From an uncultured Candidatus Saccharibacteria bacterium (GTDB lineage: Bacteria; Patescibacteriota; Saccharimonadia; Saccharimonadales; Saccharimonadaceae): a stretch of 33,806 nucleotides of DNA. Below, piece after piece: positions 1 to 33,806 of this stretch (positions within the stretch are counted from its first letter, which is position 1; every line of letters starts with the position of its first letter). The position numbers were made by a program, and so were the translations under genes. The notes under the pieces are model-generated. The model did no database searches and was not told the origin of the DNA. It was given only the letters and a program-made list of their open reading frames with translations. Location of the stretch: assembly GCA_947302125.1 (NCBI GenBank), contig CAMYUL010000007.1, forward strand, positions 1 through 33,806, given 5' to 3'.

Positions 1-1965
1 TGTACTCTTCCTACCTACACCTTTACAGACGAAGGTACCTATACTTATCCAATTATTCTCTCTATCCCAAGTTACAGCAAAACATATTCCAATATAACTC
101 TCGCAGTAGAATATGAAGGCATCCCAGCCTTCTGGTCCATTAGCAAGATGCAAGACATGACTCCAGAAGTCTGCTCCTCCGTCTACACTCCAAACAATAC
201 CATCTCCATGACTGACGAGAACATCATCACCAAGGCCCGCTTCATGGCTGGAGACTACAATGTTAATAGTGACTACTCCTCCCCACTCGTCCCAGAAACC
301 ACCCTAGTAGACGACCGTGATGCCGATGGCACTGGTACTAAGAAGAGCTACAAAGTCAGAAAACTAGCTGATGGTAACTGTTGGATGGTAGATGCCCTAG
401 AATACGACCTTCTAGCCCTCTACAACAATGGTAAACGTGGCATCGGCTCTAAGAATGATGGTTCCACCTTCGAGATGACGGATGAGAATCTTGCGAGTGG
501 CGTAGCTGGTTATTATACTACTACGGCCGACGTCTACAACTATGTCATTAACCCTAATACTAAGGCACTGACTAACATTACTAGGTATAGTTATCTTGGC
601 GATGTTACTGGTCAAACCGAATACTACTACACCTGGACAGCAGCCACTGCTGGCCAAGGCTCCCAAAGTGATGCTACAGACAGTGTCTCCGTCGACGGCT
701 CCATCTGCCCAGCTGGCTGGAGACTCCCTACTAACTACACTGACACTACTAACCAAAACATCAGCTGGTCTGCTCTAACTAATGCTTATCTAGGTATTAT
801 TACAACCCCCTATACCGATACCGGTTACCAGACCCTAGAACAATACCCAATTAACCTTTACCGCGCCGGCTACGTGGGCTCTGGTAGCCAGAGCTCCACC
901 GCAGCTACCGACGGCCGCTATTGGTCCTCTATAGCCCGTACTGCTAACCTCGGCCACGCCTTGTACTACGGCACGTCCTACGTCACCCCTCAGAACTACC
1001 ACACTAAGTACAGCGGTTTACAGATACGCTGTGTAGCCAACCCTCCAGAAAAGACCTTCTGGACTATCGGTACTATGCAAGAAATGACCCCAGGAATCTG
1101 CGCTACGGTCTACACCCCAACCAACGCCGTCTCTATGACCGACGAGAACATCATTACTCTAGAAAGATACCGAAACGGTGATTACGATTCCGTAACCAGT
1201 GATAATTCCTCTCCGCTCGTCCCAGAAAGAACCTTGCTTGATGACCGTGATGCTGACGGTACTGGTACTAAGAAGAGCTACAAAGTCAGAAAACTAGCTG
1301 ATGGTAACTGCTGGATGGTAGATGACCTAGAATACGACCTTCTAGCCCTCTATAACAATGGCAAACGTGGCATCGGCTCTAAGAATGACGGCTCCACCTT
1401 CGAGATGACGGATGCTAACCTTGCAACTGGCGTAGCAGGATACTATACTACTACGGCTAACGCCTACAACTACGTCATCAATCCTAACGCTAAACCACTA
1501 ACCAATATAACTAGGACTAGCTACCTTGGCGATGTTACTGGTCAAACCGAATACTACTACACCTGGACTGGCGCCACAGCTGGTCAAGGTTCCCAAACCA
1601 ACACTAGCGGCACCATCGATGGCTCCATCTGCCCAGCTGGCTGGAGACTCCCTACTAACTACAATGACACTGCTAACCAAAACATCAGCTGGGGTGCTCT
1701 AACTAATACTTATCTAGGTATTACTACAAACACATCTACCACTACCGGTTACCAAACCCTAGACCAATACCCAATTAGTCTTTACCGCACCGGCCACGTG
1801 TACTCTGGTAACCAGGTTAGTGCTACCTACGGCAACTATTGGTCCTCTACAGCCAGTGGTGCTAACTATGGCTACTCCCTGCGCTACTACGCGTCAGGCG
1901 TCACCCCTCAGAGCTACTACTTTAAGTACTACGGTTACCCGCTACGCTGTGTAGCATCTCGTTAG
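1..1965 (+). CDS. Secreted FISUMP-repeat surface protein, 5' truncated by the window edge
   Basis: The frame is open from base 1, so the real start and signal peptide lie upstream; 654 codons are visible, ending in TAG. After about 43 residues of beta-sandwich-like sequence come two homologous units (about residues 44-346 and 353-654), each starting with FW(S/T)I and M(Q)(D/E)MTP, followed by a Cys, DDRDADGTGTKKSYKVRKLA, DGNCWMVD(A/D)LEYDL, SICPAGWRLPTNY and a terminal YWSS...RCVA. The DGNCWM, GWRLPT, YWSS and RCV signatures are those of the FISUMP (Fibrobacter succinogenes major paralogous) domain, which is related to formylglycine-enzyme/C-type-lectin folds. This is probably a cell-surface binding protein; the ligand is unknown. 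The second halves of the units differ in a DGR-like manner (see findings). I am confident of family and frame, not of role. Confidence 0.85.
   Translation, partial: CTLPTYTFTDEGTYTYPIILSIPSYSKTYSNITLAVEYEGIPAFWSISKMQDMTPEVCSSVYTPNNTISMTDENIITKARFMAGDYNVNSDYSSPLVPETTLVDDRDADGTGTKKSYKVRKLADGNCWMVDALEYDLLALYNNGKRGIGSKNDGSTFEMTDENLASGVAGYYTTTADVYNYVINPNTKALTNITRYSYLGDVTGQTEYYYTWTAATAGQGSQSDATDSVSVDGSICPAGWRLPTNYTDTTNQNISWSALTNAYLGIITTPYTDTGYQTLEQYPINLYRAGYVGSGSQSSTAATDGRYWSSIARTANLGHALYYGTSYVTPQNYHTKYSGLQIRCVANPPEKTFWTIGTMQEMTPGICATVYTPTNAVSMTDENIITLERYRNGDYDSVTSDNSSPLVPERTLLDDRDADGTGTKKSYKVRKLADGNCWMVDDLEYDLLALYNNGKRGIGSKNDGSTFEMTDANLATGVAGYYTTTANAYNYVINPNAKPLTNITRTSYLGDVTGQTEYYYTWTGATAGQGSQTNTSGTIDGSICPAGWRLPTNYNDTANQNISWGALTNTYLGITTNTSTTTGYQTLDQYPISLYRTGHVYSGNQVSATYGNYWSSTASGANYGYSLRYYASGVTPQSYYFKYYGYPLRCVASR
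844..1029 (+). other. Putative hypervariable segment of FISUMP unit 1 (DGR-like)
   Basis: This segment precedes and includes the YWSS...RCV terminus of unit 1. Compared with unit 2 (1768-1947), in the 40 codons from 910 to 1029 there are 21 differing codons; 19 change the amino acid and 17 of those keep the third base. Typical pairs are gac/tac, cgc/aac, cgt/agt, tac/cgc, ggc/tac, aac/agc and agc/tac. That is the pattern expected if adenines of AAC/AAT template codons were randomised. No reverse transcriptase or template repeat is visible in the window. Confidence 0.5.
1768..1947 (+). other. Putative hypervariable segment of FISUMP unit 2 (DGR-like)
   Basis: Counterpart of 844-1029 at the extreme C-terminus of the protein, which is the usual place for a DGR variable region. 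It is rich in Tyr, Asn, Ser and Gly codons ending in C or T, flanked by the invariant YWSS and RCVA blocks. Confidence 0.5.
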
Positions 1966-2026
1966 TTCTTTAGTTCTTTCCCTCCCTAGTTTCCCGAGCA
2001 GAAAGAAAAAGAGCGGGATTTAACCC

Positions 2027-2055
2027 TTGCAAAATTCCTTAATCTTTGCTATAAT
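2027..2055 (+). promoter_or_regulatory. Promoter of rpsL-rpsG
   Basis: A TTGCAA box at 2027-2032 and TATAAT at 2050-2055 are separated by 17 bp. The transcript would have a leader of about 75 nt before rpsL. Confidence 0.8.
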
Positions 2056-2071
2056 AACCCCAAGAGTTTCA

Positions 2072-2111
2072 GGCGGCTACGCATTGCTGTAAACGTAGCG
2101 GCCACAGCAAT
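2072..2111 (+). promoter_or_regulatory. Structured rpsL leader: interlocking stems, possible pseudoknot
   Basis: Stem 1 pairs GCTACG (2076-2081) with CGTAGC (2094-2099), extendable by GGC/GCC across a G-G mismatch. Stem 2 pairs ATTGCTGT (2083-2090), in the loop of stem 1, with ACAGCAAT (2104-2111). The order A-B-A'-B' allows either an H-type pseudoknot or two mutually exclusive hairpins. It lies just upstream of the AAAGGG ribosome binding site (2122-2126 region), so translational feedback by S12 or S7 is a reasonable inference but not shown. Confidence 0.55.
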
Positions 2112-2135
2112 ATCAATCTAAAAGGGATAATTTTA

Positions 2136-2549
2136 ATGCCAACTATTAATCAGTTGATTAGAAAGCCTCGCAAGAAGGCTATCAAGAAATCCAAGGCTCC
2201 AGCATTGGGATCCATTGTCAACACATTAAAGACCCGTTACTACAATCAGCCATCCCCATTAAAGCGTGGTGTCTGTATCAAGGTAACAACTAAGACTCCA
2301 AAGAAACCTAACTCCGCTCTTCGTAAGGTCGCTCGTGTTCGCCTTACTAACGGCCAGGAAGTTTGGGCCTACATCGGTGGCGAGGGTCACAACCTCCAGG
2401 AGCACGCTGTTGTGCTCGTTCGTGGTGGTCGTGTTCCAGATCTTCCAGGTGTTCGCTATCATATCGTTCGCGGTACTTTGGACCTTCAGGGTGTTGATGG
2501 TCGCAAGCAGGGCCGTTCCAAGTACGGTGCTAAGAAAGGAGACAAGTAA
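2136..2549 (+). CDS. rpsL: 30S ribosomal protein S12
   Basis: 137 residues, full length for bacterial S12, a decoding-centre protein of the small subunit. Family signatures are present: the MPTINQL start, [27 protein letters not shown] and PGVRYH. An AAAGGG ribosome binding site lies about 9 nt before the ATG. First gene of a two-gene operon with rpsG, whose ATG overlaps the TAA by one base. One oddity: the loop that is usually GGRVKDLPGV reads [10 protein letters not shown], so the conserved lysine (E. coli K87 region) linked to streptomycin resistance is a proline. The other key lysine in PKKPNSA is kept. Identification is certain. Confidence 0.98.
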
Positions 2550-3028
2550 TGCCACGTAAAGTTACTACTACTCTTCAGAGAAAGGTCTCCCCAGATCGCA
2601 AGTATCAGTCCATTTTGGTTCAGAGACTCATCAATAAGTCTATGCTAGATGGCAAGAAGCAGGCCGCCGAGAAGGCAGTTTACGCTGCTCTAGAAGGCGC
2701 TGCTAAGAAGCTCAAGTCCGAAGATCCAGTCGCGGTCTTCGAGAAAGCTCTCGCTAACGTTAGCCCAGATTTTGAAGTTAAGTCCCGCCGTGTTGGTGGT
2801 GCTAACTACCAGATTCCATTCCCAATCTCTGGTCACCGTCAGCAACACTTTGCTTTCTCTTGGCTAGTCCAGGCTGCCCGCGCTCGTTCTGGTATGCCTT
2901 ACGCCAAGCGCCTCGAAGCAGAAATCGTTGATGCTTATAATGAGACCGGTGCTGCCTTCAAGAAGAAGGAAGACTGTCACCGCATGGCTGAAGCCAACCG
3001 TGCTTTTGCACACTTCGCTCGCGCCTAA
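2549..3028 (+). CDS. rpsG: 30S ribosomal protein S7
   Basis: 159 residues, normal length. S7 nucleates assembly of the 3' domain of 16S rRNA and contacts the E site. It has the typical MPRK start, the ANYQIPFPISGHRQ beta-hairpin region (normally ..YQVPVEV..) and the late helices ending AFAHFARA. The start codon overlaps the rpsL stop by one base, with AAAGGAG about 7 nt upstream inside rpsL, so the two are translationally coupled. The usual next str-operon genes, fusA and tuf, do not follow; a long hairpin terminator does. Confidence 0.97.
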   Translation: MPRKVTTTLQRKVSPDRKYQSILVQRLINKSMLDGKKQAAEKAVYAALEGAAKKLKSEDPVAVFEKALANVSPDFEVKSRRVGGANYQIPFPISGHRQQHFAFSWLVQAARARSGMPYAKRLEAEIVDAYNETGAAFKKKEDCHRMAEANRAFAHFARA

Positions 3029-3034
3029 GTTCAT

Positions 3035-3155
3035 AGAACTAAACGCAATAAAAAATCTCAGTGCATATCAAGGCTGAATCATAGTCAAGATGACAACTTT
3101 AGTGTCATCTTGACGATTCACCTAGCACTGAGATTTTTTGATTGCGTTTAGTTCT
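3035..3155. repeat. Long nested inverted repeat LIR1 after rpsG, likely terminator
   Basis: Outer arms 3035-3064 and 3125-3155 match over 30 of 31 positions (one bulged C). Inside, TGAATC/GATTCA (3075-3080 / 3115-3120) and a perfect 12-bp stem (3084-3095 / 3103-3114, 7-nt loop) continue the fold into one long hairpin. The descending arm contains T6 after a GC-containing stem, so it can terminate rpsL-rpsG transcription. It does not resemble a simple short intrinsic terminator. Confidence 0.85.
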
Positions 3156-3171
3156 AGCAACCTACCTGTGC

Positions 3172-3177
3172 TATAAT
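3172..3177 (+). promoter_or_regulatory. Promoter -10 of rubrerythrin-ruvB
   Basis: TATAAT preceded by TGTGC (extended -10 style). No good -35 is seen; the upstream sequence is the distal arm of LIR1. An AAGGAG ribosome binding site at 3184-3189 gives a leader of roughly 10-12 nt. Confidence 0.7.
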
Positions 3178-3194
3178 GGAGAAAAGGAGTTTTT

Positions 3195-3743
3195 ATGGCA
3201 AACAAAGATTTCACTTCATCTAAGACGTACAAGAACTTGCAGGCCGCTTTCTCTGGCGAGACCCAGGCTTATACCAAGTATCAGTATTATTCCAGCAAGG
3301 CCAAGAAAGACGGTTTCGAGCAGATTGCTGCGATTTTTGACGAGACCGCTGGCAACGAGAAGGAGCATGCTAAGATTTGGTTCAAGATTCTTCATGATGG
3401 CGCAGTGCCAGATACTACCGAGAATTTGAAGGACGCCATTAAGGGCGAGGATTACGAGACCAACGAGATGTACAAGCAGTTTGCCGAGCAAGCTAGGGAA
3501 GAAGGATTTGAGGAGATTGCTCAGAAATTTGAAGCTGTTGGCGCTATCGAGAAAGAGCACGAGGAGCGTTATCAGAAGTTGTTAGAGAACGTCGAGAACG
3601 ATGTAGTCTTTAAGTCTGACAAGGTTACTGTTTGGAAGTGTCGCAATTGCGGATATATTTATGTTGGCAATGAAGCCCCAGAGGTTTGCCCAGTTTGTGA
3701 TCATCCACAGAGCTTCTTCGAGATTCGCGCTACTAATTATTAG
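3195..3743 (+). CDS. rbr: Rubrerythrin
   Basis: 182 residues. The N-terminal ferritin-like diiron four-helix domain carries E22 in SGETQAYTKY and the ExxH pairs in GNEKEHAKIW and IEKEHEERY. The C-terminal rubredoxin domain shows CRNCGYIYVG and CPVCDHPQSFFE, i.e. two CxxC iron knuckles. Rubrerythrins reduce hydrogen peroxide in the cytoplasm of anaerobes and microaerophiles using rubredoxin or NADH-linked electrons. It has its own promoter and a good SD (AAGGAG, 5 nt spacing). ruvB starts 8 nt after its stop and is probably co-transcribed, pairing peroxide defence with recombinational repair. Confidence 0.95.
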   Translation: MANKDFTSSKTYKNLQAAFSGETQAYTKYQYYSSKAKKDGFEQIAAIFDETAGNEKEHAKIWFKILHDGAVPDTTENLKDAIKGEDYETNEMYKQFAEQAREEGFEEIAQKFEAVGAIEKEHEERYQKLLENVENDVVFKSDKVTVWKCRNCGYIYVGNEAPEVCPVCDHPQSFFEIRATNY

Positions 3744-3751
3744 GATAGAAA

Positions 3752-4774
3752 ATGGGAATCGAGCGCATCGTTAGTACTAGCTTACCTGAGGAGAACAAGG
3801 AAGAAGAGGAGATTATTGAGAAGTCTCTTCGTCCGCTTACTTTTGATGAGTACATCGGCCAGGACCGCATGAAGAACAATTTGAAGATTGCTATTGATGC
3901 TGTCAAGAAGCGCAGGGCTAACGATGACAAGGCTGCGACGCTAGATCATATATTATTGTATGGCCCTCCAGGACTGGGCAAGACTACTATGGCCAATGTG
4001 ATTGCTCACGAGATGGGCGCCAATCTTAAGATTACTTCTGGTCCAGCTATTGAACGGGCCGGCGATCTCGCCAGTATCCTAACCAACCTGCAGGATGGCG
4101 ACGTGCTATTTATCGACGAAATTCATCGTTTGCGCCGCGCCGTAGAAGAGGTATTATATTCCGCTATGGAAGATTTTAAGTTGGATATCACTATCGGCAA
4201 AGGCCCAGCGGCGCGGAGCGTTCGCCTTGATCTCCCCAATTTCACCGTCATTGGGGCTACCACCCGCACTGGCTCGCTCGCCGGCCCTCTGCGTGATCGC
4301 TTTGGTATGCTGCATCGCCTAGAGTACTACACTGAGAAGGAAATCGAGCAAATTGTATCTAGAACTGCTAATATTTTGGATACCAAGATTGAGCCGGATG
4401 CTGTCAGTTTGCTTTCCACCCGTTCTAGAAGGACACCGCGCATTGCTAACCGGCTCGTTCGCCGCGTCCGTGACTATGCCGATGTTAATGGTGATGGAAT
4501 TATCGATAAAAATATTGCCGAAAAAGCTCTCGACCTTATGGAGATTGACGAGCTTGGTCTTGACCCAGCCGACCGGAATTTGTTAAGGCTCATGGAAGAG
4601 AATTACGACGATCGCCCAGTTGGCCTTAATACCCTTGCTGCTCTGACTGGTGACGAGGCTACTACTATTGAGGATTACAACGAGCCGTATCTATTACAAA
4701 TCGGCTTTATTGAGCGTACTCCAAGAGGTCGAAGGATTACCGAAAAAGCCAAAAAACATTTACATTCTGCCTAA
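3752..4774 (+). CDS. ruvB: Holliday junction branch migration ATPase RuvB
   Basis: 340 residues, normal length. AAA+ motor that drives branch migration on RuvA-bound junctions. Visible are the FDEYIGQ start of the large ATPase domain, Walker [10 protein letters not shown] (from residue 71), Walker B DEIH (D122), [18 protein letters not shown], sensor-1 GATTRTGSL, the arginine-finger region PLRDRFG, and the C-terminal winged helix ending [11 protein letters not shown]. Spacing of 8 nt from rbr suggests co-transcription; only a weak AGGAT-like SD is present. No ruvA or ruvC is adjacent. Confidence 0.97.
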
Positions 4775-4787
4775 TCTGTGGTATAAT
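4759..4787 (+). promoter_or_regulatory. Promoter of the PH-like membrane protein gene
   Basis: TTTACA (4759-4764), 17 bp, then GTGG-TATAAT (4782-4787). It overlaps the last codons of ruvB. AAAGGG follows 7 nt before the ATG at 4806. Confidence 0.7.
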
Positions 4788-4805
4788 AACGAAAAGGGAA
4801 AGCCT

Positions 4806-5549
4806 ATGAAACAGGAACTCATCAAACTCCATCACGCAAGAAGTCTCAAGGATTTTCCTGAGTTGCGTCTAGAGGAGAACGAATATGTTGAGCTAGCCAT
4901 TCAGCGTTCCAAGCTGGGGCTTATTTTTATCTGGGGTGCCGCTGCAGCTGGCTACCTTGCTCTTATTGTCGCACTGTTCTTTATGACTTTTGATGGCGGC
5001 GGCATCACTATGAATCTCAATGGCTTTGCTAAGTCTTATATCTATCTCATCATTCTAGTTTTGTTTGGAATTATTACTATTTCCGCTCTTGTCGGTTCGC
5101 GTGTCTATCAAGGCAACCGCCTTTATGTTACTAATAAGCGTCTCATCCATCATCGCGCCAATTCATTATTCTCCAAGTCAGTTAACATCATCGAGCTTCT
5201 TTCCATCGAGGATGTCTCTTTCCAGCAGGAAAACATCGGCGATCACATCTTCAAGCTCGGTACTATCAGAATGTCCACCGTTGGTGACGAGACCACTTAT
5301 ACCTTCAAATATGTCAATACGCCAAAAGATGAGCTTGATATGATTACTCACCTCGTCCACGTCGAGAAGGAAAAGACTAAGCGCCGCCATCGCCGTCCAG
5401 ATGAGGAGCAGTATTATGACGACGAGGATTACGAGCACTATCTAGATAGCATTCACGCCGCAGAGACTAAGACTGTAGAAACCGAAACCCCAGCTGCCCA
5501 GGCTCAAGCCCAGGCCCCTACTCCTACCCAGGTTATCAATCAGAAATAA
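4806..5549 (+). CDS. Membrane protein with bacterial PH-like (YdbS/bPH2-type) domain
   Basis: 247 residues. I chose ATG 4806 (MKQELIKLHH) over an upstream in-frame start because it has AAAGGG 7 nt upstream and a promoter just before it; the longer form would run through ruvB. Two membrane segments (about residues 38-62 and 75-95) flank a short Gly-rich outside loop. Next comes NRLYVTNKRLIHH, typical of bacterial PH domains of the DUF304/bPH2 group, and a strand-rich region through RMSTVGDETTYTF. The tail is charged (RRHRRPDEEQYYDDEDYEHY) and then Ala/Gln/Pro-rich, probably disordered. Function is unknown; family members are often envelope or stress associated. Confidence 0.75.
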   Translation: MKQELIKLHHARSLKDFPELRLEENEYVELAIQRSKLGLIFIWGAAAAGYLALIVALFFMTFDGGGITMNLNGFAKSYIYLIILVLFGIITISALVGSRVYQGNRLYVTNKRLIHHRANSLFSKSVNIIELLSIEDVSFQQENIGDHIFKLGTIRMSTVGDETTYTFKYVNTPKDELDMITHLVHVEKEKTKRRHRRPDEEQYYDDEDYEHYLDSIHAAETKTVETETPAAQAQAQAPTPTQVINQK

Positions 5550-5939
5550 TTAGCTGCGATTTCTTTTAATATAATCGTCTTCTTTTTCTAGGATAGCGCG
5601 AAGTGTGTATTCTTTGCATTTGCCATCTTCGCAGTTAGCAGCCTCGTAAGTGTACGAGCTACCACTCTTGCCGAGGTTATTTCCAAATGGATCAGTGAAC
5701 AAATTTGGATCAATTACTGGCAAATTTTCTTCAGAAATTGTCTCAGGATAATAGCCATTTTCTGCATAGAAGCCCTCTTCTAGGGCATAATACATGGCGT
5801 TAATTGCAATCTTGCGGTCGTCATCGCGAGCCATCGCTTCAATGTTGATTTTTTGCAAGAAGAACAAGATTAGTGCAAGTGTCGCAAAAGCAATCACTAC
5901 GACCAGTTCCAAAATAGTAAAACCATGCTTATTTTTCAT
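5550..5939 (-). CDS. Type IV pilin-like / pseudopilin protein
   Basis: 129 residues. MKNKHG|FTILELVVVIAF is a class III signal: short basic leader, Gly before the cleavage site, Phe at +1 and Glu at +5, followed by a hydrophobic helix to about residue 29. This is what prepilin peptidase PilD processes. The mature globular part contains YYALEEGFYAENGYYPE and FTDPFGN, motifs common in pseudopilins, and two Cys in ANCEDGKCKEY. It could be a pilus subunit for attachment or twitching or a competence pseudopilin; no assembly genes are adjacent. It is read convergently with the gene at 4806 and has a leaderless promoter (TATACT ending 6 nt before the ATG). Confidence 0.85.
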   Translation of the reverse strand: MKNKHGFTILELVVVIAFATLALILFFLQKINIEAMARDDDRKIAINAMYYALEEGFYAENGYYPETISEENLPVIDPNLFTDPFGNNLGKSGSSYTYEAANCEDGKCKEYTLRAILEKEDDYIKRNRS

Positions 5940-5945
5940 GCTTTT

Positions 5946-5974
5946 AGTATAACACGATTTGTGGTATAATACAA
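5946..5974 (-). promoter_or_regulatory. Leaderless promoter of the pilin gene, overlapping the tRNA promoter
   Basis: Read on the minus strand: TTGTAT (5974-5969), 17 bp, TATACT (5951-5946), then 6 nt to the ATG. The -35 overlaps the last bases of the plus-strand -10 (5965-5970). Confidence 0.65.
5965..5970 (+). promoter_or_regulatory. Promoter -10 of the tRNA-Arg/tRNA-Ser unit
   Basis: GTGG-TATAAT, 18 nt upstream of the mature tRNA-Arg 5' end. Overlaps the -35 of the divergent pilin promoter. Confidence 0.75.
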
Positions 5975-5988
5975 TTATTCCATTTTTT

Positions 5989-6063
5989 GGAGCCGTCGTT
6001 CAACGGATAGGACATATCCCCTCTAAGGATACAATGCTGGTTCGATTCCAGCCGGCTCTACCA
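5989..6063 (+). tRNA. tRNA-Arg (anticodon UCU)
   Basis: Cloverleaf with acceptor arms GGAGCCG/CGGCTCT (G1-U72 wobble), anticodon stem TATCC/GGATA with loop CCTCTAA, T-loop GTTCGATTC and an encoded CCA end. Reads AGA codons. Followed after 15 nt by tRNA-Ser, so probably co-transcribed. Confidence 0.93.
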
Positions 6064-6078
6064 CATCTTCAGACATCT

Positions 6079-6164
6079 GGAGAGGTGGCCGAGTGGTTGA
6101 TGGCACTGGTCTTGAAAACCAGAGAGTGAAAGCTCCGCAGGTTCGAATCCTGTCCTCTCCGCCA
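6079..6164 (+). tRNA. tRNA-Ser (anticodon UGA)
   Basis: 86 nt with the long variable arm of class II tRNAs. Acceptor GGAGAGG/CCTCTCC, anticodon stem CTGGT/ACCAG with loop CTTGAAA, encoded GCCA end. Reads UCA and probably other UCN codons. Confidence 0.94.
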
Positions 6165-6182
6165 TCTTTTCGAATTTTGTGG

Positions 6183-6188
6183 TATAAT
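6183..6188 (+). promoter_or_regulatory. Promoter -10 of tRNA-Met
   Basis: GTGG-TATAAT ending only 9 nt before the mature tRNA 5' end, implying a 5' leader of about 2-3 nt. Confidence 0.75.
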
Positions 6189-6197
6189 GGAATAAGT

Positions 6198-6274
6198 GGC
6201 ATGGTAGCTCAGTTGGTTAGAGCGTGGGACTCATAAGCCCAAGGTCACTGGTTCGATCCCAGTCCATGCTACCA
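6198..6274 (+). tRNA. tRNA-Met (anticodon CAU, probably elongator)
   Basis: 77 nt. Acceptor GGCATGG/CCATGCT (G1-U72), D arm GCTCAGTTGGTTAGAGC, anticodon loop CTCATAA, T arm with GTTCGATC, encoded ACCA. The body resembles elongator tRNA-Met; tRNA-Ile2, which also has a CAU anticodon before lysidine modification, cannot be excluded. It ends in a T6 run. Confidence 0.9.
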
Positions 6275-6304
6275 TTTTTTATGTCCATAGAACTACGCTT
6301 ATGA

Positions 6305-6333
6305 TTGCAATTCTAGGGGAAAAGTAGTAAAAT
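6305..6333 (+). promoter_or_regulatory. Promoter of hppA
   Basis: TTGCAA (6305-6310), 17 bp, TAAAAT (6328-6333). The leader to the ATG at 6441 is about 100 nt. Confidence 0.7.
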
Positions 6334-6342
6334 ACAGTCAGT

Positions 6343-6401
6343 GGGCAGTGAGGATATGCCCATTTTTTACAGGTGTCTACGACGCATATCAATTTCGTCG
6401 T
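6343..6401 (+). promoter_or_regulatory. Structured hppA leader with terminator-like hairpin
   Basis: GGGCA (6343-6347) pairs with TGCCC (6357-6361) and is followed at once by ATTTTTT (6362-6368), the form of an intrinsic terminator just after the predicted start site. A second perfect 6-bp stem, ACGACG/CGTCGT (6379-6384 / 6396-6401), lies between it and the SD. This could be a transcription attenuator or, alternatively, the end of read-through from the tRNA genes. No known riboswitch consensus was recognised. Confidence 0.5.
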
Positions 6402-6440
6402 TGGGTAGGGAGCAAGTTCTTTAAAAAGGAGGAAAAAGCT

Positions 6441-8585
6441 ATGAGTGTAAACATGTACGTTTACCTGGCAACGTTAGGCGTTGTCGCAATCGCGCTTCTC
6501 GTGGTGCTGATTAATTACAATAATATTAAGCGGCCGAAGAAGCACAAAACCGACGAGGAAAACGATATGTATAACCTCGCCAAGATTATCCGTGAAGGCG
6601 CTGAAACCTTCATGAAAACTGAATATAAGACCATCATACCGGTTGTAGCATTAGTTGCTTTTACGTTCTCACTTCTTGTTGAAGCGACTAGCGGACTCAC
6701 TTTTCTTTTGGGAGCCTGCATGAGTAGTGCTGCAGTTATTATCGGTATGCGTGGAGCGACTTACGCAAACTATCGTGTAGCGCGGAGAGCATTCAAGGAT
6801 AAAAAGGTTGGCAGAACTGTATACACTGCTTTAAAAGGTGGCAGTATCTCTGGTCTTTCCGTTCAGGCTTTTGGTATGTTTGGAATCATTCTGATCTACA
6901 TTCTTCAGTATGAGCTTTTCAAGAATACGGGTACTGGACATGGACTTATTGCCAATCTTTCTTGCGATCCCAATGTTATGAGATGTACGACTTATGGTTT
7001 AGGTTGTTCTACCGTGGCCATGTTTAACCGCGTGGCCGGCGGTAATTTCACAAAGAGTGCAGACATCTCGGCGGACATCATCAATAAGATCAATCACGAT
7101 TTTGACGAAGATGATCGCAGGATCCCGAACGTTATCTGTGACTTCATTGGCGACAATGTCAATGATATCGCCGGCAATTGCTCCGATCTTTTGGAGTCAT
7201 TTGTTGCTACACTGGTTGCTTCATCACTTATCGCTAACATAGTTTTCCGTCAGAATGGCGCGGCCTATGCCGACCTTTACAATCTGACCTGCCTTTTCCC
7301 GATTGTCGTTGCAGCTATTGGCCTGCTCGGATGCACTATCGGTATTGGTTCAGCTATGCTCCGCAAGGAGAAGATGAGTGACAACCCGTCAGGAGAATTA
7401 AACCGTGTTACATACATATCTTCTGGCGTTACTGTCGTAGGTAGCCTTATAGCTTCTTACGTTATGTTCTACAATGTAGACCTATACACAAGTTTCAAGG
7501 CCGGTTGGCTTTCTCCGTTTATTTCTGCAGTATTTGGCATTATATCCGGAGTGGCAATTGGCAAGATCACTGAGTATTATACTAGTACTGACTACAGCCC
7601 AGTTCAGAAGTTAGCAGAAATAGCCAAGGAAGGTCCCGCCTTCTTAGTTACCTTAGGAGATGCGTTAGGCTTCCGCTCATGCCTAGCACCAGGTTTAATG
7701 ATTATCATCTCGATGATCATCTCTTATTTAACCTGTGGCTTGTATGGTATAGCTATTGCTGCGCTTGGTATGCTTAGCTTCGTTGGAGCTACCGTATCGA
7801 TTGACGCTTTTGGCCCCATCGCCGACAATGCTGGTGGTATTGCCGAAGGTTGCAATCTTGGTGAAGAATTCAGAGCAATTACTGACAAGCTTGATGCTAC
7901 TGGCAATACTACAGCAGCTATTGGTAAAGGTTTCGCCATTGGCTCTGCCGCTTATGCGACAGTGTCATTGATTATTTCCTATATTGGTAACTACTCAACA
8001 GATGGAAATATCTCGCTTAATCTTGCTGATCCATTCACGATTGCGGGCGCACTCTTCGGAGCATTGTTAGTGTCATACTTCATGTCACTATTATCACGTG
8101 ACACCATTGATAATGCTAAGATCATGGCAGATGCTGGAAATGCTCAGTTAAAAGCTCACCCTGGCATACTCGAAGGTACGGAAGAGCCAGACTATGCAGC
8201 TGTTGTTGAAGGCGGAACCAAGCAGTCTAAGCAGACAATGCTGGGACCTTCAATACTGGCCATTATAGTTCCTATACCTTGTCTGCTAATCGGCTTTGAG
8301 TTCGTTGGCGGCATGTTGGTAGGTGCTACTATCTTTGCTATTCCTATGGCGATATTCAATGGCAATAGTGGTGGCGCTTTCGATAACGCCAAGAAGGCTG
8401 TCGAAGAAGGCATGCTTGGTGAAGGCCATCTGAAGCATAGTGATACTCATAAGTGTACCGTAATTGGCGACACCATTGGTGATACCCGTAAGGACGTCGT
8501 TGGTGTTTGCCTGGACATCTTCATCAAGATGATGTCTACCGTCGCAAATACACTCGCACCGTTGTTCTCTATGATGCGCCTGTAA
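6441..8585 (+). CDS. hppA: Membrane-bound ion-translocating pyrophosphatase (divergent)
   Basis: 714 residues and about 16 membrane helices. It couples PPi hydrolysis to H+ or Na+ export across the cytoplasmic membrane. ATG 6441 was chosen for its strong SD (AAAGGAGG, 6425-6432); an in-frame GTG upstream lies in the leader hairpin. Conserved blocks include DAFGPIADNAGGIAEGC, GNTTAAIGKGFAIGSAA (Ala where K+-independent enzymes have Lys, so probably K+-dependent) and GGAFDNAKKAVEEG. Several usually invariant positions differ: DX7KXE reads D208...K216-I-N218 (Glu to Asn, with D222 one turn later), DNVGDNVGD reads DFIGDNVND, and GDPFKDTSGPSLN reads GDTRKDVVGVCLD. Leader and SD style differ from the leaderless neighbours; lateral acquisition is possible. 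Confidence 0.92.
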   Translation: MSVNMYVYLATLGVVAIALLVVLINYNNIKRPKKHKTDEENDMYNLAKIIREGAETFMKTEYKTIIPVVALVAFTFSLLVEATSGLTFLLGACMSSAAVIIGMRGATYANYRVARRAFKDKKVGRTVYTALKGGSISGLSVQAFGMFGIILIYILQYELFKNTGTGHGLIANLSCDPNVMRCTTYGLGCSTVAMFNRVAGGNFTKSADISADIINKINHDFDEDDRRIPNVICDFIGDNVNDIAGNCSDLLESFVATLVASSLIANIVFRQNGAAYADLYNLTCLFPIVVAAIGLLGCTIGIGSAMLRKEKMSDNPSGELNRVTYISSGVTVVGSLIASYVMFYNVDLYTSFKAGWLSPFISAVFGIISGVAIGKITEYYTSTDYSPVQKLAEIAKEGPAFLVTLGDALGFRSCLAPGLMIIISMIISYLTCGLYGIAIAALGMLSFVGATVSIDAFGPIADNAGGIAEGCNLGEEFRAITDKLDATGNTTAAIGKGFAIGSAAYATVSLIISYIGNYSTDGNISLNLADPFTIAGALFGALLVSYFMSLLSRDTIDNAKIMADAGNAQLKAHPGILEGTEEPDYAAVVEGGTKQSKQTMLGPSILAIIVPIPCLLIGFEFVGGMLVGATIFAIPMAIFNGNSGGAFDNAKKAVEEGMLGEGHLKHSDTHKCTVIGDTIGDTRKDVVGVCLDIFIKMMSTVANTLAPLFSMMRL

Positions 8586-8602
8586 TAAGATATATCCTCA
8601 AA

Positions 8603-8632
8603 AAAATCCCCCGAGATTCTCGGGGGATTTTC
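8603..8632. terminator. Bidirectional intrinsic terminator (hppA / tRNA-Glu)
   Basis: AATCCCCCGAGA (8605-8616) pairs with TCTCGGGGGATT (8618-8629). A run of 7 A precedes and T4 follows, so it can stop hppA on the plus strand and tRNA-Glu on the minus strand. Confidence 0.93.
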
Positions 8633-8646
8633 CATGTTACTAAATC

Positions 8647-8721
8647 TGGTGATCTCGAGGAGAGTCGAACTCCTATTGACGGGATGAAAACCCGTTGTAC
8701 TAACCGTTATACTACGAGACC
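8647..8721 (-). tRNA. tRNA-Glu (anticodon UUC)
   Basis: On the minus strand: acceptor GGTCTCG/CGAGATC (one G-U pair), anticodon stem ACGGG/CCCGT with loop TTTTCAT, T-loop GTTCGAC and an encoded ACCA end. Reads GAA and GAG. Confidence 0.94.
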
Positions 8722-8750
8722 GTAAGAATAACAGTCTTAGCAACAACTAA

Positions 8751-8779
8751 ATTATAGCAACAAATTCAAAAATTTTCAA
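8751..8779 (-). promoter_or_regulatory. Promoter of tRNA-Glu
   Basis: Minus strand TTGAAA (8779-8774), 17 bp, GC-TATAAT (8756-8751). Starts about 22 nt upstream of the mature tRNA and only a few tens of bases after the pgk stop. Confidence 0.75.
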
Positions 8780-8794
8780 CCCCCTGCCGCGAAA

Positions 8795-9880
8795 TTATTT
8801 GTCTTCTAGAGACTCAATCCCAGGAAGGCTCTCGCCGGACAAGAACTCTAGTGCTGCACCGCCACCAGTAGAGATCAAGGAGAATTGTAGCTCCGATTCG
8901 GTTTTCTGTAGATTTTCTACAAATCCGGTAGTGTCACCACCGCAAACCACGCTAAAGATCTTATCATTAGTACCGATCGCGCGAGCCACTGCTACGGAGC
9001 CACCGGCAAATTCTGGCACTTCGGCCATCCCCATTAAGCCGTTCCATAGTACAGTTTTTGCGCCAGCTAGAATTTCTGTAATTTTCTCAACCGATGCCGG
9101 ACCAATGTCTAGCTTTTTCCCAGTAAGTTCTCCCTCATATCCTTCAACAAAATCTTCAGCGACGTAAATATTCTTGGCCGAGCTAGTATAACCGTCAGCA
9201 GCAATTTTCCCGCCAACAATAATCGTATCGGCAATTTTACCAAACTTATCAATTAGTGGTTGCTTGTCGTCAACTTTGGCTCCGCCAATCACTACTACAA
9301 ATGGCCTACTTGGTGCTTCGGAAATTTTTGAAAGGCCATTAATTTCTTTTTCGAGTAATAAACCAGCAATGGAAGGAAGCTCTGCGGTAATCGCCGAAGT
9401 TGAGGCGTGCGCCCGATGTACTACAGCGAAGCCGTCCTGCACAAATAAATCTGCATGCGTGGAATCAACGATATCCTTAGCAAAATCTGCAGAATTTTCT
9501 TCTTCGCCAGGGAAGAAGCGCAAGTTCTCTAGTAACAACACGCCGCCTACCGGTAGGCTCTCCACCGCTTCTTCTACGTCTGGACCAGACACATCCGGTA
9601 CAAAGAAGGCCTTGCCGCCAGGCAGTAGCTCTTTCAGACGTTTGTAGACTGGCTCGAGTGACAACTCTGGGACTTTCTTGCCTTCTGGTCTACCAAGATG
9701 AGAAACTAAGATAATTCTTCTTGCACCTTTTTTCTGCAGAAGCTCAATCGTCGGTAAGCTCTCGCGGATTCTTAAATCGTCCACAATTGCCCCGTCCTTC
9801 ATTGGTACGTTGTAGTCAACGCGTACCAAAACAGTTTGCCCACGCACCACCGTATCGGTGACAGTTTGCTTATTTAGCAT
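8795..9880 (-). CDS. pgk: Phosphoglycerate kinase
   Basis: 361 residues, shorter than the usual 390-415. Cytoplasmic glycolytic enzyme that makes ATP from 1,3-bisphosphoglycerate. N-domain: VLVRVDYNVP, LRIRESLPTI, SHLGRPEGK, LLLENLRFFPGEE and HRAHAST. C-domain: IGGAKVDDKQ, WNGLMGMAEVPEF, CGGDTTGFV and STGGGAALEFL. Substitutions against the common consensus are NDAFG to QDGFA, NGPMG to NGLMG and GGGDT to CGGDT. The catalytic-site Lys and Arg motifs remain, so it is probably active. An SD (GGAGG) lies 5 nt before the ATG. It follows pyk by 29 nt on the same strand, giving a pyk-pgk operon of the two ATP-forming glycolytic steps. Confidence 0.95.
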   Translation of the reverse strand: MLNKQTVTDTVVRGQTVLVRVDYNVPMKDGAIVDDLRIRESLPTIELLQKKGARRIILVSHLGRPEGKKVPELSLEPVYKRLKELLPGGKAFFVPDVSGPDVEEAVESLPVGGVLLLENLRFFPGEEENSADFAKDIVDSTHADLFVQDGFAVVHRAHASTSAITAELPSIAGLLLEKEINGLSKISEAPSRPFVVVIGGAKVDDKQPLIDKFGKIADTIIVGGKIAADGYTSSAKNIYVAEDFVEGYEGELTGKKLDIGPASVEKITEILAGAKTVLWNGLMGMAEVPEFAGGSVAVARAIGTNDKIFSVVCGGDTTGFVENLQKTESELQFSLISTGGGAALEFLSGESLPGIESLEDK

Positions 9881-9909
9881 AAAACCTCCATTAACTCTAT
9901 TATATCACA

Positions 9910-11343
9910 TTAAATTCTGACGATTCTGATCGTATCGGTGCCGCCAACGGCGTCTTTATGTCCAGAAATAATTACTGCTAAGATGTCCTTGCGGTCTTCT
10001 TCTACTTGTAGATAGCCGTTATCCTTGAGTTCTTGTGCTAGATCAAGCCCATAAGTCTCGGAGTATGGACGTACAAATGCAGAGTTAGCGTAAGTTAAAG
10101 CTAGTTGGCCAGCCACGCGTTGGTTAGAGGTGACGGTTACGATTGGCAACTTCGGCCTCTGGGCGGCGATTGCGGAAGCCGTAGCCCCAGAAGCAGTCTG
10201 GCAAACAATTACGTCGGCGCCGATTTTCTCAGCCATCTGTACTACGCCGCTAGAGATTGCGTCGTAGTTCTTGTAGTCGCCAGTGACTTCGTGGTTAATC
10301 GGGGAAACGTGCGAGTGATTCTGAGTATACAAGATTACTTTCTTCATTGCCTTGACGGTTTCCACTGGATATTTGCCATTAGCTGTCTCGTCGGAAAGCA
10401 TTACTGCATCAGCGCCCTGAATCACGGCATTCGCCACATCAGAAACCTCTGCGCGGGTTGGCTCTGGGTTGTCCACCATGGAACCCATCATCTGGGTAGC
10501 TACGATACAGAGTTTGGAGTGCTCGCGGCACATAGCAATCAGCTTGCGCTGAACGATCGGCACGACTTCTGCGCCAGCTTCTACAGCCATATCGCCACGT
10601 GCCACCATGATTGCATCGGTCGCTTTAACGATTTCTTCCATCGCCTCATCGCTTTCGATGGCCTTCTTAGTTTCAATCTTAGCAATAATATGAGCAGTTG
10701 ATCCGTGCGAGAGCAGGATCTGACGCAATTTATTAATATCTTCTGCGCTTTGTACGAAAGAAAGTGCCACATAATCAAAGTCGCGAGAAGCGCCGAACTC
10801 GATGTCGGCCATATCTTTCTCGGTAATAATGTCGCCGCCAAAGTCAGTATCTGGTAGGTTCAAGCCCTTGTGGCTCATGATGAAGCCTTCATTCTCAATC
10901 TCTACCTCAATAGCAGTCTTAGAAACAATATTTGTAACGTGAGACTTCACCTTACCATCAAACATCGAAAGTGGCTCACCTACTTTTACTTTTTCAGCCA
11001 AATTGTACTGTACTGGTACGGTCATACCGCCATCATGTTCTTCTAGTGCATTGTCTAAAATCAGCTTGTCACCAATATGTAAATCTAGATGATTATCCTT
11101 GATGTTGCCCAAGCGAATCTTTGGTCCCTGCAAATCCTGAACGATTGCTACGGAGCGTCCCTTCTTTGCTGCGGCTTTTCTAATCCATTCAATCTGCTGA
11201 TCGCGCTCAGTGTAGTCACCGTGCGAGAAATTCAACCTACAGCCGTTTACTCCGGCCATAATTAATTCTTCAATTTTTTCTTCCGAAAATACGGCAGGCC
11301 CGATTGTGGCCAAGATTTTAGTACGTTTAAACAATTTGCTCAT
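9910..11343 (-). CDS. pyk: Pyruvate kinase
   Basis: 477 residues, full length. Makes pyruvate and ATP from phosphoenolpyruvate. Visible are KILATIGPA, GCRLNFSHGD, VQDLQGPKIRLG (around the B-domain), IIAKIETKKA, the metal and active-site signature IMVARGDMAVE, ATQMMGSMVDNPEPTRAEV and the C-terminal allosteric-type domain with ASGATASAIA. First gene of the pyk-pgk operon. Its TACAAT box ends 6 nt before the ATG (leaderless) and overlaps the -35 of the divergent gene at 11387. Confidence 0.97.
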   Translation of the reverse strand: MSKLFKRTKILATIGPAVFSEEKIEELIMAGVNGCRLNFSHGDYTERDQQIEWIRKAAAKKGRSVAIVQDLQGPKIRLGNIKDNHLDLHIGDKLILDNALEEHDGGMTVPVQYNLAEKVKVGEPLSMFDGKVKSHVTNIVSKTAIEVEIENEGFIMSHKGLNLPDTDFGGDIITEKDMADIEFGASRDFDYVALSFVQSAEDINKLRQILLSHGSTAHIIAKIETKKAIESDEAMEEIVKATDAIMVARGDMAVEAGAEVVPIVQRKLIAMCREHSKLCIVATQMMGSMVDNPEPTRAEVSDVANAVIQGADAVMLSDETANGKYPVETVKAMKKVILYTQNHSHVSPINHEVTGDYKNYDAISSGVVQMAEKIGADVIVCQTASGATASAIAAQRPKLPIVTVTSNQRVAGQLALTYANSAFVRPYSETYGLDLAQELKDNGYLQVEEDRKDILAVIISGHKDAVGGTDTIRIVRI

Positions 11344-11349
11344 ATCTTT

Positions 11350-11380
11350 ATTGTATCATAGATAACTTTTATGGTAAAAT
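11350..11380. promoter_or_regulatory. Interleaved divergent promoters, pyk and 11387 gene
   Basis: Plus strand: TTGTAT (11351-11356), 18 bp, GG-TAAAAT (11375-11380), then 6 nt to ATG 11387. Minus strand: TTTACC (11378-11373), 17 bp, TACAAT (11355-11350), then 6 nt to the pyk ATG. Each -10 lies on the other's -35, so the two polymerases should exclude each other. Confidence 0.7.
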
Positions 11381-11386
11381 AAAAAC

Positions 11387-11854
11387 ATGCGGAGGTATTA
11401 TTCTTACCCATACAAGGCGACGCCGTTAAATTTTCCGATTGAGCCTTTTGCGCGCAAATTTTCTACATTTGCAGTTATTACCTGCTTAGTTTTAGTATTC
11501 TTTAATTTTGGTGCCCACATCGTGCTCGATCCAAAGCGAGTCTCCACGAACAAAATTGAAGAGCTCGCCAGGGATTATTATGAGAATTATTACTATGACA
11601 GCTTTGTAGGCAGTATTCCAGAAGAAGATTTCAACACGGCCTTTATGACATATTCGGAATATGGCTTTCCGCGCGTTTACCTTCGCGAGTTGCTGTTGTT
11701 TGATAATGGCCGCCATGCTGACGATCGCGCCTACTTTGATGGGGAATACTACTGCAATACCAATCACACTTCCGTCATCATTATGCCAACCCCTCCATTT
11801 GGCAAGAAAGATTACGAAATCAAATACGAATACGAGTGCTGGTGGAACTCCTAA
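11387..11854 (+). CDS. Hypothetical single-pass membrane protein
   Basis: 155 residues, not recognised. A basic, Tyr/Pro-containing N-terminus (MRRYYSYPYKATPLNFP) is followed by one membrane helix (about residues 27-47, STFAVITCLVLVFFNFGAHI) and an extracytoplasmic part rich in Tyr, Asp, Glu and Phe. Two Cys occur near the end (YYCNTNHTS and EYECWW), possibly a disulfide. Topology is probably N-in/C-out. Leaderless start: TAAAAT ends 6 nt before the ATG. The stop codon lies inside a perfect 29-bp palindrome. Confidence 0.7.
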   Translation: MRRYYSYPYKATPLNFPIEPFARKFSTFAVITCLVLVFFNFGAHIVLDPKRVSTNKIEELARDYYENYYYDSFVGSIPEEDFNTAFMTYSEYGFPRVYLRELLLFDNGRHADDRAYFDGEYYCNTNHTSVIIMPTPPFGKKDYEIKYEYECWWNS

Positions 11855-11879
11855 GTGTTGTAAAATTTACAACACTTAG
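11851..11879. repeat. Perfect 29-bp palindrome with TGTTGTAAA core
   Basis: 14-bp arms (11851-11864 and 11866-11879) around a single A. Includes the TAA of the preceding gene and ends 3 nt before the TTGCAA box of the rnj promoter. There is no T tract, so a terminator is doubtful; an operator or repeat element is as likely. Core shared with 16880-16906, 23010-23045, 25328-25346 and 33561-33591. Confidence 0.75.
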
Positions 11880-11882
11880 CTA

Positions 11883-11911
11883 TTGCAAAAACCGCTAAAG
11901 TTTGGTATAAT
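11883..11911 (+). promoter_or_regulatory. Promoter of the RNase J gene
   Basis: TTGCAA (11883-11888), 17 bp, GG-TATAAT (11906-11911). The leader of about 77 nt contains a CCCTA/TAGGG hairpin and ends in AAAAGGGA, A/T-rich spacer, ATG, the same layout as the rpsL leader. Confidence 0.8.
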
Positions 11912-11994
11912 AGAGGTATCAAATCATTACTTGTTTCAATATCCCTAGCGAGGTAATAGGGAAGTGATATAAGATTAAAAGGGAAAATTTTAAC

Positions 11995-14124
11995 ATGAAT
12001 ATAGAAGAAAAGGAGCGCCGTGCGCGCTTGCTAAAAAATGCCAAAGAAAGATTACCTGGTATTAAAGAACAATTTGAAGAAGCCCAGAAGCGCAATTTTA
12101 ATAGTAATTTTGCTGCTGGCGGCAAAGATGCTCACTTGGTGGCTAAGGCTCACAAGAAGACTGCCACTAAGACTGCTGCAAAATCCGCTAAGGCGTCCAA
12201 GGCCCAGAAGACTACAGCTTCCGCCAAGGCTCAGACTAGCAAGGTTAAGCTTTCGGTTTCTACTAGAAAGGGCGAGATGGTCCATCATCAACGCATGCTT
12301 TCTCAGGATGTCAACGCTCAGGCTACGCAGCACATCATTGGTATTCCAGTAAATAAATCTCGTTACAATGGCTACAACGGTGCTCAGGTTACTCATGCTC
12401 AGCTCAAGAAAGCTCGTCCGGCCGAAGACAGTGTCAACATCATCCCAATCGGCGGTGTCGGCGAATTCGGTATTGGCAAGAACATGACTATCGTTGAATA
12501 CAAAGGCGAAATGGTTGTTGTCGACATGGGTGTACTCTTTGCCGGAGCCGACTATCCTGGTGTCAACTATCTAGTGCCAGACATTAAGTATCTCGAGGAC
12601 AATAAAGACAAGGTCAAGGCCATTCTCTTTACTCACGCTCACCTTGATCATATCGGCGCCTGCCGTCATCTCTTACCTAAGTTCAACCTCACTACTCCGA
12701 TTTATGGTACCGACTTTACCATCGGCATGATTAAGAAGCAAATGTCCGAACTAGAAGATGAGCCTGACCTTAATTACAATGTTGTTGATCCATTCAAGCA
12801 TGAGAAGATCCAGGTTTCCGAGCATATCTCAGTGGAATTTATTCACGTACTTCACTCTATTCCGGGCAGCACTGCCATTGTTTTCCGCACGCCAAATGGT
12901 GTTATTTATATGTCTGGCGACTGGCGCCACGAGGAGAATCCTTACGGCCAGCAGACTGATTACGAACGTATCGACGAGATCGTCAAGAACGAGGGAATTG
13001 ACCTCATGTTCAACGAGTCCACTAATATTGACTCGCCGGGTCACCATCCACATTCCGAGTATGATGTTGGTGACAACCTCGGCAAGGTGATGGATCACTA
13101 TGCCAATGGCCGTATTATTATCTCCTGTTTCTCTTCACAGGTTTCTCGTATTGAGTCTACCCTGCGTGAAGCCGCTAAGCGTGGCCGTAAGGTTGCCTTC
13201 TCTGGCTTCTCTATGATTAACAACGTCGAGGTTGCCCTGCGTACTAAGCAAATCAAAGTGCCAAAAGATACTATCATGAAGATGGAAGACATCGTCAAGC
13301 TCCCAGACGACAAGATTGTGGTTGTCTGTACTGGTTCCCAGGGCGAACTTAATGCCGTATTAAACCGTATGGTTTCTGGCGCGCATAAGCACATCAAGAT
13401 CAAGCCATCCGATGTAGTCGTCTTTAGCTCCAACCCAATTCCGGGTAACGAGCCACACGTCGTCACGACCGTTGATGGTCTTCTCCGCGAAGGTGCTCAG
13501 GTCATCCAGAATGGCAAGACCCATCTTACTAATATTGGTCCACTTCACCTTTCTGGTCACGCCTACTTTGAAGATCATGTCGATTTTGTCACCCGTCTTC
13601 ACCCAACTAACTATGTTCCATACCACGGCGAGTTCTATATGCTTCAGCACAATGCTGAGATGGCTGAGAATGTCATTGGTATCCCGAAGGATAATATTCT
13701 CGTTGCCGACGACGGTGACGTAATTGAGTTTACTAAGGACAAGAAGATCAGAAAAACCGGCCGCATTCCTGTCGGCAATAAACTATATGATGACGCCGAT
13801 CAATTGGTTCACGAAGCTGTAGTTAAAGACCGCATCCATATTTCTCGTGAAGGCATCTTTATCATTGTGCTTACTATCAACAAGAAAACTGGTCGTCTAG
13901 TAAAGACCCCGGACATTGTTTCCCGCGCCTTTATCTACCTGGATAATTCCGAAGAACTAATTGGCAAAATCCGCCACTACTTGCGCGTCAAGTGTGAGCA
14001 TGCCGTCTCGACCGAGGCTGCCATGAAGAAACTCAAGGAAGAGATTAAGGAAGACGTTACCCATATTCTTTACGACGCTACCGGTCATACGCCAATTGTG
14101 ATCCCAGTCATCAATATGGTTTAA
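11995..14124 (+). CDS. rnj: Ribonuclease J with long basic N-terminal extension
   Basis: 709 residues. The RNase J core (metallo-beta-lactamase/beta-CASP exo/endoribonuclease of mRNA decay and rRNA maturation) starts near residue 143 at VNIIPIGGVGEFGIGKN. Metal motif HAHLDH is at residues 214-219, followed by LHSIPGSTA, GDWRHEENP, ESTNIDSPG, beta-CASP VVCTGSQGE, SGHAYFEDH and PYHGEF, and a C-terminal domain. Residues 1-142 are an extra segment rich in Lys, Ala, Thr and Ser, probably disordered and RNA-binding. It has its own promoter and leader, and is convergent with the gene at 14163. Confidence 0.95.
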   Translation: MNIEEKERRARLLKNAKERLPGIKEQFEEAQKRNFNSNFAAGGKDAHLVAKAHKKTATKTAAKSAKASKAQKTTASAKAQTSKVKLSVSTRKGEMVHHQRMLSQDVNAQATQHIIGIPVNKSRYNGYNGAQVTHAQLKKARPAEDSVNIIPIGGVGEFGIGKNMTIVEYKGEMVVVDMGVLFAGADYPGVNYLVPDIKYLEDNKDKVKAILFTHAHLDHIGACRHLLPKFNLTTPIYGTDFTIGMIKKQMSELEDEPDLNYNVVDPFKHEKIQVSEHISVEFIHVLHSIPGSTAIVFRTPNGVIYMSGDWRHEENPYGQQTDYERIDEIVKNEGIDLMFNESTNIDSPGHHPHSEYDVGDNLGKVMDHYANGRIIISCFSSQVSRIESTLREAAKRGRKVAFSGFSMINNVEVALRTKQIKVPKDTIMKMEDIVKLPDDKIVVVCTGSQGELNAVLNRMVSGAHKHIKIKPSDVVVFSSNPIPGNEPHVVTTVDGLLREGAQVIQNGKTHLTNIGPLHLSGHAYFEDHVDFVTRLHPTNYVPYHGEFYMLQHNAEMAENVIGIPKDNILVADDGDVIEFTKDKKIRKTGRIPVGNKLYDDADQLVHEAVVKDRIHISREGIFIIVLTINKKTGRLVKTPDIVSRAFIYLDNSEELIGKIRHYLRVKCEHAVSTEAAMKKLKEEIKEDVTHILYDATGHTPIVIPVINMV

Positions 14125-14162
14125 GGTCGGACGTTTCCGCTCTACTAATCTGCCGCAAAAGG

Positions 14163-14783
14163 CTACTTCTTCTTTTTGGATCGTGGCTTTTTCACCAGCT
14201 GCTTCATTACTTTTTTGGCGTTACGTTTAATTTCGACAGTTTGATCGCCAAGTGTTTTTGTGAAGTCTTCCATGTTTTTGACTTTGCAGTTGGCGTAGAA
14301 AGAAGCTAGCGTGTCTAGTGCCAGGACTACCAACATGAATATTGCCAGCCCAATTTGCCAGTCACGTGGGATAAGGTTAATTACGTATTCTAAAACAGGC
14401 AAGATTTTGACAGTAATTACGCCGACTACGCCGAAAATAACAGCATTGCGCAAGCAAACCCTACCGTTTAAGTTGCAGTGATAGCCTGAGTAGTCCCACC
14501 ACCTTACTTTAAAAATCTTTTCAAGAATCAAGCTTGTCAAGAATTCCAGTACTGAACATGCAGCCATAGAAATTAAGAAAATTAGAGGGATATTATCGCG
14601 GATATTCAAGCAGAGAAAAGTGATCAATATGCAGCCCCAGCCATAAATCGGAAGATATGGTCCAAATAAAAATCCTCTCGGCAACAGTTTTCTATCCCAA
14701 ATAATGCAGTTAATCAGTTCTGCAATATAACCGGCAACTGAAAAAATAGAGAATAATAAGACAACCTGATAAAAGTCGTTCAT
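14163..14783 (-). CDS. Membrane protein, putative ABC-transporter permease (CmpB/DUF1113 type)
   Basis: 206 residues with about five membrane helices. The block WDYSGYHCNLNGRVCLRNA, preceded by FLFGPYLPIYGWGC, is characteristic of the ABC_trans_CmpB family, whose function is not established. The C-terminal cytoplasmic tail is Lys-rich (KKVMKQLVKKPRSKKKK). TATAAT on the minus strand ends exactly 6 nt before the ATG, so the mRNA is probably leaderless; its upstream promoter region lies within and next to tRNA-Leu. Confidence 0.8.
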   Translation of the reverse strand: MNDFYQVVLLFSIFSVAGYIAELINCIIWDRKLLPRGFLFGPYLPIYGWGCILITFLCLNIRDNIPLIFLISMAACSVLEFLTSLILEKIFKVRWWDYSGYHCNLNGRVCLRNAVIFGVVGVITVKILPVLEYVINLIPRDWQIGLAIFMLVVLALDTLASFYANCKVKNMEDFTKTLGDQTVEIKRNAKKVMKQLVKKPRSKKKK

Positions 14784-14789
14784 GGGACT

Positions 14790-14795
14790 ATTATA
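14790..14795 (-). promoter_or_regulatory. Leaderless promoter -10 of the CmpB-like gene
   Basis: Minus strand TGC-TATAAT, then AGTCCC and the ATG. Lies immediately downstream of the 3' end of tRNA-Leu. Confidence 0.75.
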
Positions 14796-14806
14796 GCATA
14801 AAAAAA

Positions 14807-14893
14807 TGGTCCCCGAGACTGGACTCGAACCAGCACATCCTTGCGGACACTAGCACCTGAAGCTAGCGCGTCTACCAATTCCGCCACTCGGGG
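14807..14893 (-). tRNA. tRNA-Leu (anticodon CAG)
   Basis: Class II tRNA of about 87 nt on the minus strand: acceptor CCCCGAG/CTCGGGG, anticodon stem CTAGC/GCTAG with loop TTCAGGT, long variable arm GTCCGCAAGGAT, T-loop GTTCGAGTC and an encoded ACCA. Reads CUG. A TATAAT box (14908-14903) ends 9 nt before its 5' end. Confidence 0.93.
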
Positions 14894-14902
14894 ATCTCTT
14901 AA

Positions 14903-14945
14903 ATTATACCATACTTGACACTATCTCGCTACGCCATGGTATAAT
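14903..14945. promoter_or_regulatory. Overlapping divergent promoters: tRNA-Leu (-) and wall hydrolase (+)
   Basis: Plus: TTGACA (14915-14920), 19 bp, TGG-TATAAT (14940-14945), 9 nt to ATG 14955. Minus: GG-TATAAT (14908-14903), 9 nt to the tRNA-Leu 5' end. Confidence 0.7.
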
Positions 14946-14954
14946 ATAAAGCGT

Positions 14955-16094
14955 ATGAGAACTTCAAAAAATCATACAAAAATTTCAATGGTATTTTTTG
15001 GCGCAATTATTTTTGCGCTTACTTTTGCGACTATCTTAAAGCAAATTACTCTTAATACTTTTGCGGAAGATGACAATGGCTCCTACTTTGTGTCGGAGTC
15101 ACATTTTGTGACTTTCTATGACCAGGGGAAGAAGCATACCGTAAAGACCAGTGCAGCCACGGTGGCCGAAGCTATCACCCAGGCTGGTTACGAACTAACT
15201 AAGGATGATATCATCGAGCCAAGTACCGACACTAGAATTAATATGGACAATTTCTTTATCAATATCTATCGCGCTCGTCCAGTTATTATTATCGATGGCA
15301 AGATCAAGAAATACTACATGACTGCCAGCTATGATCCCAAAACAATCGCCGAAGACGCCGGCTTCTCGGTTTATGATGGCGATGAGATAAATATGGTGGA
15401 AAATGATAGCTTCTTGGAGTCTGGTGCCTCTACTGTGTACAAGATAGTTAGAAATGGTGGCCAGACAGTCACACAAGAAATTAGCATTCCGTACGAAGAA
15501 CAGACTATTAAAGACTATTCTCTTCCGATCGGCGAGAACAAGGTCGAGCAAGTGGGCGAAGATGGTCTCCGCGTTGTTAAATATAAAGTAGATTTCAAAG
15601 ATGGCGTTGAGGTCTCCCGCGAAAAGATTTCTGACGAGGTTACTAAGGAGCCAATAAAACGCATTGTCAAAGAGGGTGCGCGTGCTGCTGGCGTCAAGAC
15701 TTCCGCTACTGATAATGAGGGTATCGCCTGGAACTTCTTGCTAGATAATGGATTTTCTGCGGAGCAAGCGGCTGGCATTATGGGTAACCTAATGCAGGAG
15801 CATCGTTTCCAGACTTCCGACACTGCTGGCGGTCTCGGTATCGCACAGTGGACCGGCGGCCGTAGGAATTCACTGCTTTCTCGCGAGAACCCGTACGACA
15901 TCTACACGCAGCTTCAGTTCCTGATGGATGAATTAAACACTGGCTATGCCCGCGCCAAGAATGCTATTCTGGCTAGCACGTCCATTGAGGATGCTACGCG
16001 TGCTTTCCAAAATCAGTTCGAGCGCTGCGGCATCTGCCGTGAAGACTTGCGCATTAACTACGCTTACGATATTTACAGGAAGTATACCAGATAA
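14955..16094 (+). CDS. YabE-like cell-wall protein: DUF348 and G5 domains plus phage-type lysozyme
   Basis: 379 residues. Signal anchor at about residues 10-38. Then DUF348-like units (VTFYDQGKKHTVKTSAATVA...DIIEPSTDTRI and the RPVIIIDGKIKKYY region), a G5-like stretch (IPYEEQTIKDYSLPIGE ... KEPIKRIVKEG), and a C-terminal phage tail lysozyme-like domain (AWNFLLDNGFSAEQAAGIMGN, LGIAQWTGGRR). It is probably secreted and acts on peptidoglycan, of self during growth or of the host cell. ksgA overlaps its stop by one base. The neighbourhood of YabE- or RpfB-type proteins with ksgA is known in Firmicutes and Actinobacteria. Confidence 0.88.
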   Translation: MRTSKNHTKISMVFFGAIIFALTFATILKQITLNTFAEDDNGSYFVSESHFVTFYDQGKKHTVKTSAATVAEAITQAGYELTKDDIIEPSTDTRINMDNFFINIYRARPVIIIDGKIKKYYMTASYDPKTIAEDAGFSVYDGDEINMVENDSFLESGASTVYKIVRNGGQTVTQEISIPYEEQTIKDYSLPIGENKVEQVGEDGLRVVKYKVDFKDGVEVSREKISDEVTKEPIKRIVKEGARAAGVKTSATDNEGIAWNFLLDNGFSAEQAAGIMGNLMQEHRFQTSDTAGGLGIAQWTGGRRNSLLSRENPYDIYTQLQFLMDELNTGYARAKNAILASTSIEDATRAFQNQFERCGICREDLRINYAYDIYRKYTR

Positions 16095-16873
16095 TGAAAA
16101 ATAACAAATCCTTAGGGCAACACTGGCTTAAAGATCGCCAAATCTTGGACGAGATCGCCGAGCTAGCACTAGGCGACGCACCGGAAGACTCTTTGACGGA
16201 GGAATCGCGCACTTGTCTGGAAATTGGACCAGGCCTTGGAACTCTGACGTCTAGCTTGCTTAGAGTTTTTCCGCGTGTTGTTTCGGTTGAGTTTGACGAA
16301 CGCCTAGCAAGGAATTTGCCAAAATCTTTTCCTGGCAAAAATCTGGAAGTCATCAATCAGGACTTCTTAAAATTTGACTTATCGACAATTCCAGCCCCAT
16401 ATGTTGTCGCCGGAAACATTCCATATTACATCACTTCGCCAATTATTATGAAGATCTTAGAATCGGAAAATCGGCCAGACCGAGCAGTTTTATTGATCCA
16501 GAAAGAGGTTGCGGAGAGAATCGCTGCAGGTGCTGGCGACCATACAGTCTTATCGCTTTCGGTTCAGAATCTTGCTAAGGTTCAGCTCGGCCCAGTCGTC
16601 AAGAAGGAGTTATTTACGCCTGCTCCAAAAGTAGACAGCCAGGTAATTATCTTAGATCCAGTTGCAACTCCGACCGTACCTGAAGACGTGATGGATTTCA
16701 TCAAGAAAGGATTTTCTGCTCCGCGCAAAAAGTTAAGTAAGAATCTAAGCTTTGTGGAACGAGATAAGCTAAATGTAGCATTTAGCAATTTGGGCATTTC
16801 AGAAAACGCTAGGCCAGCAGATTTAACTTTGACTGAGTGGCAAAGTCTGTACCAAGAAACACAGCACCAGTAA
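16094..16873 (+). CDS. ksgA: 16S rRNA dimethyladenosine transferase KsgA
   Basis: 259 residues. SAM-dependent N6,N6-dimethylation of the two adjacent adenosines near the 3' end of 16S rRNA (E. coli A1518/A1519). Motifs: the SLGQHWLKD start (normally LGQNFL), CLEIGPGLGTLT for SAM, VEFDERLA, NIPYYITSP (N108, target-base motif) and FTPAPKVDSQVI. The ATG overlaps the TAA of the wall-protein gene (TAATG), so the two are translationally coupled. Followed by a palindrome of the TGTTGTA family. Confidence 0.97.
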   Translation: MKNNKSLGQHWLKDRQILDEIAELALGDAPEDSLTEESRTCLEIGPGLGTLTSSLLRVFPRVVSVEFDERLARNLPKSFPGKNLEVINQDFLKFDLSTIPAPYVVAGNIPYYITSPIIMKILESENRPDRAVLLIQKEVAERIAAGAGDHTVLSLSVQNLAKVQLGPVVKKELFTPAPKVDSQVIILDPVATPTVPEDVMDFIKKGFSAPRKKLSKNLSFVERDKLNVAFSNLGISENARPADLTLTEWQSLYQETQHQ

Positions 16874-16879
16874 TTAACC

Positions 16880-16906
16880 AAAATGTTGTAAAAAATACAA
16901 CATTTT
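16880..16906. terminator. TGTTGTA-family hairpin after ksgA
   Basis: AAAATGTTGTA (16880-16890) and TACAACATTTT (16896-16906) are perfect 11-bp arms with a 5-A loop. It can act as a weak bidirectional terminator. The TTGCAA -35 of the next gene starts 2 nt after it. Confidence 0.7.
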
Positions 16907-16907
16907 G

Positions 16908-16936
16908 TTGCAAAAAATAAGCGTAAGCGCTATAAT
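16908..16936 (+). promoter_or_regulatory. Promoter of the Pro/Ala-rich membrane protein gene
   Basis: TTGCAA (16908-16913), 17 bp, TATAAT (16931-16936). The leader ends with an AAAAAGGGAAGGG ribosome binding region before ATG 16973. Confidence 0.8.
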
Positions 16937-16972
16937 ATAAAAAACTAATCCTAAAAAGGGAAGGGCTTTTCA

Positions 16973-18256
16973 ATGAATCCGGAAGACAATCAACCAACAG
17001 AAGAACCAATGCCATCATTAGATCAGGTGGCGGCAGATCTTGCTGCTAATCCTAATGCTGCGGCAGATATGCCGGCGCAATCAGTCGAGACGGAGACTCC
17101 AGCTGAGCCAAGCATTGTTGCTCCAGAAGCCCCAGTCGCCCCAGAAGCCCCAGTCGCCCCAGTTGCTCCAGAAGCTCCAATCGCTCCGGAACCAGCCCCG
17201 GTCGCTCCGGAACCAGCCCCAATTGCTCCAGAAGCCCCGGTCGCTCCTGAACCAGCCCCAATCGCCCCAGAAGCCCCAATTGCCCCAGAGACTCCAATCT
17301 CTGGACCGGTCGACCCAACTACTATCGCAGCCCCAGCTGACTTAGAGGCCCCGGTCGCTCCTGAACCAGCCCCAATCGCCCCAGAAGCCCCAATTGCCCC
17401 AGAGACCCCAGCCGCCCCGGAAGCTCCAGAAGAGCAAACCGATACACCAGCTGAAGGTGCCATGGAGACTGAATCCACGTCTATTACTTCCGCTAATTTT
17501 GTCGGCGACGCCCCAGAGGCTCCAAAGGCCGAATCAGATTCCCCAGAAGACGAGGAGCCATTGCAACCGGCCGAGCCAGTTCCTGGTTCTATCGGCAGCG
17601 CCTTGGTGTATTCCGAGACTGCGCCTAACCATGCTATGCCGGTATCTGAGCTGAAGAAGCAACATAAACCATCTAGTCTTTCCAAAGAAAACATTCGCAT
17701 GATTTTGATTATTGTCGCCGCCGTCGCGCTCGTTGCTGCGCTGGTGGTTGTCTTAATCTTTATCTTTGGCGGGTCTGGTAGTTCCAAGAAGAATAATTCT
17801 AGTACTCCCGCTAAGCCAGTCACTCCTACGCCAGTAGTTTCCAGCCTGACGTGTAACAAGTCCGGAACTGGCGAAGTCTTCCCAGACAGTGGCGCGGTTA
17901 CTTATGGTGAAGAAGACGTTATTGCAATGTATAGCGACGATGAGCTTACCAGCCTTGGTTCTACGATGAAGCTTGAGTATGGCAATATAGACGATGCTGA
18001 CGCGGGCCTCAATATCGTAAGAGGCAACTACTCTAGCAGACTTGAAGAGCTTAGTATTCTCTCCGATCCGTTTAGCAGCTCCTACGATGTCAATGGCTCA
18101 ACTCTGACAGTTACTCATCAGGCGGAAGCTGACAATATTAACACGAAGACTGGCAAGCTGTTTAATCTCATGTCTGTTCGCGGTGAAGTTGTTACCGATA
18201 TTGAAACTTTGCAGGACTCTTACGAAGAAGACGGTTACGAGTGTGTAGTTAAGTAA
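16973..18256 (+). CDS. Pro/Ala/Glu-repeat single-pass membrane protein
   Basis: 427 residues, no recognised family. Residues about 45-150 are a low-complexity repeat of (V/I)APE(A/P) units, followed by an acidic disordered stretch. A basic stop (SELKKQHKPSSLSKENIR) precedes one membrane helix (about 243-266), then Gly/Ser/Thr/Pro linker and a C-terminal globular domain with Cys in SLTCNKSG and YECVVK, perhaps disulfide linked. The predicted layout is long cytoplasmic Pro-rich tail, helix, outside domain. The same layout is seen in the gene at 29350. The Pro-rich tail could be a spacer or a docking site; this is inference only. Confidence 0.75.
   Translation: MNPEDNQPTEEPMPSLDQVAADLAANPNAAADMPAQSVETETPAEPSIVAPEAPVAPEAPVAPVAPEAPIAPEPAPVAPEPAPIAPEAPVAPEPAPIAPEAPIAPETPISGPVDPTTIAAPADLEAPVAPEPAPIAPEAPIAPETPAAPEAPEEQTDTPAEGAMETESTSITSANFVGDAPEAPKAESDSPEDEEPLQPAEPVPGSIGSALVYSETAPNHAMPVSELKKQHKPSSLSKENIRMILIIVAAVALVAALVVVLIFIFGGSGSSKKNNSSTPAKPVTPTPVVSSLTCNKSGTGEVFPDSGAVTYGEEDVIAMYSDDELTSLGSTMKLEYGNIDDADAGLNIVRGNYSSRLEELSILSDPFSSSYDVNGSTLTVTHQAEADNINTKTGKLFNLMSVRGEVVTDIETLQDSYEEDGYECVVK
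17234..17409 (+). repeat. 114-bp internal duplication in the Pro/Ala repeat
   Basis: About 60 bp at 17234-17295 recur nearly exactly at 17348-17409 (offset 114 bp = 38 codons), within a longer array of 12-18 bp imperfect repeats coding APE units. Confidence 0.85.
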
Positions 18257-18260
18257 GGCC

Positions 18261-18289
18261 TTGCCTTATCTGTAAAACTATTGTAAAAT
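18261..18289 (+). promoter_or_regulatory. Leaderless promoter of metG
   Basis: TTGCCT (18261-18266), 17 bp, TAAAAT (18284-18289), then 6 nt to ATG 18296. Confidence 0.75.
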
Positions 18290-18295
18290 AAAAAT

Positions 18296-19735
18296 ATGTC
18301 AAAAGTTTATCTCACTACTGCTATTCCGTATGTTAATGGCGCCCCACATATTGGCCACGCTCTGGATTATTTGTTGGCTGATGTTTATGCGCGTTATCAA
18401 AAAAGCAGAGGAAATGAGGTAAAATTTCAGGCTGGCACTGACGAGCATGGCAATAAGATTTATAAAAAATCTGTAGAGCTGGGCATTCCAGTCAAGCAGT
18501 ATGTTGATGGTAATGCTGCTAAATTTAGAGAATTTATCGATAAGCTAGGTGTTTATCCTACTGATTTTGTTAGAACTACCGATGCTGATCATGAGCGTCG
18601 CTGCCAAGAAATTTGGAAAAAACTAGAAGATCATATCTACTTGAGTAGCTACGAGGGCTGGTATTGTGAGGGGTGTGAACGCTTTGTAACTGACAAAGAG
18701 CACGAAGAAAATTCTGGCATCTGTCCAGATCACAATAAGCCCTACGAGAAAATTAAAGAAGAAAATTATTACCTTAGAATTTCTGATTTTAAAGATCAAA
18801 TCGCCGATGCTATTAAGAGCAAAGAGCTTAATATTATCCCAGAATTCCGTGCTAATGAAGTTTTGCAGTTACTCAAGGATTCCCCAGACGTTTCCATTTC
18901 CCGCCCGACCAGTCAGCTTAAATGGGGTGTCCCGGTTCCTGGCGACGATTCCCAGGTTATGTATGTCTGGATTGATGCGCTTGCCAACTATATCACGATT
19001 CTAGGCTACCCAGACCAGGATATTTCTGATTTTTGGCCAGCTTCCGTTCAGTTTGTTGGAAAAGATATTCTACGCTTCCATGCGATTATCTGGCCAGCTA
19101 TGCTCCTTGCGCTTGGCTTGCCTCTCCCTAAGAATATCGTCTCCCACGGGTTTATCCTTGTCGACGGACAGAAGATGAGTAAATCTATCGGCAACGTGGT
19201 TGACCCAGTGGAGGTCCTAGAAAGTAAGGGCCTGCCAGCTTTCCGCTATTATTTCTTGCGTCATGCTGATACTTTCTCTGATGCGGATTTCACATGGGAA
19301 AAGTACAATGCTGCCTACGACAATGAGCTAGCTAACGACCTTGGTAATCTAGTTCAGCGTCTAGCCAACCTTTGCAAGAAACAAGACTTAGATGGCATCA
19401 AATTTACACCAGTAGAAGATCCGGCATATAATGCCTTGATGGACGAGTTCTATTTCTCTAAGGCGTTTGATTATGTTTGGGAAAAAGTCCAGGGGCTTAA
19501 CAAGGAAATCGACGACAAGAAGCCATGGGAACTTGCTAAGCTACCAGAAAAACATGACGAGCTAGTGGCAACTCTAAACGACTTGGCTACATCCCTCCTT
19601 CAAGTCGCGGAATTACTAAAACCATTCTTGCCGAATGTTGCTGAAGCTATTATTGCAATCTTCACCGGTGCAGCCGAGAATTCTAACGGCAAAATCTTAC
19701 CACCAGAAATTCCACTATTTCCCAAAGAGCGTTAA
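18296..19735 (+). CDS. metG: Methionyl-tRNA synthetase
   Basis: 479 residues. Class I synthetase charging both initiator and elongator tRNA-Met. HIGH-type motif PHIGHAL (H18) and KMSKS at residues 293-297. The connective peptide keeps a zinc knuckle (CEGCERF ... GICPDH). VWIDALANY and FVGKDILRFHAIIWPA are typical of MetRS. It ends after the anticodon-binding helices and lacks the C-terminal tRNA-binding domain found in longer bacterial forms, giving a compact type. Leaderless start. It is convergent with the LtaS-like gene, with an 11-nt gap and no clear terminator. Confidence 0.97.
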   Translation: MSKVYLTTAIPYVNGAPHIGHALDYLLADVYARYQKSRGNEVKFQAGTDEHGNKIYKKSVELGIPVKQYVDGNAAKFREFIDKLGVYPTDFVRTTDADHERRCQEIWKKLEDHIYLSSYEGWYCEGCERFVTDKEHEENSGICPDHNKPYEKIKEENYYLRISDFKDQIADAIKSKELNIIPEFRANEVLQLLKDSPDVSISRPTSQLKWGVPVPGDDSQVMYVWIDALANYITILGYPDQDISDFWPASVQFVGKDILRFHAIIWPAMLLALGLPLPKNIVSHGFILVDGQKMSKSIGNVVDPVEVLESKGLPAFRYYFLRHADTFSDADFTWEKYNAAYDNELANDLGNLVQRLANLCKKQDLDGIKFTPVEDPAYNALMDEFYFSKAFDYVWEKVQGLNKEIDDKKPWELAKLPEKHDELVATLNDLATSLLQVAELLKPFLPNVAEAIIAIFTGAAENSNGKILPPEIPLFPKER

Positions 19736-19746
19736 ATAAGAGTTTA

Positions 19747-21636
19747 TTAAATATATTGCTTACCAGCAACCTGATCGTATGTCAGCAGGTTATACTCGGA
19801 TAATTCTGTGGTAATAAACGGCGCTTCTGATCCAAAGTACGCATCGGTTAGAATTGGATCTGTCTCACAAACTGTATCTAGTAAGTAGAAGTAGGATGGC
19901 TTCTTTGAACCCAGCATATTAAGGAGCGTGTTGGCAATACAGTTTGGTGTAGTCTCCGGAAGCTCCTGCCTCTCGCCGAGGTCAAAGTTCGCGTAGATAA
20001 GATATGGCGTCTGTCTAGCAGAGTCACTAATCGTCTTATCCTTGTTCTCGATCACCTGAGGGAAAACCCCAGGACTATGATCGCCATAGAATACTACAAT
20101 AGTCTTCTCATTAAACTTGTCGAGCTTATCGACTAACTCGCCCAAGGCCTCGTCGGACTTATGTAATGACATTAGATAAGTTTCAATAGAGTCCTTTTCG
20201 TCTTCTGTTAGCTCCTCGCCGTGTTCACCGGCAGAAGCCTTAAAGCTCGTCTCGCCGTATAGCCCAGCAGTGTACGGAGCATGGTTCTGCATGGTAATTA
20301 CGGAGACGAATTGCTTCTGATCTTTTCTAGCCAATAGGTCGAGCATTTCGGAATAAGTTTCACTATCGGTAATATACTCGCTCTCCCCATAGGTTTCTTT
20401 GTGGGAGAACTCGGTGTCAAAAATCAAATCATCAAAGCCCATTTTCGGCAGGACAACCTCGCGCTTATAGACGCCACCATTGAATGGGTGAACTACTGCG
20501 GTCTCAAATCCGTTTTCTTTAGCAAAGGCTGCGATGCTTGGGACGCTTTTCTGTTTTGGTAACAAATTTGGATAAGGCATAGTTTTTAACCAATAATTTG
20601 TAAAGCCGGTCATGATCTCGTATTCAATATTTGCCGTGCCTCCGCCGTAGTCCACGGAGAACATAGTGCCAGAATTTATTTTCTCTTGAATTCGGTGTAA
20701 ATTAGGAGTAACATCCTCTCCGCTGACTCGGTAAACGTCGCCAGACAGCGTCTCCGGATCATAGAAAGACTCGTTTAGTATAAACACGATATTTGCATCA
20801 ATGTCCGAGAATGGTGTCCTGTTTTGCTCAGCCTCAACTTGAGCTTTCTTGGACTTCCACTTGTCGTCGATCTGCGCCATCTTTTCCTTACTGTATCCAT
20901 CTGGAGCAGAAATCTGTAACTTGTTCAGATTGTAGAGGAACCCAAGCAGGAACCCGTTGTCATGATAGTTCTGAGTCTGATCCCAATCGATAAAGCTACT
21001 GTTCAAGAATCCTAATTTTATCGTGCGCTCATTTGTATGGTTCCTGGCAAAATCGGTAGTAATTAAGAATCCAGAAATCGCTACAGTAATAATAGCTACT
21101 CTTGATATAATCCTATATCGTCGCCACCAGACATTGCTTTTTACCTGCGTATTCTTTGGCCATTTGGCAGTTAAGTTATCAAGTAAAATACCTAGTGCAA
21201 GGCATAGGATCACGGCTAGTACCAACCGAACGATGCCGCCAACATCTACAAACTTAGTCAACGTTGCAGCTTGGGATCCCATTGAAAAGTCATCCGGAAA
21301 TAGCGGAGCTCCTCTGAAGATGAATTTCGAAATATGGATGTATCCCATAATTAAAACTAGACTAGTTGCTACACTAATAGATAAAAATGTTTTTCTGAAG
21401 ATGCCATATATAAATAATAGTATAAAGAACATGATTAAGGTCGTATATAGAAATACTAGCGGCCTAGAAAATACGAAATTCCATGCGGCAGCCGGGTCGT
21501 TAATAAGGTGTCTATATTCCAATAACCAGACCAAAAACAGTGATGTAAAAGCTAGGAGCAGACATTTAATGATGACTTGCCTAGATCTAGCGTTCAAGAA
21601 CTTTCTCCGTTTAGGAGCTTTTTCGGATGTTTCCAT
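19747..21636 (-). CDS. LtaS-like phosphoglycerol transferase / sulfatase-fold membrane enzyme
   Basis: 629 residues. Five membrane helices lie in the first 200 residues, followed by an extracytoplasmic alkaline-phosphatase/sulfatase-fold domain. Catalytic motifs: NIVFILNESFYDP (metal-binding Glu), GGGTANIEYEIMTG with candidate nucleophile T334, MQNHAPY and FYGDHSPG. These match LtaS/MdoB-type enzymes, which transfer phosphoglycerol from phosphatidylglycerol to make lipoteichoic acid or decorate glycans. The natural acceptor here is unknown. It is leaderless: TACAAT on the minus strand ends 8 nt before the ATG, directly after the terminator of the upstream gene. Confidence 0.88.
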   Translation of the reverse strand: METSEKAPKRRKFLNARSRQVIIKCLLLAFTSLFLVWLLEYRHLINDPAAAWNFVFSRPLVFLYTTLIMFFILLFIYGIFRKTFLSISVATSLVLIMGYIHISKFIFRGAPLFPDDFSMGSQAATLTKFVDVGGIVRLVLAVILCLALGILLDNLTAKWPKNTQVKSNVWWRRYRIISRVAIITVAISGFLITTDFARNHTNERTIKLGFLNSSFIDWDQTQNYHDNGFLLGFLYNLNKLQISAPDGYSKEKMAQIDDKWKSKKAQVEAEQNRTPFSDIDANIVFILNESFYDPETLSGDVYRVSGEDVTPNLHRIQEKINSGTMFSVDYGGGTANIEYEIMTGFTNYWLKTMPYPNLLPKQKSVPSIAAFAKENGFETAVVHPFNGGVYKREVVLPKMGFDDLIFDTEFSHKETYGESEYITDSETYSEMLDLLARKDQKQFVSVITMQNHAPYTAGLYGETSFKASAGEHGEELTEDEKDSIETYLMSLHKSDEALGELVDKLDKFNEKTIVVFYGDHSPGVFPQVIENKDKTISDSARQTPYLIYANFDLGERQELPETTPNCIANTLLNMLGSKKPSYFYLLDTVCETDPILTDAYFGSEAPFITTELSEYNLLTYDQVAGKQYI

Positions 21637-21644
21637 ACATTACT

Positions 21645-21650
21645 ATTGTA
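21645..21650 (-). promoter_or_regulatory. Leaderless promoter -10 of the LtaS-like gene
   Basis: Minus strand TACAAT with 8 nt to the ATG. Its -35 region would fall within the terminator hairpin 21652-21685. Confidence 0.55.
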
Positions 21651-21651
21651 C

Positions 21652-21685
21652 AAAAAATAGCACTCAAAGTCGAGTGCTATTTTTT
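21652..21685. terminator. Perfect bidirectional terminator after the MIP-family gene
   Basis: AAAAAATAGCACTC (21652-21665) and GAGTGCTATTTTTT (21672-21685) form a 14-bp perfect stem with a 6-nt loop and T/A tracts on both strands. Confidence 0.93.
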
Positions 21686-21700
21686 CCGCAAAGCTAATAA

Positions 21701-22627
21701 TTATTTCTTAATCTCTTTACAGTCGCAGCCTTTACCGCAAGCTAGGCATTCGCCAGAAAGCTTACCGGAAAAGTCAGCTAGGTAGAAGCCGATAACACCA
21801 CCGACCATTGGGAGAACTACGTAAGCGAGAAGTGACTGGCAGATTGCGCCAAAGACTTCGCCGAAGTTTTCACCAGCGGTTGGAAGAACCTTGTACATGA
21901 AAGCTGCAGCAGGGTTCATGATGAAGTTGTTCTGTAGCTCTAGGAAAGAAGAGGAAAGAACAATTACGATTAGAAGTGCTACGCACATACCGGTACCGTA
22001 GATAGCGGCAAAGGTAAGAGCGCTGCGCTTGTAAGTAAGAGCGCGTGCAAAGAAGAACGCGATCACGATTGCGCCCATGAATTCAAGCATAGTAATTACA
22101 AAGAAGTTTTCAGAAGCGATCTCTGCAATTGCTGGAAGCTTGTCAGCTGGCTCGTCGGAAACGTGAGAAATGAAACGAATCGAGACGAAGTAAGCTAGCC
22201 ATGCACCGAGAAGCTGCGCAAGTAGGTATAGAATACCGCGAATAGCAGACATGCGGCGGGTAGCCATCATACCGGCAGTTACAATTGGGTTGAGGTTTGC
22301 GCCAGAAAGGCCGTAAACCGCAGCGGAAATTGCGATTACACCAAACATGATGTAAAGTGGCTGGTATACACCGAGGAGCAAGAGAACGAGAGTAAGAAGC
22401 ATAGTGCCGATTACTTCGCCAAGGATTGCACCATAGATGCGTGGGCTCTTAAAGATTGTTAAAATGTTTTCTTTCGGATCAAACTTCTTAGCGAAGAAGC
22501 CTTTCATGCATTTTTCGCTAGTTTGAGCCGGAACACGTGCTTCTACTGTCTTTGCGGATTTGGCAGAAGCAGCTTTTGGCTTGGAAGTCTTCCTCGCAGG
22601 AGCCTTCCTGGTTTTAGTTGTAGCCAT
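21701..22627 (-). CDS. MIP-family channel (aquaporin-like), atypical
   Basis: 308 residues with six membrane helices between about 60 and 285. The first half has GEVIGTMLL and the pore motif GANLNPIVTAG (NPI instead of NPA). The second half has MNPAAAF, where the NPA motif is kept but the Arg that normally follows (the selectivity filter) is replaced by Ala. Substrate is therefore uncertain. The N-terminal 40 residues are Lys/Ala/Thr-rich and probably cytoplasmic. The C-terminus carries a Cys cluster (ECLACGKGCDCKE) that could bind metal. A strong SD (AAGGAGG) lies 5 nt before the ATG. A 12-bp palindrome sits at the predicted start site. Confidence 0.85.
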   Translation of the reverse strand: MATTKTRKAPARKTSKPKAASAKSAKTVEARVPAQTSEKCMKGFFAKKFDPKENILTIFKSPRIYGAILGEVIGTMLLTLVLLLLGVYQPLYIMFGVIAISAAVYGLSGANLNPIVTAGMMATRRMSAIRGILYLLAQLLGAWLAYFVSIRFISHVSDEPADKLPAIAEIASENFFVITMLEFMGAIVIAFFFARALTYKRSALTFAAIYGTGMCVALLIVIVLSSSFLELQNNFIMNPAAAFMYKVLPTAGENFGEVFGAICQSLLAYVVLPMVGGVIGFYLADFSGKLSGECLACGKGCDCKEIKK

Positions 22628-22641
22628 TATTCCTCCTTAGT

Positions 22642-22661
22642 TGGTATATACCAGAATTATA
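22642..22661 (-). promoter_or_regulatory. Promoter -10 and palindromic site before the MIP gene
   Basis: Minus strand TGTGC-TATAAT (22661-22656). TGGTATATACCA (22642-22653), a perfect 12-bp palindrome, covers the predicted transcription start and is a possible operator. Confidence 0.55.
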
Positions 22662-22710
22662 GCACACTTTTTAAAAAAGCAAGAAATTTGGAGAATTATA
22701 GTTCTCATGC

Positions 22711-22716
22711 TATAAT
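22711..22716 (+). promoter_or_regulatory. Leaderless promoter -10 of the 22725 gene
   Basis: TGC-TATAAT, 8 nt before the ATG, with TTGGAG 17 bp upstream (22688-22693). Confidence 0.7.
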
Positions 22717-22724
22717 CAATCGGT

Positions 22725-22952
22725 ATGGGTATTATAGTTTCAAAAAATAATGATGAGAATTCGCGCTTAAACGAGCGCATTACTGCAGATCTTCGTGAGC
22801 GTGCTAAGGCTGAAGCCATCGCCAACGATCCGGATCTAGTAGAAGATTCTGACTATACAAAAGATCTAAAAAAGACCGGTAAGTATACTTGGATCTGGGC
22901 AGTTTTAATCATCCTAGCCTTAATCTCTCTCGTTGTCATCATCACAATCTAA
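22725..22952 (+). CDS. Small tail-anchored membrane protein, unknown
   Basis: 75 residues. A charged N-terminal half with many Arg, Glu, Asp and Ala (NERITADLRERAKAEAIAND) is probably helical and cytoplasmic. One C-terminal membrane helix (about residues 55-74, WIWAVLIILALISLVVIITI) ends the protein. No family was recognised. Leaderless start gives support that it is real. The stop codon abuts the long inverted repeat LIR2. Confidence 0.7.
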   Translation: MGIIVSKNNDENSRLNERITADLRERAKAEAIANDPDLVEDSDYTKDLKKTGKYTWIWAVLIILALISLVVIITI

Positions 22953-23089
22953 AGAGCAAAAGAAGATTATTTTACTGGCATAATGAGATTTAGACCAGAT
23001 TTGTGAGTGTAAAAATTACAACACTAAAAAGTGTTGTAATTTTTATCTACGAACAAGTCCCAGCCAGTAAAATAATCTTCTTTTGCTCT
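22953..23089. repeat. Long nested inverted repeat LIR2
   Basis: Outer arms 22953-22979 and 23063-23089 are perfect 27-bp complements. The centre holds a perfect 16-bp stem with AAAA loop (23010-23025 / 23030-23045) ending in T5, itself a terminator of the TGTTGTA family. The element begins directly after a stop codon and ends 9 nt before the pheS -10 box. Confidence 0.92.
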
Positions 23090-23097
23090 CTCTGTGG

Positions 23098-23103
23098 TAT
23101 AAT
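23098..23103 (+). promoter_or_regulatory. Leaderless promoter -10 of pheS-pheT-FKBP
   Basis: GTGG-TATAAT, 7 nt before ATG 23111. No room for a T-box or leader attenuator. Confidence 0.75.
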
Positions 23104-23110
23104 ATATATC

Positions 23111-24058
23111 ATGCAGACCGTTGAAGAAATTAAGCAAAAAATCAAAGCTTTAAACGCCGAGTATGCCAAGATCAAAGACATTGATCCTTCGGAGCGCAAA
23201 GCTTTTGGTCAAGAACTAAACAAAAAGCGTCAAGAATTAGAAAAAGCATTGCAGGATGCAATAGATGCTGCTGAGTCGGAAAGTGTAGAGCCGCTAGACG
23301 TTACCGCTCCAGCTGCCAATAATGCAGAAATCCCAGTTATCAAGCAGGGAAGCAAGCACCCGCTCATGACTGAGTTAAATCGCATCCTCGATATTTACGT
23401 CAAGATGGGCTTCAATGTTATGGAAGCTAGACAGCTTGACGACGAGTTTCATATGTTCGAAAGCCTTAATTTCCCAGAAGGTCACCCTGCTCGCGACGGT
23501 TATGATACTTTCCGCACGGAAGAGGGATTTATTCCACCTGCCCATACTTCAACCATGCAACATCGCGCGCTTAAGCAGTACAAGAAAGACCTAGAAAAAG
23601 GTGGCCAGATCGCTGTAGTTATTCCGGGTCGTGTCTTTAGAAATGAGGATGTCGACGCTACTCACGAGCATACATTCTATCAGTGCGAAGGCGTTTTCGT
23701 ATCCAAGGACGCCACTATGGGTCAGATGCTCGGCGTTTTAAAGCGTCTCTTCGAAGAGTATTATGGTCAGTCACTCAAGATTAAGACTCAGCCTGGCTAC
23801 TTCCCATTCACCGAGCCATCCCTAGAACTTCTCATTGAGAAGCCGAAGTCTCTAGGCGGCAAGGGCGATGGCTGGCTAGAAATGCTCGGCTGCGGCATGA
23901 TTCATCCAAATGTTCTTAAAATGGCCGGCATTGATCCGACTAAGTATAAAGGCTTTGCCTGGGGCGGCGGCATCGATCGTCTCGCAATTTTGAAATATGG
24001 CATTGATGATATTCGCTATTTCGAATCTGGTAAACTTGATTTTCTAAAGGAGTTTTAA
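23111..24058 (+). CDS. pheS: Phenylalanyl-tRNA synthetase alpha subunit
   Basis: 315 residues. I chose ATG 23111 (MQTVEEIKQKIKAL), just after the promoter; the longer in-frame form would extend back through the hairpin. Class II catalytic subunit of the (alpha beta)2 enzyme. A short N-terminal coiled coil (about 1-55) is followed by HPLMTELNRI, motif 2 GRVFRNEDVDATHEHTFYQ, GDGWLEMLGCGMIHPNVL and motif 3 GGGIDRLAILKYGIDDIR. The N-terminal arm is shorter than in E. coli. pheT starts one base after its stop. Confidence 0.97.
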   Translation: MQTVEEIKQKIKALNAEYAKIKDIDPSERKAFGQELNKKRQELEKALQDAIDAAESESVEPLDVTAPAANNAEIPVIKQGSKHPLMTELNRILDIYVKMGFNVMEARQLDDEFHMFESLNFPEGHPARDGYDTFRTEEGFIPPAHTSTMQHRALKQYKKDLEKGGQIAVVIPGRVFRNEDVDATHEHTFYQCEGVFVSKDATMGQMLGVLKRLFEEYYGQSLKIKTQPGYFPFTEPSLELLIEKPKSLGGKGDGWLEMLGCGMIHPNVLKMAGIDPTKYKGFAWGGGIDRLAILKYGIDDIRYFESGKLDFLKEF

Positions 24059-24059
24059 T

Positions 24060-26561
24060 ATGCGCATCTCGTTAAATGAAATCAAAAAATTAGTAAAAGA
24101 AGCCGCCGAAGTTGATGCCGACGAGATTATCAAGCTAATTGGCTCCCGTCTTGTCGAAGTCGAAGAGAAAATCGACCTCGCTCCAAAATACGCCGGTATT
24201 TACATCGTAAAAGTCGTCGAGTGTGAAGCTATTCCAGAAACTCATCTTCACCTTTGCCAGATTGAAACTCCAGAAAAAGTACAGGTAGTTTGTGGTGCGC
24301 CTAATGTTCGCGCTGGCATGCTTGCCGTTTGGGTCGCTCCAGGCAGCATTGTCCCTCAGACCTACGGCGAAGAAAATTTCAAGCTGGATGTTAGAAAACT
24401 TCGTGGCTACGAATCTCACGGTATGCTTGCCGCAATTGACGAGCTAGACCTCGGCGATGATCACGAGGGTATTGCCGAAATCGACCCAAGTCTCAAGAAT
24501 CAGCAGACTGGCGAGCTAGTTAAGCCTGGCGATAGTTTTGCTGAAGTTTTTGACCTTAATGATATCATCCTAGACATTGAGAACAAGTCGCTTACTCATC
24601 GCCCGGACTGCTTTGGCCTAGTCGGCTTCGCGCGTGAGGTCGCCGGCATCCTTGGTGTCGAGTTTGATAATGGTAACTGGTTCGCTAACGATTTGCAGAA
24701 GGTTGGCGAGAATGTCGACATTACGATTTCTGACCCTAAGATTTGCCAGCGCTATTCCTGCGCCGTCCTCGAGGTTAAGGATGCGCTTGAAGGCGACAAA
24801 TATTTGACCCCGATGGACATCTTCCTAGCCAAGGCTGACATGCGCGGCATTTCTAAGATTGTCGACGTTACGAACTATCTCATGTTGATGACCGGCCAGC
24901 CGCTTCACGCTTTCGACTATGATAAATTCCTAGCCGTCGGTGGCGCAAGCACTGCCAAGGTCGGCGTTCGCCTGGCTACAAATGGCGAGAAATTACAGCT
25001 TCTAGATGGTAAGACTATTGATTGTAACGAGAACGATATTGTCATTACTTCTAATAATATTCCAGTCGCTCTTGCCGGTGCCATGGGTGGAGCCAGTACG
25101 GAAATCGACGCTTCCACCTCCCGCGTGCTCCTAGAAAGTGCAACCTTCTCGCTGTACAATCTCCGCAAAACTCAAATGGCTCACGGTATTTTCTCCGAAG
25201 CCATCACCCGTTTCACTAAAGGCCAGCCAGCCTTCCAGACTACTCCAGTCCTAGCTGACGCAGTCGCTATGCTAAATGGTAACGTCGTTGCCACCGGTGA
25301 CGAAGTTGCCGACAAACCAGAGAGCACTGTTGTAAAGATTACAACAGAAGAAATCAACTCCCTACTTGGTACCAGCTACGACACAGATCTCATCGTCAAA
25401 ACTCTAAGCAATGTTGGCTTCACAGTTAACGTCGTAGCGGGTGGCGTCGCTGGGGGGACCCCCGATGGGCGTAGCGAAGCGAGCACAGCGGGGGAATCTG
25501 CGACGACAGGACCCGCTGCTACCTTAACCGTCAAATCTCCACTTTGGCGCACCGACATCCACATCAAGGAGGACATCATCGAGGAAGTCGGCCGCCTGCT
25601 CGGCTACGACAACATCCCACTAAACTACCCAACTAAGCCGTTCATCGGCGCCAAGACTCCAGAGCTCCTAGATCTCAAGAATAAGATCAGAAGCATTCTT
25701 TCCGACAAGCTAAACGCCCACGAAGTCTTGACCTACACCTTCGTCAGCAAGAATCTTCAGGAACAGGTCGGCGAAGATCCAAACGATAGCTATGAGATCG
25801 TAAATAGCATTTCTCCAGAATTGCAACGCTTCCGCCAGACTATCACCCCATCCTTGCTCGAAAAAGTCCGCGACAATCTCAAGTCCGGCTACAAAGATTT
25901 CTCCCTTTATGAAATTAATCAAGTTTCCAAGCAGTCTTACGGCAAGGACGAAGACGGCGTCCCTCAGCTATATACTCACCTCGCTTTTGTGACCGTTGGC
26001 GACTTCTACAAGATGAAGGCAAATCTTGTCGCCCTGCTTAAGGATCTCGGTTTTGATACTAAGAAATTAGATTTCCGCGCATACGATGGTCACTTCCCGT
26101 ACCTAGAATCGCTCCGTTCTACGACTATCACCACTCCGCATATTTGTGCTGGCGAGGTCAAAAAGCCAGTCTTAAAGCGCCTCAAGATTTCCGAGACGGT
26201 TTCTGCCTTTGAGATTTCACTAGACGACCTCATTAAGGAAATTCCAGAAATCCATGCAAGCACGATTAATCTCTCCAAATTCCCATCCGTAGAGCGCGAC
26301 ATTACTGTTAAGATTGCCGCCGACACCCCATTTAGCGCTGCCGAAAAAGCCATTGAGGATGTCTTTGTCGCATCCGACCTCGACGTTTCCATTCAACCGG
26401 TCAGCCTTTATCAGCCAGAGGGCGACACTAAGAATCGCAACCTTTCTTTCCACGTAGAATTCAAATCTACTAAGAAGACTCTGGAATCCGCCGAGATCTC
26501 TGCTATAATGGAAAAAGTATCAGAAAACGTTAAACAAGCGGTGGGCGCCGAAATTATTTAA
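24060..26561 (+). CDS. pheT: Phenylalanyl-tRNA synthetase beta subunit, with in-frame insert
   Basis: 833 residues. Domains in order: B1/tRNA-binding-like (about 40-150, VVCGAPNVRAG and KLRGYESHGMLA), B3/B4 editing domain (about 200-390), B5 (from about 425; LWRTDIHIKEDIIEEVGRL and GYDNIPLNYP), catalytic-like core, and C-terminal FDX-ACB anticodon domain (FPSVERDITVK). Between NVGFTVN and LTVKSPLWRTD there is an extra Gly/Ala/Ser/Thr-rich stretch (about residues 459-488) encoded by a GC-rich palindromic insert. The reading frame is kept. Co-transcribed with pheS and the FKBP gene. Confidence 0.97.
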   Translation: MRISLNEIKKLVKEAAEVDADEIIKLIGSRLVEVEEKIDLAPKYAGIYIVKVVECEAIPETHLHLCQIETPEKVQVVCGAPNVRAGMLAVWVAPGSIVPQTYGEENFKLDVRKLRGYESHGMLAAIDELDLGDDHEGIAEIDPSLKNQQTGELVKPGDSFAEVFDLNDIILDIENKSLTHRPDCFGLVGFAREVAGILGVEFDNGNWFANDLQKVGENVDITISDPKICQRYSCAVLEVKDALEGDKYLTPMDIFLAKADMRGISKIVDVTNYLMLMTGQPLHAFDYDKFLAVGGASTAKVGVRLATNGEKLQLLDGKTIDCNENDIVITSNNIPVALAGAMGGASTEIDASTSRVLLESATFSLYNLRKTQMAHGIFSEAITRFTKGQPAFQTTPVLADAVAMLNGNVVATGDEVADKPESTVVKITTEEINSLLGTSYDTDLIVKTLSNVGFTVNVVAGGVAGGTPDGRSEASTAGESATTGPAATLTVKSPLWRTDIHIKEDIIEEVGRLLGYDNIPLNYPTKPFIGAKTPELLDLKNKIRSILSDKLNAHEVLTYTFVSKNLQEQVGEDPNDSYEIVNSISPELQRFRQTITPSLLEKVRDNLKSGYKDFSLYEINQVSKQSYGKDEDGVPQLYTHLAFVTVGDFYKMKANLVALLKDLGFDTKKLDFRAYDGHFPYLESLRSTTITTPHICAGEVKKPVLKRLKISETVSAFEISLDDLIKEIPEIHASTINLSKFPSVERDITVKIAADTPFSAAEKAIEDVFVASDLDVSIQPVSLYQPEGDTKNRNLSFHVEFKSTKKTLESAEISAIMEKVSENVKQAVGAEII
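25328..25346. repeat. TGTTGTAAA-type palindrome inside pheT
   Basis: TGTTGTAAAGATTACAACA: 8-bp arms around AGA, coding for VVKITT. Same core as the intergenic palindromes elsewhere in this window. Confidence 0.6.
25434..25522. repeat. GC-rich palindromic element inserted in frame in pheT
   Basis: Nested arms: GTAGCGGGT (25434-25442) with ACCCGCTGCTAC (25511-25522), GTCGC with GCGAC (25446-25450 / 25500-25504), and CCCCCG with CGGGGG (25459-25464 / 25489-25494). The loop holds GTAGCGAAGCGAGCACAGCG, which closely matches 30483-30502 in LIR3. Base composition is much more GC-rich than the surrounding gene. It encodes a flexible loop. Confidence 0.75.
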
Positions 26562-26570
26562 GGAGGTAAA

Positions 26571-27248
26571 ATGGACGAAAAATATCTAAAAACTAGCCCT
26601 GCTCAACGCATAATTATTACTTTAATTGCGATTTTTCTGCTTGGCTCAACCATGGCTGTCTACATCAGCATTGTGATTTCTGGCAATAAGAAGGAGTCAG
26701 ACGCCACTGCGCTTGAAGAAGAATATACCAAGAAACAGACTGCCTACAATGAGTATGGCGCAGAGCTTTCCAGTCGCTACTTGAACGAGCTTATTGGATA
26801 TAAGAGCCAGGTTAAGGCTTATAACGCCGAGTCTGCCAATAGTGTTGGCGTTCGCACTACAGATCTCAAGGAAGGAACTGGCCGTGAACTTACTGCTGGC
26901 GACACTGATTATTATGCTTACTACATCGGCTGGTGTGCCGACGAGACGGTTTTTGACTCCAGTTTTGACAACTTCGAGAACCCTACTTCGCTTAAAAATC
27001 CACTCTATGTTGGCCTAGGCCTTATTCAGGGCTGGAACGACGGCGTTATTGGTATGAAGATCGGCGGTGTTCGCGAGGTTCAGATGCCTGGCGAGGTCGC
27101 TTATGCCGACTCTCAGGAGATCTGTGGCGGGTATAATTCACCTCTTAAATTTATCATCATGACTATCGAAGATGAGAAGCTTCGCACTCTTGACGAAGAG
27201 CTTAAGGATGCTTATTTTAAGCTAGTTAGCTCTCAAAGCTCAAAATAA
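26571..27248 (+). CDS. Membrane-anchored FKBP-type peptidyl-prolyl isomerase
   Basis: 225 residues. One N-terminal membrane helix (about 13-34), a coiled-coil-like linker (ALEEEYTKKQTAYNEYG), then an FKBP domain: LKEGTGRELTAGD, YIGWCADETVFDSSFDN, GLGLIQGWNDGVIGMKIGGV and VQMPGEVAYAD. The IQGWNDGVIGM and GGVREVQMP blocks are standard FKBP core. Acts outside the membrane as a prolyl isomerase or foldase, probably for secreted surface proteins. It starts 9 nt after pheT with AAGGAGG overlapping the pheT stop, so it is the third gene of the pheST operon. Confidence 0.9.
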   Translation: MDEKYLKTSPAQRIIITLIAIFLLGSTMAVYISIVISGNKKESDATALEEEYTKKQTAYNEYGAELSSRYLNELIGYKSQVKAYNAESANSVGVRTTDLKEGTGRELTAGDTDYYAYYIGWCADETVFDSSFDNFENPTSLKNPLYVGLGLIQGWNDGVIGMKIGGVREVQMPGEVAYADSQEICGGYNSPLKFIIMTIEDEKLRTLDEELKDAYFKLVSSQSSK

Positions 27249-27249
27249 G

Positions 27250-27322
27250 CCACCCCTGTTACGCTAGTACGAAAAACATTGAAACTCGCCACCCCTGTTA
27301 TTTTTGATACCCACCCCTGTTA
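27250..27322 (+). repeat. Three direct copies of CCACCCCTGTTA
   Basis: Exact 12-mers at 27250-27261, 27289-27300 and 27311-27322 (steps of 39 and 22 bp), in the gap between the FKBP stop and the promoter at 27340. The first begins right after the stop codon; first and third copies are near AAATAAG. Possible regulator binding sites or a decayed repeat array. Nothing else is recognisable in 27249-27339. Confidence 0.85.
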
Positions 27323-27339
27323 AAATAAGCATAAACATA

Positions 27340-27403
27340 TTGACTTTTTAAGCATTTTGTGGTATAATGGAGTCATAGGTTTGATTCATGCAGTATCAAA
27401 CCT
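27340..27403 (+). promoter_or_regulatory. Promoter and leader hairpin of the 27453 gene
   Basis: TTGACT (27340-27345), 17 bp, GTGG-TATAAT (27363-27368). The leader begins with a perfect 9-bp hairpin, AGGTTTGAT (27377-27385) and ATCAAACCT (27395-27403) with a 9-nt loop, and ends with AAAGGAGGG before the ATG. Confidence 0.75.
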
Positions 27404-27452
27404 TGTGTAACTAAAAAATATGTAGCTAAAATAATAAAAGGAGGGAATTATT

Positions 27453-27851
27453 ATGTTAGCATTTTTATTAAGTTTTTTCAGAATATCAACGTTGTTAGCA
27501 ATTATCATGCTAATAGCATTAGTGTTTCAGTGCTTCTTCGGTGTTGAATTTTCTAACGCCGATGTGCTCAAGCGCCCACGTTGGGTGGAGCACATAATAA
27601 GCGATCGAGTAATCCTCATGACAATCATGTGGATTATCCTGATTGCCACGGCCAGCGTGGCGGAAGCATTAAAACCATTAGAATGCGACTACTTCACTAG
27701 AAGCGAGATTACAAATCCGCGCCTTAGCGCGGCAGCAACGGTTTTATGTTTCGTGTTAGCGTTCTGGTGTGCGTGCGAGTTGATACGCGTTTTCTTAGTA
27801 CCATTAAGAATGCGCATGTTGACCACCAGAGCTCTCAACGAGGGCAAATAA
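27453..27851 (+). CDS. Hypothetical membrane protein, three to four helices
   Basis: 132 residues, not recognised. Hydrophobic segments at about residues 3-30, 52-70 and 94-118; charged loops contain DVLKRPRWVEHIISD and LECDYFTRSEITNPR; the C-terminus is basic (PLRMRMLTTRALNEGK). Unlike most neighbours it has a 78-nt leader with a hairpin and a strong SD, and it is preceded by three 12-mer repeats and followed by its own terminator. It therefore forms an isolated, separately regulated unit, possibly acquired. Confidence 0.7.
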   Translation: MLAFLLSFFRISTLLAIIMLIALVFQCFFGVEFSNADVLKRPRWVEHIISDRVILMTIMWIILIATASVAEALKPLECDYFTRSEITNPRLSAAATVLCFVLAFWCACELIRVFLVPLRMRMLTTRALNEGK

Positions 27852-27861
27852 CTGCATACTT

Positions 27862-27888
27862 AGCCCTGCCAGAAATGGCGGGGCTTTT
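27862..27888 (+). terminator. Intrinsic terminator with GAAA tetraloop
   Basis: AGCCCTGCCA (27862-27871) and TGGCGGGGCT (27876-27885) form a 10-bp stem (one G-U) closed by a GAAA loop and followed by T4. Confidence 0.88.
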
Positions 27889-27904
27889 CCATGCCAAAAT
27901 GATA

Positions 27905-27910
27905 TATAAT
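27905..27910 (+). promoter_or_regulatory. Leaderless promoter -10 of exonuclease I gene
   Basis: TATAAT followed by exactly 6 nt (ATATAT) and ATG 27917. Confidence 0.7.
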
Positions 27911-27916
27911 ATATAT

Positions 27917-29323
27917 ATGAAATCATTCTTTTTCTACGACCTTGAGACTTCTGGGCTTAGCCCGCGCGAAGACCGCATTATGCAATTTGCTGGTCAGCGC
28001 ACTGATGAAAATTTTAAGCCAATCGGCGAGCCGGTCAATATCCTGGTCAAACTTTCGGACGATACTTTGCCAAGCCCTGGCGCAATCATGGTGACCAAGA
28101 TCACTCCGCAGCAAACTTTGCAAGACGGCATCACCGAAGCGGAGTTCGCGCAGTACGTAGAGGACGAGCTCTTCACGCCGGACACAACTATTATCGGCTA
28201 TAACTCCGTGCGCTTTGACGACGAATTTATGCGCCACACTTTTTGGCGCACTTTTCACGACCCGTATAAATGGCAATGGCAAGACGGCCGCAGCCGCTGG
28301 GATCTGCTCGACGTCGTGCGCCTAGTGCGCGCGCTGAGGCCAGAAGGAATTAATTGGCCAACCCAGCAGAAGACCTTTACTGATAAGGAAACCGGCGAGG
28401 AAAAAACCGTCGACGTCGCTACTAATCGCCTCGAGCTGATCACTAAACTAAACGGCATTGAGCACACTCACGCCCACGACGCCCTTGCGGATGTTTTCGC
28501 CCTGATTGAAGTCACGAAATTGATCAAAGAAAAGCAGCCGAAGATGTTCGATTATCTCTATAAGCTTCGTGACAAAAAAGAAGTTGCCAAGCTCGTGAAT
28601 TTAGACATAAAGCGTCCGTTTGTCTACGCCTGCGGCAAGTATCCGGCAAAGTTCAACAAGACTACGGTCGCCTTCCCGCTAACTGCCGGCCGAAACGGCA
28701 ATGTGCTAGTTTTTGACTTGCGTTACAATCTCGACGAGCTCCTAGAAAAAGAGGCCGCCATGCCAGAAGAAGAGCACAAGAATATCTTTTATCCAATCGT
28801 CAAAGAATTATATCTAAATCGCTGCCCAGCTGTAGCGCCAATCGGTGTGCTGGACAATGATGACGGCTGGCAAAAATTGCAGCTAGAAAAAGCGCAAATC
28901 GACAAGAACCTAGAGTCATTGTTAAAGCACCCGGACTTCGCCGAGCGCATGCGCCTAGAGCTAGAAAACCGTCCTGAATTTCCAAAGGCCGAAGACCCAG
29001 AGTCGGCTCTATACGATGGCTTCCTGCAGGAAAAGGACGCCACACTTTGCAATATGATTAGAAATGCTACCGAGAATCAACTCGCCGATCTTCATCCAGA
29101 ATTCTTAGACGAGCGTCTGCCGGATTTGCTCTTGCACTACAAGGCGAAGAATTTTCCAAAATCTTTAGCCGAGGACGAAATCGAAAAATGGGAGGCTTAT
29201 CGCGTGGCCAGACTCAATCGCCAGGCTCCCGACTTTCTCAAGCAAATGGAATCCCTGAGCCAGTCCGGTGCTGACGACTTCCTTCTAGAAGAACTCATGC
29301 TCTGGTACCAAAGTCTGCAATAG
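27917..29323 (+). CDS. sbcB: Exodeoxyribonuclease I (SbcB-like)
   Basis: 468 residues. ATG 27917 (MKSFFFYDLETSGL) was chosen because it follows the -10 box by 6 nt and starts the exonuclease motif; the longer in-frame form runs back through the terminator and the preceding gene. 3'-5' single-strand DNA exonuclease of the DEDDh type: Exo I motif D8-L-E10, GYNSVRFDDEFMRH, and HDALADVFALIEV with the catalytic His and Asp. SRWDLLDVVRLVRALRPEGINWP and the C-terminal extended region (RCPAVAPIGVL, DERLPDLLLHYKAKNFPKSL) match bacterial ExoI, which processes ends in recombination and mismatch repair. Confidence 0.93.
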   Translation: MKSFFFYDLETSGLSPREDRIMQFAGQRTDENFKPIGEPVNILVKLSDDTLPSPGAIMVTKITPQQTLQDGITEAEFAQYVEDELFTPDTTIIGYNSVRFDDEFMRHTFWRTFHDPYKWQWQDGRSRWDLLDVVRLVRALRPEGINWPTQQKTFTDKETGEEKTVDVATNRLELITKLNGIEHTHAHDALADVFALIEVTKLIKEKQPKMFDYLYKLRDKKEVAKLVNLDIKRPFVYACGKYPAKFNKTTVAFPLTAGRNGNVLVFDLRYNLDELLEKEAAMPEEEHKNIFYPIVKELYLNRCPAVAPIGVLDNDDGWQKLQLEKAQIDKNLESLLKHPDFAERMRLELENRPEFPKAEDPESALYDGFLQEKDATLCNMIRNATENQLADLHPEFLDERLPDLLLHYKAKNFPKSLAEDEIEKWEAYRVARLNRQAPDFLKQMESLSQSGADDFLLEELMLWYQSLQ

Positions 29324-29337
29324 TATAAGGCTTATGC

Positions 29338-29343
29338 TATAAT
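29338..29343 (+). promoter_or_regulatory. Leaderless promoter of the 29350 gene
   Basis: CTGCAA (29315-29320), 17 bp, TGC-TATAAT (29338-29343), then 6 nt to ATG 29350. Confidence 0.75.
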
Positions 29344-29349
29344 AAAAAC

Positions 29350-30417
29350 ATGGATAATCAAGATGCTTCTCAGCCAAACATTAACGCTACGCCGTCGGCC
29401 AATCCATTTGTGCCAACGACCCCGGCCCCAACTCCGACAGAGCCAACGGCTCCAGCCCCAACTCCGGTGCCAGTAGCCCCAACCCCAGTAGACCCATCCT
29501 CGGAGCCTCCAATAGCTCCAGTCTCTCCGGACAATAACAAAAAGCGCAGCACCTCATTTTATATCATTGCGGCGCTATTCGGAGTCGTAGCAATTGCTGC
29601 AATTATAATTTTTGTAAGTGTCATCATGAGCAATAACAAGCAGCCGGAGCCTCAGCCAGTCAAGCCGGTCGCGCCAGTAGAAGAACCGGAAGAAGAAAAG
29701 GCTATGACTGCCGCCGAGAAGGAAGCCGCCGTCAAGGAGACTTTGGCTAGTCTCAAGGCTGCCGCAGAAAAATCCTCAAACAACGAACTGGTCTTCCAAG
29801 ATATTTACGATACTTACTTCCCGTTCTATATCCCAAAGAACGCTAACACTGGTATGCCGCTCGACAAATCCTTTAGCATCCAGTACGATTCTATCGACAC
29901 TGAGAAGCTCGAGCTGATTGACGCCGCCGTTGAAGCTGTTCGTAGTCAGCTTGATGAGCTCGGCTTTGACAAATATAGTGACGTAAAATTATTTGATGGC
30001 CCACAGTACATTAACGAGGAAAACGGCGTAATTTGTAGCGCGGTTTCGGCGGCTTTGCCGTTTAATGTTACCTGCGGCCACATTAGCTGGATCACTACGG
30101 AGAAAATGGCCTTCATCAACTCCCTCGCCAAGGCCTATTACGAGAAAATGGATGAATACCCAAGCGCCCTCAGCGCTTCCAAAGATCGTATTGAGGATAG
30201 TGTCTTCGAGCCATATCAGAGAATTATGGCTAACCTTCCGGACGCCGGAGCCTTATTCTATCGCTCCAGCCCAACTTCCGACTGGGTTTTCTTCACCGCT
30301 GGTCAAGCCGCCCCAACTTGTGTAGAGTATAGCAAAGATATTGGCGCTCGCCGCGCCTTCCAGGGTCAAAATTGTATCAATGCAGCCGGTGATCTAGAAA
30401 CTGTCACCGCTGGCTAG
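29350..30417 (+). CDS. Pro-rich single-pass membrane protein
   Basis: 355 residues, no recognised family. The N-terminal 65 residues are Pro/Thr/Ala-rich (TPAPTPTEPTAPAPTPVPVA), followed by a basic KKRSTS stop and one membrane helix (about 69-92). A Pro/Glu linker (PEPQPVKPVAPVEEPEEEK) leads to a predicted outside domain with Cys in GVICSAV, NVTCGH, APTCVEY and QNCINA, an even number that could form disulfides. Architecture parallels the gene at 16973. Leaderless. Its last codons form the first bases of LIR3. Confidence 0.75.
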   Translation: MDNQDASQPNINATPSANPFVPTTPAPTPTEPTAPAPTPVPVAPTPVDPSSEPPIAPVSPDNNKKRSTSFYIIAALFGVVAIAAIIIFVSVIMSNNKQPEPQPVKPVAPVEEPEEEKAMTAAEKEAAVKETLASLKAAAEKSSNNELVFQDIYDTYFPFYIPKNANTGMPLDKSFSIQYDSIDTEKLELIDAAVEAVRSQLDELGFDKYSDVKLFDGPQYINEENGVICSAVSAALPFNVTCGHISWITTEKMAFINSLAKAYYEKMDEYPSALSASKDRIEDSVFEPYQRIMANLPDAGALFYRSSPTSDWVFFTAGQAAPTCVEYSKDIGARRAFQGQNCINAAGDLETVTAG

Positions 30418-30627
30418 AAAGCAGATAGTAATCAGACTGCTAATCCGATCAGATTTGAACACCAAAAATGTATATTCCTGACGCGAGCGAAGCGAGCCAG
30501 CGTATGAAATCTCAAGGAGCCGAGAGAAAAGAAAGATTTCTTTCTTTTCTGAGGCGACGCAGAGATTTATGTAATACATTTTTGGTGTTCAAGTCCGCAG
30601 TCTGATTGCTATTTGCTTTCTAGCCAG
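30410..30627. repeat. Long nested inverted repeat LIR3 between 29350 gene and uvrA
   Basis: Outer 31-nt arms (30410-30440 / 30597-30627) differ from perfect complementarity at two places, both G-U compatible. Middle 19-nt arms (30455-30473 / 30574-30592) are perfect. An inner AAATCTC/GAGATTT pair encloses a perfect 11-bp AGAAAAGAAAG/CTTTCTTTTCT stem with ATTT loop. The 5' side carries CGAGCGAAGCGAGCCAGCG. The whole 218 bp can fold as one branched hairpin. This occupies most of the gap 30418-30678; no gene was seen there. Confidence 0.92.
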
Positions 30628-30639
30628 ACTCTTAGTATC

Positions 30640-30668
30640 TTGATTTTTAACGGACTTCGGTGTATAAT
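30640..30668 (+). promoter_or_regulatory. Promoter of uvrA
   Basis: TTGATT (30640-30645), 17 bp, TATAAT (30663-30668), then 10 nt to ATG 30679; leaderless or with a leader of a few nt. Confidence 0.75.
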
Positions 30669-30678
30669 ATACCGGATT

Positions 30679-33552
30679 ATGGAGAACGCAATCAAGATTC
30701 GTGGCGCCCGTCAACACAACCTCAAGGACATTGATGTTGATATCCCGCGCGACAAGCTCGTCGTCCTCACTGGGCTTTCCGGCTCCGGCAAATCCAGCTT
30801 AGCTTTTGATACAATTTATGCCGAAGGTCAGCGTAGATACGTTGAATCTCTTAGCAGCTACGCCCGTATGTTCTTAGGTGTCATGGACAAGCCAGATGTC
30901 GATACTATCACTGGTCTCAGCCCAGCTATTTCTATTGATCAGAAATCTACCAGTAGAAATCCGCGTTCTACCGTCGCGACCGTCACGGAAGTTTTTGATT
31001 ACCTTCGTCTTTTGTTTGCTCGCGTGGGCGTACCGCATTGTCCGATCTGTCATAGCGAGGTAAGCCGCCGTACTAACGAGGACATTGTCAACGAAGTCAT
31101 GAAGCTTCCGCTTGGTAGCAAGTTGATGCTCCTCGCGCCAATCGTCCAGCAAAAGAAGGGCGAGTTCCAGCACATCCCGGAGCAGTATCAGAAAAAAGGT
31201 TTTTCTAGAGTCCGTGTTGATGGTATTGTCTATGCCTTAGACGAGTTTCCAGAGCTCGAGAAAAACATCAAGCACGACATCGAGGTTGTCGTCGATCGTT
31301 TCATTTTGAGCCCAGATTTAGAGTCTCGAATTTCTAGCTCCATCGAGCAAGCCTTAGACCTTGGCCAGGGAATTATTAAGCTCTTAAAAATTACCGACAA
31401 CTCCACGTCCGTTTCCGAGAAAAATATCTCCGACGCCAATTCTGAAGTCTTAACTTATTCACAGCGTTATGCCTGTCCAAATCATCCTGACGAGCTCATT
31501 CCGGAGCTTGAGCCGCGCCTCTTTTCTTTTAACGCTCCGCAGGGTGCTTGTCCGACTTGTACTGGCCTTGGCACGCGCATGGAAATTGACCCGAGCCTAG
31601 TCTTTAACGAGAATCTTACTATCGCCGAGGGTGGCATCCGCCCATTCAATCGCGTCACACAGGATTCTTGGTGGCTGAAGCGCCTTGATGCTGTTGCTAA
31701 GAAAAACAATTTCAGCATCCACGTTCCAATTCGCGAGCTTTCCGAGGAAGCCCGTCAGAAGATTTTGTATGGCACTGGTCCAGAAAAATATACTGTGCAT
31801 CTTTCCGGCTCCGGCAAATTCTCCGCCGGCACGACTTATCAGTCTACTTACGAGGGTGTCATTCCGACTTTGGAACGCCGCCACCGCGAGACTGACTCCG
31901 ACTTTATTAGAAAAGACATCGAGCGTTTTATGCGTCTCAAGGAATGTCAGACTTGTCATGGCGCTAGGCTCAAGCCGGCAGTACTCGCCGTCACAATTCA
32001 TGGCCTAAATATTATTGATATGTGCAACCTCGACGTTGACGCAACCCTAGAAGTTTTAAGCAAGGATATGGAGTTTACGGAAGAGGAGCACCAGATTGCT
32101 GATCCAATTTTGAAGGAAATTAGAGAGCGCGTGAAGTTTATGCAAGACGTCGGCCTAGGTTATTTGGAGCTCGGCCGCGCAGCCAACACGCTGTCCGGCG
32201 GCGAAGCCCAGCGTATTCGCCTCGCCACTCAAATCGGCTCTGGCCTTCAGGGCGTGCTTTACGTTCTTGATGAGCCATCCATCGGTCTCCACCAGCGCGA
32301 CAATGACAAACTCATTGCTACATTGAAGCACCTTCGCGATCTTAAGAATACTGTTCTGGTCGTCGAGCACGATGAGGATACTATGCTTTCGTCCGACTAT
32401 ATTATTGACATTGGTCCTGGCGCTGGTGTCAATGGCGGCAAAATTGTTGCAGCTGGCACCCCGGAAGAAATTATGAAAAATGAAGACTCTCTCACTGGCA
32501 AATATCTTTCCGGCAAGCTCAAGATCGAAACTCCAAAGAAGCGCAGAAAGCCGATCCAGGACAGATACTTAGAAGTTATTGGCGCTCGTGAAAATAATCT
32601 CAAGAATATCAATGTCAAGTTCCCACTTGGCGTGATGACTGTGGTTTCTGGTGTTTCTGGCTCTGGCAAGTCTACACTCGTAAATGACATTCTTGCAAAC
32701 GAACTGCTTGCTCGTTTGCACCGTGCACAGACTGTTGCCGGTGCGCACGAACGTATTGATGGTATCGAATATCTCGACAAATGTATTGTTATTGACCAGA
32801 GTCCAATCGGCCGCACTCCGCGCTCCAATCCGGCGACCTACACTGGCGTGTTTAACCAGATTCGCGAGCTCTTTGCGCAGCAGCCAGAAGCGGAAATCCG
32901 TGGCTATAAGGCCGGCCGCTTCAGCTTCAACGTTAAGGGTGGTCGCTGCGAAACTTGTCAGGGTGATGGCGTCAACAAGATCGAGATGCATTTCTTGCCA
33001 GATGTCTATGTCACTTGTCCAGCTTGTCATGGCAAGCGCTATAATCGCGAAGCTCTAGAAGTTAAGTATAAGGGCAAGGATATTTCTCAGGTACTCGACA
33101 TGACGATCGACGAAGCCGTAGAATTCTTTGCCAACATTCCATCCATCGCGCCAAAGCTCAAGACTATTCAGGAAGTCGGCCTCGGCTATATTCGCCTTGG
33201 GCAACCAGCCACCACTTTTTCCGGCGGGGAAGCGCAGCGTATCAAGCTTGCCACCGAGCTCTCACGCCGCTCTACTGGTAAGACCCTGTATATTTTGGAC
33301 GAGCCAACCACTGGCCTTCATACTGCCGATGTTAAGAAGCTGCTTAGCATCTTGAATAAGCTAGTTGACGGCGGCAACTCAATGATCATTATTGAGCACA
33401 ATCTCCACGTCATTAAGTCTGCTGACTGGATCATTGATATGGGCCCAGAAGGCGGCCAACATGGCGGCACGGTAATCGCCGAAGGCACACCAGAAGACCT
33501 GGCCAAATCAGCCAAGACCCCTACCGGCCAATATCTTAAGACGATCCTATAA
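30679..33552 (+). CDS. uvrA: Excinuclease ABC subunit A
   Basis: 957 residues, full length. I chose ATG 30679 ([15 protein letters not shown]), after the promoter; the longer form starts in LIR3. Damage-recognition ATPase of nucleotide excision repair. Two ABC modules: Walker [10 protein letters not shown] (about residue 32) and GVSGSGKST (about 658), signatures LSGGEAQRI and FSGGEAQRI, and Walker [14 protein letters not shown] and [12 protein letters not shown]. Zinc modules show [28 protein letters not shown] and CPACHGKRY. No other uvr gene is adjacent. Confidence 0.98.
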
Positions 33553-33560
33553 TTCACCCA

Positions 33561-33591
33561 GAAAAACGTTGTAAATTCTACAACATTTTTT
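33561..33591 (+). terminator. Terminator after uvrA, TGTTGTA family
   Basis: AAAAACGTTGTA (33562-33573) pairs with TACAACATTTTT (33579-33590), one C-A mismatch, 5-nt loop, T6 tract. Confidence 0.85.
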
Positions 33592-33615
33592 CTCAAATCT
33601 TCCACCCGCTTATGG

Positions 33616-33621
33616 TAAAAT
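33616..33621 (+). promoter_or_regulatory. Promoter -10 of the last, partial gene
   Basis: TATGG-TAAAAT ending 9 nt before ATG 33631; leaderless or nearly so. Confidence 0.6.
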
Positions 33622-33630
33622 AAAGACATA

Positions 33631-33806
33631 ATGGGAATAATAAAAAGATCCTCAAAAGGAGGCTATTTAAAGAGAGCGTCCCTCTCTCTAATTCCTTTTA
33701 TATGTGCGGTATTCTTGTGTTCTATACTTACATTTTCTATTACTGCTTCTAACTCTTCTGCCTCCGCAGAAAGTGTTGGTAGTTCTACCTTATCAGTAAG
33801 GGTAAA
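33631..33806 (+). CDS. Start of a secreted/surface protein, cut by the window end
   Basis: 58 codons are visible. Basic start (MGIIKRSSKGGYLKRAS), a hydrophobic stretch (LSLIPFICAVFLCSILTFSI) and a Ser/Ala-rich region with a plausible signal peptidase I site after ASA (SSASA|ES). The mature start (VGSSTLSVRV) could open a beta-sandwich domain. By context it may be another FISUMP-type surface protein, like the gene at the left edge, but the visible part does not show it. Confidence 0.75.
   Translation, partial: MGIIKRSSKGGYLKRASLSLIPFICAVFLCSILTFSITASNSSASAESVGSSTLSVRV

Follow-up and report, generated by a model that had tools for sequence, protein, structure and literature searches.

The DNA examined here (the window) comprises the first 33,806 nucleotides of contig C7 in a Saccharibacteria-type assembly (G000), which consists of 673,495 bases in 13 contigs and is 88.55% complete. 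The open frame at the start of the window contains two FISUMP units in tandem, as indicated by HMM matches to Pfam Fib_succ_major (E 3.9e-12) and TIGR02145 (E 4.3e-17), and each unit carries a variable region (VR) (Table 1). The VR boundaries were defined by the homogenized silent sites in ten copies from the same genome and by a 221-nt template/VR match in a related genome, G363, which starts at the same motif as the window VRs. Only 6 bases separate VR2 from the stop codon, and it therefore lies at the 3' end of the gene. VR1 is internal to the chain, yet it likewise closes the FISUMP unit to which it belongs. The conserved 3' block of VR2 is almost invariant at the VR 3' end among the ten copies, and the blocks of both VRs are candidate homing-initiation sites.

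Table 1. Features of the FISUMP target gene in the window, with the evidence for each
Feature	Position	Strand	Evidence or remark
Target gene (variable protein), 654 aa	1..1965	+	HMM matches; 5' end lost at start of contig C7
FISUMP repeat unit 1	127..1050	+	Unit-to-unit comparison
FISUMP repeat unit 2	1051..1962	+	Unit-to-unit comparison
Variable region VR1 (LYRAG...RCVA), inside chain	856..1038	+	Silent-site homogenization in ten copies; G363 match
Variable region VR2 (LYRTG...RCVA), C-terminal	1780..1956	+	Silent sites in ten copies; G363 match; relatives' templates
Conserved 3' block of VR1 (ATACGCTGTGTAGC)	1024..1037	+	Candidate homing-initiation site
Conserved 3' block of VR2 (CTACGCTGTGTAGC)	1942..1955	+	Candidate homing-initiation site

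Intact paralogues of the gene (e.g., the 944-aa protein on C1) start with a hydrophobic N-terminal segment, and therefore the proteins of the FISUMP family are, judging from their sequences, probably exported or anchored. With respect to a C-type-lectin fold for the variable residues, a PDB sequence search with the FISUMP unit gave no match, and an AlphaFold2 model of the unit built from four sequences was of low confidence (mean pLDDT 40.5) and was discarded.

The initial annotation, which proposed that this gene is a DGR target, had compared positions 910–1029 with 1828–1947 and counted differences at 21 of 40 codons, 19 of them non-synonymous and 17 of these 19 keeping the third base; these counts were reproduced exactly. 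The differences at codon positions 1, 2, and 3 numbered 16, 12, and 3 in this variable segment, which is the reverse of the third-base-rich pattern observed in the 225 codons upstream (27, 23, and 67, respectively; Fisher p = 1.3e-6). Two details were revised. The description of the first halves of the units as nearly identical in DNA was overstated, as the nucleotide identity upstream is ~83% and reaches 96% only in the best 75-base stretch (352–426). In addition, the variable segments had been drawn too short, and their true extent is ~856–1038 and 1780–1956.

The footprint extends beyond the window pair and was seen again in ten copies of the same genome. FISUMP domains were located at 16 places in the assembly when the variable segment was used as a DNA query, and at 17 by the domain profile. 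These 16–17 domains lie in ~14 open frames, which sum to ~9,400 codons and amount to ~4% of the assembly, and one gene each on C1 and C3 likewise contains two diversified units. The copy number is probably a lower bound, because the assembly breaks inside FISUMP target genes, with at least 5 of its 26 contig ends falling within them. Such breaks are seen on contigs C1, C5, C7, C10, and C11. The end of C5 and the start of C12 share a 60-base overlap (98% identical) within repeats and may join, and the first 5,000 bases of C12 contain an open frame of 1190 aa, in which tandem repeats and a diverged FISUMP domain were seen.

In the codon alignment, variation in the hypervariable columns falls on positions 1 and 2, and position 3 is mostly one base, C or T. 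For a core of ten copies, which includes both window units, the silent difference was 0.111 in the VR versus 0.255 upstream, whereas the residue difference was 0.443 in the VR versus 0.170 upstream, and the third base was kept in 81% versus 59%, respectively. Column permutation gave p = 2e-4 for both the silent and the third-base contrasts, values that are optimistic because the core was split off after inspection of the pairwise values. When all 16 copies were averaged, the silent-site contrast was flat (0.32 versus 0.32). The remaining six of the 16 aligned copies lack the shared-template signature (silent difference 0.491, third base kept in 41%), and are older, drifted, or differently templated. 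The combination of low silent and high residue difference in the core VRs is what would be expected if a single template overwrites them repeatedly with errors at A only. This shared-template signature indicates that at least 10 domains, including both in the window, were fed by one template or near-identical ones.

An all-A template was predicted from the copies in the window's genome and used as a query on same-genus genomes. The query found A-rich repeats adjoining DGR-type reverse transcriptases (RTs) in these relatives, and the translated repeats, which read like NYWSSTANN.NNAYNLNFN.SNVNPQNNNNKYNG, correspond to the template expected for the FISUMP family. A template of the window's own genome, if present, would encode something like NLYRAGNVNSGNQ..NYWSS...NNNNKYNGNQLRC. 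The relatives' RTs contain the motifs IGNL[TS]SQ and YVDD. In the PDB, they are most similar to 8ub7 ('Reverse transcriptase', 328 aa, E 2.7e-39), which is the BPP-1 DGR enzyme, and the matches that follow are of the group II intron type (E 6e-11). As judged with the RT profile, this RT is present in 82 of 144 same-genus genomes overall, the closest relative among them, and in 35 of the 36 genomes with a strong template match. A scan of the GTDB genomes returned three loci only, and a scan of IMG/VR returned no relative.

The same-genus genomes contain 28 cassettes with both RT and template. For all 28 (L047, L036, and 26 other loci), the template is on the strand opposite the RT gene, 24–215 bases beyond its 3' end. 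The RT is immediately preceded, on its own strand, by an open frame of 300–400 aa (L047:4268–5197 and L036:3999–5195, both on the minus strand), which possibly encodes an accessory factor. The corresponding frame of G363 had no match in NCBIfam or PHROGs, and that of G175 exhibits, by eye, a helix-turn-helix-like segment at its start.

For G363, the closest relative seen (76–87% in DNA), the target, the open frame, the RT, and the template all lie within 5 kb. The template and its own VR, compared over 221 bases, mismatched at 21 of 57 A positions and at 1 of 164 non-A positions. For G338, one RT matching the whole profile, one full RT/template cassette, and at least 11 dispersed targets were observed. 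The 11 VRs in the same register exhibited mismatches at 216 of 549 template A positions (39%) and at 84 of 1445 non-A positions (6%; p = 1e-69), and the VR adjacent to the cassette at 21 of 51 and 0 of 143, respectively. G363 and G338 thus have an RT, an adjacent template, and a target VR that differs from it at A, all within the same genus.

To relate these templates to the window's genome, 26 relatives' templates were aligned to its own VRs. The mean heterozygosity of the nucleotide columns was 0.54 at template A versus 0.27 elsewhere (p = 4e-12), and the number of residue types per codon column was 7.6 at AAY versus 2.95 elsewhere (p = 7e-9), although some bias towards A at the variable sites is possible in both comparisons, as the templates were retrieved with a sequence predicted from the tested copies. 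The 26 templates belong to other species and are not themselves derived from the tested copies, their RT-adjacent position was not a selection criterion, and the test is independent of the split into ten and six copies. The relatives' templates, together with the silent sites shared by the ten copies, provide proxy evidence that the changes are confined to template adenines and that the rest is reset to the template.

The initial annotation had called for a search of the genome for a DGR-type RT and a template repeat, and neither was found in the 88.6%-complete assembly. The Pfam model RVT_1, a relative's RT protein, and the genus RT profile all gave no match to the assembly. The matches to the predicted template in the assembly were the coding FISUMP copies and one 15-base, chance-level match on C4, and a scan of the window for a template-like pattern was also negative. 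The gene neighbors of the G363 cassette were located at C7:14799–16028 and C10:17356–17537, with no cassette adjoining either. As grounds for giving up its reading, the initial annotation had named two findings, both of which would be needed: the lack of an RT and template, and a lack of variation at these codons among relatives. The former was observed in this 88.6%-complete assembly, but the codons do vary among relatives. The gene is classified as a DGR variable protein; the assembly, in which neither an RT gene nor a template next to an RT was found, is not classified as one with a complete DGR.

The RT and template of the organism are likely to be present but unassembled, having fallen in the assembly gaps. 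A cassette near FISUMP repeats could easily be dropped, given that five or more contig ends fall within genes of this family. Among the genomes matched, the window's genome shows the strongest template match, yet it is the outlier without an RT. The alternative that the family is a DGR relict, in which the RT and template were recently lost and a fossil repertoire is now only drifting or being shuffled by recombination, appears rather unlikely, but it accounts for several of the observations. It agrees with the negative searches across 673 kb and beside the two G363-type neighbor loci, with the drift already seen in six copies, and with the silent difference in the core VRs (0.11), which exceeds the 0.01–0.07 observed over most of the VR in five G338 copies. 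There is also a precedent in Treponema denticola isolates that have target genes without an RT or template (PMC4891356). However, the assembly is 88.6% complete and is broken at the target genes themselves, and the RT is kept both in the closest relative and in nearly all of the genomes with strong template matches (35 of 36). A separate same-genus genome, G263 (95% complete), yielded twelve candidate matches to the predicted template and no RT, and would thus be, after the window's genome, another candidate relict.

Gene conversion or cassette shuffling between paralogues is very improbable as the source of the variation. Paralogues are many, contigs are broken at repeats, and conversion could homogenize silent sites; however, because it copies existing variants, it should lower the residue and silent differences together, whereas here the residue difference rises to 44% and the silent difference falls to 11%. 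Gene conversion may act in addition to a DGR. Strong diversifying selection on an ordinary lectin-like family with biased codon usage and no retroelement is scarcely credible, since, although the third positions of the family are rich in C/T and the variable sites lie in a putative binding face, selection would neither homogenize the VR silent sites relative to the adjacent sequence nor direct the variability to the positions where external, RT-linked templates have A. Codon bias or diversifying selection alone, which the initial annotation had listed as alternatives, leave both of these features unexplained. The silent-site homogenization, the rising residue difference, and the match to template A led us to reject gene conversion, codon bias, and selection alone as main causes.

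Overall, the window gene is very probably a DGR variable protein in a large family of remote targets, and the RT and template of its genome are likely to lie in the assembly gaps. The original proposal, a DGR target possibly with two variable regions in one chain, gains support from tests that do not depend on the unit pair on which it was based, namely the ten-copy footprint with its homogenized silent sites, the retrieval of RT-adjacent repeats by the predicted template, and the variability at template A. In the proposed mechanism, a DGR-type RT would copy the template-repeat RNA with random errors at adenines, and the cDNA would replace the homologous VR at the end of each FISUMP domain. 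AAC/AAT template codons would become NNC/NNT, and every other position would be reset to the template. The targets would be the dispersed family of ~14 surface-type genes with 16–17 FISUMP domains. We consider the chances evenly balanced that all of these dispersed domains, several of them tandem and together ~4% of a ~0.7-Mb genome, are diversified in trans by a single DGR or by a few whose templates are near-identical, as an antibody-like hypervariable surface repertoire in an episymbiont.

Saccharibacteria are reduced bacteria, and those that have been cultured live on the surfaces of other bacteria; the organism of the window is probably host-dependent. The DGR system is presumably still active, and the variable tips may recognize ligands on phages or host cells. 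A large family of randomly diversified binding domains, which are probably exported, is a candidate means to match changing hosts or to evade phages, and G338 and G363, with their complete cassettes, make the diversification idea testable.

The relatives' RT resembles that of the Bordetella phage BPP-1 DGR in sequence type, and A-specific mutagenesis is common to both systems. In contrast to the same-strand layout of BPP-1, the template in all 28 same-genus cassettes follows the 3' end of the RT gene but is on the other strand; inverted parts have been described in other cassettes, although this is much rarer than the BPP-1 layout (PMC6642488). In the T. denticola DGR, a single RT and a single template serve as many as seven dispersed, paralogous target genes, in which the VR differences lie mostly at template adenines (PMC4891356). 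The family described here shares with it the remote paralogous targets and the occurrence of target genes without an RT or template, and differs from it in the larger number of VR domains (16–17 here and 14–15 in G338), in the FISUMP-domain targets, and in that here it is an assembly that lacks the RT and template.

Fib_succ_major is already among the Pfam domains of predicted DGR variable proteins from human microbiomes, with FISUMP/DUF1566 targets (PMC4159848). That study lists nine proteins of this kind, with no mention of TM7/Saccharibacteria, whereas the family here is genome-wide and has tandem units. For Patescibacteria/CPR, a DGR clade 2 of cellular DGRs restricted to Patescibacteria has been described, in which the VR is typically C-terminal in multi-domain proteins (PMC8144416); that survey was unable to see remote targets, which dominate here. 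The DGRs of Thiohalocapsa PB-PSB1 likewise have several VRs per protein and act in trans, but there are nine DGR loci with conflict-system targets (PMC10907252), whereas here the targets are probably exported FISUMP proteins. Several VRs in one protein have been described before (PMC10907252, PMC6642488). A literature search, with subscription papers mostly outside its range, found no paper on a FISUMP DGR family in Saccharibacteria. What stands out is how many diversified domains so small a genome contains, together with the tandem-unit targets; the mechanism itself is known.

Elsewhere in the window, a long inverted repeat (agaactaaacgcaat...attgcgtttagttct) at 3035–3160, terminator-like by eye, sits between the ribosomal S7 gene and a rubrerythrin-like gene.
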